Assembly: GCF_001579805.1 (NCBI RefSeq)
Contig: NZ_CP014546.1
Location: forward strand, 6,262,001-6,326,000
Direction: 5' to 3'
Source: Pseudomonas azotoformans
GTDB taxonomy: Bacteria > Pseudomonadota > Gammaproteobacteria > Pseudomonadales > Pseudomonadaceae
DNA: 64,000 nt
Positions 1 through 64,000 of this stretch are shown here, piece by piece. The notes under the pieces were generated by a model. That model did no database searches. It had not been told where the DNA came from and saw only the letters and a list, made by a program, of their open reading frames with translations. The position numbers and the translations under genes were made by a program. Numbering within the stretch: position 1 is the first letter of the stretch; the number at the start of each line of letters is the position of its first letter.

Positions 1-156
1 AATCGCGCGAATTTCCAAGCGAATCGCCACATCTGGATCAGGACGTTTCTGACGCTTCAAATAGCCGTGAAAGCCCGACACCGAGACCTCCATCACTCGA
101 CATAACAGCCTGACTGGAAAGTGAGTCCGTTCACGGGCGACAAAGGCGTATCTCAG
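1..156 (-). CDS. IS3 transposase OrfB, N-terminal fragment (runs off window)
   Basis: The minus strand is open from the frameshift site to base 1 in the -1 frame relative to OrfA. The translation around the OrfA stop reads LRYAFVARERTHFPVRLLC and continues MEVSVSGFHGYLKRQKR, which is the typical start of IS3-family OrfB (HTH_21 region before the DDE integrase core). There is no good independent start codon, so it is probably made only as an OrfAB fusion by -1 slippage at 185-192. The catalytic DDE part lies outside the window, so integrity of the transposase cannot be judged. Confidence 0.7.
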   Translation of the reverse strand, partial: MRYAFVARERTHFPVRLLCRVMEVSVSGFHGYLKRQKRPDPDVAIRLEIRAI

Positions 157-446
157 TTGGACTCTTTGGCAAAGAACGCCGTCGCTTTTTTTAGGATTTC
201 TCGCTCCATTTTGAGCGTGGCATTTTCAGCTCGAAGCCGAGCCAGCTCGCTTTCCAGGTCAGAGACCGGATGCCGGGCAGGAGAACTGAGAGGACGCCCG
301 TTGCGTGCGGCGTCCAGCCAATTACCTAAGGTTTTGACCGAGATATCCAACTGTCGGGCAGCTTCTCCTCGACCAATGCTTTCAGCGAGTGTCACTGCCT
401 GAGCTTTGAAGTCGTCGGTGTAACTGCGGCGAGTTTGCTGTGCCAT
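153..446 (-). CDS. IS3-family transposase OrfA
   Basis: 97-residue protein starting MAQQTRRSYTDDFKAQAV. It has the IS3 OrfA helix-turn-helix (residues about 8-50: DDFKAQAVTLAES, then RQLDISVKTLGNWLD) followed by a leucine-rich coiled coil (ESELARLRAENATLKMERE) for multimerisation. It binds the element's ends. The start at 446 was preferred to the longer open frame because GGAGG lies 6 nt upstream. The reading frame ends KKATAFFAKESN with the A AAA AAG slippery heptamer inside the KK codons, as expected for programmed -1 frameshifting into OrfB. Confidence 0.85.
   Translation of the reverse strand: MAQQTRRSYTDDFKAQAVTLAESIGRGEAARQLDISVKTLGNWLDAARNGRPLSSPARHPVSDLESELARLRAENATLKMEREILKKATAFFAKESN
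185..192 (-). promoter_or_regulatory. Programmed -1 frameshift slippery site
   Basis: On the minus strand seven A residues are followed by GCG, giving an A AAA AAG heptamer in the orfA frame shortly before its stop codon. The -1 frame continues into OrfB. Such a heptamer is the standard site by which IS3 elements make the OrfAB transposase. The presence of the heptamer is seen; its function is inferred. Confidence 0.7.
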
Positions 447-510
447 AAGTGCCTCCAAGATTGCGATTAAAATATCGCTTCTTGGCGTCCGCTGCGAGGG
501 AACAAGTCCA

Positions 511-575
511 CCAAAACGCTCTTGCCCCAACACTCGGCACCTCGCTTAGGCTCGGTGTGCCCGTAATCCGACAGT
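511..575 (-). repeat. Partial inverted copy of the three-way-junction repeat tail
   Basis: Read on the minus strand this matches the tail of the repeat at 985-1045 and 23199-23250. The shared part includes GCACACCGAGCCTAAGCGAG, then GGTGCCGAGTGTTGGGGC and TTTTGG. Similarity stops close to 510 where the insertion sequence begins, suggesting that the IS inserted into, or next to, this repeat copy. No gene is supported here. Confidence 0.7.
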
Positions 576-655
576 GATTTGGGGGGCCGCCGCCACGCGC
601 CATCCATGGCGCGGGGCGGCTAAACCGGCATCCCTGCCGGTTTACCCCCCAAATC
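576..655. repeat. 80-nt palindromic element folding as outer stem plus two hairpins
   Basis: The outer arms GATTTGGGGGG (576-586) and CCCCCCAAATC (645-655) are perfect inverse complements. Between them lie two hairpins. The first pairs 589-603 with 606-620 (core CGCGCCAT/ATGGCGCG, one mismatch). The second is AAACCGGCA (622-630) with TGCCGGTTT (635-643) around a TCCC loop. This outer-stem/two-hairpin plan is the same as in the repeats at 893-981 and 23100-23188, though the sequence differs. No ORF with coding character overlaps it. Confidence 0.7.
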
Positions 656-664
656 CCTGCCGAA

Positions 665-888
665 TTCCGGCCAGCGTGTTTGACGGGGCGCCTAAGATCA
701 AAATCAAAAGCAAAAGCACAGCGGCCTGACAGCCGGCTTGAGTGGTGTAGAGCATCTGGATAAACACGGCGTCCTCACGTTTTTCGCCGGCAAGCCGGCT
801 CCTACAGAGGACAAAAAACGTATCCACGATGCGAAGCGAGTCGCTCTTGATCTTGATTTGAGGCGCCCCGTTAAACACGCTGGCCGAA
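665..888. repeat. Long inverted repeat pair with an internal REP-like motif
   Basis: About 45 nt at 667-713 (GGCCAGCGTGTTTGACGGGG, then GCGCCTAAGATCAAAATC) recurs inverted at about 838-886 with a few changes. The enclosed 120 nt contain a short REP-like palindrome, GCCGGCAAGCCGGCTCCTAC (about 788-807), of the fluorescent Pseudomonas type. No gene is supported. The arrangement looks like one repeat element assembled inside another. Confidence 0.6.
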
Positions 889-1118
889 CGCAGGCTTTGG
901 AGCATGGGTAACCCGGCAGGACGCCGGGTTAGCCGCGCTGGGCCAAGGATGGCCCATCGCGGCGGCCCACGCTCCAAAGCCGGAGTGAGGGCACACCGAG
1001 CCTAGGCGAGGTGCCGAGTGTTGGGGCAGAGACCTTTTGGTTACTTTTGGGGCGTTTGCCAAAAGTGACCCGCTGTAAGAGCGGAACCATAGGCGGCCGT
1101 TACCTAAATAACGGATAT
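883..1118 (-). repeat. Structured intergenic repeat, copy 1 (downstream of the DUF2802 gene)
   Basis: About 235 nt nearly identical to 23089-23325. The core (893-981) has an outer stem GGCTTTGGAGCATGGG/CCCACGCTCCAAAGCC with a single mismatch. Inside it are two hairpins: TAACCCGGC/GCCGGGTTA (909-931) and GCCGCG..GGGCCA/TGGCCC..CGCGGC (932-963). A further hairpin is GGTTACTTTTGG/CCAAAAGTGACC (1039-1070). The outer limit CGGATATGTACTCAA sits 9-25 nt after the stop codon of the minus-strand gene ending at 1127. The small ORFs within it are not credible genes. Confidence 0.8.
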
Positions 1119-1126
1119 GTACTCAA

Positions 1127-1519
1127 TCAACTCTTATGCAACTTACTCATCAGTTGCGCCTCAGCCTGAGTCAACCCACAAGACTGCGTCAACTCATCCA
1201 CCGTAGCCCCCATCCCCACCAGCTTGGCAGCCTGGGCAAACGAAAGACTCGAAGGATCCCGCTGCTCAATCTGCGCCAGTTTGTCAGGCAACGGCGCAAG
1301 AATCGCGCGCAATTCATGCACCTCGTCCCCGACCTTCACCGCACTCTGCTGAAAGTGATCAACCCGCTTCACCAACTCCAGCATCCGCCGATCACGCACA
1401 GCATCACGCTCAGCCTGCTGCAACAACAGTTCACGCTGCTGACGCACATAGCGCAACAGAAATGCCAAAGTCCCAGCCCACAGCAGGGCCAGGACAATCA
1501 CCGCGGCCTCAAGGAACAA
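1127..1519 (-). CDS. DUF2802 membrane-anchored protein of the chemotaxis cluster
   Basis: 130 residues. One N-terminal membrane helix (about 3-24, AAVIVLALLWAGTLAFLL) is followed by a charged coiled-coil stretch (25-85). A C-terminal helical segment resembles a small HTH (FAQAAKLVGMGATVDEL..CGLTQAEAQLM). This is the DUF2802 family, often the last gene of Pseudomonas che/mot operons; its function is unknown. The frame opens with TTG directly after the cheW stop (TGA-TTG), so translation is probably coupled; no ATG gives a full-length product. It is the terminal gene of the operon, followed at once by the structured repeat. Confidence 0.8.
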   Translation of the reverse strand: MFLEAAVIVLALLWAGTLAFLLRYVRQQRELLLQQAERDAVRDRRMLELVKRVDHFQQSAVKVGDEVHELRAILAPLPDKLAQIEQRDPSSLSFAQAAKLVGMGATVDELTQSCGLTQAEAQLMSKLHKS

Positions 1520-2002
1520 TCAGATGCTCTCCAGTTCCGACCATTCTTCTTCGCTCATCATCTTGTCCAGCTCAACCAGAATCAGCAGCTCGCCGTTCTT
1601 GTTGCACACGCCCTGGATGAACTTGGCGGACTCTTCGTTACCCACGTTCGGCGCGGTTTCCACTTCCGATTGGCGCAGGTAGACCACTTCGGCCACGCTG
1701 TCGACCATGATCCCGACCACTTGCTTGTCGGCCTCGATGATCACGATACGCGTGTTGTCATTGACTTCAGTCGGCACCAGGCCGAAACGCTGGCGGGTGT
1801 CGATCACCGTCACCACGTTGCCGCGCAGGTTGATGATGCCCAGCACGTAGCTCGGCGCACCCGGCACCGGGGCGATCTCGGTGTAGCGCAGCACTTCCTG
1901 CACGCGCATCACGTTAATGCCGTAGGACTCGTTGTCCAGTTTGAAGGTCACCCATTGCAGGATCGGATCATCCAAACCTTGTGCGGACGCTGACTTGTTC
2001 AT
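1520..2002 (-). CDS. cheW: Chemotaxis coupling protein CheW
   Basis: 160 residues with a single CheW domain (about 15-155). It links methyl-accepting receptors to the histidine kinase CheA in polar arrays. Diagnostic segments are YGINVMRVQEVLRY, PSYVLGIINLRGNVVTVID and VGIMVDSVAEV. Length and start (MNKSASAQGLDDPILQW) are normal for Pseudomonas CheW. It follows the ParP-like CheW-domain gene by 80 nt and is in line with the cheYZAB-motCD-parCP genes, so it belongs to the main flagellar chemotaxis (Che1-type) pathway. Confidence 0.96.
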   Translation of the reverse strand: MNKSASAQGLDDPILQWVTFKLDNESYGINVMRVQEVLRYTEIAPVPGAPSYVLGIINLRGNVVTVIDTRQRFGLVPTEVNDNTRIVIIEADKQVVGIMVDSVAEVVYLRQSEVETAPNVGNEESAKFIQGVCNKNGELLILVELDKMMSEEEWSELESI

Positions 2003-2082
2003 ACCCCTGACCCCTTCAAATGCCGCATGACACGGCGTGTGTGCTTCACTGACCGCATTCGCATGCGGCCCTTATTGTTCAA

Positions 2083-2880
2083 TCAACTGTGTTTGTTCAG
2101 TGGCATCGACTTGACGGCACCGCTGGCGATCAACTCGGCCAGTTCGGCGACGTCGAGCAACGCGCACATGTGCTCGATCACGGTGCCTGCCAGCCAAGGC
2201 CGTTGGCCGCGGTGGCTGCGCCATTTGATTTCGTTCGGGTCCAGGCGCAACGAGCGGCTGACTTGATGCACCGCCAGCCCCCACTCGTAGCCCTGCACCG
2301 AGATCACGTATTGCAGGCCCTGGCGGAAGTCATCGCGGTAGCGGTCGGGCATGACCCAGCGTGCGGTATCCAGCACTTTGAGGTTACCGGCCTGGCTGGG
2401 CAGGATGCCGAGGAACCACTCCGGTTGCCCGAACAACGGCGTCAGCTCCTGGCCTTCCAGCGAATAGATCGAGCCCAGGCACACCAGCGGCACCGCCAGG
2501 GTCAAGCCGGCGACGTCGAACAGCAGGCATTCGAACGGTTCGGCAGCCCAGCTTGGGCGGCCATCACCGGTCACCGGCGGCGGCGTGATGCTCGGCGGCA
2601 AATGCACTTCCACCACCGGCTCGACCACGACAGGAGCAGGGGCAACCACCACAGGCGCCACCACTACCGGCGTAATCGGCACTACGACCTGCGCATCACG
2701 GGCTTGTTCTTCCAGCACCGCCAACTGGAATTCATCCAGCGCGGCTTCGGGTTCAACAGCCGGTTCCAGCACCAGGATCGGCTCCGGCAAATCTTCGGCG
2801 GTCGCATCTTGCAGCAGGGCATCCAGGTAGGATTCCAGCGCCAGTTGCGGCCGGGTCTTGAGTTCGACAGGACGGTTCAT
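2083..2880 (-). CDS. CheW-domain protein, ParP-like array localisation factor
   Basis: 265 residues. The N-terminal third is acidic. A Val/Pro-rich linker follows (about 66-103), then a C-terminal CheW/CheA-P5-like domain (about 115-255, with CLLFDVAGLTLAVPLVCLG and EWFLGILPSQAGN). ATG at 2880 was chosen, giving TGATG coupling to the ATPase gene; a GTG at 2883 is possible. A ParA-type ATPase followed by a linker-CheW protein matches the ParC/ParP pair that places chemotaxis arrays at the pole and stabilises CheA in Vibrio. That role is transferred by synteny and architecture, not shown here. Confidence 0.8.
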   Translation of the reverse strand: MNRPVELKTRPQLALESYLDALLQDATAEDLPEPILVLEPAVEPEAALDEFQLAVLEEQARDAQVVVPITPVVVAPVVVAPAPVVVEPVVEVHLPPSITPPPVTGDGRPSWAAEPFECLLFDVAGLTLAVPLVCLGSIYSLEGQELTPLFGQPEWFLGILPSQAGNLKVLDTARWVMPDRYRDDFRQGLQYVISVQGYEWGLAVHQVSRSLRLDPNEIKWRSHRGQRPWLAGTVIEHMCALLDVAELAELIASGAVKSMPLNKHS

Positions 2881-3668
2881 CACGCCACCTGCGCCACAAG
2901 CTGTTGCGACAACAGGTGCTTGAGCAGCGCGCGGTAGGCGAGTACGCCACGGCTCTTGCCATCGAACTGCGACGGCGCAAGGCCCGCGCGGCTGGCGTCA
3001 CGCAGGCGCGTGTCCACCGGGATGTAGCCGTTCCAGATGGTGTCCGGGTAGGCATCGCGCAGCACGCGCAGGGTGCCAAGGGACGCTTGGGTGCGGCGGT
3101 CGAACAGGGTCGGCACGATGCTGAACGGCAGCGCTTGTTTGCGCGAACGGTTGATCATCGCCAGGGTGCTGACCATGCGCTCCAGGCCTTTGACGGCCAG
3201 GTGTTCGGTCTGCACCGGGATCACCAACTGCTGGCTCGCCGCCAAGGCGTTGACCATCAACACGCCCAGCAACGGCGGGCTGTCGATGATTGCGTAGTCG
3301 AAGTCCTGCCACAGTTGCGCCAGGGTCTTGGCGATCACCAAGCCCAACCCGCTCTGCCCCGGCGACTGACGCTCAAGGGTGGCCAGGGCGGTGCTGGACG
3401 GCAGCAGGGAAATGCTTTCGTTGCTGGTAGGCAGCAGCAGTTGCCCCGGCAGATCAGCCGGTACGCTGCCCTTGTGCAGGAACAGGTCGTAGTTGCTGTG
3501 CTCCAGCGCGTCCGGGTCGTAGCCGAAATAGCTGGTCATGGAGCCGTGCGGGTCCAGGTCCACCACGACCACGCGCTTGCCCGCCTCGGCCAGCAAGCCG
3601 GCTAAGGCGATGGAAGTGGTGGTCTTGCCGACCCCACCTTTTTGATTGGCAACTGCCCAGACTCTCAT
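2880..3668 (-). CDS. ParA-family ATPase, ParC-like, of the chemotaxis operon
   Basis: 262 residues. The N-terminus MRVWAVANQKGGVGKTTTSI carries the deviant Walker A of ParA/MinD ATPases, and VVVVDLDPHGSMTS and DYAIIDSPPLLG are the other nucleotide-site motifs. It is expected to form ATP-dependent dimers at the pole and to guide inheritance of chemotaxis arrays. The start at 3668 (not the longer frame to 3710) is supported by GGAGG 10 nt upstream and by the position of the P-loop. It lies between motD and the ParP-like gene, with which it overlaps by one base. Confidence 0.85.
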   Translation of the reverse strand: MRVWAVANQKGGVGKTTTSIALAGLLAEAGKRVVVVDLDPHGSMTSYFGYDPDALEHSNYDLFLHKGSVPADLPGQLLLPTSNESISLLPSSTALATLERQSPGQSGLGLVIAKTLAQLWQDFDYAIIDSPPLLGVLMVNALAASQQLVIPVQTEHLAVKGLERMVSTLAMINRSRKQALPFSIVPTLFDRRTQASLGTLRVLRDAYPDTIWNGYIPVDTRLRDASRAGLAPSQFDGKSRGVLAYRALLKHLLSQQLVAQVA

Positions 3669-3719
3669 TCGGTTGGTTCCTCCCGGCAGGCACAGGCGCG
3701 ACCGAGACATTGCATAAGG

Positions 3720-4607
3720 TTATTGAGCCGGCGACGGAGAATTGACGGCGCTCTGACGAACCGGCGGTTTTACAGGGGGCGGTGCAGTTTGTGTGCCAGC
3801 CCGCTTCAAGGCGGCATCCGGTGCTGCATTGGCGGTGCCGGTGCCGGTCAGGCTGCGGCGCACATCCAGGTTGCGCGACACCACCAACACCACCCGGCGG
3901 TTCTTTGCGCGGCCCTCTACGGTGGCGTTATTGGCCACCGGCTGGAACTCGCCATAGCCTACCGACGCCAGGCGACCTGGGTTCACGCCCTGCATCGCCA
4001 GCATGCGCACGATGCTCGCGGCACGCGCTGACGACAGTTCCCAGTTGGTCGGGTACTGCGCCGTGCTGATCGGAAAATTGTCGGTAAAGCCTTCGACATG
4101 GATCGGGTTCTCGAACGGCCGCAGAATCGCCGCCACCTTGTCGATAATGGTGAACGCCTGGTCGCTGGGCATCGCATCGGCACTGGCGAACAGCAGGCTG
4201 GAATTGAGCTCGATCTCCACCCACAACTCGTTGCCGCGCACGGTCATCTGGTTGGAGCTGATCAGGTCGCCAAACGCCGCGCTGATGTCATCGGCGATGC
4301 TTTTCAGCGGATCGCTGGTACCGCCCACGCCGGCAGCGGTTTCGTCGCTGTCGTTGACCAGCGGCTTGGCTGGGGTCACGGTCTTGGGCCGCTCTTCACC
4401 GATGGGAATCGGCTTGAGCGAGCGGTCGGCGTCGTTGAACACGCCGATCAACGCCTGGGAAATAACCTTGTACTTGCCTTCGTTGATCGACGAGATGGAG
4501 TACATCACCACGAAAAACGCGAACAGCAAGGTGATGAAGTCCGCGTAGGACACCAACCACCGCTCGTGGTTGACGTGTTCTTCAGGCTCGCGACGGCGAC
4601 GGCTCAC
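3720..4607 (-). CDS. motD: Flagellar motor stator protein MotD
   Basis: 295 residues, MotB-type. A short cytoplasmic Arg-rich tail is followed by one membrane helix (about 17-40) containing the proton-accepting Asp23 in SYADFITLLFAFF. A periplasmic linker follows, then an OmpA-like peptidoglycan-binding domain (about 130-245, with VEGFTDNFP and NWELSSARAASIVRML). The tail after 245 is Pro/Ala-rich. With MotC it forms the second stator of pseudomonads, which in P. aeruginosa supports swarming and swimming in viscous medium and is controlled through c-di-GMP. It follows motC by 15 nt. Confidence 0.95.
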   Translation of the reverse strand: MSRRRREPEEHVNHERWLVSYADFITLLFAFFVVMYSISSINEGKYKVISQALIGVFNDADRSLKPIPIGEERPKTVTPAKPLVNDSDETAAGVGGTSDPLKSIADDISAAFGDLISSNQMTVRGNELWVEIELNSSLLFASADAMPSDQAFTIIDKVAAILRPFENPIHVEGFTDNFPISTAQYPTNWELSSARAASIVRMLAMQGVNPGRLASVGYGEFQPVANNATVEGRAKNRRVVLVVSRNLDVRRSLTGTGTANAAPDAALKRAGTQTAPPPVKPPVRQSAVNSPSPAQ

Positions 4608-4622
4608 AATGAATACCTCCCA

Positions 4623-5363
4623 TCAATCCATGAAGCCCTGGAGCTTCAATTCGATGGAGCGCGGGTTCTCGCCCTCGGCAATCGACAAGATGCCTTCGAG
4701 CAACATCTCGCGGTAACGCGACTGGCGCATGGCAATCGACTTGAGTTTGCTCGCCACCGGCAACAACACCAGGTTGGCACTGGCCACGCCATAGATAGTG
4801 GCGACAAACGCCACGGCAATACCGCTGCCCAGTTGCGAAGGGTCGGCCAGGTTGCCCATGACGTGGATCAGGCCCATCACCGCACCGATGATGCCGATGG
4901 TCGGCGCGTAGCCGCCCATGCTTTCGTAGACTTTGGCGGCGTTGATGTCGCGGCTTTCCTGGGTGTAGAAATCCACTTCAAGGATGCTGCGGATCGCTTC
5001 CGGTTCGGCACCATCGACCAGCAATTGCAGGCCTTTGCGTGCGTAGCTGTCGGGTTCCGCATCGGCCACGCCTTCCAGGCCCAGCAGGCCTTCCTTGCGC
5101 GCGGTGAGGCTCCAGTTGACCACACGGTCGATGCCACCCGGCAAGTCGACACGCGGCGGAAAAATGATCCAGATAAGGATCTGCATGGCGCGCTTGAACG
5201 AGCTCATGGGCGACTGCAACAATGCCGCGCCCACGGTGCCGCCGATCACGATCAACGCGGCCGGACCGTTGGCCAGGGCGCCGAGGTGACCGCCTTCGAG
5301 GTAGTTGCCGCCAATGATCGCGACAAACGCCATGATGATACCGATCAGGCTCAAGACATCCAT
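4623..5363 (-). CDS. motC: Flagellar motor stator protein MotC
   Basis: 246 residues, MotA/ExbB-type proton channel subunit with four hydrophobic segments: two near the N-terminus (about 1-22 and 30-50) and two near 145-200 (GGYAPTIGIIGAVMGLIHVM and SGIAVAFVATIYGVASANLVL). The cytoplasmic loop carries the charged residues that touch FliG. Its ATG overlaps the cheB stop (TAATG), so translation is coupled. MotC/MotD are distinct from MotA/MotB, which are not in this window. Confidence 0.95.
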   Translation of the reverse strand: MDVLSLIGIIMAFVAIIGGNYLEGGHLGALANGPAALIVIGGTVGAALLQSPMSSFKRAMQILIWIIFPPRVDLPGGIDRVVNWSLTARKEGLLGLEGVADAEPDSYARKGLQLLVDGAEPEAIRSILEVDFYTQESRDINAAKVYESMGGYAPTIGIIGAVMGLIHVMGNLADPSQLGSGIAVAFVATIYGVASANLVLLPVASKLKSIAMRQSRYREMLLEGILSIAEGENPRSIELKLQGFMD

Positions 5364-6493
5364 TAGAGGCAGGCCTCCACCAGATGCTTGCCGATGTCGT
5401 CCAGGCTGTAGACGGCGTCGGCCAGATCGGCCTTGACGATGGCCATGGGCATGCCATAGATCACGCAGCTGGCTTCGTCCTGGGCCCAGATGGCGCTGCC
5501 GCCCTGCTTGAGCAGGCGCGCGCCTTCACGGCCGTCGGCGCCCATGCCGGTGAGCACCACCGCCAGAACTTTGTCGCCGTAGGACTTGGCCGCCGAACCG
5601 AAAGTGATATCCACGCACGGCTTGTAGTTCAGGCGCTCATCGCCCGGCAGGATTTTGATCGCGCCACGGCCGTCCACCATCATCTGCTTGCCACCCGGCG
5701 CCAGCAACGCCAGGCCCGGACGCAGGATGTCGCCATCCTCGGCTTCCTTGACGCTGATGCGGCACAGCTTGTCCAGGCGCTCGGCGAACGCTTTGGTGAA
5801 GGCTGCGGGCATGTGCTGGATCAACACGATCGGCGCCGGGAAGTTGGCCGGCAGTTGGGTCAATACGCGTTGCAGGGCCACCGGGCCGCCGGTGGAGGTG
5901 CCGATAGCCACCAGCTTGTAGGCTTTGCGTTTCGGCGCGGGCGAATGGGCAGCCGCAGGCGCAGCGGCGCGAACCGGTGCGACGGCAGGCCGTACAACCG
6001 GCGCAGGCGCTGGGCGAGCAAACGATGACGTCGGCGCAGCCGGTGCCGCAACCGGTGCAGGCGTCGGCGCGGGCGCGCTGAACAAGCTGCGACGGTTGCT
6101 GCGCGAAATGCTGTGCACTTTCTCGCACAGCAGTTGCTTGACCTTCTCGGGATTGCGCGAGATGTCTTCGAAATTCTTCGGCAGGAAGTCCACCGCACCA
6201 GCGTCCAGCGCATCCAGGGTGACCCGGGCGCCTTCGTGCGTCAGCGAGGAGAACATCAATACCGGGGTCGGGCAGCGTTGCATGATATGCCGGACTGCGG
6301 TGATGCCATCCATCATCGGCATCTCGTAGTCCATGGTGATCACGTCCGGTTTCAACGCAATGGCTTGATCAATCGCCTCTTTGCCGTTGGTGGCCGTGCC
6401 GACCACCTGGATCGTTGGATCGGCGGAAAGAATTTCCGAGACGCGGCGGCGGAAGAAACCCGAATCGTCCACCACCAGGACCTTGACTGCCAT
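5363..6493 (-). CDS. cheB: Protein-glutamate methylesterase/deamidase CheB
   Basis: 376 residues. Receiver domain 1-125 (phosphoacceptor Asp55 in [13 protein letters not shown]), then an Ala/Pro-rich linker (about 150-190). The C-terminal methylesterase domain carries the catalytic triad motifs AIGTSTGGP (Ser), LIQHMPAAF (His) and LTGMGADG (Asp). It removes methyl groups from receptors for adaptation. The start at 6493 ([12 protein letters not shown]) is preferred over an upstream in-frame start because the receiver fold begins there and GGAG precedes it. CheR, its partner, is not in the window. Confidence 0.95.
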
Positions 6494-6541
6494 AAACACT
6501 CCGTTAGGCGGGGCGGGCAATACCGCCCTGCCCCACCAGAA

Positions 6542-8734
6542 TCAAATACGCCGAGCGGCGTAACGCTTGAGCATGCTCGGAACATCGAGAATCAGCGCGA
6601 TCCGACCGTCACCGGTGATGGTCGCACCCGACATGCCCGGGGTTCCCTGCAGCATTTTGCCCAAAGGCTTGATGACCACTTCTTCCTGGCCCACCAGTTG
6701 ATCGACCACAAACCCGATGCGCTGGGTGCCCACGGAGAGAATCACCACATGGCCTTCGCGCTGCTCTTCATGCTTGGCCGATGCCACCAGCCAGCGCTTG
6801 AGGTAGAACAGGGGCAACGCTTTGTCGCGCACAATCACCACTTCCTGGCCGTCCACCACGTTGGTGCGCGACAGGTCGAGGTGGAATATCTCGTTGACGT
6901 TGACCAGCGGGAAGGCGAACGCCTGGTTGCCCAGCATCACCATCAGGGTCGGCATGATCGCCAAGGTCAACGGCACCTTGATGACGATCTTCGAGCCCTG
7001 GCCCTTGGTCGAGTAGATGTTGATCGAGCCATTGAGCTGGCTGATCTTGGTCTTCACCACGTCCATGCCGACGCCACGGCCGGACACGTCGGAAATCTCG
7101 GTCTTGGTCGAGAAGCCCGGGGCAAAGATCAGGTTGTAGCACTCGGTGTCGGTCAGGCGGTCGGCGGCGTCCTTGTCCATCACTCCACGCTTGACCGCGA
7201 TGTTGCGCAGGATGGTCGGGTCCATGCCTTTACCGTCGTCAGTGATCGACAGCAGGATATGGTCGCCTTCTTGCTCCGCCGCCAGGATCACTTTGCCGCC
7301 ACGGGACTTGCCCGAGGCTTCGCGTTCTTCCGGGGTTTCCACGCCGTGGTCAACGGCGTTGCGCACCAAGTGGACCAGCGGGTCGGCCAGGGCCTCGACA
7401 AGGTTCTTGTCGAGGTCGGTTTCTTCACCCACCAGTTCCAGGTTGATTTCTTTCTTCAGCTGACGCGCCAGGTCGCGGACCAGGCGTGGGAAGCGGCCGA
7501 AGACTTTCTTGATCGGCTGCATCCGCGTTTTCATCACGGCGGTCTGCAGGTCGGCTGTCACCACGTCGAGGTTCGACACGGCCTTTTGCATGGCTTCATC
7601 GCCGCTGCTCAGGCCCAGGCGCACCAGGCGGTTACGCACCAGTACCAGTTCGCCGACCATGTTCATGATGTCGTCCAGGCGTGCGGTATCAACCCGTACG
7701 GTGGTTTCGGCTTCACTGGCAGGCTTCTCGGCAACCGGAGCGGCGGCGGCGCGTGCCGGAGCAGGCGCTGCTACAGGCGCTGGCTTGGCGGCCGGAGCCG
7801 GCGCAGCGGCTTTGGCGGCAACCGGTGCAGCCGTGGCCACCGCTGCGGCCGGGGCCACTTCGCTGAACTTGCCCTTACCGTGCAATTCATCCAGCAGCGA
7901 TTCGAACTCGTGATCGGAGATCAAACCATCGCCAGCCGGTGCTGCACTGGCAGCGGCAGGCGCTGCGGCCGTGGCGGCGACTTCCGGCAAGGCGTCGGCC
8001 ACGAAGGTGCCCTTGCCGTGCAGTTGGTCGAGCAACGCTTCGAATTCGTCGTCGGTAATGTCGGTGCTGGCTTTAGCAGCAGGCGCCTCGGGCGCAGCGG
8101 CCGGTGCCACAGCGTCGGCCGCGAACTGGCCTTTGCCGTGCAACTGGTCGAGCAGGGATTCGAACTCAGCGTCGGTGATGTCTTCGCTGGTTGGCGCAGC
8201 GACAGGCGCCTTTGGCGCTTCTGCCTCGGCCTTCACGGCACTGAGGGAGTTGAGCAGCTGTTCGAACTCGCTGTCGGTCACATCCGGTTCGGCTTCGGCC
8301 ACAGGCTCGGGCGCCGCCTCGACCACAGGCGCAGCCGAGGTGTCGGCCGGTTCCGCCAGGCGCGCCAGGGCGGCCAGCAGTTCCGGGGTGGCGGCAGTGA
8401 TCGGTGCACGGTCGCGCACCTCGCTGAACATGCCGTTGACCGCATCCAGTGCTTCGAGAATCACGTCCATCAATTCCGAATCAACGTGACGCTCACCCTT
8501 GCGCAGGATGTCGAACACGTTTTCGGCGATGTGGCAGCACTCCACCAGCTCATGGAGCTGGAGGAAGCCGGCGCCCCCTTTTACAGTGTGAAAACCGCGA
8601 AAAATTGCATTGAGCAGGTTCGCATCATCCGGTCGGCTTTCCAGCTCGACCAGTTGCTCGGACAACTGCTCTAAAATTTCGCCGGCCTCTACAAGGAAAT
8701 CCTGAAGGATTTCTTCATCGGCGCCGAAGCTCAT
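6542..8734 (-). CDS. cheA: Chemotaxis histidine kinase CheA
   Basis: 730 residues. The Hpt (P1) domain has phospho-accepting His49 (FRGFHTVKGGAGF). A long Ala/Pro linker (110-340) carries four copies of a D-x-E-F-E-x-L-L-[DN] motif (about 152-166, 186-204, 226-244, 272-290). Then come the P3 dimerisation segment from 345, the HATPase domain (HLVRNAVDHGVE, DDGKGMD, GFSTKTEISDVSGRG) and the CheW-like P5 domain to the end. It phosphorylates CheY and CheB in response to receptors. A conventional P2 domain is not evident; the repeated motifs occupy its place. It lies 48 nt upstream of cheB. Confidence 0.97.
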   Translation of the reverse strand: MSFGADEEILQDFLVEAGEILEQLSEQLVELESRPDDANLLNAIFRGFHTVKGGAGFLQLHELVECCHIAENVFDILRKGERHVDSELMDVILEALDAVNGMFSEVRDRAPITAATPELLAALARLAEPADTSAAPVVEAAPEPVAEAEPDVTDSEFEQLLNSLSAVKAEAEAPKAPVAAPTSEDITDAEFESLLDQLHGKGQFAADAVAPAAAPEAPAAKASTDITDDEFEALLDQLHGKGTFVADALPEVAATAAAPAAASAAPAGDGLISDHEFESLLDELHGKGKFSEVAPAAAVATAAPVAAKAAAPAPAAKPAPVAAPAPARAAAAPVAEKPASEAETTVRVDTARLDDIMNMVGELVLVRNRLVRLGLSSGDEAMQKAVSNLDVVTADLQTAVMKTRMQPIKKVFGRFPRLVRDLARQLKKEINLELVGEETDLDKNLVEALADPLVHLVRNAVDHGVETPEEREASGKSRGGKVILAAEQEGDHILLSITDDGKGMDPTILRNIAVKRGVMDKDAADRLTDTECYNLIFAPGFSTKTEISDVSGRGVGMDVVKTKISQLNGSINIYSTKGQGSKIVIKVPLTLAIMPTLMVMLGNQAFAFPLVNVNEIFHLDLSRTNVVDGQEVVIVRDKALPLFYLKRWLVASAKHEEQREGHVVILSVGTQRIGFVVDQLVGQEEVVIKPLGKMLQGTPGMSGATITGDGRIALILDVPSMLKRYAARRI

Positions 8735-8745
8735 GTGGGTGCTCC

Positions 8746-9534
8746 TTAGAAGCCTAAACTGGATAACAGGTCATCGACATCATCTTGACCCGATACAACG
8801 TCTTCACGTTTATCGGCATGAATCTGCGGACCTTCACCCTTGGCGAGATGTTTTTGTGGATCTTTTTCCGAGAGGATCGCTTCGCGGTCATGTTCAATGC
8901 CGGCAAAACGGTCTACCTGGCCTGCCATCAGCACTAATTTGAGCAAGTTGCTTTCCACTTCGGTGACCAACTGGGTCACACGCTTGATCACCTGACCGGT
9001 GAGGTCCTGGTAATCCTGGGCGAGCAGAATGTCGTTGAGGTTGCTGGAAACCGTGCGGTTTTCCTGCTCGCTGCGTGACAAGAACCCTTCGACCCGACGC
9101 GCCAATTCACGAAACTCTTCAGCGCCCACTTCGCGGCGCATGAAACGGCCCCAGTCGTTGCTCAGGGCCTGGGCTTCGTTGGCCATGCCGTTGACCAGGG
9201 GCGTGGCGTTTTCCACCAGGTCCATGGTGCGGTTGGCCGCCGCCTCAGTCAGCCTGACCACATAGGACAGGCGCTCGGTGGCATCGGTGATCTGCGAGAT
9301 TTCCTCGGCCTGGGGCATATGCGGGTCAATCTGGAAATTGACGATCGCACTGTGCAGCTCGCGTGTGAGCTTGCCCACTTCCTGGTACAGGCCGCGGTCA
9401 CGGGTCTGGTTGAGCTCATGGATTAACTGCACCGCGTCGCCGAACTGGCCTTTTTCAAGGCTGTCGACCAATTGGTGAGCATGCTTTTTCAGGGTCGACT
9501 CAAAGTCTCCCTGTGACGTTTCTTTATGCTCCAT
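8746..9534 (-). CDS. cheZ: CheY-phosphate phosphatase CheZ
   Basis: 262 residues, almost all helical. The catalytic segment LAQDYQDLTGQVIKRV (about residues 170-185) contains the conserved Asp and Gln. A flexible acidic linker leads to the C-terminal CheY-binding peptide QDDVDDLLSSLGF. It dephosphorylates CheY~P and so resets motor direction. It sits between cheY and cheA with short gaps (18 and 11 nt), typical of gamma-proteobacterial che operons. Confidence 0.95.
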   Translation of the reverse strand: MEHKETSQGDFESTLKKHAHQLVDSLEKGQFGDAVQLIHELNQTRDRGLYQEVGKLTRELHSAIVNFQIDPHMPQAEEISQITDATERLSYVVRLTEAAANRTMDLVENATPLVNGMANEAQALSNDWGRFMRREVGAEEFRELARRVEGFLSRSEQENRTVSSNLNDILLAQDYQDLTGQVIKRVTQLVTEVESNLLKLVLMAGQVDRFAGIEHDREAILSEKDPQKHLAKGEGPQIHADKREDVVSGQDDVDDLLSSLGF

Positions 9535-9552
9535 AGCTCCCCCGCGATGGCA

Positions 9553-9927
9553 TTAGCCGTGGATGCGTTCGAAGATTTTCTCGATCTTCTCTTTCAAGGC
9601 CAATGCAGTGAATGGCTTGACCACGTAACCGTTTACCCCGGCTTGGGCGGCTTCGATGATCTGCTCACGCTTGGCTTCGGCGGTCACCATCAACACAGGC
9701 AGGCTGCGCAGTTTTTCGTCGGCGCGCACGTGGCGCAGCAAGTCGATACCGGTCATGCCCGGCATGTTCCAGTCCGTTACCAGAAAGTCGATGCTCCCGC
9801 TGTTGAGGATCGGAATCGCCGTAATGCCGTCATCCGCCTCGACCGTGTTAGTGAACCCAAGGTCACGCAACAGGTTTTTTATGATCCGCCGCATCGTTGA
9901 GAAGTCATCAACGATGAGGATTTTCAT
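9553..9927 (-). CDS. cheY: Chemotaxis response regulator CheY
   Basis: 124-residue single receiver domain. Asp7/Asp8, phosphoacceptor Asp52 ([12 protein letters not shown]), Thr82 and Lys104 are all present at the CheY canonical positions. CheY~P binds the N-terminus of FliM and switches rotation. The start [10 protein letters not shown] (9927) was chosen for fold. A TTG at 9951 would add eight residues and has no better ribosome site; GGAGG lies about 17 nt before the ATG. First gene of the che block, separated from fliA by a structured 167-nt gap. Confidence 0.95.
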
Positions 9928-10022
9928 GTTCTTGTCCAATTCGACCTCCAAGCAGTCTTAAACGCGCCCAGCACCTGGACGCGCCATTTCAATCAACAGG
10001 CATTACACAAAAAGGACTGCCG

Positions 10023-10091
10023 GGGCACCACGGGTCGAACCCGCAAAGGCTGGTTGCCCTCGCGGTCTCGTCTGCAGTGTCCCCACACTGC
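10023..10091 (-). other. Two stable hairpins between fliA and cheY
   Basis: On the minus strand, right after the fliA stop, GCAGTGT-GGGG-ACACTGC (10074-10091) forms a perfect 7-bp hairpin. It is followed at 10023-10059 by a longer stem, GGGCA/TGCCC and CCA/TGG, capped by CGGG-TTCGA-CCCG. A T5 tract follows about 8 nt later. This could be an attenuator, a leaky terminator or a processing site that lets cheY onward be expressed differently from fliA. The capping loop resembles a tRNA T-arm but there is no tRNA around it. Confidence 0.5.
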
Positions 10092-10094
10092 CTG

Positions 10095-10835
10095 TCAGCG
10101 CGCTCGCCACTCTCCCAAACGCCCCCGCAAGCGGGCTGCGCACTGGCTGTGCAACTGGCTGACCCGCGACTCGCTGACCCCCAGGACCTCACCGATTTCC
10201 TTGAGGTTCAGCTCTTCGTCGTAGTACAGCGCCAACACCAGCCGCTCACGCTCCGGCAAATTGGCAATCGCGTCCGCCAACGCCCCCTGGAAACGCTCAT
10301 CTTCCAGGTCACGCGATGGCTCCATATGAGCGCTCGCGCCGTCCTCGTGCAGCCCTTCGTGTTCGCCGTCCTGCAACAGGTCGTCGAAACTGAACAGGCG
10401 GCTGCCCAAGGTATCGTTCAAAATCCCGTAGTAATCGTCGAGACTCAATTGGAGTTCGGCCGCAACTTCGTGATCTTTAGCGTCGCGACCGGTTTTTGCT
10501 TCAATTGCCCGAATTGCGTCACTGACCATGCGTGTATTGCGATGCACCGAACGCGGCGCCCAATCACCTTTACGCACTTCATCGAGCATCGCGCCACGGA
10601 TACGGATACCCGCATACGTCTCGAAACTCGCACCCTTGCTCGCGTCGTACTTGGTCGACACTTCGAGCAGGCCGATCATGCCCGCCTGGATCAGGTCTTC
10701 GACCTGGACGCTGGCGGGTAGGCGTGCCAGCAAGTGATAGGCGATACGCTTGACCAAGGGCGCGTAGCGCTCGATCAACTCGCCCTGACTGTCACGGGCA
10801 GACTTCTTGTACGCGTTGTAGCCAGTCGCTGTCAT
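10095..10835 (-). CDS. fliA: RNA polymerase sigma-28 factor FliA
   Basis: 246 residues. Region 2 (YAPLVKRIAYHLLARLP, VEDLIQAGMIGLLEV, FETYAGIRIRGAMLDEVR), region 3 and region 4 with the helix-turn-helix (LNLKEIGEVLGVSESRVSQL) are intact. It directs late flagellar and chemotaxis promoters such as that of fliC and is held by the anti-sigma factor FlgM (not in this window). The ATG at 10835 overlaps the fleN stop (ATGA), so the longer upstream frame was rejected. Co-transcribed with flhA-flhF-fleN. Confidence 0.97.
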   Translation of the reverse strand: MTATGYNAYKKSARDSQGELIERYAPLVKRIAYHLLARLPASVQVEDLIQAGMIGLLEVSTKYDASKGASFETYAGIRIRGAMLDEVRKGDWAPRSVHRNTRMVSDAIRAIEAKTGRDAKDHEVAAELQLSLDDYYGILNDTLGSRLFSFDDLLQDGEHEGLHEDGASAHMEPSRDLEDERFQGALADAIANLPERERLVLALYYDEELNLKEIGEVLGVSESRVSQLHSQCAARLRGRLGEWRAR

Positions 10836-11665
10836 AGCACGGGTCCTGCGCTCGTCTGATGCACCAATCGCTCGACGAAAAACTCCAGATGCCCCCGAGG
10901 GTTGGCAGGCAACGGCCAGGTATCGACCTTCTGGGCAATAGCCTTGAACGCCAATGCGCATTTGGAACGAGGGAACGCTTCGTAGACTGCACGCTGCTTT
11001 TGCACAGCCTTGCGCACACACTCGTCGTAGGGAACTGCGCCGACGTATTGTAAGGCGACATCGAGGAAGCGATCCGTGACCTTGGTCAACTTGGCGAACA
11101 GGTTGCGCCCTTCCTGCGGGCTCTGGGCCATGTTGGCCAGGACGCGGAAGCGGTTCATGCCGTAGTCACGGTTAAGCAGTTTGATCAGGGCGTAGGCGTC
11201 GGTGATCGAGGTGGGTTCATCGCAGACCACCAGCAACACTTCCTGCGCGGCGCGCACGAAGCTGACCACGGACTCGCCGATCCCGGCGGCGGTGTCGATC
11301 ACCAGCACGTCGAGGTTGTCGCCGATATCACTGAACGCCTGGATCAGGCCGGCATGCTGCGCCGGGCTCAGGTGCACCATGCTCTGGGTGCCGGAGGCGG
11401 CCGGCACGATACGGATGCCACCGGGCCCCTGCAGCAGCACATCGCGCAGCTCACAGCGGCCTTCGATCACATCGGCAAGCGTATGTTTGGGCGTCAGCCC
11501 CAGCAGAACGTCGACGTTCGCCAGCCCCAGGTCAGCATCCAGCAGCATGACGCGACGGCCAAGCTCTGCCAGGGCCAGGGACAAATTCACTGACACGTTA
11601 GTTTTCCCGACGCCACCTTTGCCGCCGGTCACCGCGATCACCTGTACGGGATGCATGCTGCCCAT
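10832..11665 (-). CDS. fleN: Flagellar number regulator FleN (FlhG), MinD-like ATPase
   Basis: 277 residues. Deviant Walker A GGKGGVGKT (14-22), VMLLDADLGLANVDVLLG and VLVIDTAAGIGESVVSF are MinD/ParA-type ATPase motifs; the C-terminus is an amphipathic membrane-targeting helix. In P. aeruginosa FleN restricts flagella to one by binding FleQ and blocking its activator function. It lies between flhF and fliA (4-nt overlap). A start at 11656 (MHPVQV) is also possible. Confidence 0.95.
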   Translation of the reverse strand: MGSMHPVQVIAVTGGKGGVGKTNVSVNLSLALAELGRRVMLLDADLGLANVDVLLGLTPKHTLADVIEGRCELRDVLLQGPGGIRIVPAASGTQSMVHLSPAQHAGLIQAFSDIGDNLDVLVIDTAAGIGESVVSFVRAAQEVLLVVCDEPTSITDAYALIKLLNRDYGMNRFRVLANMAQSPQEGRNLFAKLTKVTDRFLDVALQYVGAVPYDECVRKAVQKQRAVYEAFPRSKCALAFKAIAQKVDTWPLPANPRGHLEFFVERLVHQTSAGPVL

Positions 11666-11770
11666 TTTATTTCTTTACCTTGTCTTGCTTAGACGCAGGC
11701 TACATGGCTTGGCCGCGTGAATCGCTTGCAGACCATCGATGTAGATACATTTCACGGTGTTCATCCTGCC

Positions 11771-13087
11771 TCAACCCACCCGTTTTGCCGGGTTGTGGTA
11801 GAGGTCGGCGAACATATCGGCCATCGCTTCCTCGCTAGGCTCTTCTTGCATTTGCACGCTGACTGCACGGCTGACCAACTGATGACGGCGCGGCAGATGC
11901 AGATCATCCGGAATCCGCGGCCCGTCGGTCAGGTAGGCGACCGGCAGTTCATGACTGATGGCCAGGCTCAGCACCTCGCCCAGGCTCGCGGTTTCATCGA
12001 GCTTGGTGAGGATGCAACCGGCCAGGCCGCAGCGTTTGTAGCTGTGGTATGCAGCGGTAAGAACCTGTTTCTGGCTGGTGGTTGCAAGCACCAGGTAATT
12101 TTTCGACTTGATGCCACGCCCGGCCAGGCTTTCCAGTTGCATGCGCAATGCCGGGTCGCTGGCTTGCAGGCCGGCGGTGTCGATCAAGACCACGCGTTTG
12201 CGCAGCAGCGGGTCGAGGGCGTTGGCCAGGGACTGGCCCGGGTCTACATGGGTCACCGACACATTGAGAATGCGGCCCAACGTCTTGAGCTGTTCCTGGG
12301 CACCAATACGGTAGCTGTCCATGCTCACCAGCGCGATATTCTGCGCGCCGTATTTGAGGACGTAGCGGGCCGCGAGCTTGGCCAGGGTGGTGGTCTTGCC
12401 CATGCCGGCAGGGCCGACCATGGCAATCACACCGCCTTCTTCCAGGGGTTCGATTTCCGGGGTGACGATCATCCGCGCCAGGTGGGCCAGCAACATGCGC
12501 CAGGCCTGGCGAGGTTCTTCGATTTCGGTGGTCAGCGCCAGCAGGTCGCGGGACAACGGGCCGGACAGGCCGATGCGTTGCAGGCGACGCCACAGGTTGG
12601 CTTGTTGCGGCTTGCTGCCTTGCAGCTGGTTCCACGCCAGCGAGCCCAACTGCACTTCCAGCAGTTCACGCAGGCCGTTGAGTTCAAAACGCATCGAATC
12701 GAACACCCGCTGGTCAACCGCAGGCGCCGGAGCAGGCGCAGCAGGACGCGGCGGTTCTTTGAAGGTCGGCTCGACCAGCGGCTCGGCAGCGGTCAGCGGC
12801 AAGCCGGCGAACAACTGGCGATTGGTGGTGGCATCGCTGTCGCCGCGCATGCTCAGTTCAGCCTGGGCCGAGACAATGCGCGAAGCGGTCTTGCGCAGCT
12901 CGTCTTCGAGCTCCATGTTCGGCACACGCGGCGCCAAGGCCTGGGGGGTGTAATCCAGGGCAGCCGTCAGCTCGACACCGCCGGCAATACGACGGTTTCC
13001 GATAATCGCGGCGTCGGCGCCCAGCTCATCACGCACCAGTTTCATGGCCTGACGCATATCGGCGGCGAAAAAACGCTTCACTTGCAT
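11771..13087 (-). CDS. flhF: Flagellar placement GTPase FlhF
   Basis: 438 residues. An N-terminal basic B domain (MQVKRFFAADMRQAMKLVRD) and a Pro-rich linker (about 100-125) precede the SRP-type NG GTPase. The P-loop is GPAGMGKTT (225-233), followed by VLIDTAG and TKLDETASLGEVL. FlhF marks the pole where the flagellum is built and counteracts FleN. It lies 12 nt downstream of flhA and 105 nt upstream of fleN. Confidence 0.96.
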   Translation of the reverse strand: MQVKRFFAADMRQAMKLVRDELGADAAIIGNRRIAGGVELTAALDYTPQALAPRVPNMELEDELRKTASRIVSAQAELSMRGDSDATTNRQLFAGLPLTAAEPLVEPTFKEPPRPAAPAPAPAVDQRVFDSMRFELNGLRELLEVQLGSLAWNQLQGSKPQQANLWRRLQRIGLSGPLSRDLLALTTEIEEPRQAWRMLLAHLARMIVTPEIEPLEEGGVIAMVGPAGMGKTTTLAKLAARYVLKYGAQNIALVSMDSYRIGAQEQLKTLGRILNVSVTHVDPGQSLANALDPLLRKRVVLIDTAGLQASDPALRMQLESLAGRGIKSKNYLVLATTSQKQVLTAAYHSYKRCGLAGCILTKLDETASLGEVLSLAISHELPVAYLTDGPRIPDDLHLPRRHQLVSRAVSVQMQEEPSEEAMADMFADLYHNPAKRVG

Positions 13088-13099
13088 AACCCACTACCC

Positions 13100-15229
13100 T
13101 CAGCCGTTGGGCCCTACTGTCGCGACGATAGTCACTTGCTTGTTGTCAGGAATTTCCTGATAAGCCAAAACGTGCAAATTCGGTACTGCCAGGCGTCCAA
13201 ACCGCGACAACATCGCCCGGACGGGGCCTGCCACCAGCAGAATCACCGGTTGGCCCTGCATTTCCTGGCGCTGTGCGGCGTCGATCAACGAGCGCTGCAG
13301 CTTCTCAGCCATGCTTGGCTCCAGCAGAACGCCCTCTTCCTGGCCTTGTCCTGCCTTCTGAATACTATTGAGCAATATTTGTTCCAACCTTGGCTCCAAG
13401 GTGATCACAGGCAGCTCGGAGTCAAGCCCTACAATGCTTTGGACGATTGCGCGCGACAATCCGACGCGCACCGCGGCCACCAGGGCGGCAGTATCTTGAC
13501 TCTTGGCGGCATTGTTGGCGATGGCCTCGGCAATGCTGCGGATATCGCGGACCGGCACCTGTTCGGCCAGCAGTGCCTGCAACACCTTGAGCAATTGCGA
13601 CAGTGACAGAATGCCCGGCACCAGTTCTTCGGCGAGTTTTGGCGACGCTTTGGCCAGCAACCCCATCAATTGCTGGACTTCCTCGTGGCCAATCAGCTCG
13701 TGGGAGTGCTTGTACAGGATCTGGTTGAGGTGCGTCGCGACCACGGTGCTGGCGTCCACCACCGTGTAGCCGAGGGATTGTGCCTGGCTGCGCTGGCTGA
13801 TTTCGATCCATACCGCGTCCAGGCCAAAAGCCGGATCTTTGGCGGTGATGCCGTTGAGGCTGCCGAACACCTGCCCAGGGTTGATCGCCAGTTCGCGGTC
13901 CGGGTAGATCTCGGCTTCGGCCAGGATCACGCCCATCAGGGTCAGGCGGTAGGCACTCGGCGCCAGGTCGAGGTTGTCGCGGATGTGCACGGTGGGCATC
14001 AAGAAGCCCAGGTCCTGGGACAGTTTCTTGCGCACGCCCTTGATCCGCGCGAGCAGTTGGCCGCCCTGGTTGCGGTCCACCAGTGGGATCAGGCGGTAGC
14101 CGACTTCCAGGCCGATCATGTCGATTGGGGTAACGTCATCCCAGCCAAGCTCCTTGGTTTCCTGGGCGCGGGCCGGGGATGGCAGCAGTTCCTGCTGGCG
14201 TGCGATTTCCTGCTGGGCAATCACTTTGACCTGGTTCTGCTTCTTCCAGAACAGGTACGCAGCACCGCCAGCCAGGGCCGCCATGCTCAGGAATGACACG
14301 TGCGGCATGCCCGGCACGATACCCATGATCGCCATGATGCCCGCCGCTACGGCCAGCGCCTTGGGCGAAGCGAACATCTGCCGGCTGATCTGCTTGCCCA
14401 TGTCCTCGGAGCCCGAAGCACGGGTCACCATGATGGCCGCCGCTGTTGATAACAACAGTGATGGCAATTGCGCCACTAAACCGTCACCGATGGTCAGCAA
14501 GGCGTAGACCTTGCCCGCATCGCCAAAGGTCATGCCGTGCTGGAAGATACCCACGGCCATGCCGCCAATGAGGTTGATGAACAGGATCAACAAGCCGGCG
14601 ATGGCGTCACCGCGCACGAATTTGCTGGCACCGTCCATGGAACCGTAGAACTCGGCTTCCTGGGCCACTTCCAGGCGGCGCGACTTGGCCTGGTTCTGGT
14701 CGATCAGGCCGGCGTTGAGGTCGGCGTCGATAGCCATCTGTTTGCCGGGCATCGCGTCGAGGGTAAACCGCGCGCTCACCTCGGAAATCCGCCCGGCGCC
14801 CTTGGTCACCACCACGAAGTTGATGATCATCAGGATCGCGAACACCACGATACCAACCACGTAGTTACCGCCGATCACCACCTCACCGAAGGCCTGGATC
14901 ACCTTACCGGCAGCGGCATGGCCGTCCTGGCCGTGGAGCATGACCACACGCGTCGACGCCACGTTCAGCGCCAGGCGCAATAGGGTCGCCACCAGCAGAA
15001 TGGTCGGGAATACCGCGAAATCCAATGGCCGCAGGGCGTATACGCACACCAGCAAGACCACGACGGACAGGGCAATGTTGAAGGTAAAGAACACGTCCAG
15101 CAGGAACGGCGGCATCGGCAACATCATCATTGCCAGCATCACCAGCAACAACAACGGCACACCCAGATTGCCTCGCGAGAGGTCAGTCAGGGTGCTGCGG
15201 GCGTTGCCGAGCATTTGAGAGCGATCCAC
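13100..15229 (-). CDS. flhA: Flagellar type III export gate protein FlhA
   Basis: About 709 residues. Eight hydrophobic segments fill the N-terminal 320 residues, with the FHIPEP-family signature RISEVSARFTLDAMPGKQM between them; a large cytoplasmic domain follows that docks export substrate-chaperone complexes. The start is taken as a GTG (15229, VDRSQMLGNARS); a tandem GTG at 15232 is equally placed behind a GAGGA site. It is the first gene of flhA-flhF-fleN-fliA and is preceded by a sigma-54 type promoter at 15295-15310. Confidence 0.96.
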   Translation of the reverse strand: MDRSQMLGNARSTLTDLSRGNLGVPLLLLVMLAMMMLPMPPFLLDVFFTFNIALSVVVLLVCVYALRPLDFAVFPTILLVATLLRLALNVASTRVVMLHGQDGHAAAGKVIQAFGEVVIGGNYVVGIVVFAILMIINFVVVTKGAGRISEVSARFTLDAMPGKQMAIDADLNAGLIDQNQAKSRRLEVAQEAEFYGSMDGASKFVRGDAIAGLLILFINLIGGMAVGIFQHGMTFGDAGKVYALLTIGDGLVAQLPSLLLSTAAAIMVTRASGSEDMGKQISRQMFASPKALAVAAGIMAIMGIVPGMPHVSFLSMAALAGGAAYLFWKKQNQVKVIAQQEIARQQELLPSPARAQETKELGWDDVTPIDMIGLEVGYRLIPLVDRNQGGQLLARIKGVRKKLSQDLGFLMPTVHIRDNLDLAPSAYRLTLMGVILAEAEIYPDRELAINPGQVFGSLNGITAKDPAFGLDAVWIEISQRSQAQSLGYTVVDASTVVATHLNQILYKHSHELIGHEEVQQLMGLLAKASPKLAEELVPGILSLSQLLKVLQALLAEQVPVRDIRSIAEAIANNAAKSQDTAALVAAVRVGLSRAIVQSIVGLDSELPVITLEPRLEQILLNSIQKAGQGQEEGVLLEPSMAEKLQRSLIDAAQRQEMQGQPVILLVAGPVRAMLSRFGRLAVPNLHVLAYQEIPDNKQVTIVATVGPNG

Positions 15230-15294
15230 CACCGGTATTCCTCGTGTCCTTTGAAGCAAAGTTTTGACGCCTGGAGGCGTCCTGGAGGCGGTAT

Positions 15295-15310
15295 TGCAAG
15301 AAGCCTTCCA
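15295..15310 (-). promoter_or_regulatory. Sigma-54 promoter of flhA
   Basis: Minus-strand TGGAAGGCTTCTTGCA fits the -24/-12 pattern TGGCACG-N4-TTGC(A/T) with exact GG-GC spacing, 65 nt before the flhA start. flhA is RpoN/FleQ-dependent in P. aeruginosa. The assignment is by pattern and context. Confidence 0.75.
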
Positions 15311-15373
15311 ACTTTTGCTCTAAGGGTCAGATCGCTCTCAGACATTGCCTTGAAAGCATCGATGAGGACGAAA

Positions 15374-15577
15374 CTACAAGGGTTTGACGTTATCGGCCTG
15401 TGGGCCTTTTGGACCTTGAACGATGCCGTATTCGACTTTCTTGCCTTCTTCGAGGGTTCTGAAGCCATCGATTTTTATCGCGGAATGGTGGACAAATACA
15501 TCTGCACTTCCATCGTTCGGCGAAATAAACCCAAACCCCTTCGCTGCGTTAAACCATTTCACCGTACCTGTTGCCAT
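15374..15577 (-). CDS. Cold-shock domain protein (CspA family)
   Basis: 67 residues forming one OB-fold cold-shock domain. RNP1 (KGFGFI) and RNP2 (VFVHH) are intact, and GTVKWFN and GPQADNV are typical. It should bind single-stranded RNA/DNA and melt mRNA structure. GGAGAA precedes the ATG. It starts 15 nt after the degenerate CSD gene, suggesting a two-gene unit, and no strong terminator is visible between it and the flhA promoter. Which of the several Pseudomonas Csp paralogues it is cannot be decided from sequence alone. Confidence 0.93.
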
Positions 15578-15592
15578 TGCCGTTCTCCTGAC

Positions 15593-15796
15593 TTACGGGA
15601 TAACGCGAACGTCGGATGCATAGACCGCGTCAGGCCCATGGACTCTCCGGACTTCCACCCGTAGGCCCACGGCTAGCCGAATGCCTCGCGAACCGATGAA
15701 ATTCACTCGCACGTCATCTTCGCCATTTTCCAGGACAATCAAACCCACCCCGGATTGCTGGTTGTAATATTTGACAGCGCCTCTGACCGCCTTCAA
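15593..15796 (-). CDS. Degenerate cold-shock domain protein
   Basis: 67 residues that align end to end with the neighbouring Csp. GAVKYYN stands for GTVKWFN and the closing HGPDAVYASDVRVI for the normal GPQADNV region. RNP1 has become SGVGLI and RNP2 VRVNF, so most of the aromatic nucleic-acid-stacking residues are lost. It is basic near the C-terminal half (LRVEVRRVHG). The start is TTG, 7 nt after GGGAG; no ATG is available. It is probably an ancient tandem duplicate that may have lost or changed RNA binding. It lies 134 nt after flhB. Confidence 0.75.
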   Translation of the reverse strand: MKAVRGAVKYYNQQSGVGLIVLENGEDDVRVNFIGSRGIRLAVGLRVEVRRVHGPDAVYASDVRVIP

Positions 15797-15930
15797 AACC
15801 TCTCTCCCTGCATCTCATCTACAGCTTTCGCGCAGTGCTTCAGGCAATAGAACCGCGAGAACGGCCCTGTGACTACTGTCAAAGTTGACAGGTAGACAGG
15901 CATTCACGACGGGTGGTAGGGAGTAAGAAA

Positions 15931-17067
15931 TCAGAAATCGCGGCGCAAATCCGGCGGAATCGGCAGATCCTTGAGCGGATCCGGCCGCTTGCCCTTGCCC
16001 GCGCGGTACTGGCGAATCTGATAGACATACGCCAGCACCTGGGCCACGGCCAGGTAAAGCCCGGCCGGGATTTCCTGGTCCAGGTCGGTGGAATAGAAAA
16101 TCGACCGCGCCAATTCCGGCGACTCCAGCAACAGGATGTCGTTGGCCACCGCAATTTCACGGATCTTCAGCGCCGTAAAGTCACTGCCCTTGGCCAACAG
16201 CATCGGCGCGCCGCCCTTCTCCGGGTCGTATTTGAGGGCCACGGCGTAGTGGGTCGGGTTGGTGATGACCACGTCGGCGTCGGGCACCGCGCCCATCATC
16301 TTGCGCTGGGACATTTCCCGTTGCAGCTGGCGAATACGCTGTTTGACCTCGGGACGGCCCTCCTGGTCCTTGTGCTCATCGCGCACTTCCTGCTTGGTCA
16401 TCAGCAGTTTCTTGTGGCTCTCCCACAACTGAATCGGCGCATCCACTGCGGCAATGATGATCAGCCCGGCGGCCATCCACAGCGCGCTCCAGCCCACCAC
16501 CTGCACGCTGTGGATGATCGCCGACTCAAGCGGTTCATGGGCGATGCGCAGCAGGTCGTCGATGTCGGACGACAACACCATCAACGCCACAAACAGGATC
16601 AGGATGAATTTGGCCAGGGCCTTGAGCAGCTCCACCAAGGCCTTGGCGGAAAACATGCGCTTGAGCCCTGCAGCCGGGTTCATGCGGCTGAACTTGGGCG
16701 CCAGGCTGCCGGCGGCGAAAAGCCAGCCACCGAGGGCGACCGGGCCGATCAGCGCGGCCAGCAGCAAAGTGATCAGGATCGGCTGCACCGCCAGGATCGC
16801 GATCTTGCCCGAGTGCAGCAGGTACTGGCCCATGGCATCGGGGTTGAGCAGTACTTCACGGGGCAAGGTGAAGTTGTGTTTCATCAACTCCATCAAGTCC
16901 AGCGCCAGGCCACCGCCGTAGATCAGCAAGGCGCCAGCGCCGGCCATCATGGTCGCCACGGTGTTCAGCTCTTTGGAGCGCGCAATCTCGCCCTTTTCCC
17001 GGGAGTCCTTTTTGCGTTTCTCCGTGGGGTCTTCTGTTTTGTCCTGACCACTCTCGCTCTCGGCCAT
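15931..17067 (-). CDS. flhB: Flagellar export switch protein FlhB
   Basis: 378 residues. A charged N-terminus (KTEDPTEKRKKDSREKGEIARSK is the family hallmark region, residues 10-32) precedes four membrane helices (about 35-210). The cytoplasmic domain has the self-cleaving NPTH at 270-273 that changes export specificity from rod/hook to filament in concert with FliK. It is the last of fliLMNOPQR-flhB, 3 nt after fliR. Confidence 0.97.
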   Translation of the reverse strand: MAESESGQDKTEDPTEKRKKDSREKGEIARSKELNTVATMMAGAGALLIYGGGLALDLMELMKHNFTLPREVLLNPDAMGQYLLHSGKIAILAVQPILITLLLAALIGPVALGGWLFAAGSLAPKFSRMNPAAGLKRMFSAKALVELLKALAKFILILFVALMVLSSDIDDLLRIAHEPLESAIIHSVQVVGWSALWMAAGLIIIAAVDAPIQLWESHKKLLMTKQEVRDEHKDQEGRPEVKQRIRQLQREMSQRKMMGAVPDADVVITNPTHYAVALKYDPEKGGAPMLLAKGSDFTALKIREIAVANDILLLESPELARSIFYSTDLDQEIPAGLYLAVAQVLAYVYQIRQYRAGKGKRPDPLKDLPIPPDLRRDF

Positions 17068-17070
17068 GGC

Positions 17071-17856
17071 TCAGCGCGCCCGTGCCAGATCACGTAAGAA
17101 CTGCAAAGCGTCGGTCGCCAGCGGTTGATACTGATTGAGAATGTCGGCCAGGCCGATCCAGAAAATCCCCATGCCCAAGACCAGGGTCAACGGGAAACCA
17201 ATCGAGAAGATGTTCAGCTGCGGCGCCGCACGGGTCATCACGCCGAACGCGATGTTGACCACCAGCAACGCGGTAATCGCCGGCAACACCAGCAACAGCG
17301 ACGCGCCGAAGACCCAGCCCAGGCGCCCGACGATTTCCCAGAAATGATTGACCACCAGCCCCGAGCCCACCGGCAAAGTAGTGAAGCTTTCAGTCATCAC
17401 CTCAAACGCCACCAAGTGGCCGTTCATCGCCAGGAACAACAAGGTCACCAGCATGGTCAGGAATTGCCCGATCACCGCCGCCGACACACCGTTGGTAGGG
17501 TCGACCATGGAGGCGAAGCCCATGCCCATCTGGATCGAGATGATCTGGCCGGCCACCACGAAGGCCTGGAAAAACAGCGTGAGGGAAAAGCCCATTAGTG
17601 CGCCGATCAGGATCTGTTCGGCAATCAGCAGCAAGGCGCTGAGGTCAATGGCATTGACCGGCGGCATCGGCGGCAAACCCGGCACGATCACCACGGTAAT
17701 CGCCACCGCGAAGTACAGGCGCACGCGACGTGGTACGAGGGTGGTGCCGAACACCGGCATGGCCATCAACATCGCCGTCACGCGAAACAGCGGCAGGATG
17801 AAGGACGCCACCCAGGTGCTGATCTGGGTGTCGGTCAATGCCAGCAACGACTGCAT
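17071..17856 (-). CDS. fliR: Flagellar export apparatus protein FliR
   Basis: 261 residues, six or more hydrophobic helices, family length about 255-265. SEGMENT motifs include FRVTAMLMAMPVFG near the N-terminus and SLTLFFQAFVVAGQIISIQM mid-protein. It forms the FliPQR export pore in the MS ring. It lies 4 nt from fliQ and 3 nt from flhB. Confidence 0.95.
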   Translation of the reverse strand: MQSLLALTDTQISTWVASFILPLFRVTAMLMAMPVFGTTLVPRRVRLYFAVAITVVIVPGLPPMPPVNAIDLSALLLIAEQILIGALMGFSLTLFFQAFVVAGQIISIQMGMGFASMVDPTNGVSAAVIGQFLTMLVTLLFLAMNGHLVAFEVMTESFTTLPVGSGLVVNHFWEIVGRLGWVFGASLLLVLPAITALLVVNIAFGVMTRAAPQLNIFSIGFPLTLVLGMGIFWIGLADILNQYQPLATDALQFLRDLARAR

Positions 17857-17860
17857 CCGG

Positions 17861-18130
17861 TCAGCCGATCAACTGCGGAATACTGCCGTACAACTGCAGG
17901 ATGTATTCCATGAAGGTCTGTACCAGCCACGGGCCAGCCACGATCAGGGTGACCAGCATCACCAGCAGGCGCGGCAAAAAGCTCAAGGTCTGTTCGTTGA
18001 TCTGGGTCGCGGCCTGGAACATCGCCACCAGCAGGCCCACCAACAGGCTGGGCACCACCAGCACGGCGACCATCACGGTGGTCAGCCATAGCGCTTCGCG
18101 GAACAGGTCGACAGCTACTTCTGGCGTCAT
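17861..18130 (-). CDS. fliQ: Flagellar export apparatus protein FliQ
   Basis: 89 residues with two membrane helices (about 15-40 and 50-75), the normal FliQ size. MTPEVAVDLFREALW at the N-terminus and TQINEQTLSFLPRLL are family landmarks. Four copies wrap the FliP5-FliR1 pore. It is embedded between fliP and fliR with 4-nt gaps. Confidence 0.95.
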   Translation of the reverse strand: MTPEVAVDLFREALWLTTVMVAVLVVPSLLVGLLVAMFQAATQINEQTLSFLPRLLVMLVTLIVAGPWLVQTFMEYILQLYGSIPQLIG

Positions 18131-18134
18131 CGCG

Positions 18135-18878
18135 CTATACCCCGCCGAAACTGCCGGCCAACGTGCCGATAATCAGTGCCCAGCCGTCCACCAGCACAAA
18201 CAGCATGATCTTGAACGGCAACGAGATGATCAGCGGCGACAGCATCATCATACCCATGGCCATCAGCACGCTCGCCACCACCAGGTCGATGATCAGGAAC
18301 GGGATGAAGATCATGAAGCCGATCTGGAACGCGGTTTTCAATTCGGAGGTGACGAACGCCGGCACCAGGATGGTCAGCGGCGCCTGATCCGGGGTGGCAA
18401 TGTCGGTGCGCTTGGACAGGCGCATGAACAGCTCAAGGTCGCTGGAGCGGGTTTGCGACAGCATGAAGTCCTTGATCGGGCCCTGGGCCTTGTCGATCGC
18501 GTCCTGGGCGGTCATTTTCTCCGCCAGGTAAGGTTGTAGCGCTTGCTGGTTCACCTTGTCGAACACCGGCGCCATGATGAACAGCGTCAGGAACAAGGCC
18601 ATGCCGGTGAGGATCTGGTTCGACGGCGTCTGCTGCAGGCCCAGGGCCTGGCGCAGAATCGAGAACACGATGATGATCCGCGTGAAGCTGGTCATCAGCA
18701 TGACAAACGCCGGGATAAAGCTCAGCGCGGTCATGATCAGCAGGATCTGCAGGCTGACCGAATATTCCTGCGCGCCGGCCGCGTTGGTCCCCAGCGTGAT
18801 CGCCGGGATCGACAACGGATCGGCGCCAAACGCCAATGGCGCGGCCAACAACAGCATGAGCGTCAATAAAACGCGCAT
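18135..18878 (-). CDS. fliP: Flagellar export apparatus protein FliP
   Basis: 247 residues. A cleavable signal peptide (about 1-19, [20 protein letters not shown]) precedes four membrane helices. [20 protein letters not shown] and [20 protein letters not shown] carry the two FliP family signatures. It is the core subunit of the export pore. Its ATG overlaps the fliO stop (TAATG). Confidence 0.96.
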
Positions 18879-19321
18879 TACTTCTTATCCTTCTGATCCT
18901 TGCCCAGCAACTCCATCAGGCGCTGGGCGAATTCTGGCGTGGCGGACTGGCTCTGATCCACGCTCACCGGGGTCTTGAGCACGTGCAGCGGGGTGATGCG
19001 ACCGGGCGTGATGCCCAGCAGGATCTGCTCCTCGCCGACTTGCACCAGCACCAGCCGATCACGCGGGCCGAGGGCGCGGGAACCGATCATCTCGATTACC
19101 TGGCCATTGCCCGGCCCCACGCGCTGCACGCGGCGCAGCAGCCAGGCCAGTGCGAAGATCAAACCCACCACCAGCAACAGGCCCAGCACCAACTGGGTCA
19201 ATTGCCCGCCGATGCCGCTGCTCACCACCGGCGTTGCGGCTGCGGTGGCTTGCGCAACCGGCTCAGCCGCCAGGGCGCTCAATGGCAGCGCCAGAAACAG
19301 TCCCGCCATCGAATACTTCAT
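18878..19321 (-). CDS. fliO: Flagellar assembly protein FliO
   Basis: 147 residues. An N-terminal signal-like segment (1-19) precedes one membrane helix (about 42-62, [20 protein letters not shown]) and a small cytoplasmic domain (residues about 70-125, [20 protein letters not shown]). It assists assembly and stability of the FliP ring. It lies one nt after fliN and overlaps fliP by one base. Confidence 0.93.
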
Positions 19322-19322
19322 C

Positions 19323-19790
19323 TCAGCGCAACTTCTTGATGCGTTCGCTCGGGCTGATCACGTCGGTCAGGCGGATGCCGAACTTCTCGTTGACCACCAC
19401 CACTTCGCCGTGGGCAATCAGGGTGCCATTGACCAGCACGTCCAGCGGCTCGCCGGCCAGGCGGTCCAGCTCGATCACCGAACCCTGGTTGAGTTGCAGC
19501 AGGTTGCGGATGTTGATTTCGGTGCTGCCGACTTCCATGGAGATCGACACCGGAATGTCGAGGATCACGTCCAGGTTCGGGCCATCGAGGGTCACCGGGT
19601 CGTTGTTCTTCGGCACGCTGCCGAATTCTTCCATCGGCAGGCGGTTGCCGGCCGGGGCGGTGGCGGCATCAGCGGCCAGCAGCGCATCGATGTCGTCCTG
19701 GCCGACATCGCCGGTTTCTTCCAGGGCAGCCGCCCATTCGTCAGCCAGGGCCTGGTCTTCGGCGGAAGTGTTTTCGTGTTCGGTAGCCAT
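19323..19790 (-). CDS. fliN: Flagellar motor switch protein FliN
   Basis: 155 residues. An acidic N-terminal extension carries DDIDALLAAD (about 33-42). The C-terminal SpoA/SPOA domain (about 75-150; ILDIPVSISMEVGSTEINIR, LDRLAGEPLDVLVNGTLIAHGEVVVV) forms the C-ring base and docks FliH-FliI. The DIDALL motif echoes the CheY-binding peptide of FliM. It lies 34 nt after fliM. Confidence 0.96.
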   Translation of the reverse strand: MATEHENTSAEDQALADEWAAALEETGDVGQDDIDALLAADAATAPAGNRLPMEEFGSVPKNNDPVTLDGPNLDVILDIPVSISMEVGSTEINIRNLLQLNQGSVIELDRLAGEPLDVLVNGTLIAHGEVVVVNEKFGIRLTDVISPSERIKKLR

Positions 19791-19824
19791 TACATGTCCT
19801 CGGCGGAGCAGAAATTAGTGTTGA

Positions 19825-20793
19825 TCAGCGACGATTGATCGGTTCAACCACTTGAAGAGCTAAGTTGCCTTTGTGGGAACCGAGCTTGACCTTGAATGAC
19901 GGCACGCCGTTGGCGCGCATGATCATTTCGTCCGGCAATTCGACGGGGATGATGTCCCCCGGCTGCATGTGCAAAATATCGCGCAGGCGCAACTGGCGAC
20001 GGGCCACGGTGGCGCTCAGTGGCACGTCGACGTCCAGCAAGTCTTCGCGCAGGGCCTTGACCCAACGCTCGTCCTGGTCGTCCAGGTCGGACTGGAAGCC
20101 AGCGTCGAGCATCTCGCGCACCGGCTCGATCATCGAGTACGGCATGGTCACGTGCAGGTCGCCGCCACCGCCATCGAGTTCGATGTGGAAGGTGGAGACC
20201 ACAATGGCTTCGCTGGGGCCGACGATGTTGGCCATGGCCGGGTTCACTTCCGAGTTGATGTACTCGAAATTGACTTCCATGATCGCCTGCCAGGCTTCCT
20301 TCAAGTCGATGAAGGCCTGCTCCAGCACCATGCGCACCACCCGCAATTCGGTCGGGGTGAACTCACGACCTTCGATCTTGGCGTGACGGCCGTCGCCGCC
20401 AAAGAAGTTGTCCACCAGCTTGAACACCAGCTTGGCATCCAGGATGAACAGCGCGGTGCCGCGCAGCGGCTTGATCTTGACCAGGTTGAGGCTGGTGGGC
20501 ACGTACAGCGAGTGCACGTATTCACCGAACTTCATCACCTGCACGCCGCCCACCGCCACGTCCGCCGAGCGGCGCAACATGTTGAACATACTGATGCGGG
20601 TGTAGCGGGCGAAACGTTCGTTGATCATCTCCAGGGTCGGCATGCGTCCACGGACGATGCGATCCTGGCTGGTGAGGTCATAACTTTTGACGCTGCCGGG
20701 CTCGGCAGCCATTTCGGTCTGTACCAGACCATCGTCGACGCCATGCAGCAGCGCGTCGATCTCATCCTGGGACAGCAGGTCTTGCACGGCCAT
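19825..20793 (-). CDS. fliM: Flagellar motor switch protein FliM
   Basis: 322 residues. The N-terminal CheY~P-binding peptide LLSQDEIDALLHG is followed by a CheC-like middle domain (about 45-225) and a C-terminal SpoA domain (245-320, ILHMQPGDIIPVELPDEMIM). It forms the wall of the C-ring and transmits CheY~P to FliG. It lies 9 nt after fliL. Confidence 0.97.
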   Translation of the reverse strand: MAVQDLLSQDEIDALLHGVDDGLVQTEMAAEPGSVKSYDLTSQDRIVRGRMPTLEMINERFARYTRISMFNMLRRSADVAVGGVQVMKFGEYVHSLYVPTSLNLVKIKPLRGTALFILDAKLVFKLVDNFFGGDGRHAKIEGREFTPTELRVVRMVLEQAFIDLKEAWQAIMEVNFEYINSEVNPAMANIVGPSEAIVVSTFHIELDGGGGDLHVTMPYSMIEPVREMLDAGFQSDLDDQDERWVKALREDLLDVDVPLSATVARRQLRLRDILHMQPGDIIPVELPDEMIMRANGVPSFKVKLGSHKGNLALQVVEPINRR

Positions 20794-20802
20794 GTCGTGA
20801 TC

Positions 20803-21303
20803 CTACTGCAATACGAAGTTAGTGAAGAGCGCCTGCTCGACCACGACTTTGCCGAGTTCCTTCTGGGCCACTTCCTGCACGCTGGCGGTGACCTTCTGGC
20901 GCAGCATTTCCTGGCCCACCGGGGTGGCAAGTGTGTCGAAGCTCTGGCTGGAGAACAGCATCACCAGGTTGTTACGGATCACCGGCATGTGCACCTTGAG
21001 GGCGTCCAGGTCCGAGGCATTACGCGCCAGCAAGGTGATGCTCACCTGCAGGTAGCGTTGGCGGCCGTTCTGGTTGAAATTGGCGACAAAGGCCGGAAGC
21101 ATCGGCTCGAAGATTGCCGGTTGCTTGACGTTACTGGCGGTTTCGGCGGCAGGTGCCGGCTTGCTGGCACTGCTGTGCATGATGTACCAGGTGCCGCCGA
21201 CCGAGGCGCCGATGGCCAGGAGCAGGCCCAGGACTATCAACAGGATAAGCTTGAGCTTACCTTTGCCTGCGGGTGCTTTTGCTGCGTCGTCGCTCTTCGC
21301 CAT
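20803..21303 (-). CDS. fliL: Flagellar basal-body-associated protein FliL
   Basis: 166 residues. A short Lys-rich cytoplasmic tail precedes one membrane helix (about 19-40, LILLIVLGLLLAIGASVGGTW) and a periplasmic stomatin-like domain that supports stators. It is the first gene of fliLMNOPQR-flhB and is preceded by a sigma-54 type promoter at 21354-21369. Confidence 0.95.
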   Translation of the reverse strand: MAKSDDAAKAPAGKGKLKLILLIVLGLLLAIGASVGGTWYIMHSSASKPAPAAETASNVKQPAIFEPMLPAFVANFNQNGRQRYLQVSITLLARNASDLDALKVHMPVIRNNLVMLFSSQSFDTLATPVGQEMLRQKVTASVQEVAQKELGKVVVEQALFTNFVLQ

Positions 21304-21353
21304 GCCAATAATCCGTCACTATTCGGGGATTCATAGATCTACGGAAAGGCAAG

Positions 21354-21369
21354 AGCAAGTGTTATGCCA
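21354..21369 (-). promoter_or_regulatory. Sigma-54 promoter of the fliL operon
   Basis: Minus-strand TGGCATAACACTTGCT matches the -24/-12 consensus with exact spacing, 50 nt upstream of the fliL ATG. This is consistent with FleQ/RpoN control of fliLMNOPQR-flhB. Confidence 0.8.
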
Positions 21370-21413
21370 GAGTTGTATGGGAGAAAGGGACACATGTCAC
21401 GCTGGAGATCCCA

Positions 21414-21517
21414 TGTGGGAGCGGGCTTGCTCGCGAATGGGGTATGTCAGTTGATACATCTGTCACTGATCCACCGCATTCGCGAGCAAGTCGAGTCGTC
21501 GCACCGCCGCTCCCACA
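21414..21517. repeat. REPIN: two inverted REP sequences
   Basis: TGTGGGAGCGGGCTTGCTCG (21414-21433) is inverted at the right end (TTCGCGAGCAAG from 21479, CCGCTCCCACA to 21517), separated by about 45 nt. The right arm carries an extra GTCGAGTCGTCGCACCGC between the two halves, so it is the longer REP variant. It lies between fliK's 3' end and the fliL promoter. REPINs are mobilised by RAYT transposases, none of which is in the window. Confidence 0.85.
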
Positions 21518-21540
21518 TTTAGGCCTGTGCAGGGCTCGAG

Positions 21541-22881
21541 TCAGGCGTAGTAGTCGACGGCGCTGGAGCCGATCACAGTAGAGGTCACGGGTGCCACGGC
21601 TTCAGCCACGTCAACGTGCGCGCCGCTGTCGCCGCTGTCACTACGTCCGCCGCTGCGGCTCACGCCACCGGTCTGGGCCTGCTGCTGTTGTTGCTCCTGG
21701 CCACGGGACTGGTCGGACACGTTCACATCCACCTGCCCCATGCCCTGTTGGGCGAACATCTCGCGCAAACGGCCGGACTGGCTTTCCAGCGCCTCACGCA
21801 CCACCGGGTGAGCGCTCATGAAGTTGACCTGGGCTTGCTGGTCGGCGGTCATGTTGACCTTGATATCCAGGCGACCGAGCTCGGCCGGCTGCAACTGGAT
21901 CTCCGCCGACTTGAGGTTGGCGCTGGACAGGTACATCACGCGGTTGACGATTTCGTCGGTCCAGCCGCTCTGGTGCATGGCCAACGGCGCATTGGTCACC
22001 GGCGGCAAGGCGTTGGCGGTTTTTGGCGTGGCGGCCTGGGTCAATGCCGCCAGGCGGTTGGCGAAGTCATCGACACGGGTGTCGCTGCTGGCGTTCTTCA
22101 GGTCCTTGAGGCCGTCTTCGATCAGCCCGCCGAAGGCCTTGTCACCGCCCGTGTCAGTGCTGTCCTTGGTGGCTTGCTGGTCGACCATATTGGCCAGGCC
22201 GGCGGCAAAGTTCTGTGCGGCGGTGGGTTGATCCTGGGTCGGGGCCGGGGCGGTTTTGGCCTGGGCCTGACTGCTGGCCGAGACGTGACCGCCCTGCTCC
22301 ATCGCCAGGCGCACGGCGGGCATGGCGTCCAATGGGTCGGCTTCCGGGTCAAAGACTGGCTTGGCTTCCTCGGTCGCCGCTACCGGTGCTGCGACTACCG
22401 GCTGGGCCTTGTCATCCTTGACCGTGGTGACTGGCGCCGCCGGGGTTTCCACCGGCACTGGCACGGCTATCGGAGTGACGGTGGCAATCAGGGCCGGGTC
22501 GACCACCGGGTCAGCCGGAGGCTGCTGCACCAGGGTCGGGTCGGTTGGCGCGTCATCATCTTTGCTGGCGCTGTCGTCGGTCTTGGCCGGTGGGGTGGCA
22601 GGCAAGGTATTGCCGCTATCGGCAACGGCTGGCGTGCTGGCGGCAGGTTTGTCGCTGCTGGCCGCTGGCTTGACGCTGGCGTCGGAGGACTTGCCGGCGG
22701 TGGGCTTGGGCGAGTTGTCGTCGGGCTTGACCGTGGGTTTGGAAGCCTGGTTGGCGAACACTTGAGCGAAGCCAGGGCCCTTGTCCCGTGGGTCCGCAGC
22801 CACTGCCGGTGGGTTGGCGGCGGGCGCTTGAGGCTTGGCCGCGGGGGCAGCCTGAAGGAGCGAATTCGGGGCGACTGGCAT
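21541..22881 (-). CDS. fliK: Flagellar hook-length control protein FliK
   Basis: 446 residues. A long Ala/Pro/Asp/Lys-rich disordered N-terminal part (about 1-300) acts as the molecular ruler. The C-terminal domain (about 325-410, with IQLQPAELGRLDIKVNM and VNFMSAHPVVREALE) interacts with FlhB to switch export specificity. A Gln-rich QEQQQQQAQ stretch follows it. The start at 22881 (MPVAPNSLL) is favoured by GGAGA 8 nt upstream. It is a single gene with its own sigma-54 site at 22933-22948. Confidence 0.93.
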   Translation of the reverse strand: MPVAPNSLLQAAPAAKPQAPAANPPAVAADPRDKGPGFAQVFANQASKPTVKPDDNSPKPTAGKSSDASVKPAASSDKPAASTPAVADSGNTLPATPPAKTDDSASKDDDAPTDPTLVQQPPADPVVDPALIATVTPIAVPVPVETPAAPVTTVKDDKAQPVVAAPVAATEEAKPVFDPEADPLDAMPAVRLAMEQGGHVSASSQAQAKTAPAPTQDQPTAAQNFAAGLANMVDQQATKDSTDTGGDKAFGGLIEDGLKDLKNASSDTRVDDFANRLAALTQAATPKTANALPPVTNAPLAMHQSGWTDEIVNRVMYLSSANLKSAEIQLQPAELGRLDIKVNMTADQQAQVNFMSAHPVVREALESQSGRLREMFAQQGMGQVDVNVSDQSRGQEQQQQQAQTGGVSRSGGRSDSGDSGAHVDVAEAVAPVTSTVIGSSAVDYYA

Positions 22882-22932
22882 AGGTAAAGGTCTCCACTGC
22901 ATGGGGGTCGGGGATGCAGTATTGGGAGGTAG

Positions 22933-22948
22933 AGCAAGAGTTGGGCCA
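22933..22948 (-). promoter_or_regulatory. Sigma-54 promoter of fliK
   Basis: Minus-strand TGGCCCAACTCTTGCT has the GG-N10-GC spacing of RpoN promoters and lies 51 nt before the fliK start. It sits between fliK and the structured repeat that ends the upstream hptB unit. Confidence 0.75.
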
Positions 22949-22989
22949 GGTTTGGGTTTTGGTGTGTATATCCGTTTTTTGGGTAACGG

Positions 22990-23325
22990 CTGGTATGGGT
23001 TCCGCCCTTACGGCGGGTCACTTTGGAAAAGCCGGAATGCCGGCCCAGCCCAAAGTAACCAAAGGGCTCTTGCCCCAACGCTCGGTGTGGCCGAACGCAG
23101 GCTTTGGAGCGTGGGTAACCCGGCAGGACGCCGGGTTAGCCGCGCTGGGCCAAGGATGGCCCATCGCGGCGGCCCACGCTCCAAAGCCGGAGTGAGGGCA
23201 CACCGAGCCTAAGCGAGGTGCCGAGTGTTGGGGCGAAGACCTTTTGCTTACTTTTGGGTCTTTCCAAAAGTGAGCCGCCGTAAGGGCGGAACCCTAAGCA
23301 GCCGTTACCGCAGCAACGGATATGT
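22990..23325 (-). repeat. Structured intergenic repeat, copy 2, with flanking inverted arm
   Basis: 23089-23325 is nearly identical to 883-1118. The outer stem GGCTTTGGAGCGTGGG (23100-23115) pairs perfectly with 23173-23188, enclosing two hairpins. To its left, 22990-23088 is an imperfect inverted copy of the tail (GTTCCGCCCTTACGG.., CAAAGTAACCAAAGGGCTCT), so the whole region is a giant palindrome of about 335 nt. The right boundary lies 14 nt after the hptB stop. Nothing else is visible in the 457-nt gap between fliK and hptB except the fliK promoter. Confidence 0.8.
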
Positions 23326-23338
23326 ACTCAACAAATCG

Positions 23339-23686
23339 TCAAATCTGAAACCGCTGCCGCTCCGTCTCATACAACGGCTTCACCAAAGCAAACTCCCGAT
23401 CAATCTGATCCACCAACTCCCCCAGATCCCCAACCGCAGACCCAACAGACTCAGCCTCCAACCGCTGACACAACTGCGCCAACCGCACCGCCCCAAGGTT
23501 CCCACTGCTCCCCTTGAAACTATGCGCAATCCGCCCCAACGCCTTCGCATCATCCCTAGCCTTGCGCAACGCCTCGACGCGCTTCTGGGAATCATCAAGA
23601 AAGGTATCCAGCAACTTCGGATACTCGCCTTCCATGACTTCCTGCAAACCCGACAGCACCTGCGGGTCCAGATGTAGATCAACCAC
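23339..23686 (-). CDS. hptB: Histidine phosphotransfer protein HptB
   Basis: 115 residues, a single Hpt four-helix domain with phospho-accepting His55 in RIAHSFKGSSGNLGA. In P. aeruginosa HptB receives phosphate from several hybrid kinases (RetS, PA1611 and others) and passes it to HsbR, affecting biofilm and motility. It is identified from the hsbR/hsbA neighbours and size. It lies 30 nt after hsbR and is followed by the structured repeat. Confidence 0.88.
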   Translation of the reverse strand: MVDLHLDPQVLSGLQEVMEGEYPKLLDTFLDDSQKRVEALRKARDDAKALGRIAHSFKGSSGNLGAVRLAQLCQRLEAESVGSAVGDLGELVDQIDREFALVKPLYETERQRFQI

Positions 23687-23716
23687 TTGCTCGCTCCCTG
23701 ATCAAGAATCGGCGAA

Positions 23717-25435
23717 TTATGCCAGAGCCCCCCAGCAAAACTCCACGCACACACTGCGCCCGCCATCCGACCAGCCTACATGGCTGCTCAACTGACGGAC
23801 CAGGCTCAAGCCCCGGCCAGACAGACGGTCGATATCCAGCGGCCGCGCCAGCACCTGGTCCACATCAAACCCCGGGCCGCTGTCTTCGATACGCAGGGTC
23901 ATCCTCCCGCCCGCCTCAGTCGGCACCACCTGCACATGCACCCGGATATACCCGCTGTCGAGTTGCGCCAGGCGGTCATTACGCTGGCGGTAATACTCGG
24001 CAAACCCCAGGGCATCACGCTTTAGCCGCGAATCCAGCCCCAGCACCCCATGCTCAAGGGCATTGGAATACAACTCGGCCATCACGCTGTACAACGCCCC
24101 GCTCTGCTCGCGCAGGCCATGGATCTCCAACAACAGTTGCAGCAGATACGGCAACGGGTTGTAGCGTTTCAAGGTTTCGGCGCGGAACTCGAAACTCACC
24201 GACCAATCCAGCGGGCACGACTGCCCACTGTCCGCATACAACGGCCCGGAGGCACGCAGTGGCTGGCCAGGCTGCAAGGTGATTTCCACCAGGCTCACGT
24301 CATCGCGCACTTCACCGCGAAATGCCGCCAGGGCCTGTTCGATCTCTCCAAACAAACGATCAGGCTCGCGATTGGTGGCAAACACCTGCTGCAAACGTTC
24401 GGCGCCGAACAGTTGGTCGTTGGCATCGGCGGTATCCAGCACCCCATCGGACAACAGGAATACCCGGTCGCCCAGGGCCATCGGCCAGACTTCAGTACGA
24501 TCATCAAAGGCTTCGGCCGAGAGCACCCCCAACGGCAAATGCCGCGATTCCAGCGGCGTGCGTTTGCCGGTGGCGATTTCATGCACGTAGCCTTCGGGCA
24601 TGCCGCCGTTCCACACCTCCACGACTCGCCGCTGCGTGCTCAGGCACAACAGGGTGGCGCAGCAGAACATGTCCACCGGCAGGATGCGCTTGAGCTTGGC
24701 GTTCATCTCGCGCAGGGTCTGTGCCAGGCCGTAGCCCTTGGCCGTCATGCCGTAGAACACTTCAGCCAGGGGCATGGCCCCCACTGCCGCCGGCAGGCCA
24801 TGGCCGGTAAAGTCGCCGAGCATCACGTGCATGTCACCGGACGGCGTATAGGCCGCCAACAGCAAGTCACCGTTAAACAGCGCATAGGGCGATTGCAGGT
24901 AACGGATATTCGGCGCGGCATTGATGCAGCCCGAATGCGCGACCTTATCGAACACCGCCTTGGCTACCCGCTGCTCGTGCAGAAGATAGTCGTGATGCTT
25001 GGCGATCAGGTCGCGCTGCTGCAGGACCGTGGCCTGCAACCGGCGCAGGCGGTCCATGGCGTTGATCTTCGCCGCGAGAATCAGCTGGTTGTAGGGTTTG
25101 GGCAGGAAGTCATCGCCGCCGGCATCCAGGCACTGGGCCAGGGCTTCGCTCTCGCGCAGGGAGGTGAGAAAAATCAGCGGCACCAGCTCTTCACCCGCCA
25201 ACTGCTTGATCCGGCGTGCCGCTTCAAAGCCGTCCATCACCGGCATCAGCGCGTCCATCAACACCAGTTGCGGGCGCTCACGGGTAAACACTTCGACTGC
25301 CTCAGCGCCGTTAGTGGCCGTGAGCACCTGATGACCCTGGCGCCGGATGATGGTCGACAGCAACAGCAGGTCGGCGGCGCTGTCTTCGGCGATCAGGATC
25401 GTCAGCGGTTCGATGATCGGGGCCAGGGCGCTCAA
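23717..25435 (-). CDS. hsbR: Response regulator HsbR with PP2C phosphatase and anti-sigma kinase domains
   Basis: 572 residues. Receiver domain 10-130 (phosphoacceptor Asp61 in VLMDALMPVMDG), a linker helix, then a PP2C/SpoIIE-type phosphatase domain (about 180-390; LGDFTGHGLPAAVGA, LLSDGVLDTADAND). The C-terminal HATPase_c domain (about 420-570) is of anti-sigma kinase type, with MAELYSNALEHG and EDSGPGF. It dephosphorylates or phosphorylates HsbA depending on its own state. It overlaps hsbA by 4 nt. Domain order equals P. aeruginosa HsbR. Confidence 0.92.
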   Translation of the reverse strand: MSALAPIIEPLTILIAEDSAADLLLLSTIIRRQGHQVLTATNGAEAVEVFTRERPQLVLMDALMPVMDGFEAARRIKQLAGEELVPLIFLTSLRESEALAQCLDAGGDDFLPKPYNQLILAAKINAMDRLRRLQATVLQQRDLIAKHHDYLLHEQRVAKAVFDKVAHSGCINAAPNIRYLQSPYALFNGDLLLAAYTPSGDMHVMLGDFTGHGLPAAVGAMPLAEVFYGMTAKGYGLAQTLREMNAKLKRILPVDMFCCATLLCLSTQRRVVEVWNGGMPEGYVHEIATGKRTPLESRHLPLGVLSAEAFDDRTEVWPMALGDRVFLLSDGVLDTADANDQLFGAERLQQVFATNREPDRLFGEIEQALAAFRGEVRDDVSLVEITLQPGQPLRASGPLYADSGQSCPLDWSVSFEFRAETLKRYNPLPYLLQLLLEIHGLREQSGALYSVMAELYSNALEHGVLGLDSRLKRDALGFAEYYRQRNDRLAQLDSGYIRVHVQVVPTEAGGRMTLRIEDSGPGFDVDQVLARPLDIDRLSGRGLSLVRQLSSHVGWSDGGRSVCVEFCWGALA

Positions 25436-25737
25436 CTGATGTCGAACAGTTTGTCGAAGTTGGAGATGGCGAGGATCTTGCGCACGTCGGAGTTGCTGTT
25501 GATCACCTGAACTTCAGCATTATCGCCACCGGCATGGTCGCGCAACAGCAGGAGCATGCCCAGGGCGGAACTGTCCATGTAGGTGGCCTCTTTCAGGTCG
25601 ACGACGTACAACTCAGGCACTTTATAGAAACGCTCGTAGGCATCACGAAATGCCTGATGGCTGCCGAAATCAAACCGGCCCTTGACCGCTATCGTCAACT
25701 TCGTCCCGTCCAGGGATACTTCTGACTCGACTGACAT
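25432..25737 (-). CDS. hsbA: Anti-anti-sigma factor HsbA (STAS domain)
   Basis: 101-residue STAS domain with the phosphorylatable Ser56 in YMDSSALGMLLLLRDH. In P. aeruginosa unphosphorylated HsbA binds FlgM, freeing FliA, while HsbA~P partners the diguanylate cyclase HsbD. Its position directly after fliJ physically ties the switch to the flagellar export operon. No HsbD-like GGDEF gene occurs in the window. Confidence 0.92.
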   Translation of the reverse strand: MSVESEVSLDGTKLTIAVKGRFDFGSHQAFRDAYERFYKVPELYVVDLKEATYMDSSALGMLLLLRDHAGGDNAEVQVINSNSDVRKILAISNFDKLFDIS

Positions 25738-25802
25738 GCGACTGCTTCCTTGTCATTGGCAATGACACAAGGTTTAGCAGGAGAAGGACATGTGGGCAAC
25801 TC

Positions 25803-26252
25803 TCAATAGACGTCTTTGCGCGGCATGCGCTGAGACAGCTCGTCGAGCAACTTCTGCTCGCGCTTGTCTTCCAGTGCCCGCGCTTCGTCGATATAACGCT
25901 GTACCAGCTTGCGCAGGCCTTCAACCCGTGCAAACGCGGCCTGCCAGCTTTCGCGGGCTTTATCGAGGTTGTTCTGGTGCCAGGCCAGGCTTTGGCGCTG
26001 CTGGCCGACGGCCGTTTCCAGTTGGTTGAGAAAGCCCTGGTAGCCCATCAGCCACTGGCCCGAGACACCATTAGAGCCCCGCTCGATCCACTGCTGTTGG
26101 TATTCGCCACGAAAGCGCTCGAGATCGCCCAGCTTGCTTTCCGCCAGGCGCACCTGGCCCTGGAAGTAACCCAGGCGCTGCACGGCGGTTTTCTCGGCCT
26201 TTTCGGCCATGTCCACCACCGGTGCCAGGCGCGCGGCGCGGCTGTTGGCCAT
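25803..26252 (-). CDS. fliJ: Flagellar export chaperone-escort protein FliJ
   Basis: 149 residues, a long two-helix coiled coil (RLAPVVDMAEKAEKTAVQRLG at the start), standard FliJ size and composition. It links the FliI ATPase ring to FlhA and recycles chaperones. It lies 3 nt after fliI. The 65-nt gap to hsbA includes a bulged hairpin (CCTTGTGTCATT/AATGACAAGG) that might separate expression of the two blocks. Confidence 0.9.
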   Translation of the reverse strand: MANSRAARLAPVVDMAEKAEKTAVQRLGYFQGQVRLAESKLGDLERFRGEYQQQWIERGSNGVSGQWLMGYQGFLNQLETAVGQQRQSLAWHQNNLDKARESWQAAFARVEGLRKLVQRYIDEARALEDKREQKLLDELSQRMPRKDVY

Positions 26253-26255
26253 GGC

Positions 26256-27614
26256 TTAGCCGCCCGGCGCCGGGGCGAAGATCGACTGCAGGTGCGCTTC
26301 GCTTTCGCCCATGCTGATCTTGTCGTTGAGGCCCTGGCGCAGGTAGGTCACCAACTGCGGTTGCAGGGCAATGGCCAGGTCGGTGTCGCGATCGCCGCCC
26401 GCCACGTAGGCGCCGACGCTGATCAGGTCGCGGCTCTGTTGGTAGCGCGACCACAGCTGCTTGAACTGTTGTGCACGGATCATGTGTTCCGGCGTCACCA
26501 CGGCCGGCATCACCCGGCTGATGGACGCTTCGATATCGATGGCCGGGTAGTGCCCCTCTTCAGCCAAGCGCCGCGACAGCACGATGTGACCGTCGAGCAC
26601 GCCCCGCGCCGAGTCGGCAATCGGGTCTTGCTGGTCATCGCCTTCGGACAGCACGGTGTAGAACGCGGTGATCGAGCCGCCCCCGGCTTCGGCGTTACCG
26701 GCACGCTCCACCAGTTTGGGTAGCTTGGCGAACACCGACGGCGGATAGCCCTTGGTCGCGGGCGGCTCGCCGATGGCCAGGGCAATCTCCCGCTGGGCCT
26801 GGGCGAATCGGGTCAGCGAGTCCATCAGCAACAAGACATTCTTGCCCTTGTCGCGGAAATATTCGGCGATGCGCGTGCAGTACATGGCGGCGCGCAGGCG
26901 CATCAGCGGCGCATCGTCCGCCGGGGACGCAACGACGACCGAGCGCTTGAGGCCCTCTTCACCGAGGCTGTGCTCGATAAATTCCTTTACCTCGCGGCCC
27001 CGTTCGCCGATCAGCCCGACCACGATGATGTCGGCCTCGGTAAAGCGCGTCATCATGCCCAGCAGTACTGATTTACCTACGCCGGTACCGGCAAACAGGC
27101 CCAGACGCTGGCCACGGCCGACCGTCAATAATCCGTTGATGCTGCGAATGCCCACGTCCAGCGGCACGCTGATGGGGTTACGGTTGAGCGGGTTGATGGT
27201 GGGGCCGTCCATCGGCACCCAGTCTTCGGCCTTCATGCCGCCTTTGCCATCCAGCGCGCGACCGGCGCCGTCAAGTACACGGCCGAGCATGCTCATGCCC
27301 ATCGGCAGGCGGCCGGTGTCGGCCAAGGGCACCACGCGGGCGCCGGGGGCAATGCCCGCCAGGCTGCCCACGGGCATCAGGAAAATCTTGCTGCCGGAGA
27401 AGCCCATCACTTCGGCTTCGACCTGCACCGGGTGGTAGCTGTCGTCGTTGATCACCATGCAGCGGCTGCCCATGGCCGCGCGTAGACCCTCGGCTTCGAG
27501 GGTCAGGCCGACCATGCGCAGCAGGCGCCCTTCAAGGATCGGCTGGCCAGGCAACTCGGCGGCTTCGGCATAACCGCTCAAGCGCTTGGCGAAACTGGTG
27601 CGATCAAGGCGCAT
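26256..27614 (-). CDS. fliI: Flagellum-specific export ATPase FliI
   Basis: 452 residues, F1-beta-like ATPase. The P-loop GTGVGKS is at 176-182. [18 protein letters not shown] and [20 protein letters not shown] are the Walker B/catalytic Glu neighbourhood and ATPase family signature. The N-terminal barrel binds FliH. It overlaps fliH by 11 nt. Confidence 0.97.
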
Positions 27615-28368
27615 CGGGGGCGTCCAGGTCCACGCTCAGGTCAGGCTCGGCAGGGTTCAACACCTGCTCATGGGCCTGATCCAACAGCTTGGCCATGATC
27701 TGGCTGATGCGGGTTTCCACCGTGGCATCGATGCGGCTGTGTTCGGTCTCGACGCGGCAACCACCGGGTTGCAGCGACGCGTCCTCGACGATGCGCCAGG
27801 TTTCTTCATGGCGCTCGCGCAGGGCTTTGACCTGTTCGAAATCCTGCGGATTGATGTACAGCCGTACATTGCCGACGCCCAGGGGCAGCAGCTTGAGGGC
27901 TTCGCGCATCACGCTTTCGATATGGCTGGAGTCCAGCACCAGCTCACGCTGGATCACCTGGCGGGCGATGTGCTGCACCAACTCGACCATGGCTTTTTCG
28001 ATCTGCGAGTCCTGCTCGGCGATGGGGTCGAACAGCCCGCCCATCAAGCGTTCAAGGCTGACCAACTTGACGCTCAGCGCCTCCTCGGCTTCCTGGCGGA
28101 CCTTGAGGGTGGTGCTGCGAAAACCATCTTTTTCACCTGCCGCGAAGCCCTCGTTGTAGGCCTCCTGGCGGATGGCTTCCAACTCTTCCAGGGTCAGTGG
28201 CTGGACTTCATCCAGCGGCACTTCTTCCATTTCCGCCGGTGGCTCTTCAACCGGTTCAGGCTCGGGCTCGGGCACATGCGGATCGAAGCTGGGCAACGAC
28301 CAGATGTCGAACCCACCGACGTCCCGTGCGCGAATCAGATCGCTGGGCGCCTCATCTTTGTTCGACAT
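27604..28368 (-). CDS. fliH: Flagellar export ATPase regulator FliH
   Basis: 254 residues. An acidic, Pro-rich N-terminal region (about 20-60, [19 protein letters not shown]) precedes a helical stalk and a V-ATPase-E-like C-terminal domain ([13 protein letters not shown].. [15 protein letters not shown]). FliH dimers hold FliI and dock it to FliN. It is between fliG (10 nt) and fliI (overlap). Confidence 0.94.
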
Positions 28369-28378
28369 GAGAGGCGCC

Positions 28379-29398
28379 TTAGATCATTTCTTCGCCGCCC
28401 TTCCCGCCGAGAACGATTTCTCCGGCTTCGGCCATACGGCGGGCAATGGTGAGGATTTCTTTCTGCGCGGTTTCCACGTCGCTGACGCGTACCGGGCCTT
28501 TGGCTTCCAGGTCGTCGCGCAACAGTTCCGAGGCGCGCTTGGACATATTCTTGAAGATCTTTTCCTTGACGCCTTCGTCCGATCCCTTGAGGGCCAGCAC
28601 CAGCACATCGGAGGACACTTCGCGCAGCAACGCCTGGATGCCACGGTCGTCGACATCGGAAAGGTTGTTGAACACGAACATGAGGTCTTCGATCTGGCCG
28701 GACAGGGTGTCGTCGATCTCGCGGATCGAGTCCATCAACTGGCCTTCGACCGAGCTGTCGAGGAAGTTCATGATGTCGGCCGCGCGCTTGATACCGCCCA
28801 GGGTGGTACGCGAGGCATTCGAGTTGCCGGAGAACTGCTTCTCCAGAATCGTGTTGAGTTCTTTCAGGGCCGCCGGCTGCACGGTGTTCAGCGACGACAC
28901 ACGCAGGATGATGTCCAGGCGCACCTTATGGTCGAAGTGGCCAAGCACTTCACCGGCCTGGTCCGGGTCGAGGTAGGCCACAACGATCGCCTGGATCTGC
29001 GGGTGCTCGTAGCGGATCACATCGGCCACGGCACGCGGTTCCATCCATTTCAGGCTGTCGAGGCCGCTGGTGTTGCCACCGAGCAGGATGCGGTCGATCA
29101 GGCCGTTGGCCTTGTCTTCGCCCAGGGCCGAGGTGAGCATCTTGCGGATGTAGCTGTCGGAGCCGACGCCCAGGCTGGTCTGGTCGCCGACGATCTCGAC
29201 GAACTCGCTCATCACCTGCTCGACTTGCTCGCGGTGCACATTGCGCATCTGCGCCATGGCCACGCCGACGCGCTGAACCTCTTTGGGGCCCATGTGGCGC
29301 AGCACTTGGGCGGCGTCGGTTTCACCGAGGGACAGCAGCAAGACTGCGGCTTTGTCGACCTTGGTGAGCTTGGCAACAGCGGCTCGATTATCACTCAT
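28379..29398 (-). CDS. fliG: Flagellar motor switch protein FliG
   Basis: 339 residues with three armadillo-like domains. N-terminal LTKVDKAAVLLLSLGE binds FliF and the middle domain binds FliM. The C-terminal torque helix around DRGIQALLREVSSDVLVLAL carries the charged Arg/Asp/Glu residues that face the stators. It starts within the last codons of fliF (8-nt overlap). Confidence 0.97.
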   Translation of the reverse strand: MSDNRAAVAKLTKVDKAAVLLLSLGETDAAQVLRHMGPKEVQRVGVAMAQMRNVHREQVEQVMSEFVEIVGDQTSLGVGSDSYIRKMLTSALGEDKANGLIDRILLGGNTSGLDSLKWMEPRAVADVIRYEHPQIQAIVVAYLDPDQAGEVLGHFDHKVRLDIILRVSSLNTVQPAALKELNTILEKQFSGNSNASRTTLGGIKRAADIMNFLDSSVEGQLMDSIREIDDTLSGQIEDLMFVFNNLSDVDDRGIQALLREVSSDVLVLALKGSDEGVKEKIFKNMSKRASELLRDDLEAKGPVRVSDVETAQKEILTIARRMAEAGEIVLGGKGGEEMI

Positions 29399-31169
29399 CT
29401 GCGTTGATCCACTCTTTCACGACCTGGGCCACACGGCCCGGGTCTTCTGCCACCAGACTCTTGATTGCGTTCAGCTGAGCGTCGTAACCCTCGCTCGGGC
29501 TTGGCAACAGGATGCTTTGCGGGCCGCCAAGGCTGACGCGGTCGTTGGCCAGTTCGCCGTCGAGGCCGCCCATGCCACCCAATTCCACGTCGCCACCGGC
29601 CAGGGCCAGCTGTTTCTTGCCGTTGCCGGTGATGTTGTTGAGCACCGGACGCAGCACACCGAACACCAGCACCAGGATGAACAACACACCCAGCACTTGC
29701 TTGACGATGTCCCAGAACCACGGCTGCGAGTAGAACGACGGTTCAGCGATCACTTCGCCACGCTCGGCGGAGAACGGCATGTTGATCACGCTGACACTGT
29801 CACCCCGGCTGGCGTCAAAACCGACGGCGTCCTGCACCAGGCGAGTGAAGCGCGCCAATTCGTCGGCGGTCCAGGGGGCACGGGTAACGGCGCCATCGGC
29901 GGCATTGACCTTGACCTGGTCATCCACCACCACCGACACCGACAGGCGATTGACGCGGCCCTGTTGTTGCTTGGTGTGGCTGATGGAACGGTCGAGCTCG
30001 AAGTTCTTGGTGGACTGGTTACGTTTGTCCGCCGGGTACGGGGCGAGCATCGGCTGGCCGGTGGCCGGGTCCATGATCTGCTGACCGTTGGCGTCCAACA
30101 ATGGCTGGCCTGGCTGGATCGCGCCAGCGCTGGCAGCGGTGCCACCGGTGGTTTGCGGGGCCGAAGCCGGGGCTGGCGGCTGGTTGCTCAAGGCGCCGGG
30201 CACACCTTGCGGCGGACCATTGGCGGCGGTGCGTTGTTCGCTGGTGGACTGCTCGCTGCGCAAAGCAGGCTGGTCCGGGTTGAATTGCTCGGAGGTCGAC
30301 TCGACGGCGCTGAAGTCCACGTCGGCGGACACTTCAGCCTTGTAGCGGTCGTTGCCCAGCACCGGTTGCAGGATGTTGTGTACACGCTGGGTGAGCATGC
30401 TTTCCACACGACGACTGTAGTCGAACTGCTTGCCAGCCTGGGTCAGCGCGGAGTTTTCGCCCTGATCGGACAGCAGGTTGCCCTTCTGGTCCACCACGGT
30501 GATCTGCGATTTGCTCAGTTCGGGCACGCTGGTGGCGACCAGGTTGACGATCGCCAGGACCTGGCCAGGCTCCAGAGAGCGGCCGGCAAACAGCTCAACC
30601 AAGACCGAAGCACTTGGCTTGCGCTCGTCGCGCACAAACACCGAGCTTTTCGGAATGGCCAGGTGCACGCGGGCACCCTTGACGTTGTTCAGGCTGGAGA
30701 TGGTGCGCGCCAGTTCGCCTTCCAGGCCGCGACGGTAGCGGGTGGCTTCCATGAACTGGGAAGTCCCCAGGCCCTGGTCCTTGTCGAGGATCTCGAAACC
30801 GATATTGCTGTCGGACGGGGTCACGCCAGCGGCGGCGAGTTTCATGCGCGCACGGGCCACGTCGTCGGCCTTGACCAGCAGGGCCCCGGAGTTGGGCTCC
30901 ACGGTGTAGGCGATGTCGGCGGCGGCCAGGGTTTCCATGATCTGCTTGGAATCCATGCCCGCCAGGCTGCCGTACAGCGGCCGGTAATCGGGTTGCTGCG
31001 ACCACAACACCACGGCAAAACCAATCGCCACGCTCGCTGCCAGGCCGACCATCAGGCCCACCTGACGCAGCATGGTCATTTCGGAGAGGTTTTCCAGGAA
31101 CGACAGGCCAAACAGCGGCGGCTTGCCGTCTGCCTTGGCGGGTGCGTTGTCCACGACTGCTTCTGCCAT
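29391..31169 (-). CDS. fliF: Flagellar MS-ring protein FliF
   Basis: 592 residues. Two membrane helices (about 37-58, VGLMVGLAASVAIGFAVVLW; and about 465-485, VKQVLGVLFILVLVFGVLRP) flank a large periplasmic region with ring-building motifs. That region contains a Pro/Gln/Ala-rich loop (about 295-375) of variable type. The cytoplasmic C-terminus ends VAEDPGRVAQVVKEWINADE, the FliG-binding tail. It lies 16 nt after fliE. Confidence 0.97.
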   Translation of the reverse strand: MAEAVVDNAPAKADGKPPLFGLSFLENLSEMTMLRQVGLMVGLAASVAIGFAVVLWSQQPDYRPLYGSLAGMDSKQIMETLAAADIAYTVEPNSGALLVKADDVARARMKLAAAGVTPSDSNIGFEILDKDQGLGTSQFMEATRYRRGLEGELARTISSLNNVKGARVHLAIPKSSVFVRDERKPSASVLVELFAGRSLEPGQVLAIVNLVATSVPELSKSQITVVDQKGNLLSDQGENSALTQAGKQFDYSRRVESMLTQRVHNILQPVLGNDRYKAEVSADVDFSAVESTSEQFNPDQPALRSEQSTSEQRTAANGPPQGVPGALSNQPPAPASAPQTTGGTAASAGAIQPGQPLLDANGQQIMDPATGQPMLAPYPADKRNQSTKNFELDRSISHTKQQQGRVNRLSVSVVVDDQVKVNAADGAVTRAPWTADELARFTRLVQDAVGFDASRGDSVSVINMPFSAERGEVIAEPSFYSQPWFWDIVKQVLGVLFILVLVFGVLRPVLNNITGNGKKQLALAGGDVELGGMGGLDGELANDRVSLGGPQSILLPSPSEGYDAQLNAIKSLVAEDPGRVAQVVKEWINADE

Positions 31170-31185
31170 GACTTAAATCTCGTCC

Positions 31186-31515
31186 TTAAACCGGCATCTG
31201 CATGATGTCTTGGTAGGCCTGAACCAGCTTGTTACGCACTTGGGTCAGGGCCTGGAAGGAAACGCTGGCTTTTTGCGAGGCGACCATCACATCGGTGAGG
31301 TCCACGCCGCTTTTGCCGATTTCAAAGGCGTTGGCCAACTGGCTGGAGGCTTGCTGGGTGTCACTGACTTTGTTGATGGCCTGGCCGAGCATATCGGCGA
31401 AGCTGCTTTGGCCCAATTCCGGCGCTGGCGCGACGGATTTCGGTTGAGCCATGGCATCCATTTGCATGGAGCGCATATCCAACATCAACCGATTGAACTC
31501 AATACCCTGGCTCAT
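31186..31515 (-). CDS. fliE: Flagellar hook-basal body protein FliE
   Basis: 109 residues. The C-terminal half ([37 protein letters not shown]) is the conserved FliE helix pair joining the MS ring and rod. ATG at 31515, 6-9 nt after GGAGAG, replaces a longer in-frame extension. It is the first gene of fliEFGHIJ-hsbA-hsbR-hptB and has a near-consensus sigma-54 promoter at 31578-31593. Confidence 0.93.
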
Positions 31516-31577
31516 GAACTTCTCTCTCCGACAACCCGCATGTTTTTTGACGCTACGCCGCAATTACTAGGGGAGGT

Positions 31578-31593
31578 AGCAACAAGGGTGCCA
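31578..31593 (-). promoter_or_regulatory. Sigma-54 promoter of the fliE operon
   Basis: Minus-strand TGGCACCCTTGTTGCT, the best match to the RpoN consensus in the window, 62 nt before the fliE ATG and just after the fleR stop. In P. aeruginosa fliE is activated by FleR. A small hairpin with a T-rich trail (CGACAAGGTTTGTCG, 31620-31634) lies between and may weakly terminate fleSR. Confidence 0.85.
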
Positions 31594-31647
31594 GCTCTGT
31601 ACCAACTCGTAAGAAAAGGCGACAAACCTTGTCGACCTTGTTACCGG

Positions 31648-33024
31648 TTATGTGGCGAATAGATACGCTTCCACATCCATCCCGGCATCACGCATCTGCG
31701 CCAGCTTGTAGCGCAAGGTGCGCGGGCTGATACCCAGACGTTCGGCAGCCTCTTTGCGACGGCCGCGCTCGGAGCGCAGGGTGTCGATGATCATCTGGAA
31801 TTCACGGCGACGCAGGTCGTCGCCCAAGGCGCCAGCGGTCTCGGTTTCGACCACCACGGGCGCCGGCGCCAGGGTCGGCAGCGGTGCGACACCACTGCCC
31901 ATGGCCAGGCAGAAATCCTGGGGCTGGATCAACCCGCCCTGTTGCAGGATCAACGCGCGCTGGATCGCGTTATCCAGTTCACGCACGTTGCCCGGCCATG
32001 GATAGGCGATCAGGCAGGCTTGGGCCTCGGCCGACAGGCGCGCCTGGGCATGCTTCATTTTTTTGACGTGGTTGTTCAGCAGGCGCTCGGCCAGCGGAAT
32101 GATGTCTGCCGGGCGTTCGCGCAACGGGCGCCAGGCCAGCGGGAACACCGAGAGCCGGTAGAACAGGTCTTCACGGAAACGCCCCGCCGCCACTTCGCCC
32201 GCCAGGTCACGGTTGGTGGTGGCGACTACACGGATATCCAACTGGATCGGCTTACGCGCGCCGACGCGCTCAACCTCACGCTCCTGCAGCACCCGCAGCA
32301 ACTTGGCTTGCAGGCCCAGGGGCATTTCCGAAATCTCATCGAGCAGGATGGTGCCGCCGTCGGCCTGTTCGAACTTGCCTGCCTGGGCTGCGATGGCGCC
32401 GGTGAACGAACCCTTTTCATGACCGAACAGTGTGGCTTCGAGCATGTTGTCGGGGATCGCCGCGCAATTGATCGCGATAAACGGCTGCTTGGCGCGGGTC
32501 GATTGCTGGTGGATGTAACGCGCCAGCACCTCTTTGCCCGTGCCGGACTCGCCGGAAATCAGCACCGTGGAATCGCTGCGCGCCACGCGCGCCGCCAGTT
32601 CCAGCAACTGCGCGCTGGCCGGTTCAAAGGCAATCGGACCTTCGCCTTCACTGGCCGAGATCACGCCCAGGGCATGCCGCGCGACCAGTTCGATCAGGGC
32701 CTTGGGTTCGAAGGGTTTGACCAGGTAATCCGCCGCGCCCTGGCGCATGGCGTCGACCGCACGCTCGACGGCGCCGTGGGCGGTCATCAGCAGCACCGGC
32801 AACTGCGGCTGACGCGCACGCAGCAGACCGAGCAATTGATGACCGTCCATGCCCGGCATATTCACATCACTGACCACCAGGCTGAAGGACTCCTGCTCCA
32901 CCGCCTCCAAGGCGTCCTCGGCAGAACCGACCGCCCGGTAGTCATGGCCCGCCAACAGCAGCGTGTCAGCCAATGCTTCACGCAGGGCGCGATCGTCTTC
33001 CACCAACAGAACCTTGATAGCCAT
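31648..33024 (-). CDS. fleR: Sigma-54-dependent response regulator FleR
   Basis: 458 residues. Receiver domain with Asp53 ([13 protein letters not shown]), then an AAA+ domain with Walker A GESGTGKE and a GSFTGA form of the sigma-54 contact loop, and a C-terminal Fis-type HTH ([22 protein letters not shown]). It activates mid-class flagellar promoters (fliE, flgF and others) with RpoN. Start 33024 ([11 protein letters not shown]) is the receiver start; the open frame further upstream overlaps fleS and was rejected. It follows fleS by 2 nt. Confidence 0.96.
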
Positions 33025-33026
33025 AA

Positions 33027-34241
33027 CTACTCCGCGCTTGCCGCGCTGGAAAACAGCGGCAAGGTCATCAATGCACAGGTGCCACGCCCGACACGGGAAT
33101 GCAGCTGCAATTCTCCCTGATGGGCACGTGCCACTGCCTTGACCACGGTCAGGCCCAGGCCCGTACCGTTGGTCTTGGTGGTGAAAAACGGCTCGCCCAG
33201 GCGCTGCAACACAGCGGGCTCGATACCACTGCCGCTGTCGCTGATGCACAGGCGCAGGTTTTGCCCGCGGTTGTACAGGTGCACCTTGAGCCGCGCGCCG
33301 GGGCCGCTGGCCTGGGTGGCGTTTTCGATCAGGTTGAGCAGCGACCCCACCAGCGTGTCGCGGTTGCACAGCAACTCACCGAGATGGCTGTCGCACTGCC
33401 AGCGCACCTGGACGTCCTGAATATGGGTGGCAGCCGCCGCTTGCAGGGCCTGCATCAACGCGGACGGCGTGATGCGGTCGGTGAGCGGCAATTCGCCACG
33501 GGCAAACACCAGCATGTCGCGCACCTGGTGCTCCAACTCATGCAGACGCTCCTTGAGGCGACCGGCAAACCGTTGATGGGTGGCGGCGGGCAATTGCTCA
33601 TCAGTCAAATGACTGGCGTAGATCAAGGCAGCCGACAGCGGCGTGCGGATCTGATGCGCCAAAGAAGCGACCATGCGCCCCAGGGAAGACAAACGCTCAT
33701 GCCGGGCCAACTGGTCTTGCAGGTGACGGGTTTCAGTCAGGTCGTTGAGCAGCACCAGCTGACCCGGCTCCGCGTCCAGGGAACGGGTGGCGATGGACAA
33801 GCGGCGGCCGTCTTTCAGGGAAATTTCGTGACCGTCATCTTCACGCGGCGCAAAGCAGCGGGTGATGACATGCCGCCACAGCTCGCCTTCCAGCGGCAGG
33901 CCCAGCATGTCGCAGGCAGCCGGGTTGGCTTCGCGCACACGGCCTTCTTCGTCGATGACGATCACACCGCCGGGCAGCAGTGACAGCAGGTTTTGCAGAC
34001 GGTTGGCCAGGCGCTCTTTCTCGGCCAGCTCTTCCATGCGCTGTGCGCTGACCACCGCCAACTCGCCTTTAAGCTCGGACACCCGGGCTTCAAGCAGGCT
34101 GTAGGAATCGGTCAATTGGCTGGACATCTGGTTGAACAGCGAAAAGGCCTGTTCCAGGCCCTGACGACTTTGCTGTTCGACAGAAGGAACCAGCCCCGCA
34201 ATGGCAGGACTGGAAGAATGTTGGGCGGCGTGGGGCATCAT
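33027..34241 (-). CDS. fleS: Sensor histidine kinase FleS
   Basis: 404 residues with no membrane helix, so cytoplasmic. A coiled coil (about 20-85) precedes a PAS domain (about 85-185, GGVIVIDEEGRVREANPAAC), the phosphoacceptor His in VASLAHQIRTPLSAA, and an HATPase domain (LLNLIENATQA, ISDSGSGIEP, GTGLGL). It is the partner of FleR. Transcription starts from a sigma-54 promoter 51 nt upstream, expected to be FleQ-activated. Confidence 0.95.
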   Translation of the reverse strand: MMPHAAQHSSSPAIAGLVPSVEQQSRQGLEQAFSLFNQMSSQLTDSYSLLEARVSELKGELAVVSAQRMEELAEKERLANRLQNLLSLLPGGVIVIDEEGRVREANPAACDMLGLPLEGELWRHVITRCFAPREDDGHEISLKDGRRLSIATRSLDAEPGQLVLLNDLTETRHLQDQLARHERLSSLGRMVASLAHQIRTPLSAALIYASHLTDEQLPAATHQRFAGRLKERLHELEHQVRDMLVFARGELPLTDRITPSALMQALQAAAATHIQDVQVRWQCDSHLGELLCNRDTLVGSLLNLIENATQASGPGARLKVHLYNRGQNLRLCISDSGSGIEPAVLQRLGEPFFTTKTNGTGLGLTVVKAVARAHQGELQLHSRVGRGTCALMTLPLFSSAASAE

Positions 34242-34291
34242 GCTCTCTCGCTTGGCTGACCGTCAGTTAAACGGAACGTTGCGAGGGCTGT

Positions 34292-34307
34292 AGCAATACT
34301 TGTGCCG
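34292..34307 (-). promoter_or_regulatory. Sigma-54 promoter of fleSR
   Basis: Minus-strand CGGCACAAGTATTGCT has the -24 GGCAC and -12 TTGCT elements at the right spacing. It directly follows the fleQ terminator, so fleSR must start here rather than by read-through. Confidence 0.8.
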
Positions 34308-34337
34308 AAAAAAAAGCCGCTGATAAATCAGCGGCTT
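34308..34337 (-). terminator. Rho-independent terminator of fleQ
   Basis: Perfect minus-strand hairpin AAGCCGCTGA-TTTA-TCAGCGGCTT followed by a run of T, 12 nt after the fleQ stop. Confidence 0.92.
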
Positions 34338-34349
34338 GAAAAACAGGCG

Positions 34350-35825
<1,476 letters not shown>

Positions 35826-35939
35826 GCAATAGCAACTTCCCTAGTTAACTCAAATGCCCTCGAGTCGGGGCAATCTAGATAGCTGTAGGCTTTTTCTGCC
35901 TGCAGCCGTCTGAATTCTGAAAACAGCACTAGTTAAGTC

Positions 35940-35973
35940 AAAAAATCGCGCGCAGTCAAATTTATGACGCGCG
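35940..35973 (-). terminator. Terminator of the fliC/fliD-fliS-fliT block
   Basis: Minus-strand stem CGCGCG..CGCGCG with an AT-rich loop, followed by ATTTTTT, 21 nt after the fliT stop. The remaining gap up to fleQ (35826-35939) must hold the fleQ promoter, but I see no clear sigma-54 or sigma-28 site there. Confidence 0.75.
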
Positions 35974-35993
35974 TTCGGATTAACTGAGCCAGT

Positions 35994-36290
35994 TCAGCCG
36001 AACAGATGGTAAACCTTTGACGCATTTTTCGCTTGGTTGATCTGCGACATCTCTTCGAAAATCGCCTGGCGTTCTCCAGTCGTCACCTCAAGCAACTGCT
36101 GATAAACCGCCAGCAGGCTTTCAAGCTTTTCGCGCAACGCATCCTCATCGACCGGCGCTTCACTGAGCACCTGCTCGATGACGTCGCGACAGCCCATGTC
36201 CAGTTCGCCGATGGCGTCCCAGTTACGGTCCGCCAGCGCGCCCATCAGCGCCTCACGGGTTTCATCAATGCGTTGCAATGCTTGACTCAT
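35994..36290 (-). CDS. fliT: Flagellar protein FliT (FliD export chaperone)
   Basis: 98 residues, all-helical (MSQALQRIDETREALMGALA to the end VYHLFG). The position after fliS and the size are typical for the FliT-like gene of pseudomonads; sequence conservation of FliT is low, so the name rests mainly on context. It would chaperone the cap protein FliD. ATG at 36290 sits behind GAGGAA; the longer frame was rejected. Confidence 0.75.
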   Translation of the reverse strand: MSQALQRIDETREALMGALADRNWDAIGELDMGCRDVIEQVLSEAPVDEDALREKLESLLAVYQQLLEVTTGERQAIFEEMSQINQAKNASKVYHLFG

Positions 36291-36315
36291 GACGTGTTCC
36301 TCAAGGCCAATGGCC

Positions 36316-36720
36316 TTATTGTGCGGCGCCTTGCGGTGCCGCAATGGCATCCCAGCCTTCTTTTACGGTAATCAGCAAACGGGCGACTTCGTCGATCATG
36401 TCAGCATCGTTGTGCAGATTTGCTTCCATCAAGCGGTTGGTCATGTACGCGTACAGACTTTCCAGTTGCTGGACATAGGCTGGGTTTTCGCTTTTTTCGG
36501 CATCCAGTCCGTCGCGCAAGCCAATAATAATGTCCACAGCTTTGCCAAGCATCAGGCCCTTCTGCGCAACATCTCCACGAGCCAATGCACCTTTAGCCTG
36601 CGCCATGCGGTCAAGGCCGCCTTCCATCAGCATTTGCACCAGGCGATGCGGACTAGCCTCAGAGATCTGGGCATGGGAATTGACCTTCTGGTATTGGCGA
36701 AGGGCTCTCATGGGATTCAT
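36316..36720 (-). CDS. fliS: Flagellin export chaperone FliS
   Basis: 134 residues. The N-terminal ALRQYQKV and the ASPHRLVQMLMEGGLDRMAQAKGA helix are classic FliS features. It binds the disordered C-terminus of flagellin until export. GAGGT lies 6 nt upstream of the ATG. It lies 113 nt downstream of fliD; the gap contains a long-range inverted repeat TCCGGAG/CTCCGGA. Confidence 0.95.
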   Translation of the reverse strand: MNPMRALRQYQKVNSHAQISEASPHRLVQMLMEGGLDRMAQAKGALARGDVAQKGLMLGKAVDIIIGLRDGLDAEKSENPAYVQQLESLYAYMTNRLMEANLHNDADMIDEVARLLITVKEGWDAIAAPQGAAQ

Positions 36721-36833
36721 GTATCTACCTCGTGACAGGCATATCGAAAAAGTTTTCTGTTACCAATATGTCGTCCGGAGCATAAAAAGCTTTAGGTGGC
36801 TCTCTAAGCGATGCTAATGACTCCGGAACAATA

Positions 36834-38225
36834 TCAATTGTTCTTCTGATTGTTCAAAGCGTTGAGCGTCCCAAGGATGTTGTTACTTTGCTGGCGAATT
36901 TGCGCAACCAGGGTGTCCATGGCGTTGTACTTGTCCTGCAGACTCTTTTGCAAAGCAGTCATCCGCTCATCCAAAGCCGACTGCTGGGTCACCAAGTCTT
37001 TCAGACTGTCGGACAAGCTCGTCGAACGCGTAGCAAGAATACCCGTTGCAGGCTTGGCGTAATCATCGGTTGCCGTCTTCAGGCGAGCGAGCAGGCCGGT
37101 CTTGCCAGTGAAGATACTGTTGATATCGGCTGCGTTATTAACCATGGCAGCGTCCCACTTTTTGTCATCCATCACCAACTGGCCAGTGGTCGAGTTGGTA
37201 CTGATGCCAAATTGAGCCAGGGACTTCAGCGCCCCAGTCCCGCCCAGCGAATTGAATTCATTGCGCAGCGCTGTCTGCAGGGTACGCATCGTCGAATCGC
37301 CGGTGAGTGTTGACGCCGTGGTTGTGCCATCCGGGTTTTTCGTAACCTTAGTCTCTGCCGTCATCGCCGTCAGCAAGGCATTGTAGGTGTCGACAAACCC
37401 TTTGACCCCAGATTTGAGTGTCGCAGTGTTAGTGCTCACCGTGATCAGCGTGGCAATAGGTTTGCTTGTATCACCGGTTGTCGGGAACGGAGACGGCGAG
37501 AGCAATTTGATGCTTACACCACTTAACGCATCGGAGATGTCGTTGGTCTTGGACGTCGCTGGAATACCGTCGATGCTGTATTTGGCGTCTTTTGGCGTAT
37601 CAACCACCGTGGAGCCGACGTCCAGGCCGGAATTACCGGACAATGTCAGGTCCGACCCAACCCCCATGGTGGTGGACGTCAGGATCAGACGCGAGCCACT
37701 GGAGTCAGTCAGGACGTTGGCACTCAAGCCTGCCGTCGCGAATTGAGTGTTGATGGAATCACGCACTTGTTGCAGGGTCGCTCCTGGCGGCACACTCACA
37801 TCGAACTTCTTGCCCGACTGCGTGATCGTCAGCGTTGTCGCCTGATCACTTGCGTTGACGACAGATTGAGGGCCCGCCGCAAACGTCTTGCTTGACAACT
37901 TGGAAGCCACTGCCAGGTTATCGACTACCAGCCTGAAACTACCGTTGGAGGCAGTATTACTCGCCTTCATGGTGGCGACCTTTTCATCCGAAGATGAACC
38001 GGTAAGACCAGTAAAGCTGGCACTATTGGTCATTGTGTCTAGAGCGCCGCGGAAAGCATCCAGAGCAGCCTGAATTTTGCCGATCGAAGACAGCGTGGTG
38101 GTCGCTTTCTGCGTTTGGGTATTGATCTGAGTCTGCTTGGGCGCTCTCTCGGAGTCCACCAAGGACTTCACAATCGCTTGCGTATCGATATTCGAACCAA
38201 TACCGCTAACCGTTGAACCCGCCAT
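36834..38225 (-). CDS. fliD: Flagellar filament capping protein FliD
   Basis: 463 residues. The N-terminal D0 region (SGIGSNIDTQAIVKSLVDSE) and C-terminal coiled D0/D1 (about 380-460, LQKSLQDKYNAMDTLVAQI) frame a variable centre. It forms the pentameric/hexameric cap that guides flagellin folding and can act as an adhesin. The second of two tandem ATGs was chosen for spacing to GGAG (7 nt). The stop lies inside the perfect palindrome GAACAAT-TGAT-ATTGTTC. Confidence 0.95.
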   Translation of the reverse strand: MAGSTVSGIGSNIDTQAIVKSLVDSERAPKQTQINTQTQKATTTLSSIGKIQAALDAFRGALDTMTNSASFTGLTGSSSDEKVATMKASNTASNGSFRLVVDNLAVASKLSSKTFAAGPQSVVNASDQATTLTITQSGKKFDVSVPPGATLQQVRDSINTQFATAGLSANVLTDSSGSRLILTSTTMGVGSDLTLSGNSGLDVGSTVVDTPKDAKYSIDGIPATSKTNDISDALSGVSIKLLSPSPFPTTGDTSKPIATLITVSTNTATLKSGVKGFVDTYNALLTAMTAETKVTKNPDGTTTASTLTGDSTMRTLQTALRNEFNSLGGTGALKSLAQFGISTNSTTGQLVMDDKKWDAAMVNNAADINSIFTGKTGLLARLKTATDDYAKPATGILATRSTSLSDSLKDLVTQQSALDERMTALQKSLQDKYNAMDTLVAQIRQQSNNILGTLNALNNQKNN

Positions 38226-38305
38226 CATCTTTCTCCTAATCGGTGGCTGCCGTTTTCTTGACTAACAACACTTCAAGCATCGACAGCAACAAGTTTCATG
38301 CCAGC

Positions 38306-38659
38306 TCAGGCTTTGTCATCAAACAACACATGGCTTGCACTGGATAGGCTCTGAGCCAGTTTCAATGCTGTTTCCGAGGGGATCTGGCGGATCACTTCAC
38401 CGCTTTCAGTGGCAATGACCTTGACCACAACCCGATGGGTGGAATCATCAATGGTAAAATCCAGTTTACGCTGGGCCGCTTGTACGAATTCGCGTATGTC
38501 GGTCACCGCTTTTTCCAGATCGGCTCGCTCAGGCTCGCCTCCAGATGGTGCTACCGCCTCTACTTTTGCCTTCTCTTTGTCAGCAGCAATGACAGGTGTC
38601 ACTGCACTCTGAGGTGCAACCGGTGGATAAGACTGGTTCAACTTCACACTCATGTCCAT
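38306..38659 (-). CDS. flaG: FlaG family protein
   Basis: 117 residues. The N-terminal part is disordered. The conserved C-terminal FlaG domain (about 55-115; LDFTIDDSTHRVVVKVIATE, IRQIPSETALKLAQSLS) follows. In Pseudomonas FlaG limits filament length. ATG 38659 has GGAG 7 nt before it; another in-frame ATG is at 38653. It lies between fliC and fliD. Confidence 0.93.
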   Translation of the reverse strand: MDMSVKLNQSYPPVAPQSAVTPVIAADKEKAKVEAVAPSGGEPERADLEKAVTDIREFVQAAQRKLDFTIDDSTHRVVVKVIATESGEVIRQIPSETALKLAQSLSSASHVLFDDKA

Positions 38660-38680
38660 GTCCAATCTCCTCTACAACTG

Positions 38681-38713
38681 AAAAGACGAAAGGGCACGTA
38701 AACGCGCCCTTCC
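38681..38713 (-). terminator. Terminator-like hairpin after fliC
   Basis: Minus strand GGAAGGGCGCG-TTTA-CGTGCCCTTTC with CGTCTTTT trailing, 22 nt past the fliC stop. It is imperfect (one mismatch), so it may let part of the transcripts pass into flaG-fliD. Confidence 0.65.
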
Positions 38714-38734
38714 GTCAGTTACCAAGCGCGCTGG

Positions 38735-40135
38735 TTACTGAAGCAGTTTCAGTACAGCGGATGGCAGTTGGTTAGCCTGCGACAGGATCGCAGTGGAAGC
38801 CGACTGCAGGGTTTGTTGCTTGGTCAGTTCGGCGGTTTCAGCAGCGAAGTCGACGTCCTGAACGGTGGAACGTGCAGCGGTGGAGTTCTTCTGAATGTTC
38901 TGCAGGTTATCTACAGTAGTGGTCAGACGGTTCTGGGTAGCACCCAGACCGGAACGCACGCCGTCGATGGTGCCGATGGCTTTGTCGATAACAGCCAGGG
39001 CATTCTGAGCACTGGTAGAGCTAGTGACGTCAGTCTGAGCAACGCTGGTTTTGGTCGATGCGGTAACGGCACCGAACACACCAGCAGCGCTTGTACCGGT
39101 CAGCGAGTAGCCGCTGGCCGAATCCAGGTTGACAGCACCGGTAGCGATCACGGCGTTGGCAACAGCCACGTCGGCACCGAACTTGCCCGAACCATCTTTG
39201 GTAGCGACGGTCACCGAGCCACCAGCAGTCACACCGCTGAACGCGATGTTCTCACCCGAGTCGGATTTTACAGTCAGTACATCTTTGGACTGATCGTAGC
39301 TAACACTGATGCCCAGTTTCGCAGCGTTGGACTTCAGTTGGTCAGCCAGGTTGGCGTTGCTGGTAACACCGATGAAGTCGACCTTCTGGCCACCCACATC
39401 CATGGTGAAAGTAGCAGGAGTAGCAGTAGCAGTAGCCTTGTCGACCTTGAACTGAGCTTCAGTGCTGGCAGTAGCGGTCAGGCCACCGATCGCGCCGTTC
39501 ATGCCTTTGGCGATGTCTTTAGCCGAAGCGTTGGCAGCAACGTCAACGTCTGCGGTTTGACCGTTACCAGTCACGGTGATTTTGCCAGCTACAGCCAGGA
39601 TGGTACCGGACTTGATTTGCTGCGAACCGATGTTGTTCGCTGCAACGTTGTCCAGGCTCAGGTTGATGGTTTCGTTAGCGTTGGCGCCAACCTGAATAGC
39701 TTTGGTACCGTACGAACCGTCCAGCAGCTTCTGGCCACCGAAAGTAGTGGTTTGCGAGATACGGGTCAGTTCCGAAGTCAGAGCCTGGTATTCGTCGTTG
39801 TTCGACTTACGGTCGTCAGCGCTCAGGGAACCGGTAGCGGAAGACAGAGCCAGGGTACGCATTTTTTGCAGGATGTCGGTCGAAGCCTGCATCGCGCCTT
39901 CAGCGGTCTGAGCGATGGAGATACCATCGTTGGCGTTTTTAACTGCTTGACCCAGACCGTTGATTTGGCTGGTCAGGCGGTTGGAGATCTGCAGGCCGGC
40001 AGCATCATCTTTGGCGCTGTTGATACGCAGACCGGAAGACAGGCGCTGCATGGAAGTGGCCAGGGAGCCGCCAGCTTTGTTCAGGTTGCCCTGAGTAGTG
40101 ATCGAAGCAATGTTGGTGTTTACTGTTAAAGCCAT
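38735..40135 (-). CDS. fliC: Flagellin FliC
   Basis: 466 residues. The conserved D0/D1 N-terminus ([38 protein letters not shown]) and C-terminus ([20 protein letters not shown], ending [10 protein letters not shown]) surround a Thr/Ser/Ala-rich variable D2/D3 region (about 175-390) containing possible O-glycosylation sites. ATG 40135 is preceded by GAGGA. It is transcribed from a sigma-28 promoter at 40215-40242. It is the only flagellin gene in the window. Confidence 0.98.
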
Positions 40136-40214
40136 GACGAAATCCTCGTTGGATGGATACTGCGGCTTCCGGCCCTGGCAACCGCCGGGTGTGGCCTGAG
40201 AACCTACGTAATAG

Positions 40215-40242
40215 TTATCGTCGTGGTGGCCGGTTGCTTGAG
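40215..40242 (-). promoter_or_regulatory. Sigma-28 (FliA) promoter of fliC
   Basis: Minus-strand -35 TCAAG and -10 GACGATAA, separated by 14 nt, closely follow the Pseudomonas flagellin promoter pattern (TCAAG-N~15-GCCGATAA). It predicts an mRNA leader of about 75 nt. Confidence 0.8.
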
Positions 40243-40344
40243 GATTTTTTTTGATTTTTTTACTGGCGCCGTGCCACCCCTTGCAATTCAAGGGTTTAGG
40301 TGGGTGTGAACCCCCGTTTTCACTGGGTTTTCTGGCGTCAAATA

Positions 40345-40381
40345 AAAAACGCCGAGAGTCTTTCGACCCTCGGCGTTTTTT
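40345..40381 (-). terminator. Bidirectional terminator between the FabH-like gene and fliC
   Basis: AAAAACGCCGAGAGTC-TTTC-GACCCTCGGCGTTTTT: a long near-perfect stem with A and T runs on both sides. It closes transcription of the FabH-like gene (stop at 40400) before the fliC promoter. Confidence 0.93.
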
Positions 40382-40399
40382 ATGGAAGCTATCAAGGCA

Positions 40400-41329
40400 T
40401 CAAGGGCGATAGAGAATCGCCGAACCCCACGACAGGCCCACACCAAAACCACTGATCGCTACGCGCTTCCAAGAGGCGTCCATCACGTGCTTTTCCAGCA
40501 GCAGCGGAATGCTCGACGACACGGTATTACCGGTCTCGACCATGTCCTTGATGAACTTGTCCACGGGTGCATCTTCAAAACGACGCGCCACGGCGTCGAC
40601 AATCGCCGCACTGCCCTGGTGGATGCAGAACGCGTCAATCTCGTCAGCCTTGAGGTCCGACTCATTGAGCAGCTCATGCAAGTGAGCCGGGACCTTGAGC
40701 AAGGCAAAGTTGAAGACCTGGCGGCCATTCATGAAGAACACGCCATCACTGACCTTCAGGTGCGGCGCACCGGAACCGTCGGTGCCGAACTTCGACTTGC
40801 CCAGCAACCACGGCGCGTCTTCGCCCATCCAGGTGGCAGTTGCAGCATCGCCAAACAGCATGGTGGTGTTGCGATCTTCCGGGTCGACAATCTTCGAATA
40901 CGGATCGGCGGTGATCAACAGGCCGTTTTTCAGGCCCGCGGCTTCCATGAAGCCCTTCATCGCGTAGATGCCGTAGACGTAACCGGAACAGCCCAGGGAA
41001 ATATCGAAGGCCGCCACGTGGGTCGGCAGGCCGAGTTTGTCCTGGACGATGGCCGCTGTGTGCGGCAAGCCCTCTTCATCACCGTTCTGGGTGACGACGA
41101 TCAGCGCGTCGATCGACTCGCGCTTCAAATCCGGGTTGTTGGCAAACAAAGCGTTGACCGCCTCGACACACAGATCGGAAGTTTCCTGCGCGGCTTCCTT
41201 GCGCGGCAGGAACGCCGAACCGATCTTGCCAATGATGAATTCTTCATCCTTGGCGAATTTGGCACCCTGGGCGTAGTTATCGATCCCGTCTGCCGGCACG
41301 TAACTGGCGATGCTTTTTATGCCAATCAT
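40400..41329 (-). CDS. 3-oxoacyl-ACP synthase III-like protein (FabH family)
   Basis: 309 residues with the KAS III thiolase fold. Active-site Cys114 (SLGCSGYVYG), His237 (CIHQGS) and Asn268 (ETGNTVSSS) are all present, as is the C-terminal GFGVGLSWGSA loop. It should condense an acyl-CoA or acyl donor with malonyl-ACP or make a related ester/amide. A FabH homologue occupies the same place, between flagellin and flgL, in other pseudomonads, and one lies in the flagellin glycosylation island of P. syringae pv. tabaci. No glycosyltransferase is next to it here. Monocistronic, with terminators on both sides. Confidence 0.88.
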   Translation of the reverse strand: MIGIKSIASYVPADGIDNYAQGAKFAKDEEFIIGKIGSAFLPRKEAAQETSDLCVEAVNALFANNPDLKRESIDALIVVTQNGDEEGLPHTAAIVQDKLGLPTHVAAFDISLGCSGYVYGIYAMKGFMEAAGLKNGLLITADPYSKIVDPEDRNTTMLFGDAATATWMGEDAPWLLGKSKFGTDGSGAPHLKVSDGVFFMNGRQVFNFALLKVPAHLHELLNESDLKADEIDAFCIHQGSAAIVDAVARRFEDAPVDKFIKDMVETGNTVSSSIPLLLEKHVMDASWKRVAISGFGVGLSWGSAILYRP

Positions 41330-41551
41330 TGTGGCTTCCCAATACTAAATAGCTGGAGAACACCCCTGGGCCACGCCCGGAGTGCTGACAATAAAGGGGA
41401 TAACCCCATAAAAATCTCGCTGAAAGCCGCCTCGCAAGGACCCTGTGACGACTTATCCTTTTCACACGATACAGTGAAGATGCGCTTTATGACTCACAGG
41501 TCACTCAATTTTGTGTGCTTTGTGCAAAACCTTCAAACAATTAAATCCCAG

Positions 41552-41589
41552 AAACGACAACGGCCCGCCCTGTTTCCAGAGCGGGCCGC
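41552..41589 (-). terminator. Terminator of the flgFGHIJKL operon
   Basis: Minus strand GCGGCCCGCTCTG-GAAA-CAGGGCGGGCCG followed by TTGTCGTTT, 16 nt after the flgL stop. The rest of the 275-nt gap to the FabH-like gene (41330-41551) should hold that gene's promoter; nothing distinctive was seen. Confidence 0.85.
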
Positions 41590-41604
41590 TTGACGTAGTG
41601 CCAC

Positions 41605-43218
41605 TTACATCTTGTTGAAGAGGCTCAACTGGGCGATTTTCACAAAAGCCAGCTGCGAGGCTTGGAGCATGGTTTGCTGCAATGCCAGGTTGATCGCTGC
41701 TTCGCCCATGTCGATGTTGGCCAGGTCGCTCATGGTGCTCTTGTTGGCCGTGCCAATACTGGTATTTTCCGCAGATTGGATATCCAGTGCGTTCATGCGC
41801 GCACCGATGGAGCCGCGCACGTTATCCAGTTGTGTGCGGGAGTTGGCAAGGTTGCTCAAAGAAGCATCCAGAGTGTCCTTGAGCTTGACCTGTGCCGCCG
41901 GGTTACCGTCCGCCGGCTCTTCCAGGGCCTGGCGCAATTGGCTGAGGGTGTCCAAGGCACTCTGTGTTTTTTTGGTGCTGGCCCCCACTGCGAACTGATC
42001 GCCGGCAGACGGCGTTCCCGGAGGAGTGCCACCACTTATATCAAACGTGATGCCGGCTGCAGTAACGGTGGTCGCCCCTCCGGTGTCACCACTGGCAATC
42101 GCCTTGCTGTTGGTTGTGTAGGGCTGGGCATACACTTCATAGGCGGTGGAACTGGTGAATTTGATCACCGCACCGCTATTAGGGAAAGTGCTGGCATAGT
42201 CTGCCTGACTACTGACTCGGGCACCTGTCAACTGGACGGTTGAGAGGTTGCTCGGGGTTCGTGAAACACTGAAGGTATCCGGCTTGGTCTCCAGGGTAAA
42301 GGCACGATCCTTGACCAACGCATCAGATTCCGCACCAGGCGTGACACCTTTGAGGTTCAAGGAGATATCAAACTTCACACCACGCAGCGCAACAGTGGAA
42401 CTGCCTTCTTTGGTGGAGTCGAATGTGCCGTTGCCGGGAATTTCAGAGGTGACGTCGTTGCCATCTTTGTCCGACACCTTGTACTGGGTACTGCTGGTAA
42501 AGGTCAGCTTGTAGGGTTGGCCATCAGCAAATTTGCGGGTGTAGTCAGTGCCCGAGGTGACCAACCCAGCGGACAACGAAACCTTGTTGTCATTGACCGC
42601 TGGCGGAGCCGGCGGGACAGTAGCCGGCTGAATCCACTTGGCTTGCGTACGCCCAGAGTTGACCGCACCTTCCAGGACATTTTTACCGGTGTCACCTGCA
42701 GCGACGTTCAGGGTGTCAGACACTTGCAGGCTCAAGGGCGTTTCGTCGCCTTGATAACTGTAAGTACCATCGTTGTTACGAGAATACGGCGGTGTCTGAG
42801 TCTTTGACCCGGAAAATATATAGTTGCCAGATGAGTCCTTGCTGTTGAGCAGACCTAATACCTGATCCTCGATGGCACCGACTTCACTGGCAATGGACTT
42901 GCGATCGGCGTCACTGATTGAACCGCCCGCACGGAGCGCCAACTCACTGGCGCGCTGCATGGCGTCGTTGATTGCATCAAGCACACTTTGCTCGTTTGTC
43001 AGCGAGTTTTTCAAGCTGGTGATGTTGCCATTGAACTGACCCAGCATGTCCTTCTGCTGCTGCAACATCAGCAGGCGCGCCGCTGCAACCGGATCATCCG
43101 CAGCAGTTTGCACGCGTACGCCGGAACTCGCCTGATCCTGAGCCTTAACCACACCGGAGTAGTTCTCCGTGTACTTGGCGGAGCTGGTTTCAAAATACTG
43201 CTGTGTAGAAATACGCAT
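41605..43218 (-). CDS. flgL: Flagellar hook-filament junction protein FlgL (HAP3)
   Basis: 537 residues, clearly longer than the roughly 320 of enterics because of an enlarged central domain (about 140-420) with Thr/Ser-rich beta repeats. The flagellin-like N-terminus (MRISTQQYFETSSAKYTENY) and C-terminus (INLALQQTMLQASQLAFVKI) are conserved. It joins hook and filament with FlgK. It lies 14 nt after flgK and is the last gene of the operon. Confidence 0.95.
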   Translation of the reverse strand: MRISTQQYFETSSAKYTENYSGVVKAQDQASSGVRVQTAADDPVAAARLLMLQQQKDMLGQFNGNITSLKNSLTNEQSVLDAINDAMQRASELALRAGGSISDADRKSIASEVGAIEDQVLGLLNSKDSSGNYIFSGSKTQTPPYSRNNDGTYSYQGDETPLSLQVSDTLNVAAGDTGKNVLEGAVNSGRTQAKWIQPATVPPAPPAVNDNKVSLSAGLVTSGTDYTRKFADGQPYKLTFTSSTQYKVSDKDGNDVTSEIPGNGTFDSTKEGSSTVALRGVKFDISLNLKGVTPGAESDALVKDRAFTLETKPDTFSVSRTPSNLSTVQLTGARVSSQADYASTFPNSGAVIKFTSSTAYEVYAQPYTTNSKAIASGDTGGATTVTAAGITFDISGGTPPGTPSAGDQFAVGASTKKTQSALDTLSQLRQALEEPADGNPAAQVKLKDTLDASLSNLANSRTQLDNVRGSIGARMNALDIQSAENTSIGTANKSTMSDLANIDMGEAAINLALQQTMLQASQLAFVKIAQLSLFNKM

Positions 43219-43232
43219 CGTCCCAGACTCCT

Positions 43233-45287
43233 TTAAAGGGCATTGATCAGTGTGCTGAAGGTTTCTTGCGCAGCTTTGATGATCTGCGACGACGCGGTGT
43301 AGTACTGCTGAAACTTGATCATGTCGCCCGCCTCTTCATCCAGGTTGACCTGGGAGACCGAGTTGCGCGCATTCTTGTTGGCGGTCAGCAGTGCATTGGT
43401 CGCGGTGCTGTCCGTACCTGCGGCAGCAGCTTTGGCGCCGACGGTTGATACCAGCTTGCTGTTGGCGCCTATCAGGCTGGTGCCGCCACTGCCATCCGCA
43501 GCCGTACCAACAGTCGCCTTGGTCTGCAGGTTGAGCAGTTCCTGAGCATTGCGGTTGTCGGACTTGCCGGAGGCGTTGAAGGAAAAGGTGGTGCTATCAC
43601 CGCCAGCTGGCGAGCCACCCACTGTAGTGTCGAAGCTGAAACTTTTGGCCGGCGTCACCAGCGCACCGTTGGCATCGCGCATAGGGACGTTGATCGTAAT
43701 TTTATTGGCCTGTCCGGGGACAATGCTGCCGGTGCCGATCGGATTGCCCTGCGCATCATTGACCGTATACGACTGGGTGCCGTCGGCGGCCGGCTTGCCA
43801 AACACCATCTTCACCGGCATCGAATGCTCGATACCAGTACGCAATTGAGCGGAGTTGGCACCACCGTAGATGTCCACGGGCAGGGTCAGGGTCGGCGGCG
43901 TGAAGGTACCGGTACCCGAATTGGTCTTGCTGGCTTCACCCAGCAATGGCGCAGCAAACGCGATCTTGCTCGGGTCAGTGAGCACCGTGCCAATGTCCTT
44001 GGCACCATTAGCCGTCGGGCTGACTTTGAAGCTGTCACCCGTGGCCATCGGGCCCTTGCCATCGAGTGCCAGAGTAAAGCCATCGATCACTGCCGGTGGG
44101 GTGGCGTTGATATTGAACGTACCCATGGCCTTGCCATCGGAACGCACCACGGTGACGTTGTTCGGGTTGGCGCTGTCGCTGAAGGTGACTTTGTAATCGA
44201 AGTTGGTCAGCTTGCTGCTGTCCTTGATCGTCACGTTGAGGTTGCCGGAACCCGCACTGTTGCCACTTGACGCCTGGCTGCGCTGGGCAATGGCAGCAGC
44301 ACTGTTAATGTCCTTGAACAGCGAGGCACCGAACTGGCCGTTGAGGTCCAGGCCTTGGCCTAACTGCTTGTTAACCGTGTCTGCAGTGACAACTGCAATA
44401 CGGCCTAGGTCATTGATGGCCGGCATCAGCACATCGCTGCGATAACGCAACAGACCACCGATGCTGCCACCGCTGATCACGCCGCCCAGGTCGAGCGACT
44501 CGCCACCGCCCACGTTGAGCTGAATGGTGAACTGACTGGTGTCGCTCTTGCTCGGCACAGCGGAAATGGTGTTGGACTGATCGCCCAGTACCAGCGATTG
44601 GCCGGAACCGGTGCTGACGCTGAACACGCCGTTCTTTTCAGTGGCAGTCACGCCGACCAATTCATTCAGCGAGCGCACCGCTTCGGCACGCGCATCCAGC
44701 AGATTGGCCGGGGCCGAGTTCGACGAGCCCTGCACCTGGGCAATCTGTTTGTTGAGGGACGCAATCGAAGAGGTCAATTTGTTGACCTGATCGCTCATCG
44801 ACGTCAGCTGACTGTTGATAGTTTCTTTCTGCTGGCCCAACTGGGTCGAAATCGAATTGAAACGATTGCTCAACGTCTGCGCGCTGGTGAGCAAGACCTG
44901 GCGGGCCGAGTTATCGCTCGGGTTGGCCGAGGCGGTCTGGACGGCAGCGAAGAACGCGCTGAGTACCGCCGACATACCGGTGGTCTTATCCGACAAGGTT
45001 TTGTCGACGGCACTGACCTGATCCAGATAAGCCTTGGCATCGCTGTTGAGCGAGGTGCTGTTCTGGTACGCCGCGTCGAGGAACTCGTTATACACCCGGC
45101 GCACATCAGCCAGGGTGGTGCCACTGCCAATGAACACACCACCGAACTGGTTCGCCGCGTTGGCATTCTGGGTAGTCTGCTGCCGTGAGTAGCCAGGCGT
45201 GTTGGCGTTGGCAATGTTGTTACTCAAGACCGACAGCGATCCTTGAGAGGCGTTGAGCCCCGACATCCCGATACTGAGCAAACTCAT
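43233..45287 (-). CDS. flgK: Flagellar hook-associated protein FlgK (HAP1)
   Basis: 684 residues. The N-terminal rod/hook family motif (LLSIGMSGLNASQGSLSVLS, NNIANANTPGYSRQ) and C-terminal LDEEAGDMIKFQQYYTASS flank a large variable domain. It is the first hook-filament junction layer. It is separated from flgJ by 10 nt. Confidence 0.96.
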   Translation of the reverse strand: MSLLSIGMSGLNASQGSLSVLSNNIANANTPGYSRQQTTQNANAANQFGGVFIGSGTTLADVRRVYNEFLDAAYQNSTSLNSDAKAYLDQVSAVDKTLSDKTTGMSAVLSAFFAAVQTASANPSDNSARQVLLTSAQTLSNRFNSISTQLGQQKETINSQLTSMSDQVNKLTSSIASLNKQIAQVQGSSNSAPANLLDARAEAVRSLNELVGVTATEKNGVFSVSTGSGQSLVLGDQSNTISAVPSKSDTSQFTIQLNVGGGESLDLGGVISGGSIGGLLRYRSDVLMPAINDLGRIAVVTADTVNKQLGQGLDLNGQFGASLFKDINSAAAIAQRSQASSGNSAGSGNLNVTIKDSSKLTNFDYKVTFSDSANPNNVTVVRSDGKAMGTFNINATPPAVIDGFTLALDGKGPMATGDSFKVSPTANGAKDIGTVLTDPSKIAFAAPLLGEASKTNSGTGTFTPPTLTLPVDIYGGANSAQLRTGIEHSMPVKMVFGKPAADGTQSYTVNDAQGNPIGTGSIVPGQANKITINVPMRDANGALVTPAKSFSFDTTVGGSPAGGDSTTFSFNASGKSDNRNAQELLNLQTKATVGTAADGSGGTSLIGANSKLVSTVGAKAAAAGTDSTATNALLTANKNARNSVSQVNLDEEAGDMIKFQQYYTASSQIIKAAQETFSTLINAL

Positions 45288-45297
45288 GGTTCAGACC

Positions 45298-46569
45298 TTA
45301 TAAATGTGTGGTTGCGCCAGCGGCAGCGTAGTTCTGGTAACTGTCCATCGTTTTGGCGATCTGCGAAATCTTGCTGGCATAGGCCGGGTCGGTTGCGTAA
45401 CCGGCTTTTTGCAACTCGCGAACAAACTGTTCCGGGTTGTCGGCCGACTTCACAACTTCTTTATAGCGATCATTGCTTTGCAGCAACGTCACCAGGTCGT
45501 GGAAGCTGTCCTGGTAAGAGTCGTAGGAACGGAACTGCGCCGTTTCCTTGACCATCGCGCCATCGCGGAACTCACTGGTGATCGCGCGTGCCTGGCCGCC
45601 CTGCCAACTCTGGCCGGCCTTGATGCCGAACAGGTTGTGGCTGCTGCTGCCGTCTTCGGCGCGCATCACCGATTTACCCCAACCGGTTTCCAGGGCGGCC
45701 TGGGCCACCAGGTACTTCGGATCGACACCAATCCGCGCGGCGGCCGCCTTGGCCATCGGCAACATGGTGGCGACAAATTCATCCTGCGAACTGAAGGCTT
45801 TCTTCGCCGGCGCCAACGGTGGCTGGGCCACGGCGCGGCCGTAGACCTGCATGCGCCCGCTCGGCACGGCGAAGGTACGCGCCGCACTGTTGACGACGTT
45901 ATCGTCAGCGGCGCTGTTGCGCAGTGGCGCGGCCTTGGCTTCGCCGGTCACCTGGGTGCTAGGCACGATGCCAGCCAACAGGCGATCGGTCAGCTTGCTC
46001 GGCAAGGCGATGCGCCGCTGGTTCATCAATTCCATGTCATTGCTGTGGGCCGACGGGGCACCCGCCTGTGGCTCAGCCACGCGGTAAGCCCACAGCGGAC
46101 GCTGGCCGTTGGAGCGGCCCAACGGGCCATCGGCCTGGGTGCCCGCGGCAATTTCTGTCGGCACATCAACTTTCTTCACAGGCTCAGCCGCCGCCGGGCC
46201 TTGCAAGGTGGCGGCCTGAGCCTCCACCGGTTTGTTCTTCTGCATCTGGCGCATCAGCACGTCGGCCAAACCGATACCACCGCCTTCGCGGGACATCGAG
46301 ACCGCCAGTTGCTGGTCATACATTTCCTGGTACTGCTTGGCGGCCGGCGTGTTCATCGGGTTGTCCTTGCCCAACGCCTCGGTGGCCGAACGCATGGACT
46401 TGAGCATCTCGCTCAAGAACAACGACTCGAACTCCTGCGCCACTTTGCGCATATTGCCTTCGCTGTTCTTGTCGGCACCGACCTTGAGCTGGTTAAGCCG
46501 GTTCAGGTCGGAGTAGGACCCCGAATCCGCCGTGCTGCTGATGCCGCTCTTGCGCATATCCATGGCCAT
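45298..46569 (-). CDS. flgJ: Rod assembly protein and peptidoglycan hydrolase FlgJ
   Basis: 423 residues. The N-terminal rod-cap domain (about 35-110, KVAQEFESLFLSEMLKSMR) is followed by a disordered linker (110-255) and a C-terminal GH73 glucosaminidase domain (about 260-420) with the likely catalytic Glu294 in AALETGWGKS. It opens the murein for rod growth. The extra-long linker is typical of Pseudomonas. It follows flgI by 4 nt. Confidence 0.96.
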   Translation of the reverse strand: MAMDMRKSGISSTADSGSYSDLNRLNQLKVGADKNSEGNMRKVAQEFESLFLSEMLKSMRSATEALGKDNPMNTPAAKQYQEMYDQQLAVSMSREGGGIGLADVLMRQMQKNKPVEAQAATLQGPAAAEPVKKVDVPTEIAAGTQADGPLGRSNGQRPLWAYRVAEPQAGAPSAHSNDMELMNQRRIALPSKLTDRLLAGIVPSTQVTGEAKAAPLRNSAADDNVVNSAARTFAVPSGRMQVYGRAVAQPPLAPAKKAFSSQDEFVATMLPMAKAAAARIGVDPKYLVAQAALETGWGKSVMRAEDGSSSHNLFGIKAGQSWQGGQARAITSEFRDGAMVKETAQFRSYDSYQDSFHDLVTLLQSNDRYKEVVKSADNPEQFVRELQKAGYATDPAYASKISQIAKTMDSYQNYAAAGATTHL

Positions 46570-46573
46570 GGCC

Positions 46574-47680
46574 TCAGATCACGATCAGGTCGGCTTGCAA
46601 GGCGCCGGCCTGTTTCAATGCTTCGAGGATCGCCATCAAGTCGCCGGGCGCTGCGCCCACCTGGTTCACCGCGCGGACAATCTCATCCAGGGTGGTGCCG
46701 GGGCCGAACTTGAACATCGGCTTGGCTTCTTGCTGGGCATTCACACGCGAACGCGGCACCACCGCCGTCTGGCCGTTGGACAACGGCCCAGGCTGGCTGA
46801 CGATCGGGTCTTCGGTGATGGTCACGGTCAGGCTGCCGTGGGTCACCGCAGCGGGTGACACCTTAACGTTCTGACCAATCACGATGGTGCCGGTCCGCGA
46901 GTTGATGATGACTTTGGCGACAGCCTGGCCTGGGTCCACTTCTAGGTTTTCCAGGATCGACAGGTAGTCGACGCGCTGGCTTGGGTCCAGCGGCGCGGTC
47001 ACACGGATGGAGCCGCCGTCGATGGCCTGGGCCACACCTGGGCCGAGCATGTCGTTGATCTTGTCGACCACGCGCTTGGCGGTGGTGAAGTCAGAACGGT
47101 TGAGGTTCAAGGTCAGGCTGTTGCCTTGGTTGAAGCCGCTTGGCACGGTGCGTTCAACCGTGGCGCCACCTGGGATCCGACCGGCCGACGGCACGTTGAC
47201 GGTAATCTTCGAACCGTCACGACCTTCGGCGTCAAACCCGCCCACCACCAGGTTGCCCTGGGCGATGGCGTAGACGTTACCGTCGATACCCTTGAGCGGC
47301 GTCATCAGCAAGGTGCCGCCGCGCAGGCTCTTCGAGTTACCGATCGACGACACCGTGATGTCCACTACCTGGCCCGGCTTGGAGAACGCCGGCAAGTCAG
47401 CACTGATCGACACCGCCGCGACGTTTTTCAGCTGCACGTTGCCCGACCCCGCCGGCACCTTGATACCGAACTGCGAGAGCATGTTGTTGAAGGTCTGCAG
47501 GGTGAACGGGGTCTGGGTGGTCTGGTCACCTGTACCGTTGAGCCCCACCACCAGGCCATAGCCGATCAACTGGTTGGAACGCACGCCGGAGATGCTGGCG
47601 ATGTCCTTCAGGCGTTCGGCCTGGGCGACAGCGCTCAAGGAAAGCAGGAGTGCGGCCGCCATCAGCTGTTTGAGTTTCAA
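46574..47680 (-). CDS. flgI: Flagellar P-ring protein FlgI
   Basis: About 368 residues. A signal peptide ([21 protein letters not shown]) precedes mature [20 protein letters not shown] and [15 protein letters not shown], both hallmarks of FlgI. It forms the periplasmic ring around the rod. The start is uncertain: a GTG (47689) abuts the flgH stop, but AGGTGG overlapping it is well spaced for the TTG at 47680, which was chosen. Confidence 0.95.
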
Positions 47681-47689
47681 AGTGGCCAC

Positions 47690-48385
47690 CTAGAAAGGGA
47701 ACAGCGGGCTAAGGAAGAAACGGTCGAACCAGCCCGGCTGGCTCGCGTCAGCAAACGAACCCGTACCCGAGTAGGTAATGCGCGCGTCGGCGATTCGCGT
47801 CGACGGCACGGTGTTGTCAGTGGAGATGTCATCGGCGCGGACCATGCCGGCAATGCGCACCAGCTCGTCACCGGTATTAAGGGTCATCCACTTTTCACCG
47901 CGTACGGCGATGATGCCGTTGGGCAATACGTCGGCCACGGTCACGGTGATAGAGCCGGTCAGGCTGTTGCCCTGCCCTGCCGCGCTCTTGCCGTTGGTGG
48001 CGCGGTCGCCGCTGTAGCCGGCGCTGAGGCTGAGATCACCGTCACCTAGCGGGTTATTGGTGTTGGGCACTGCGCCGAACAACGAGGTCAAACCGATGTT
48101 GGCCTTGCTGGTCTTGCCGATCTGAGAGTTGGCGTTCTTGCTCGCCTGGGTACGCTCGTTCAGGGTGATGGTGATGATGTCACCGACCCGGAACGCCTTG
48201 CGGTCGCTGTACAGGTTCTGTTCGAAACCGGCCTGGTAGATCGAGCCATTGTTGGCGGCCGCCGGCAACGGCGTGCGTGGCAACACCGGCGCGTAGTACG
48301 GGTCATTGGGTTTTGGCGTCGGGGCGACACAGCCCGCGAGCACGGCAATCCCACTCAATGCCAGAACAGAAACATAGCGATTCAT
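47690..48385 (-). CDS. flgH: Flagellar L-ring lipoprotein FlgH
   Basis: 231 residues. A lipoprotein signal peptide with lipobox LAGC (cleavage before Cys19) precedes the FlgH domain ([36 protein letters not shown]). It makes the outer-membrane ring. It lies 53 nt after flgG. Confidence 0.97.
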
Positions 48386-48438
48386 GACCCTTACCTCACG
48401 GTGTTGCAGGCGCCCTCAAGAGCGCCCCATAGACTTGA

Positions 48439-49224
48439 TTACAGATTCTGCGTTACGAACGAAAGCATCTGGTCGGCGGTGGAGATCACCTTGGAGTTCA
48501 TCTCGTAGGCGCGCTGGGTGGTGATCATGTTGACCATCTCCTCAACGGTGCTCACGTTGGAGGTTTCCAGGGTGCTTTGCAGCGTGGTGCCGAAACCGTT
48601 CAGGCCAGGGGTGCCGATTTGCGGCGCGCCGCTGGAGGCGGTTTCCAGGAACAGGTTGTTGCCCATGGCTTGCAGGCCGGCCGGGTTGATGAAGTCGGCG
48701 GTCTGCAGGTTGCCGATTACTTGCGACGCGGGGTTGCCGGCCACGGTGATGGACACGGTGCCGTCGTTGCCGACGGTGAAGGTTTTGGCGTCGGCGGGAA
48801 CGACCACGGCCGGCTCCAGGGCAAAACCGTTGGCGGTGACGATCTGGCCGTTGGAGTCCAGGTGGAAAGTACCGTCACGGGTGTAGGAAGTGGTGCCATC
48901 CGGTTGCAGGATCTGGAAGAAACCACGGCCGTTGATGGCCATGTCCAGCGGCTGGCCGGTCTGTTGCAGGTTACCGGCGCTGAAGTTCTTCTGGGTGCCG
49001 ACGATCTGCACACCGGTACCCAATTGCAGGCCCGACGGCAGTTCGCTGTCCTGGGTCGACTGGGCGCCTGGCTGCTTCTTGATCTGATAGAGCAAGTCCT
49101 GGAACTCGGCACGATCACGCTTGAAACCCGTGGTCGACACGTTGGCCAAGTTGTTGGAAATGGTGGTCAGGTTGGTGTCCTGGGCGGACAGACCGGTTTT
49201 GGCAACCCATAGAGCCGGAAGCAT
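48439..49224 (-). CDS. flgG: Flagellar distal rod protein FlgG
   Basis: 261 residues, the exact family length. N-terminal ALWVAKTGLSAQDTNLTTIS and NNLANVSTTGFKRDRAEFQD, and C-terminal SNVSTVEEMVNMITTQRAYE and NSKVISTADQML, are diagnostic. GAGGAGAAC precedes the ATG. It is 62 nt downstream of flgF. Confidence 0.97.
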   Translation of the reverse strand: MLPALWVAKTGLSAQDTNLTTISNNLANVSTTGFKRDRAEFQDLLYQIKKQPGAQSTQDSELPSGLQLGTGVQIVGTQKNFSAGNLQQTGQPLDMAINGRGFFQILQPDGTTSYTRDGTFHLDSNGQIVTANGFALEPAVVVPADAKTFTVGNDGTVSITVAGNPASQVIGNLQTADFINPAGLQAMGNNLFLETASSGAPQIGTPGLNGFGTTLQSTLETSNVSTVEEMVNMITTQRAYEMNSKVISTADQMLSFVTQNL

Positions 49225-49286
49225 GCTGTTCTCCTCTGCGCGCCTGTTTGTTGGCGCTACATCACAAATTAATTAGTGGGCTGCAA

Positions 49287-50027
49287 TCAGCTCATCTGCA
49301 TGACGCGGGTCATGGCCTGGTCGTCTTCCTTGGCGCTGTTCATCATCTTGATGTGCAGCTCGAACTGCTTGGAAAGCGCCAGCACTGCGGTCATTTCTTC
49401 CACCGCATTGACGTTGCTCGCCTGCAGGAAGCCCGAGGTCAGCGTGACCGTCGCGTCAGCCTGGGCCGGCTGGCCATCCTTGGTGTGGATGGTGCCGTCG
49501 AGGCCTTTATTCATGTTCTTCAGGTCCGGCTGGACCAGCTTGATGCGGTCCACTTCCGCCATCACGCGCGGGCCTTCACCCATGGCGCGAATGCTGATGG
49601 TGCCATCAGCCCCGACTTCGATCTTCTGCTGGGGCGGCACGGCAATCGGGCCACCGTTGCCCATGATCGGCATGCCGTTGCCGGCGCGCAGCACACCCAA
49701 TGCATCGACGTTCATGCTCGCGCTGCGCACGTAGGCTTCGCTGCCGTCCGGGGTCTGCACGGCCATCCAGCCATTGCCGCTGACGGCAACGTCCAGGTCA
49801 CGGCCCGTCTCGATCATGGCGCCAGGCGTGAAGTCGGTGGCTGGACGCTCGGTCATGGCAAACGCGCGCGCCGGAAAGCTGTCACCGAACACCGGCATCG
49901 AACGCGCCTGCTCCAGGTCACGTTGGAAACCATTGGTGGAAATGTTCGCCAGGTTGTTGGCATGGGCCTTCTGCGCCAGAGCATTCTGGCTGGCGCCGGT
50001 CATTGCCACATAAAGGTACTTGTCCAC
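49287..50027 (-). CDS. flgF: Flagellar proximal rod protein FlgF
   Basis: 246 residues. It starts with GTG (VDKYLYVAMTGASQNAL) 5-6 nt after GAGGAAAG; the ORF extension to 50063 lacks homology. HANNLANISTNGFQRDLEQ and NVNAVEEMTAVLALSKQFEL are the rod-protein end motifs. It is the first gene of flgFGHIJKL, driven by a sigma-54 site 57 nt upstream. In P. aeruginosa and P. putida flgE precedes it; here phhR does. Confidence 0.95.
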   Translation of the reverse strand: MDKYLYVAMTGASQNALAQKAHANNLANISTNGFQRDLEQARSMPVFGDSFPARAFAMTERPATDFTPGAMIETGRDLDVAVSGNGWMAVQTPDGSEAYVRSASMNVDALGVLRAGNGMPIMGNGGPIAVPPQQKIEVGADGTISIRAMGEGPRVMAEVDRIKLVQPDLKNMNKGLDGTIHTKDGQPAQADATVTLTSGFLQASNVNAVEEMTAVLALSKQFELHIKMMNSAKEDDQAMTRVMQMS

Positions 50028-50083
50028 GCTCTTTCCTCTTTCTGACGGACGCTTGCCGCCCACCGCTGTACTGATGAGGCTTA

Positions 50084-50099
50084 AGCAATTTGCGAACCA
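50084..50099 (-). promoter_or_regulatory. Sigma-54 promoter of the flgF operon
   Basis: Minus-strand TGGTTCGCAAATTGCT, -24 GG and -12 GC exactly spaced. It explains how flgFGHIJKL can be expressed away from flgBCDE. Confidence 0.75.
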
Positions 50100-50179
50100 A
50101 CTTTTTAAAAGAGGATGAAGTGCAGGCGGGGCGGGGGTTTGCGGGCGGGCGTCAAGAAATGACGCCCTCTCGATAGTCG

Positions 50180-50203
50180 AAAAAACGGCGGACTACTGCC
50201 GCC
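50180..50203 (-). terminator. Terminator of phhR
   Basis: Minus-strand GGCGG-CAGTAGT-CCGCCG followed by TTTTTT, 17 nt after the phhR stop. An additional palindrome GGGCGTCA-AGAAA-TGACGCCC (50143-50163) without a T-run lies between it and the flgF promoter and may insulate the two. Confidence 0.85.
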
Positions 50204-50218
50204 TGCGGCAAGCGCAGG

Positions 50219-51781
50219 TTACTTGTCGGCCTTGATCACTTCGTAATCGCGCAGCTTATTGGCGATGGTGGTATGAGACACCCCCAGGCGCTTGCCCAAC
50301 TGTCGGCTGCTGGGGTGCTCGGCGTACAAGGCTTCCAACACCGCCTTCTCGAATCGACCAACGATGTCTTCCAGGCCGCCCTCCAGGGAAAAATCGCCAA
50401 GGGGCTGACGCACGCCATAATCCGGCAGCCGAATATGTTCGGCCTTGACCGTCCCGCCGTCACACAACGACACCGCCTGGAACAGCACGTTTTCCAACTG
50501 CCGTACGTTGCCCGGCCAGTGGTAGTGGCTCAGGCGGTCCATGGCGGCCGGCGCCAGCTTGGGCAACGGGCAGCCGATCTGGCGACTGGCCTGGTCGAGA
50601 AAGTGATCAACCAGCGGCGCAAGCCCGTCGAGACATTCACGCAGCGGTGGAATATGCAGGGACAGCACGTTGAGGCGGTGATAGAGGTCTTGGCGGAATT
50701 CGCCACGAGCGCACAGCTCGGACAAGTCCACCTGGGTCGCGCAGATCACCCGCACGTCCAGGTACACCTCTTCATCGCTGCCTACGCGACGGAAGCAACC
50801 GTCCTGCAAAAAGCGCAGCAATTTCACCTGCAAGCGCGCGCTCATCTCCCCGACGCCATCGAGAAACAATGTACCGCCCGCTGTCAGTTCCAACAGACCG
50901 AGCTTGCCTTCGGCCCGTGCACCTTCGAACGCGCCAGGGCCGTAGCCGAAGAGCTCGGTCTCGGCCATCGACTCGGGCAGGCCCGCGCAGTTGAGTGCCA
51001 TCAACGGCGATTGCCCACGCGGGCTGGCCAAGTGACAGGCGCGCGCCAGCAGTTCCTTGCCGGTGCCGGTTTCGCCTTCTATTAATAGAGGCGCATCCAG
51101 CGGCGCCATACGACGGGCTTCGCGCACCACGGCGGCCATGACTTTGGAGCTTTGGAAAATGCTGTCAAAGCCACGCAGCTCCTGCTTGCGCACGTTGTAG
51201 ATGCGCTCACCGACGCGGTCGGCGCGGTGCAGGGTCAGCACAGCGCCGGCCATGGCCTCGCTGTCGTCATGTTCGGAGGATTGCAGCGGTGCGATGTCCG
51301 CCAGGAACACGTCACCCTTGACCTTGACCCGCAGGCCGTTGATCCGCGATTTGCTGGCGCGCACCAGTTCCGGCAAATCGAAGTCCTCGGCATACCGAGA
51401 CAACGGAATGCCTGGCACCTCATCCACCCGCACCCCGAGCAGCTGTGCCGCCGCGCGGTTGGCGGCGACGATGGAGCCGCCCATGTCGATCGACAGCACC
51501 GGAAATTCCAGGGCGCCAAGCAACGCATTGAGCTCCATATGCCGACGCTCGCTGGGCATCAGCCCTACCCTTTTGACGCCGAATACTCCGGCAATCGCCT
51601 CGAACTGCGGGCGCAACGCCTGGAACTGCATATTCACTAGGTTCGGGCAAAACAGGTAGATGGCATTCCCATGCTCACCACCCACCTCGCCCTTGGCGAC
51701 GTTGACGCCGTATTCCACCAGCAGGTTGAGAATGTCCCGCAGGATGCCGATGCGGTTCTGGCAATGCACTTTGATACGCAT
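50219..51781 (-). CDS. phhR: Aromatic amino acid catabolism regulator PhhR (TyrR family)
   Basis: 520 residues. N-terminal ACT domain ([20 protein letters not shown]), PAS domain (about 80-190), AAA+ domain with Walker A GETGTGKE, and a TyrR-type HTH at the end ([20 protein letters not shown]). The loop that contacts sigma-54 in other family members reads PGAFEGA instead of GAFTGA, which fits reports that PhhR activates phhA with sigma-70 in P. putida. It senses Phe/Tyr. Start 51781 matches known family starts. Divergent from phhABC. Confidence 0.95.
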
Positions 51782-51912
51782 GAAGAGGCCCGAAAAGTGG
51801 GGAGGCGCCGCGTCTTTTTGTCGCTGGGCGCAGATAGTCGTCAAGATTATGTGACAGCTTGTGGGCTTTTCCCAGCCCAAGACAACGGCCACCCTCATAA
51901 GCGTAACGAATA

Positions 51913-51945
51913 CTTTACGAAAACCGGTAAGTTTTCCTACGTAAA
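51913..51945. promoter_or_regulatory. Probable PhhR-binding region upstream of phhA
   Basis: The intergenic region holds CTTTACG and its exact inverse CGTAAAG 19 nt apart, with a GGTAAG half-site between, so two overlapping TyrR-like boxes (TTTAC..GGTAA and GTAAG..CGTAAAG) can be drawn. PhhR is known to bind two sites upstream of phhA in P. putida. The precise boxes here are inferred. Confidence 0.55.
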
Positions 51946-52038
51946 GGCGTTTTAAACAGATGGAATCTGGCCGCGCACGGGTTATCAATAAGCTCATCGC
52001 AGGACATAACAAGAACGAATGCCTAGCAGGAGAGCCGT

Positions 52039-52830
52039 ATGAAGCAGACGCAGTACGTGGCCCGCGAGCCCGATGCGCAAGGTTTTATCCACTACTCGCA
52101 GGAAGAACATGCGGTGTGGAACACCCTGATCACTCGCCAGTTGAAAGTGATCGAGGGGCGCGCCTGCCAGGAATACCTGGACGGCATAGACAAGCTCGGC
52201 CTGCCCCATGACCGCATTCCGCAACTGGGCGAAATCAACAAAGTGCTGGCCGAGACCACCGGTTGGCAGGTCGCCCGCGTGCCGGCGCTGATCCCCTTCC
52301 AGACTTTTTTCGAATTACTCGCCAACAAGCAGTTTCCTGTGGCGACGTTTATCCGCACCCGCGAAGAACTCGACTATCTGCAAGAACCGGATATTTTTCA
52401 CGAGATCTTCGGCCACTGCCCATTGCTGACCAACCCTTGGTTCGCCGAATTCACCCACACCTACGGCAAGCTCGGCCTGGCGGCCACCAAGGAGCAACGC
52501 GTGTACCTGGCGCGCCTGTATTGGATGACCATCGAATTCGGCCTGGTGGACACGCCCGAAGGTCGACGCATCTACGGTGGCGGCATTCTGTCGTCGCCCA
52601 AGGAGACGGTGTACAGCCTGTCGTCCGAGCCCGAGCATCAAGTGTTCGACCCGCTGGAGGCGATGCGCACGCCGTATCGCATCGACATCCTGCAACCTTT
52701 GTACTTCGTGCTGCCAGACCTCAAGCGCCTGTTCGAAGTCGCGCAGGAGGACATCATGGGCATGGTGGAACGTGGCATGCAGCTGGGTCTGCACGCACCG
52801 AAGTTTCCACCCAAGCCCATAGCGGCTTGA
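52039..52830 (+). CDS. phhA: Phenylalanine 4-monooxygenase
   Basis: 263 residues, the normal bacterial length without a regulatory domain. Iron ligands His121 and His126 (DIFHEIFGHCPLL) and Glu166 (YWMTIEFGLV) are present. It hydroxylates Phe to Tyr using tetrahydrobiopterin-type cofactor and O2. AGGAGAG lies 6 nt upstream. It is first in phhABC; a 97-nt gap with a GGCCAG/CTGGCC hairpin separates it from phhB. Confidence 0.97.
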   Translation: MKQTQYVAREPDAQGFIHYSQEEHAVWNTLITRQLKVIEGRACQEYLDGIDKLGLPHDRIPQLGEINKVLAETTGWQVARVPALIPFQTFFELLANKQFPVATFIRTREELDYLQEPDIFHEIFGHCPLLTNPWFAEFTHTYGKLGLAATKEQRVYLARLYWMTIEFGLVDTPEGRRIYGGGILSSPKETVYSLSSEPEHQVFDPLEAMRTPYRIDILQPLYFVLPDLKRLFEVAQEDIMGMVERGMQLGLHAPKFPPKPIAA

Positions 52831-52927
52831 ACCTTACATCTTGAGGCCAGGTGAGTCTGTTCCCTGGCCGCGCGTTGCTTTAGGGTAACGCTACTGATCT
52901 TCATACCTTCGAATTCAGGACACCCTC

Positions 52928-53284
52928 ATGACCACCTTGAACCAAGCCCACTGCGAAGCCTGCCGTGCCGATGCCCCTCAAGTCAGCGACGAAGAACTGC
53001 CGATGCTGCTCAAGCAGATCCCCGACTGGAACATCGAAGTCCGCGACGGCGTGATGCAACTGGAAAAGGTTTTCCTGTTCAAGAACTTCAAATTCGCCCT
53101 GGCCTTCACCAACGCCATGGGTGACATCTCCGAAGCCGAAGGCCATCACCCTGGCTTGCTCACTGAGTGGGGCAAGGTCACCGTGACCTGGTGGAGCCAT
53201 TCCATCAAAGGCCTGCACCGCAACGACTTCATCATGGCCGCGCGCACCGACGAAGTGGCCAAGGACGCCGAGGGCCGCAAGTAA
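52928..53284 (+). CDS. phhB: Pterin-4a-carbinolamine dehydratase
   Basis: 118 residues. The active-site signature [16 protein letters not shown] (Glu71, His73, His74) is complete. It recycles the 4a-hydroxypterin made by PhhA and is also described as a regulator of phhA expression. Its TAA overlaps the phhC ATG (TAATG). Confidence 0.96.
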
Positions 53285-54477
53285 TGCATTTCGATGCCAT
53301 TGGCCGCGTGCCCGGCGACCCGATCCTCGGGCTGATGGACCTGTACGCCCAGGACAGCAACCCGAACAAATTCGACCTGGGCGTTGGCGTCTATAAGGAT
53401 GACCAGGGCCTTACCCCGATTCCGCACTCGGTGAAGCTGGCCGAGCAGCGTCTGGTGGACACGCAAACCACCAAGACCTACATCGGCGGCCACGGCAATG
53501 CAGCGTTCGGCAAGCTGATCAGCGAGCTGGTGCTTGGCGCCGATTCGGCGCTGATCCGCGAGCGCTGCGCCGGCGCCACCCAGACACCGGGCGGCACCGG
53601 GGCCCTGCGCCTGAGCGCCGACTTTATCGCGCACAACCTGCCCGGTCGCGGCGTCTGGTTGAGCAACCCGACCTGGCCGATCCACGAAACCATCTTTGCC
53701 AAGGCCGGGATCCCGGTCAGCCATTACCCCTACGTGGGTGCGGACAATCGCCTGGACGTGGCGGCCATGCTGGCGACCCTGTCCAGGGTACCCAAGGGCG
53801 ACGTGGTGCTGTTGCATGCCTGCTGCCATAACCCGACCGGTTTCGACCTGTCCCAGGACGACTGGCGCCAGGTGCTGCAGATCGTGCGCGAGCGCCAGTT
53901 GCTGCCGCTGATCGACTTTGCTTACCAAGGCTTTGGCGATGGTTTGGAGCAGGACGCCTGGGCCGTGCGGTTGTTTGCAGCCGAGCTGCCGGAAGTGCTG
54001 GTCACCAGTTCATGCTCGAAGAACTTCGGCCTGTACAGCGACCGCGTCGGCGCGTTGATCGTGTGTGCGGCGGATGCCGAAAAGCTCACGGATGTGCGCA
54101 GCCAGTTGGCCAATACGGCGCGCAACCTGTGGTCGACGCCGCCGGACCATGGTGCTGCGGTAGTGGCGACCATCCTGGGGGATACCGAGCTGAAAAAGCG
54201 CTGGAGCGACGAGGTCGAAGCCATGCGCTCACGGATCGCACACCTGCGTTCCGGCTTGGTGGAGGCGTTGGCGCCGCACGGCCTGTCGGAGCGGTTTGCG
54301 CATATCGGAGCGCAGCGTGGGATGTTTTCCTATACCGGCTTGAGTGCCGAGCAGGTGAAGCAACTGCGCGAAAAGCACAGCGTGTATATGGTGAGTTCGG
54401 GGCGGGCCAACGTGGCGGGCATTGATGCGACACGCCTGACGTTGCTGGCTCAAGCGATCGCCGACGTCTCCAACTGA
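53284..54477 (+). CDS. phhC: Aromatic amino acid aminotransferase
   Basis: 397 residues, fold type I class I aminotransferase. NPTWPIHETIF, HNPTGFDLS and the PLP-binding Lys246 in SSCSKNFGLYSDRVGAL are in place. It converts Tyr/Phe to the 2-oxo acids. ATG at 53284 (coupled to phhB) is chosen over the open frame starting inside phhB. The translated N-terminus [20 protein letters not shown] fits the TyrB/AspC family. Confidence 0.95.
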   Translation: MHFDAIGRVPGDPILGLMDLYAQDSNPNKFDLGVGVYKDDQGLTPIPHSVKLAEQRLVDTQTTKTYIGGHGNAAFGKLISELVLGADSALIRERCAGATQTPGGTGALRLSADFIAHNLPGRGVWLSNPTWPIHETIFAKAGIPVSHYPYVGADNRLDVAAMLATLSRVPKGDVVLLHACCHNPTGFDLSQDDWRQVLQIVRERQLLPLIDFAYQGFGDGLEQDAWAVRLFAAELPEVLVTSSCSKNFGLYSDRVGALIVCAADAEKLTDVRSQLANTARNLWSTPPDHGAAVVATILGDTELKKRWSDEVEAMRSRIAHLRSGLVEALAPHGLSERFAHIGAQRGMFSYTGLSAEQVKQLREKHSVYMVSSGRANVAGIDATRLTLLAQAIADVSN

Positions 54478-54493
54478 AGAAACATAGTCAAAC

Positions 54494-54520
54494 TGTGGGA
54501 GCTGGCTTGCCTGCGATAGC
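54494..54520 (+). repeat. Single REP sequence
   Basis: TGTGGGAGCTGGCTTGCCTG, then CGATAGCGG, is the common P. fluorescens REP, without an inverted partner nearby. It lies in the 81-nt gap between the convergent phhC and LpxH-like genes. Confidence 0.75.
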
Positions 54521-54558
54521 GGTGTGTCAGCCCCACATTTTTTGACCGTGTGAATCCC

Positions 54559-55368
54559 TCAACCTGCGACCATCTCTGCTTTCAGCAGTGCCTCTTTCGC
54601 CTGCGCATCCGCCAACCGATACAACTCGATGCTCCCATCCCAGTGTTCGATCAACGCCGTGCACGACTCCACCCAATCTCCGCAATTAAGGTAATCCACC
54701 TCGCCCACCTTGCGAATCTCCGCATGGTGGATATGCCCGCAGACCACGCCATGCAACTCGCGCTTGGTCACCTCGTGGGCGATAGCTTCTTCAAAATCAC
54801 TGATGAAGTTCACCGCCGTCTTGACCTTGTGCTTGAGGTACGCCGACAGCGACCAATAGCCATAACCGTAGCGCGCACGCCAGTGGTTCAGCCAGCGGTT
54901 CAGCGTGAGGGTGAACTCGTAGGCCGAGTCACCGAGGAACGCCAGCCAGCGGTGGTAACGGGTGATCACGTCGAACTGATCGCCGTGGATCACCAGAAGA
55001 TGCCGGCCGTCGGCAGTCACGTGGATTGCTTCGTCGACCAGCTGGATATTGCCCAGGATCAGCTTGGAATAGCGACGCAGGAATTCGTCGTGGTTGCCGG
55101 TGACGTAGATCACCTCGGTGCCGCGCTTGGCCATGGTCAGCAAGCGGCGGATCACGTTGGTGTGGGCCTGGGGCCAATACATGCCGCCGCGCAGTTTCCA
55201 GCCGTCGATGATGTCACCGACCAGGTAGACCTTGTCAGCGTGATAGCCCTTGAGGAACTGCGACAAATGTTCGGCCTGGCAATCCCGGGTGCCCAGGTGC
55301 ACATCGGAAATCCACAGGGTACGAACCCGTTGCTTGCGGCTGGGCTTGGCGAACTCGGCACTGGTCAT
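54559..55368 (-). CDS. Metallophosphoesterase, UDP-2,3-diacylglucosamine diphosphatase-like
   Basis: 269 residues. All calcineurin-like metal motifs are present: SDVHLG (Asp22, His24), VGDIIDGW (Asp52), TGNHDEF (92-94), IHGDQFD and CGHIHHAE. It is close to the LpxH group that cleaves UDP-2,3-diacylglucosamine in lipid A synthesis, but pseudomonads often have a separate LpxH, so the substrate is unsure. ATG 55368 (MTSAEFAK) is 6 nt after GAGGG; an ATG at 55374 is too close. Confidence 0.8.
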   Translation of the reverse strand: MTSAEFAKPSRKQRVRTLWISDVHLGTRDCQAEHLSQFLKGYHADKVYLVGDIIDGWKLRGGMYWPQAHTNVIRRLLTMAKRGTEVIYVTGNHDEFLRRYSKLILGNIQLVDEAIHVTADGRHLLVIHGDQFDVITRYHRWLAFLGDSAYEFTLTLNRWLNHWRARYGYGYWSLSAYLKHKVKTAVNFISDFEEAIAHEVTKRELHGVVCGHIHHAEIRKVGEVDYLNCGDWVESCTALIEHWDGSIELYRLADAQAKEALLKAEMVAG

Positions 55369-55505
55369 GGGCATCCCTCGACGGTGTTTTCGCGAGCTTG
55401 CGCCCTGGCGATTAATAGCCCATGACAACTGTGCGTCAGTCTGATGACAGCGCTCACGGCCCGCAAAGCGTTGTAGACTGCCAGCTCGCCGCCCAGGAGA
55501 CCGCA

Positions 55506-56255
55506 ATGGGACCCACCCTCACCCTACGCCACTACGTCGAAGCGCCCCTCGCCCACAGCCATGACCATGCGCAGTTGGTGTTCGGCCTGTCCGGGCACCT
55601 GGACCTGGAAGTGGACGGCCGTGGCAGCCAGGTGCGCGAAAGCAGCGTGATGGTGCTGCCCTTCTCGGCCCACCATGCGTGCGGCAGTCGCGATGGCAGC
55701 CGTTGCCTGGTGCTGGATGTGCCGACCGAGCACTGGGTGCTGCAATCGCTGGGCGAGCATGCCGATGCCAGTCGCCGCCTGCTCGACCAGCCCGCGCGGC
55801 TGACCCTGGACTCGCGGCAAAGCCAGCTGGTGCAATGGCTGGCACACAGCCCGGTGCATGACCCATTGATCGTGCAGCAAGGCGCGGTGCTGTTGCTGGC
55901 CAGCCTCAATCATCCGCTGGCCCCACCGCAGCCGGGCCGACGCCTGCCGTACGCAGCCTTCAATCAACATATCGAGCGACACCTTGCGCATCCGCTGCAG
56001 GTGGCTGACCTGGCGCGTATCGCTGACTTGTCAGTGGCGCGCCTGCACGCACGGTTCATGGCGGAATGCGGGCAAACACCGATGGACTACATCCGTAGCC
56101 GTCGCCTGCACATGGCCCTGGACCTGTTGCGCAAAACACCGCTGCCTATCGGTGAAATCGCCGATCGCGTCGGTTACGCCTCGCAAAGTGCCTTCGCCGC
56201 TGCAATGCTGCGGGAATTTGGCGCCTCGCCGGGTGCTTTACGGCGTAAGCCGTAG
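55506..56255 (+). CDS. AraC family transcriptional regulator
   Basis: 249 residues. A cupin-like N-terminal sensor (HSHDHAQLVFGLSGHLDLEV) precedes two C-terminal HTHs (LQVADLARIADLSVARLHAR; PIGEIADRVGYASQSAFAAA). ATG 55506 follows AGGAG. It lies divergent from the LpxH-like gene and 98 nt upstream of a DMT transporter gene in the same direction, which it probably controls; the ligand is unknown. Confidence 0.9.
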   Translation: MGPTLTLRHYVEAPLAHSHDHAQLVFGLSGHLDLEVDGRGSQVRESSVMVLPFSAHHACGSRDGSRCLVLDVPTEHWVLQSLGEHADASRRLLDQPARLTLDSRQSQLVQWLAHSPVHDPLIVQQGAVLLLASLNHPLAPPQPGRRLPYAAFNQHIERHLAHPLQVADLARIADLSVARLHARFMAECGQTPMDYIRSRRLHMALDLLRKTPLPIGEIADRVGYASQSAFAAAMLREFGASPGALRRKP

Positions 56256-56353
56256 GAAGAGTCTCGCGATAAACATCGCGAGCCGGACGACAGACACCGA
56301 TGCGGGCCACCCACTAGACTGCGGTTCTGTCACACCAAGACTCAAGGATCGCA

Positions 56354-57238
56354 ATGACTCCCCGCTCAGCCCTCGGCGCCCTGCATATCGGCGCACTGAT
56401 GTTTGGCCTCACCGGCGTATTCGGCAAACTGGCGGCCGCCTCCCCGGCCATCATCGTCTTTGGTCGCGCGGTGTTTGCCGTGGTGGCTCTGGCGGTCTTT
56501 GCACGGTTCGCCAGCAGCACCGCCTGGAAAACCCTGGAATTGCGCGACTGGCGCCGGCTGCTGGTCAGCGGCGTATTGTTGGCGGCGCACTGGGTGACCT
56601 TCTTTATTGCCGTGAAAGTCGCCGGCGTAGCGGTTGCGACCTTGGGCTTCACCGCATTTCCAGCTTTTACCGTGATCCTCGAGGGGCTGATTTTCCGCGA
56701 GCGCATCCGCGCCAACGAAGTGGTCCTGGTCGTGCTGGTCAGCGTCGGCCTGGTGTTGGTTACCCCGGACTTCAACCTTGCCAGCGAAGCCACCGGCGGA
56801 TTGCTCTGGGGCATCGCCTCGGGGTTGCTGTTTTCCCTGTTGTCACTGAATAACCGCGCCAGCTCCGGACGTATCCCGGCGGTGCAGGCGGCGCTGTGCC
56901 AGAACGTGGTGGTCGCCGTGTGCCTGTTGCCCGTGGCGGCGCCCGGTCTGACAGAGGTGCGCGCAATCGACTGGTTGTGGATCGGTTTGCTCGGCGTGTT
57001 CTGCACCGGCCTGGCCCATAGCCTGTTTGTTGCCAGCCTCGCGGTGATCAAGGCGCGTACCGCTTCGGTGGTGTTCGCCATGGAGCCGGTCTACGGCATC
57101 ACCGCGGCTTGGCTGCTGTTTGCCGAAACCCCGACCCTGCGCATGCTCTTGGGCGGTGTGTTGATCATCGTCGCGATCGTGCTGTCAGGGTTGATGGGCG
57201 GTGCCAGCCAGGCCAAGCAGCCCGCAACCACGGCCTGA
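56354..57238 (+). CDS. EamA/DMT family transporter
   Basis: 294 residues with ten hydrophobic helices in two EamA repeats (about 8-135 and 155-285). The second repeat closes with VFAMEPVYGITAAWLLFAET, typical of this exporter family. Likely an inner-membrane metabolite or drug exporter. The substrate cannot be told from sequence. It follows the AraC gene. Confidence 0.88.
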   Translation: MTPRSALGALHIGALMFGLTGVFGKLAAASPAIIVFGRAVFAVVALAVFARFASSTAWKTLELRDWRRLLVSGVLLAAHWVTFFIAVKVAGVAVATLGFTAFPAFTVILEGLIFRERIRANEVVLVVLVSVGLVLVTPDFNLASEATGGLLWGIASGLLFSLLSLNNRASSGRIPAVQAALCQNVVVAVCLLPVAAPGLTEVRAIDWLWIGLLGVFCTGLAHSLFVASLAVIKARTASVVFAMEPVYGITAAWLLFAETPTLRMLLGGVLIIVAIVLSGLMGGASQAKQPATTA

Positions 57239-57369
57239 TCTATACTTTAAACATCCGCAACAGTCTGCAGTCGTTCAACGGATAACCGACAGCTCGACGA
57301 CAGCCTGGGTGCGTTCTGAAGTTGCTGCACGCGAGTGGTCACAACTCAACGCGATGCGGGAGCTTTACC

Positions 57370-57651
57370 ATGGAAATGCTCATCAATTTGTTAGTGCAGA
57401 TCATCAGCGGGGCCGTCGGCGGCAACATTGCCGGTATGACCAAACAGAGCCTCGGGACCGGGCTCAATACACTGATCGGTGGTGTCGGCGGGCTGGTGTT
57501 GGGCCAGGTCGTCGCGGCACTCACCGGCACCTCGGGCGGTGAAGCGCTGGATGTGGCGGCGGTTGGCAGCAACATTGTCGGGGGAGGTGTCGGCGGCCTA
57601 GTGTTGACGTGGCTGATAGGTTTCATCAAACAAAAGATGGCCGCCAAATAG
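57370..57651 (+). CDS. Small glycine-zipper membrane protein, unknown function
   Basis: 93 residues. Two hydrophobic, Gly-rich stretches (about 5-25 and 34-82: SGAVGGNIAGM, LIGGVGGLVLGQVV, VGSNIVGGGVGGLVLTWLIG) show GxxxG spacing, suggesting an oligomeric inner-membrane protein. GGGAG lies 9 nt before the ATG. It resembles small uncharacterised proteobacterial glycine-zipper proteins; no function is assigned. It is convergent with the SelW-like gene across a shared terminator. Confidence 0.75.
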   Translation: MEMLINLLVQIISGAVGGNIAGMTKQSLGTGLNTLIGGVGGLVLGQVVAALTGTSGGEALDVAAVGSNIVGGGVGGLVLTWLIGFIKQKMAAK

Positions 57652-57665
57652 GACTGCGCTGCAGG

Positions 57666-57690
57666 GTCACCGCCTTTACAAGGCGGTGAC
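57666..57690. terminator. Bidirectional terminator
   Basis: GTCACCGCCTT-TAC-AAGGCGGTGAC, an 11-bp perfect stem, followed by TTTCACTG on the plus strand. It sits between two convergent genes (57651 and 57693). Confidence 0.8.
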
Positions 57691-57692
57691 TT

Positions 57693-57980
57693 TCACTGTG
57701 TGCGGTCGTTATGCCCCAGGTCCCTCTGCGGGTCGATCTGATCGCGCACGCGCTGCTTGAGTACCTTGGCCTCGGGAAAACCGCCGTCGACCTTGCGCTC
57801 CCAGATCTGCACGCCATCACAGGTGATGCGAAATGCGCCACCGGTGGCCGGTTCCAGCGCCACTTTGCCCAGGTCATCAGCAAACGTACTCAACAGTTCC
57901 TGCGCCAACCACGCGGCGCGCAGCAACCACTGACACTGGGTGCAATAGGTGATGACGATCTCGGGTTTGATCAGCGACAT
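57693..57980 (-). CDS. SelW/SelT/SelH-family (Rdx) protein
   Basis: 95 residues. Thioredoxin-like Rdx fold with the redox motif CTQC (Cys13-Cys16) near the N-terminus, followed by RAAWLAQELLSTF and the GGAFRITCDGVQIWERK strand region. It is the Cys form of selenoprotein W, presumed redox-active; the partner is unknown. AGGAG precedes the ATG with long (11 nt) spacing. Confidence 0.85.
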   Translation of the reverse strand: MSLIKPEIVITYCTQCQWLLRAAWLAQELLSTFADDLGKVALEPATGGAFRITCDGVQIWERKVDGGFPEAKVLKQRVRDQIDPQRDLGHNDRTQ

Positions 57981-58061
57981 GATTTGAAAGGCTCCTGGCG
58001 TAACGGGCTAGGCGGATCGAGTGGCTATAATACCGGCCTTTATCGCCCAGCCTCGAGATTC

Positions 58062-60254
58062 ATGATGCGCCGCCTGCTGTCCTGCCTGTTTCTGTGCTTG
58101 CTCCCCCTTGTCGCTGATGCCATTGAACCGCCACGCCCGAAGATCGGCCTGGTGCTGTCCGGCGGCGCCGCCCGTGGGTTGGCACATATCGGTGTGCTCA
58201 AGGCGCTGGAAGAGCAAGGCATCCAGATCGATGCGATTGCCGGTACCAGCATGGGCGCGGTGATCGGCGGGCTGTACGCCTCGGGCTACAAGATCGATGA
58301 GTTGGAAAAACTGGCGCTGAGCATCGACTGGCAACAGGCACTGTCCGACGCACCGCCGCGGGAAGACGTGCCGTTCCGGCGCAAGCAGGATGACCGGGAT
58401 TTCCTGGTCAAGCAGAAACTCAGCTTTCGCGACGACGGCAGCCTGGGCCTGCCACTGGGCGTGATCCAGGGCCAAAACCTGGCGTTGCTGCTGGAAAGCA
58501 TGTTCGCCCATAGCAGCAACACGCGTAACTTCGACAAGCTACCGATCCCCTTCCGCGCGGTAGCGACCGATATCACCACCGGCGAGAAAGTGGTATTCCG
58601 CAAGGGTCACCTGCCCCAAGTGATCCGCGCCAGCATGTCGATCCCGGCGGTGTTCGCGCCGGTTGAGCTGGATGGCCGACTGCTGGTGGACGGTGGCATG
58701 ACCGATAACATCCCGCTGGATGTAGCACGGGAAATGGGCGTGGATATCGCCATTGTCGTCGACATCGGCACCCCGCTGCGCTCGCGCAAGCAACTGGCGA
58801 CGGTGGTGGACGTGCTCAACCAGTCGATCACCCTGATGACCCGGCGCAACTCCGAAGAACAACTCAAGGACCTGCACCCCAAGGACGTGCTGATACAGCC
58901 GCCCCTCGCCGCCTATGGCGTGACCGACTTCGGCCGCGCCAAGGACATGATCGACGCCGGCTATCGCGCCACCCGCGTCCTCGATGCCCGGCTGGCCCAC
59001 CTGCGCCCCGCCGAGCCGATCGACCCACAACTGGTGGCCGCCCGCACACCCGGCGAACGCACGCCGGTAATCACTGCCATCAACGTGGAGAACGACTCGA
59101 AAGTCAGCGACGACGTGATCCGCTACTACATCCGCCAACCCTTGGGCGAGCCGCTCAACCTAGGGCGCCTGCAAACCGACATGGGCACCTTGTACGGCCT
59201 GGATTACTTCGAGCAGGTGCAATACCGCGTGGTGAAAAAGGGCCAGGACAACACCCTGGTGATCAGCGCGCGCGGCAAACGCAGCGGCACCGACTACCTG
59301 CGCCTGGGCTTGAACCTGTCGGATGACATGCGCGGCGACAGCGCGTTCAACCTCGGCGCCAGCTACCGCATGAACGGCATCAACCGCCTCGGCGCCGAAT
59401 GGCTGACGCGGGTGCAGATTGGGGATCGACAAGAGCTGTACAGTGAGTTCTACCAGCCGATGGACACGGGTTCGCGTTACTTTGTCGCGCCGTACATCAG
59501 CGCCCAGGCCCAGAACGTCGAGCTGATCCTGGACAACGACCCCATCTCCGAATATCGCCTGGAACGCTACGGTTTCGGCTTGAACGTCGGACGGCAGATC
59601 GGCAACAGCGGCGAGATCCGCTTCGGCGTCGGCGAAGCCTGGGGCAAGGCAGATGTGCGCATCGGCGACCGGGATCTGCCCAGCGTGAGTTTCAGCGAAG
59701 GCTTCTATGAACTGAAGTACTCCTTCGACTCCCTGGACAACGTGTACTTCCCCCATACCGGCGAAGACATCGGCCTGGCCTACCGCGAATTCGAACCGGG
59801 ACTGGGCTCGGACCAGCGTTACCGCCAGTGGGAGTTCAAGCTCGACAAGGCCATGAGCCACGGCCCGGACACCCTGGTGCTGGGCGGGCGTTACGGGCGC
59901 ACCCTGGATGATTCGGACGTGGTGATTTCCAGCTTCCTGCTGGGTGGTGCGCGGCAGCTGTCGGGCTTCCGCCAGGATGCAATCTCGGGGCAGAACATCA
60001 GCCTGATGCGCGCGGTGTACTACCGTAGGCTCACACCGCGTTCGTACCTGCCGCTGGATTTCCCGCTGTACCTGGGCGCGTCACTGGAACGCGGCCGCGC
60101 GTGGAACAATGACAATGAATTCGACAGTGGGTATATCAACGCGGCGAGTATTTTCCTGGGGTTTGATACACCGTTGGGGCCGCTGAACTTCAGCTATGGG
60201 TTCAATGATGATAATCAGAAGGCGGTATACCTGAACCTGGGGCAGACGTTCTAA
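58062..60254 (+). CDS. plpD: Patatin-like phospholipase with POTRA and beta-barrel (type Vd autotransporter, PlpD-like)
   Basis: 730 residues. Signal peptide 1-20; patatin domain about 27-225 with GGAARG oxyanion loop, Ser63 in GTSMG and Asp210 in DGG; POTRA about 310-390; 16-strand Omp85-type barrel from about 400 to the terminal Phe (LNLGQTF). It follows the layout of P. aeruginosa PlpD, a class A1 phospholipase exported by its own barrel. Two tandem ATGs make the start uncertain by one codon. The ORF extending to 57711 overlaps the opposite-strand SelW gene and is not used. Confidence 0.92.
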   Translation: MMRRLLSCLFLCLLPLVADAIEPPRPKIGLVLSGGAARGLAHIGVLKALEEQGIQIDAIAGTSMGAVIGGLYASGYKIDELEKLALSIDWQQALSDAPPREDVPFRRKQDDRDFLVKQKLSFRDDGSLGLPLGVIQGQNLALLLESMFAHSSNTRNFDKLPIPFRAVATDITTGEKVVFRKGHLPQVIRASMSIPAVFAPVELDGRLLVDGGMTDNIPLDVAREMGVDIAIVVDIGTPLRSRKQLATVVDVLNQSITLMTRRNSEEQLKDLHPKDVLIQPPLAAYGVTDFGRAKDMIDAGYRATRVLDARLAHLRPAEPIDPQLVAARTPGERTPVITAINVENDSKVSDDVIRYYIRQPLGEPLNLGRLQTDMGTLYGLDYFEQVQYRVVKKGQDNTLVISARGKRSGTDYLRLGLNLSDDMRGDSAFNLGASYRMNGINRLGAEWLTRVQIGDRQELYSEFYQPMDTGSRYFVAPYISAQAQNVELILDNDPISEYRLERYGFGLNVGRQIGNSGEIRFGVGEAWGKADVRIGDRDLPSVSFSEGFYELKYSFDSLDNVYFPHTGEDIGLAYREFEPGLGSDQRYRQWEFKLDKAMSHGPDTLVLGGRYGRTLDDSDVVISSFLLGGARQLSGFRQDAISGQNISLMRAVYYRRLTPRSYLPLDFPLYLGASLERGRAWNNDNEFDSGYINAASIFLGFDTPLGPLNFSYGFNDDNQKAVYLNLGQTF

Positions 60255-60287
60255 AGCTGCCACAGCACGAATGTCTGGGCTTTTTGT

Positions 60288-60411
60288 GGCGAGGGAGCTT
60301 GCTCCCGCTGGGGCGCGAAGCGGCCCTGAAAAGATTAACGCGTTTTTTCAGATAGACCGGGGCTGCCATAGGGCTGCTGCGCAGCCCAGCGGGAGCAAGC
60401 TCCCTCGCCAC
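60288..60411. repeat. REPIN of the GAGGGAGC type
   Basis: GTGGCGAGGGAGCTTGCTCC (60288-60307) recurs as its inverse complement at 60392-60411 (GGAGCAAGCTCCCTCGCCAC). It encloses a spacer with a further GGGCTGC-TGC-GCAGCCC hairpin. It is different from the REPIN at 21414, so at least two REPIN families share this chromosome. It also may terminate plpD transcription. Confidence 0.88.
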
Positions 60412-60438
60412 AACAAGCCCCATTATCAATCCGCGGTA

Positions 60439-60873
60439 TCAGGACTTTTCCAGATTCGACAGGATGTGTGCATGCACACGCATGCACACGCTCAAGTCGG
60501 CTTCGTCCACGCCTACAAACAGCTCATGGCGCAGGGCGGTGGCGATGGTTTCGATCTGTTCGATCAAGGGGCGGGCGGTGTCACACAGCAAAATGCGCTT
60601 GGCACGACGGTCTTCCACCACGGCCTGGCGTTGCACCAAGCCCTGGCCTTCCAGGCTGTCCAGCAGGCGGGCCAATGTCGGCCCTTCTACACCCACACTC
60701 TGCGCCAACTCACGCTGGGTGGGGGCCTCTTCAAAACGGGCCAGGTGCAGCAGCACCAGCCAGCGCGCCTGTGACAGGCCAAGCCCAGCCAGACGGCGAT
60801 CCAGCTCGGCGCGCCAACCACGGGACATTTGCGCCAATTGCATGCCAAATCGGTGTTGATCGGTTAACGGCAT
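60439..60873 (-). CDS. MarR family transcriptional regulator
   Basis: 144 residues. The winged-helix core is APTQRELAQSVGVEGPTLARLLDSLEGQGLV with the wing RQAVVEDRRAKRILL; flanking helices form the dimer interface. Closest in style to SlyA/HosA-type MarR proteins. A SlyA-like palindrome lies 44-55 nt upstream (60917-60928), pointing to autoregulation. No obvious target gene adjoins it: the 3' neighbour is plpD (convergent) and the 5' neighbour is recQ (same strand, 121 nt upstream). Confidence 0.9.
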   Translation of the reverse strand: MPLTDQHRFGMQLAQMSRGWRAELDRRLAGLGLSQARWLVLLHLARFEEAPTQRELAQSVGVEGPTLARLLDSLEGQGLVQRQAVVEDRRAKRILLCDTARPLIEQIETIATALRHELFVGVDEADLSVCMRVHAHILSNLEKS

Positions 60874-60916
60874 AAAAAACTCATGTTTTAGACTGAAAAT
60901 AAAGTGTGGCTAATTA

Positions 60917-60928
60917 TTAGTCAGCTAA
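60917..60928. promoter_or_regulatory. SlyA/MarR-type operator upstream of the marR gene
   Basis: TTAGTCAGCTAA has inverted TTAG/CTAA ends and differs from the SlyA consensus TTAGCAAGCTAA at two central positions. A second related half (CTAATTATTAG, 60910-60920) overlaps it. The location in the leader/promoter region of the MarR gene suggests self-control. Confidence 0.6.
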
Positions 60929-60994
60929 GCATGAGCTTTGCCCGTAGGCAAGAGTTGCTATGTACTGATTCGTTACATTGTCGTAATTGGCGCA

Positions 60995-63121
60995 CTAAAT
61001 TTCGAATTCAGACTGCAAAGCCGCCCGTACGCAGTACAAAACACCTTCAGGAACGCGCCCGGTGAACAGCGGGGCAATCTCAGCCACAGGTGGCAATTCG
61101 CCCTCTCCGTCCAGGAATGCATCCTGGATTTCGCCGAGCAGATCCTCGGGTAAATCAAGGGCTTGCTCCAACGATAACTGCTGCTTGCCGATGGATTCAG
61201 CGAGCAAGGTGTAGACGTTCTTTTCAGAGCATTGCAACTGGCCGGCGATCTGGATCGGAGTCATGCCGGCGCGTGCCAGGCTGATCAGTTCGTGGCGGAT
61301 ATCGGCGACTTCCTTGGGCGCTTCGGCCTGGCCGCCGAGTACCTCAAGGAAGGCCTGGCCGTAACGCTCCAGCTTGCGCGCGCCCACACCACTGACCCGC
61401 GCCATCTCGGCCATGCTGGTGGGTTGCTCGCGCAGCATCTCCAGCAGGGTGGAGTCGGGGAAAATAACGTACGGCGGCACGCTGTGTTCCTGCGCCAGTT
61501 TGCGGCGCAGGGTGCGCAAGGCTTCCCACTGCTCGCGTTCTTCGCCACGTACAAGCTGGCTGGCCTGGCTGGTGCTGGTCTTGGCGGTGGTCTGCGGCTT
61601 GAGGTCACGGCGCAGCTCCAGACTGACTTCGCCCTTGAGCAACGGCCGGCAGCTGTCATTCAGGCGCAGGCCGCCATAGCCTTCGATGTCGATGTCCACC
61701 AGGCCGCGCGCCACCATCTGCCGGAACAGCGAGCGCCACTCGCCTTCGGCGCGGGCCTTGCCGACACCATAGACCGAGAGCTTTTCATGGCCGAAGCTGC
61801 GCACCTTCTCGTTGTCCTTGCCCAGCAACACATCCACCAAGTGACCGACGCCATAACGCTGGCCGGTGCGATAGATGGCGGACAAACCCTGGCGCGCCGG
61901 CTCAGTGGCGTCCCAGGTCTGCACGCCGTCGACGCAGTTGTCGCAATGGCCGCACGGCTCGGGCATGTCTTCATCGAAATAGGCCAGCAAGGTCTGGCGA
62001 CGGCAGCGGGTCTCTTCACACAGCGAGAGCATGGCGTCGAGTTTGTGCTGTTCCAGGCGCTTGTGGCGCTCGTCGCCCTCGGAGTTCTGCAGCATCTGCT
62101 TGAGCATCACCACGTCTTGCAGGCCGTAGACCATCCACGCATCCGCCGGCAAACCGTCACGGCCGGCGCGCCCTGTTTCCTGGTAGTAGGCCTCGAGGGA
62201 TTTGGGCAGGTCCATGTGCGCAACGAAGCGCACGTTGGATTTGTCGATGCCCATGCCGAACGCGATTGTAGCCACCATGATCAGGCCTTCCTCGTTGAGG
62301 AAGCGCTTCTGGTGAGCTGACCGTGTTTCGTTGGGCAGGCCGGCGTGATACGGCAGCGCCGGGTAGCCTTGTTCACAGAGAAACGCGGCCACCTCATCGA
62401 CCTTCTTGCGCGACAGGCAATAGACGATGCCCGCATCGCTGCGCCGCTCGGAAAGGAACGCCAGCAGCTGTTTGCGCGGCTGCTCCTTGGGCACGATGCG
62501 GTAGAAAATGTTCGGACGGTCAAAGCTCGACAGGAAGCGCTCGGCGTTCTGCAGGTGCAGGCGCTCGACGATTTCTTCGCGGGTGCGCTTGTCGGCCGTG
62601 GCGGTCAGGGCAATGCGCGGCACATCGGGAAACAGCTCTGCCAATTGGCCGAGCTGCAAATACTCGCGACGGAAGTCATGACCCCATTGGGAGACGCAGT
62701 GGGCTTCGTCGATGGCAAACAGGGCGATTTCCAGGCTTTGCAAAAAAGCCAGCATGCGCGGCTGCACCAGACGCTCGGGGGCCAGGTACAGCATCTTCAC
62801 TTCACCGCGCTTGATCCGTGCCGCCAGGTCGCGCTGCTGCTCGGCACTGAGGGTGGAGTTCAACGACGCGGCGGCGACGCCGAGTTCTTCAAGGGTGGCC
62901 ACCTGGTCGTCCATCAGGGCGATCAGCGGCGACACCACCACGGCCAGGCCATTGCGCAACAGCGCCGGCACCTGGAAGCACAACGATTTACCACCGCCAG
63001 TAGGCATCAGGACCAGTGCGTCACCGCCATTGGCCACGCGCTCAATGATCGCACCCTGGCGGCCACGAAAACTGTCGTAGCCGAAGATGTCCTTGAGGAC
63101 GCGTTGTGCCTGCTCGAGCAT
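60995..63121 (-). CDS. recQ: ATP-dependent DNA helicase RecQ
   Basis: 708 residues. Helicase motif I is [12 protein letters not shown] (39-50), with DEAH in [15 protein letters not shown]. The RecQ Zn-binding Cys (ETRCRRQ, then CGHCDNC) and winged-helix domain follow, then an HRDC domain (about 525-600). It also has an extra C-terminal helix-rich tail (about 610-708). It unwinds DNA 3'-5' in recombination and repair. ATG at 63121 rather than the extended frame. The tail contains a degenerate HTH ([21 protein letters not shown]), common in Pseudomonas RecQ. Confidence 0.95.
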
Positions 63122-63397
63122 GTAAAACTCCAAAATAGTGCCGAAATCCCTCTGTACAGGCTGGCCGAAAAAAACCGCTTTCACGGGAAATAATCCGTAA
63201 GCGAAGTTTTCGCGCACTGGCGCTTGGCCTGCAAGGGCATCACAAAACGCGGCAGTATACCCGAGCGCTACCCGGCAAAGGGCGCCACTGACGAACAGCG
63301 AGCGCTATCTAAAACCTGGCAAATATGCAGTGCGGCTGGCCTGGGCGCTCAAGAAAGCCTAGAATTCAGCATCGTTTATTCCCAAGGTAGTCCTTCA

Positions 63398-63985
63398 ATG
63401 TCCTTCGCTGAGCAACTAACCCGCCTGCAAGCCTTCCTCGACGCCGATGAGCTGCATGACGAGGCGCTGGACTACGTGGCCGCCCACGGCTACCTGACCG
63501 CCCTGTCGATCTGCTCCGACGTCGTCCCCGACCGTGAATGGATCGATGCACTGTTCGCCGAAGAGCCGCACTACACCGACGCGGCCCAACGCGAAGAAAT
63601 CGAATCCACCCTGCTGGCCCTCAAGGCCCACATCGGTCGCCAACTGGCTTCCGACGAAGAGTTCGAGCTGCCGTGCGAACTGGACCTGGGCGAAGAGCCG
63701 GATGACTCCGACCTGCGCGGCTGGTGCATCGGCTTCATGGAAGGCGTTTTCCTGCGCGAAGCCGCGTGGTTCGAAACCGCCGAGGAAGAAGTCAGCGAAA
63801 TGCTGCTGCCGATCATGGTCGGTTCCGGCCTGTTCGACGACCAGCCTGAATTCGCCGACATCGCCGCCGACGCCAACCTGATGGACGACATGATCGTTCA
63901 GATCCCGGAAGCCCTGACCGCGCTGTACCTGCTGTGCAACGCACCTGACGAAAAACCGGCGATCCTCAAACCACGTCACCACTGA
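63398..63985 (+). CDS. UPF0149 (YecA/YgfB) family protein
   Basis: 195 residues, acidic, all-helical. The mid-segment LRGWCIGFMEGVFLREAAWF and the C-terminal IPEALTALYLLCN are conserved in the UPF0149 family. No SEC-C zinc tail (C-x-C..HC) is present, so it is the YgfB-like form. Function unknown. The 276-nt gap to recQ (63122-63397) should hold both divergent promoters; no repeat or RNA was seen there. Confidence 0.88.
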   Translation: MSFAEQLTRLQAFLDADELHDEALDYVAAHGYLTALSICSDVVPDREWIDALFAEEPHYTDAAQREEIESTLLALKAHIGRQLASDEEFELPCELDLGEEPDDSDLRGWCIGFMEGVFLREAAWFETAEEEVSEMLLPIMVGSGLFDDQPEFADIAADANLMDDMIVQIPEALTALYLLCNAPDEKPAILKPRHH

Positions 63986-64000
63986 GTCGCTTGCCCGTGA

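Follow-up and report, generated by a model that had tools for sequence, protein, structure and literature searches.

The closest described counterpart of the feature studied here is the TwoAYGGAY RNA, Rfam family RF01731 (clan CL00106). In the part of PMC2864571 available to us, TwoAYGGAY is listed as probably an RNA and not cis-regulatory, with occurrences in the human gut, γ-Proteobacteria and Clostridiales; Rfam types the family as Cis-reg. A CsrA-binding motif was matched to TwoAYGGAY in PMC4333381, the accessible portion of which proposes CsrA sequestration. Dispersed repeats are known separately from P. fluorescens. According to the accessible sections of Silby et al. 2009 (PMC2718517), the intergenic repeat R200 is 320 bp long, occurs in 47 copies in SBW25 and 8 in Pf-5, and shows a bias towards tail-repeat-tail placement.

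We analysed a 64-kb stretch of DNA, referred to below as the window, from a genome assembled as one contig of 6.86 Mb. The original prediction had described two direct copies of a folded repeat at 883–1118 and about 23089–23325, and both are present on the plus strand. RF01731 accounts for all three Rfam 15 matches in the window, each exceeding the curated threshold of 43 bits. The features of the two loci are as follows.

883–1118, plus strand: unit 1, the first copy of the original prediction; P1 with HP1 and HP2, then HP3, HP4 and HP5, ending in GGATATGTAC
886–988, plus strand: TwoAYGGAY core of unit 1, 46.0 bits (RF01731 threshold 43)
895–979, plus strand: P1 of unit 1, arms about 895–908 and 966–979
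910–930, plus strand: HP1 of unit 1, loop AGGAC
932–963, plus strand: HP2 of unit 1, loop AAGGAT
994–1013, plus strand: HP3 of unit 1, containing a tandem G·A
1039–1070, plus strand: HP4 of unit 1, with a T·G (U·G) pair retained in 85/85 units
1070–1084, plus strand: HP5 of unit 1, loop GTAAG
552–678, minus strand: TwoAYGGAY core of the opposite unit, partner of 883–1118, 59.1 bits; unit truncated by an insertion sequence at about 510
668–886, no strand: centre of the pair, inverted inner arms 668–711 and 843–886, 44 nt, 89% complementary
22957–23334, no strand: second element, single core, inverted outer arms 22957–23031 and 23260–23334
23089–23325 (approximate), plus strand: unit of the second element, the second copy of the original prediction
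23093–23195, plus strand: TwoAYGGAY core of the second element, 49.0 bits
22968–23085, minus strand: core-less outer end of the second element, HP4/HP5 present, reading outward leftward
1127–1519, minus strand: DUF2802 gene (PF10975); third-position C.05 and T.33 in the last 174 nt
23339–23686, minus strand: Hpt-domain gene (PF01627), the hptB of the original prediction; third-position C.03 and T.29 in the last 174 nt

The feature at 883–1118 belongs, as a single unit, to a non-coding element of mobile type that is dispersed through the genome and whose commonest form here is two TwoAYGGAY units back to back. The original prediction did not include this divergent pairing; the third, opposite-strand copy at 552–678 forms a divergent pair with 883–1118. 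An IS3-type insertion truncates the minus-strand unit of this pair at its outer side. The second element has terminal inverted arms of 75 nt that are 80% complementary and, judged from the ORF list only, carries no coding gene, as is characteristic of a MITE. The predicted outer stem closing two hairpins, with a GGTTACTTTTGG/CCAAAAGTGACC hairpin downstream, was borne out: the plus strand of unit 1 folds at −127.5 kcal/mol compared with −94.2 (sd 4.9) in 200 shuffles (z −6.7). The minus strand of unit 1 also folds well (−120.4 kcal/mol, z −7.7), so that folding by itself does not identify the strand. An A/G mismatch at 904/23111, said to be the single difference between the copies, is there; it is not the only one, since identity is 92% across 236 nt, rising to 96% when only the first 176 nt are counted. 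The copies do lie close to gene stops, 8 nt from that of the DUF2802 gene and 13–15 nt from that of the Hpt gene, but both are antisense to those genes.

To define the conserved pairing, we used 85 distinct complete units from Pseudomonas loci. Each of the five hairpins was paired in more cells than the maximum of 300 shuffles, which do not preserve relatedness: 100.0% in HP1 (shuffle maximum 94.9), 99.8% in HP2 (92.3), 95.0% in HP3 (91.9), 99.7% in HP4 (96.6) and 100.0% in HP5 (96.0). Two-sided pair changes were seen in each of HP1–HP5, and partners slid by 1–3 columns pair far less. Because its sequence varies by class, P1 cannot be scored in one register, in which 69% of it is paired; among 43 distinct arm pairs, a unit's own arms average −33.3 kcal/mol and swapped arms −19.1. 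The conserved pairing that had been anticipated therefore holds up, with strong covariation in P1 and HP1–HP5 across the 85 units. A further candidate helix, HP6 (CCGTT/AACGG), is unsupported; its 90.6% pairing equals the shuffle mean of 90.6% and falls below the shuffle maximum of 91.5. In the covarying strand, HP4 contains 89 G·U cells and zero A·C cells, and wobbles of the G·U type only point to an RNA made from the strand named here. HP3, with 26 A·C and 2 G·U cells, adds nothing to the strand argument.

HP1 and HP2 both present GGA loops of the RsmA/CsrA type, with predicted binding. HP2 loops among the 85 units are ATGGAT (51), AAGGAT (30), AGGGAT (3) and AGGGAC (1), and HP1 loops are AGGGAT (40), AGGAC (39), ATGGAT (4), AAGGAT (1) and AGGAT (1). 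The pattern ANGGAY thus occurs in 85/85 HP2 and 45/85 HP1 loops; the other 40 HP1 loops, AGGAC or AGGAT, are one base short of the CANGGANG motif. The Y at loop position 2 of AYGGAY is not strict, as A or G is also found. When the closing C-G pair is included, CANGGANG can be read in 85/85 HP2 and 45/85 HP1 loops, and in the section of PMC6849547 available to us this is the Rsm-binding motif used. At least two GGA hairpin loops are present per unit, as is asked of a sponge RNA. A GacA box (consensus TGTAAG-N6-CTTACA) was not found upstream of any of the 41 units in the source genome, all of which have 3–6 mismatches of 12, and no recognisable promoter was established at the units. TTTT occurs within 15 nt after HP4 in 0/85 units, leaving HP4 without the U-tract of an intrinsic terminator.

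The source genome contains at least 41 RF01731 cores above threshold and one below, with 150 of 280 first-look candidates scored. Searches with each unit type agree with these copies; 40 of 61 first-look candidates were scored, and the counts are lower bounds. We read 26 loci, comprising 17 divergent pairs with cores pointing outward, 8 single units and the two-ended, one-core element at 22957–23334; a degenerate 27th locus near 4,545,300 was excluded from locus and end counts. In 15 of the pairs both cores exceed the threshold, and in the other two only one does. Different unit types are combined in 14/15 two-core pairs, as judged by the query matched over its length. The end-to-end size is 666–791 bp in 14 uninterrupted pairs and 356 bp in the second element of the window. 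On the inner (upstream) side of many units, variable runs of the hexamer TTGATC precede a conserved AGGCGCCCCGTYAA, for example at window positions 700–711 and 843–860. All copies in the source genome (2.74–6.34 Mb) are 1.22–3.20 Mb from dnaA with none nearer the origin; a REP-type repeat occurs all round the chromosome.

Beyond this genome, 185/298 genomes of the genus sample are above threshold and 211/298 have a match at E ≤ 0.001; at most nine candidates were scored per genome, making copy numbers floors. In the class sample, where at most seven candidates were scored per genome, 16/369 genomes are above threshold and 24 have a match at E ≤ 0.001, the source genome included. An exact-pattern search returned 22 stretches, every one in a record titled Pseudomonas (records of the source genome may be omitted). 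Divergent pairs recur in 5/20 other genus loci (L062, L071, L073, L074 and L075, with two cores in tandem in L068) and in 3/19 class-level loci (L111, L115 and L119, with two in tandem in L125). Sequences from other families mostly, though not always, keep GGA-type loops, the second loop being ACGAC in L111, L114 and L116, and by eye several retain a long downstream hairpin and, after it, CGC. In another genome, L066 2310–2507 contains a C4 antisense RNA and its a1/b1 targets, the latter scoring below threshold, about 0.8 kb away from a TwoAYGGAY unit.

The same locus occurs with or without the element across genus genomes. With many loci, such presence and absence between genus genomes and conserved pairing, the proposal of a dispersed, mobile-type, non-coding element is upheld. 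No target-site duplication was found, the mean repeat being 3.00 in 15 loci and 2.92 (sd 0.12) with swapped flanks. The IS3-type insertion of the window (1–510; HTH_Tnp_1 OrfA at 153–533) has a 3-bp duplication, CCA, and ends TGGACTTGTTCCC/GGGAACAAGTCCA. Insertions of this type lie at or in HP4 of a unit in three composites of the source genome: that of the window, L034 (near 2490) and L033 (2908–3417). The IS3-type insertion may target the repeat.

By an ORF heuristic, the neighbouring gene presents its tail to 24 of 41 outer ends in the source genome and its head to the other 17; the heuristic admits open-ended ORFs, so head distances of 0–2 are artefacts. A stop codon lies ≤25 nt away at 16/24 tail-facing ends as a raw count. 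Stop proximity is therefore common, not the rule. The second element sits between hptB and fliK and leaves in place, upstream of fliK, the sequence TGGCCC-N4-CTTGC, which we take to be sigma-54-like. Beside the second element, the predicted N-terminal part of FliK (22488–22902) has many P, A, T, K and Q residues, a composition expected from C/A-rich codons.

Outside the hairpin end, the outward strand is enriched in C and A and depleted of G and T at 41/41 ends, a footprint that fades over ~500 bp into neighbouring coding sequence. The 41 outward flanks have C.42 and G.14 in their first ten bases, C.45 and G.09 in the next ten, and C.33–.34 and G.28–.30 at 800–900 nt. Antisense to 24 control genes in the window, the first 20 nt inside the stops have C.30 and G.24. 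Over the first 300 nt outward, C exceeds G and A exceeds T at 41/41 ends, and a skew of at least.25 was found at 29/41 ends compared with 2/64 control windows (either sign, >900 nt from any unit). Tail and head sides both show the footprint, as do 20/20 ends from named records. C exceeds G at 29 and A exceeds T at 27 of 32 ends in other genus genomes; at 15 class-level ends the footprint is weak (C>G at 11, A>T at 7).

Such a skew is not a property of any intergenic repeat, as judged from one REP-type repeat of the same genome: its 48 ends at 24 loci have a mean skew of.05 (C>G at 33, A>T at 19), and 0/48 reach.25. In the eight single units, the hairpin (HP4/HP5) side is skewed and the upstream side, by means, is not, which disfavours breaks at a long palindrome as the cause. 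Replication-fork direction is likewise disfavoured because the skew is positive in all four end classes, with contra-directional ends somewhat stronger (.35 vs.26, p = 0.03). Tails are more skewed than heads (.35 vs.26, p = 0.007). Three outer ends without a detected core are also skewed. The GGA core is thus not needed for the footprint, which suggests that the outer end, not the core, is what matters.

To compare loci with and without the element, we took the 30 nearest orthologs each of hptB and the DUF2802 gene from the 298 genus genomes. By eye, L163 and L184 (hptB) and L190 and L196 (DUF2802) were called element-bearing though the pattern missed them, and L210 was called element-free though flagged. 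A further 21 more distant hptB loci (L133–L153), none with the element, were excluded. In the last 240 nt of hptB, third-position C is.10 with the element (12 loci) and.31 without (18), and T is.27 vs.15; for the DUF2802 gene, C is.10 with (10) and.25 without (20), and T is.27 vs.13; P values for this comparison take related genomes to be independent and are therefore too small. On the tree, element-bearing and element-free genomes are interspersed. At fourfold sites, from loci without to loci with the element, C goes from.34 to.12, T from.10 to.20 and G from.51 to.66 in hptB; the corresponding shifts in DUF2802 are.30 to.11,.08 to.22 and.59 to.64. The head-side gene T2SSE (PF00437) gives the mirror pattern, with third-position G in its first 240 nt at.11–.23 in 14 flagged loci and.15–.51 in 15 without the element. 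Genome G121 carries the element at hptB, where the gene is skewed, and has no element and no skew at DUF2802.

Close relatives also differ in their substitutions. Between the sisters L189 (with the element) and L191 (without), third positions of the gene show T for C 12 vs 4, G for A 7 vs 1 and G for C 6 vs 0, while all positions of the upstream kilobase show 15 vs 12, 7 vs 7 and 6 vs 4. Summed over six with/without pairs, which share genomes and are non-independent, the counts are T for C 70 vs 18, G for A 36 vs 14, G for C 40 vs 14 and T for G 27 vs 9; the upstream sums are T for C 79 vs 99, G for A 64 vs 44 and G for C 33 vs 38. Orthologous genes thus show the footprint mainly where the element is present, with exceptions. 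L174 (G286) lacks the element at hptB yet has third-position C.09 and T.29; the sequence after its hptB stop (GGGTACAACCC) could be a scar. L186, also without the element, is skewed or partly skewed (C.17, T.24). L203 has the element and is weakly skewed (C.16), and L228 (T2SSE, element called by eye) is unskewed with third-position G.30. In L167 (G140), only two element ends, joined by a few bases, are left after the hptB stop, and the gene is unskewed (C.29).

The explanation to which we give most weight, and which we hold tentatively, is that the dispersed element carries divergent Rsm-binding RNAs whose outward transcripts are stopped by Rho in flanks that have become G-poor and C-rich after insertion. 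The units would be transcribed outward, and their paired CANGGANG-type loops would bind RsmA/RsmE dimers, so that together the copies could form an Rsm sink spread over the genome. Lacking an intrinsic terminator, the outward transcript would enter the neighbouring gene, antisense to it on tail sides, and would be stopped there by Rho. Rho rut sites are C-rich, and once an element has inserted, the outward strand of the neighbouring sequence would become poor in G and rich in C. Where two units are paired divergently, a transcript that comes in from either flank would contain one copy in sense orientation.

Several observations argue for this Rsm and Rho explanation: the above-threshold RF01731 match, the covariation in P1 and HP1–HP5 with G·U-only wobbles in HP4, and CANGGANG in every HP2 and 45/85 HP1 loops, together with the CsrA binding of TwoAYGGAY predicted in the accessible portion of PMC4333381. 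Divergent pairs make up 17/26 loci here and recur elsewhere in the genus as well as in other families. An outward excess of C over G and of A over T holds at 41/41 ends, is confined by means to the hairpin side of single units, and is weak at the control repeat; the ortholog test at three genes and the absent U-tract after HP4 fit as well. Against it stand the lack of an established promoter, GacA boxes with at least 3/12 mismatches at all 41 units, the 40/85 HP1 loops one motif base short and the skew at the three core-less outer ends. The ortholog exceptions also count against it (skew or part skew without the element in L174 and L186, weak skew in L203, none in L228), as does the weak skew outside the genus. 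The excess of T for G (27 vs 9 over six non-independent pairs) would not be favoured by selection for C-rich rut sites.

Strand-biased mutation fits nearly as well, and we regard it as possible though somewhat doubtful. Here nicks, breaks or strand displacement would recur at the outer end; the strand with its 3′ end towards the element would often be single-stranded and gather C-to-T, A-to-G and other lesions, so that ~500 bp of neighbouring sequence is mutated. With similar reserve it may be put that the TwoAYGGAY outer end is a local strand-specific mutator, causing loss of C (and A) from the inward strand after insertion across ~500 bp of coding sequence flanking a divergent pair on either side and reshaping the codon use of the neighbours. 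Tail and head sides share one direction, indicating that the skew is not tied to the neighbour's transcription, and single-unit skew is limited to the HP4/HP5 side. The skewed core-less ends, the excesses of T for C and G for A in the six pairs and the mostly unskewed nearest element-free relatives are equally consistent with mutation. G for C (40 vs 14) and T for G are in excess too, however, which makes one simple deamination insufficient; neither target duplication nor enzyme was found, and the ends-only remnant in L167 is unskewed. The substitution pattern does not separate Rho selection from strand-biased mutation.

A preference for inserting where composition already switches strand would account for skewed flanks at all 41 ends, but is unlikely given that element-free orthologs of the same genes are mostly unskewed and that, in L189/L191, only the element-bearing genome is skewed. 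Least probable is the RNA role at mRNA 3′ ends of the original prediction, according to which the element acts on the upstream gene's mRNA by protecting, processing or terminating it: 16/24 tail-facing ends lie ≤25 nt from a stop and the antisense strand folds well, but 17/41 ends face heads, the HP4 wobbles (89 G·U, 0 A·C) favour the strand antisense to tail genes, TTTT follows HP4 in 0/85 units, and a covarying strand antisense to hptB and the DUF2802 gene means that this is not an mRNA 3′-end element as proposed.

TwoAYGGAY has so far been an RNA of unknown function with predicted CsrA binding, and its dispersed, often paired form in 185/298 genus genomes brings its role within reach of experiment in a genus whose Gac/Rsm system is well studied. 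If the footprint reflects selection, it documents Rho's action against antisense transcripts of a mobile element; if it reflects mutation, the element alters its neighbours strand-specifically. Natural experiments are available in close relatives that differ in whether a given locus carries the element. A paired, dispersed TwoAYGGAY, the HP3–HP5 extension and the flank footprint were not found in full-text literature searches, which covered titles and abstract openings and left subscription journals mostly aside.

The feature is known in part, through RF01731 and its predicted CsrA link and through the dispersed P. fluorescens repeats in the accessible sections of PMC2718517. R200 (and R178) are intergenic repeats like the element, likened by description rather than by sequence, and an RNA or flank effect is absent from the sections of PMC2718517 covered; R200 may be the TwoAYGGAY element family. 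MITEs resemble it in being non-coding, with inverted outer arms and many loci, but the element here shows no target duplication (15 loci), and no parent transposon was noticed. REP elements and REPINs are repeated extragenic palindromes; the element is much longer and multi-helix, and the flanks of the REP-type repeat tested lack strong skew. CsrB/RsmZ-type sponges share the paired GGA-loop hairpins, whereas this element is a dispersed repeat and not one gene, shows no GacA box at the 41 units of the source genome and has predicted binding. RF01731 itself is matched above its curated score, with the same two GGA-loop hairpins inside an outer stem; compared with it, the element described here has a longer covarying unit (HP3–HP5), is multi-copy and often divergently paired, and has a compositional footprint outside its ends.
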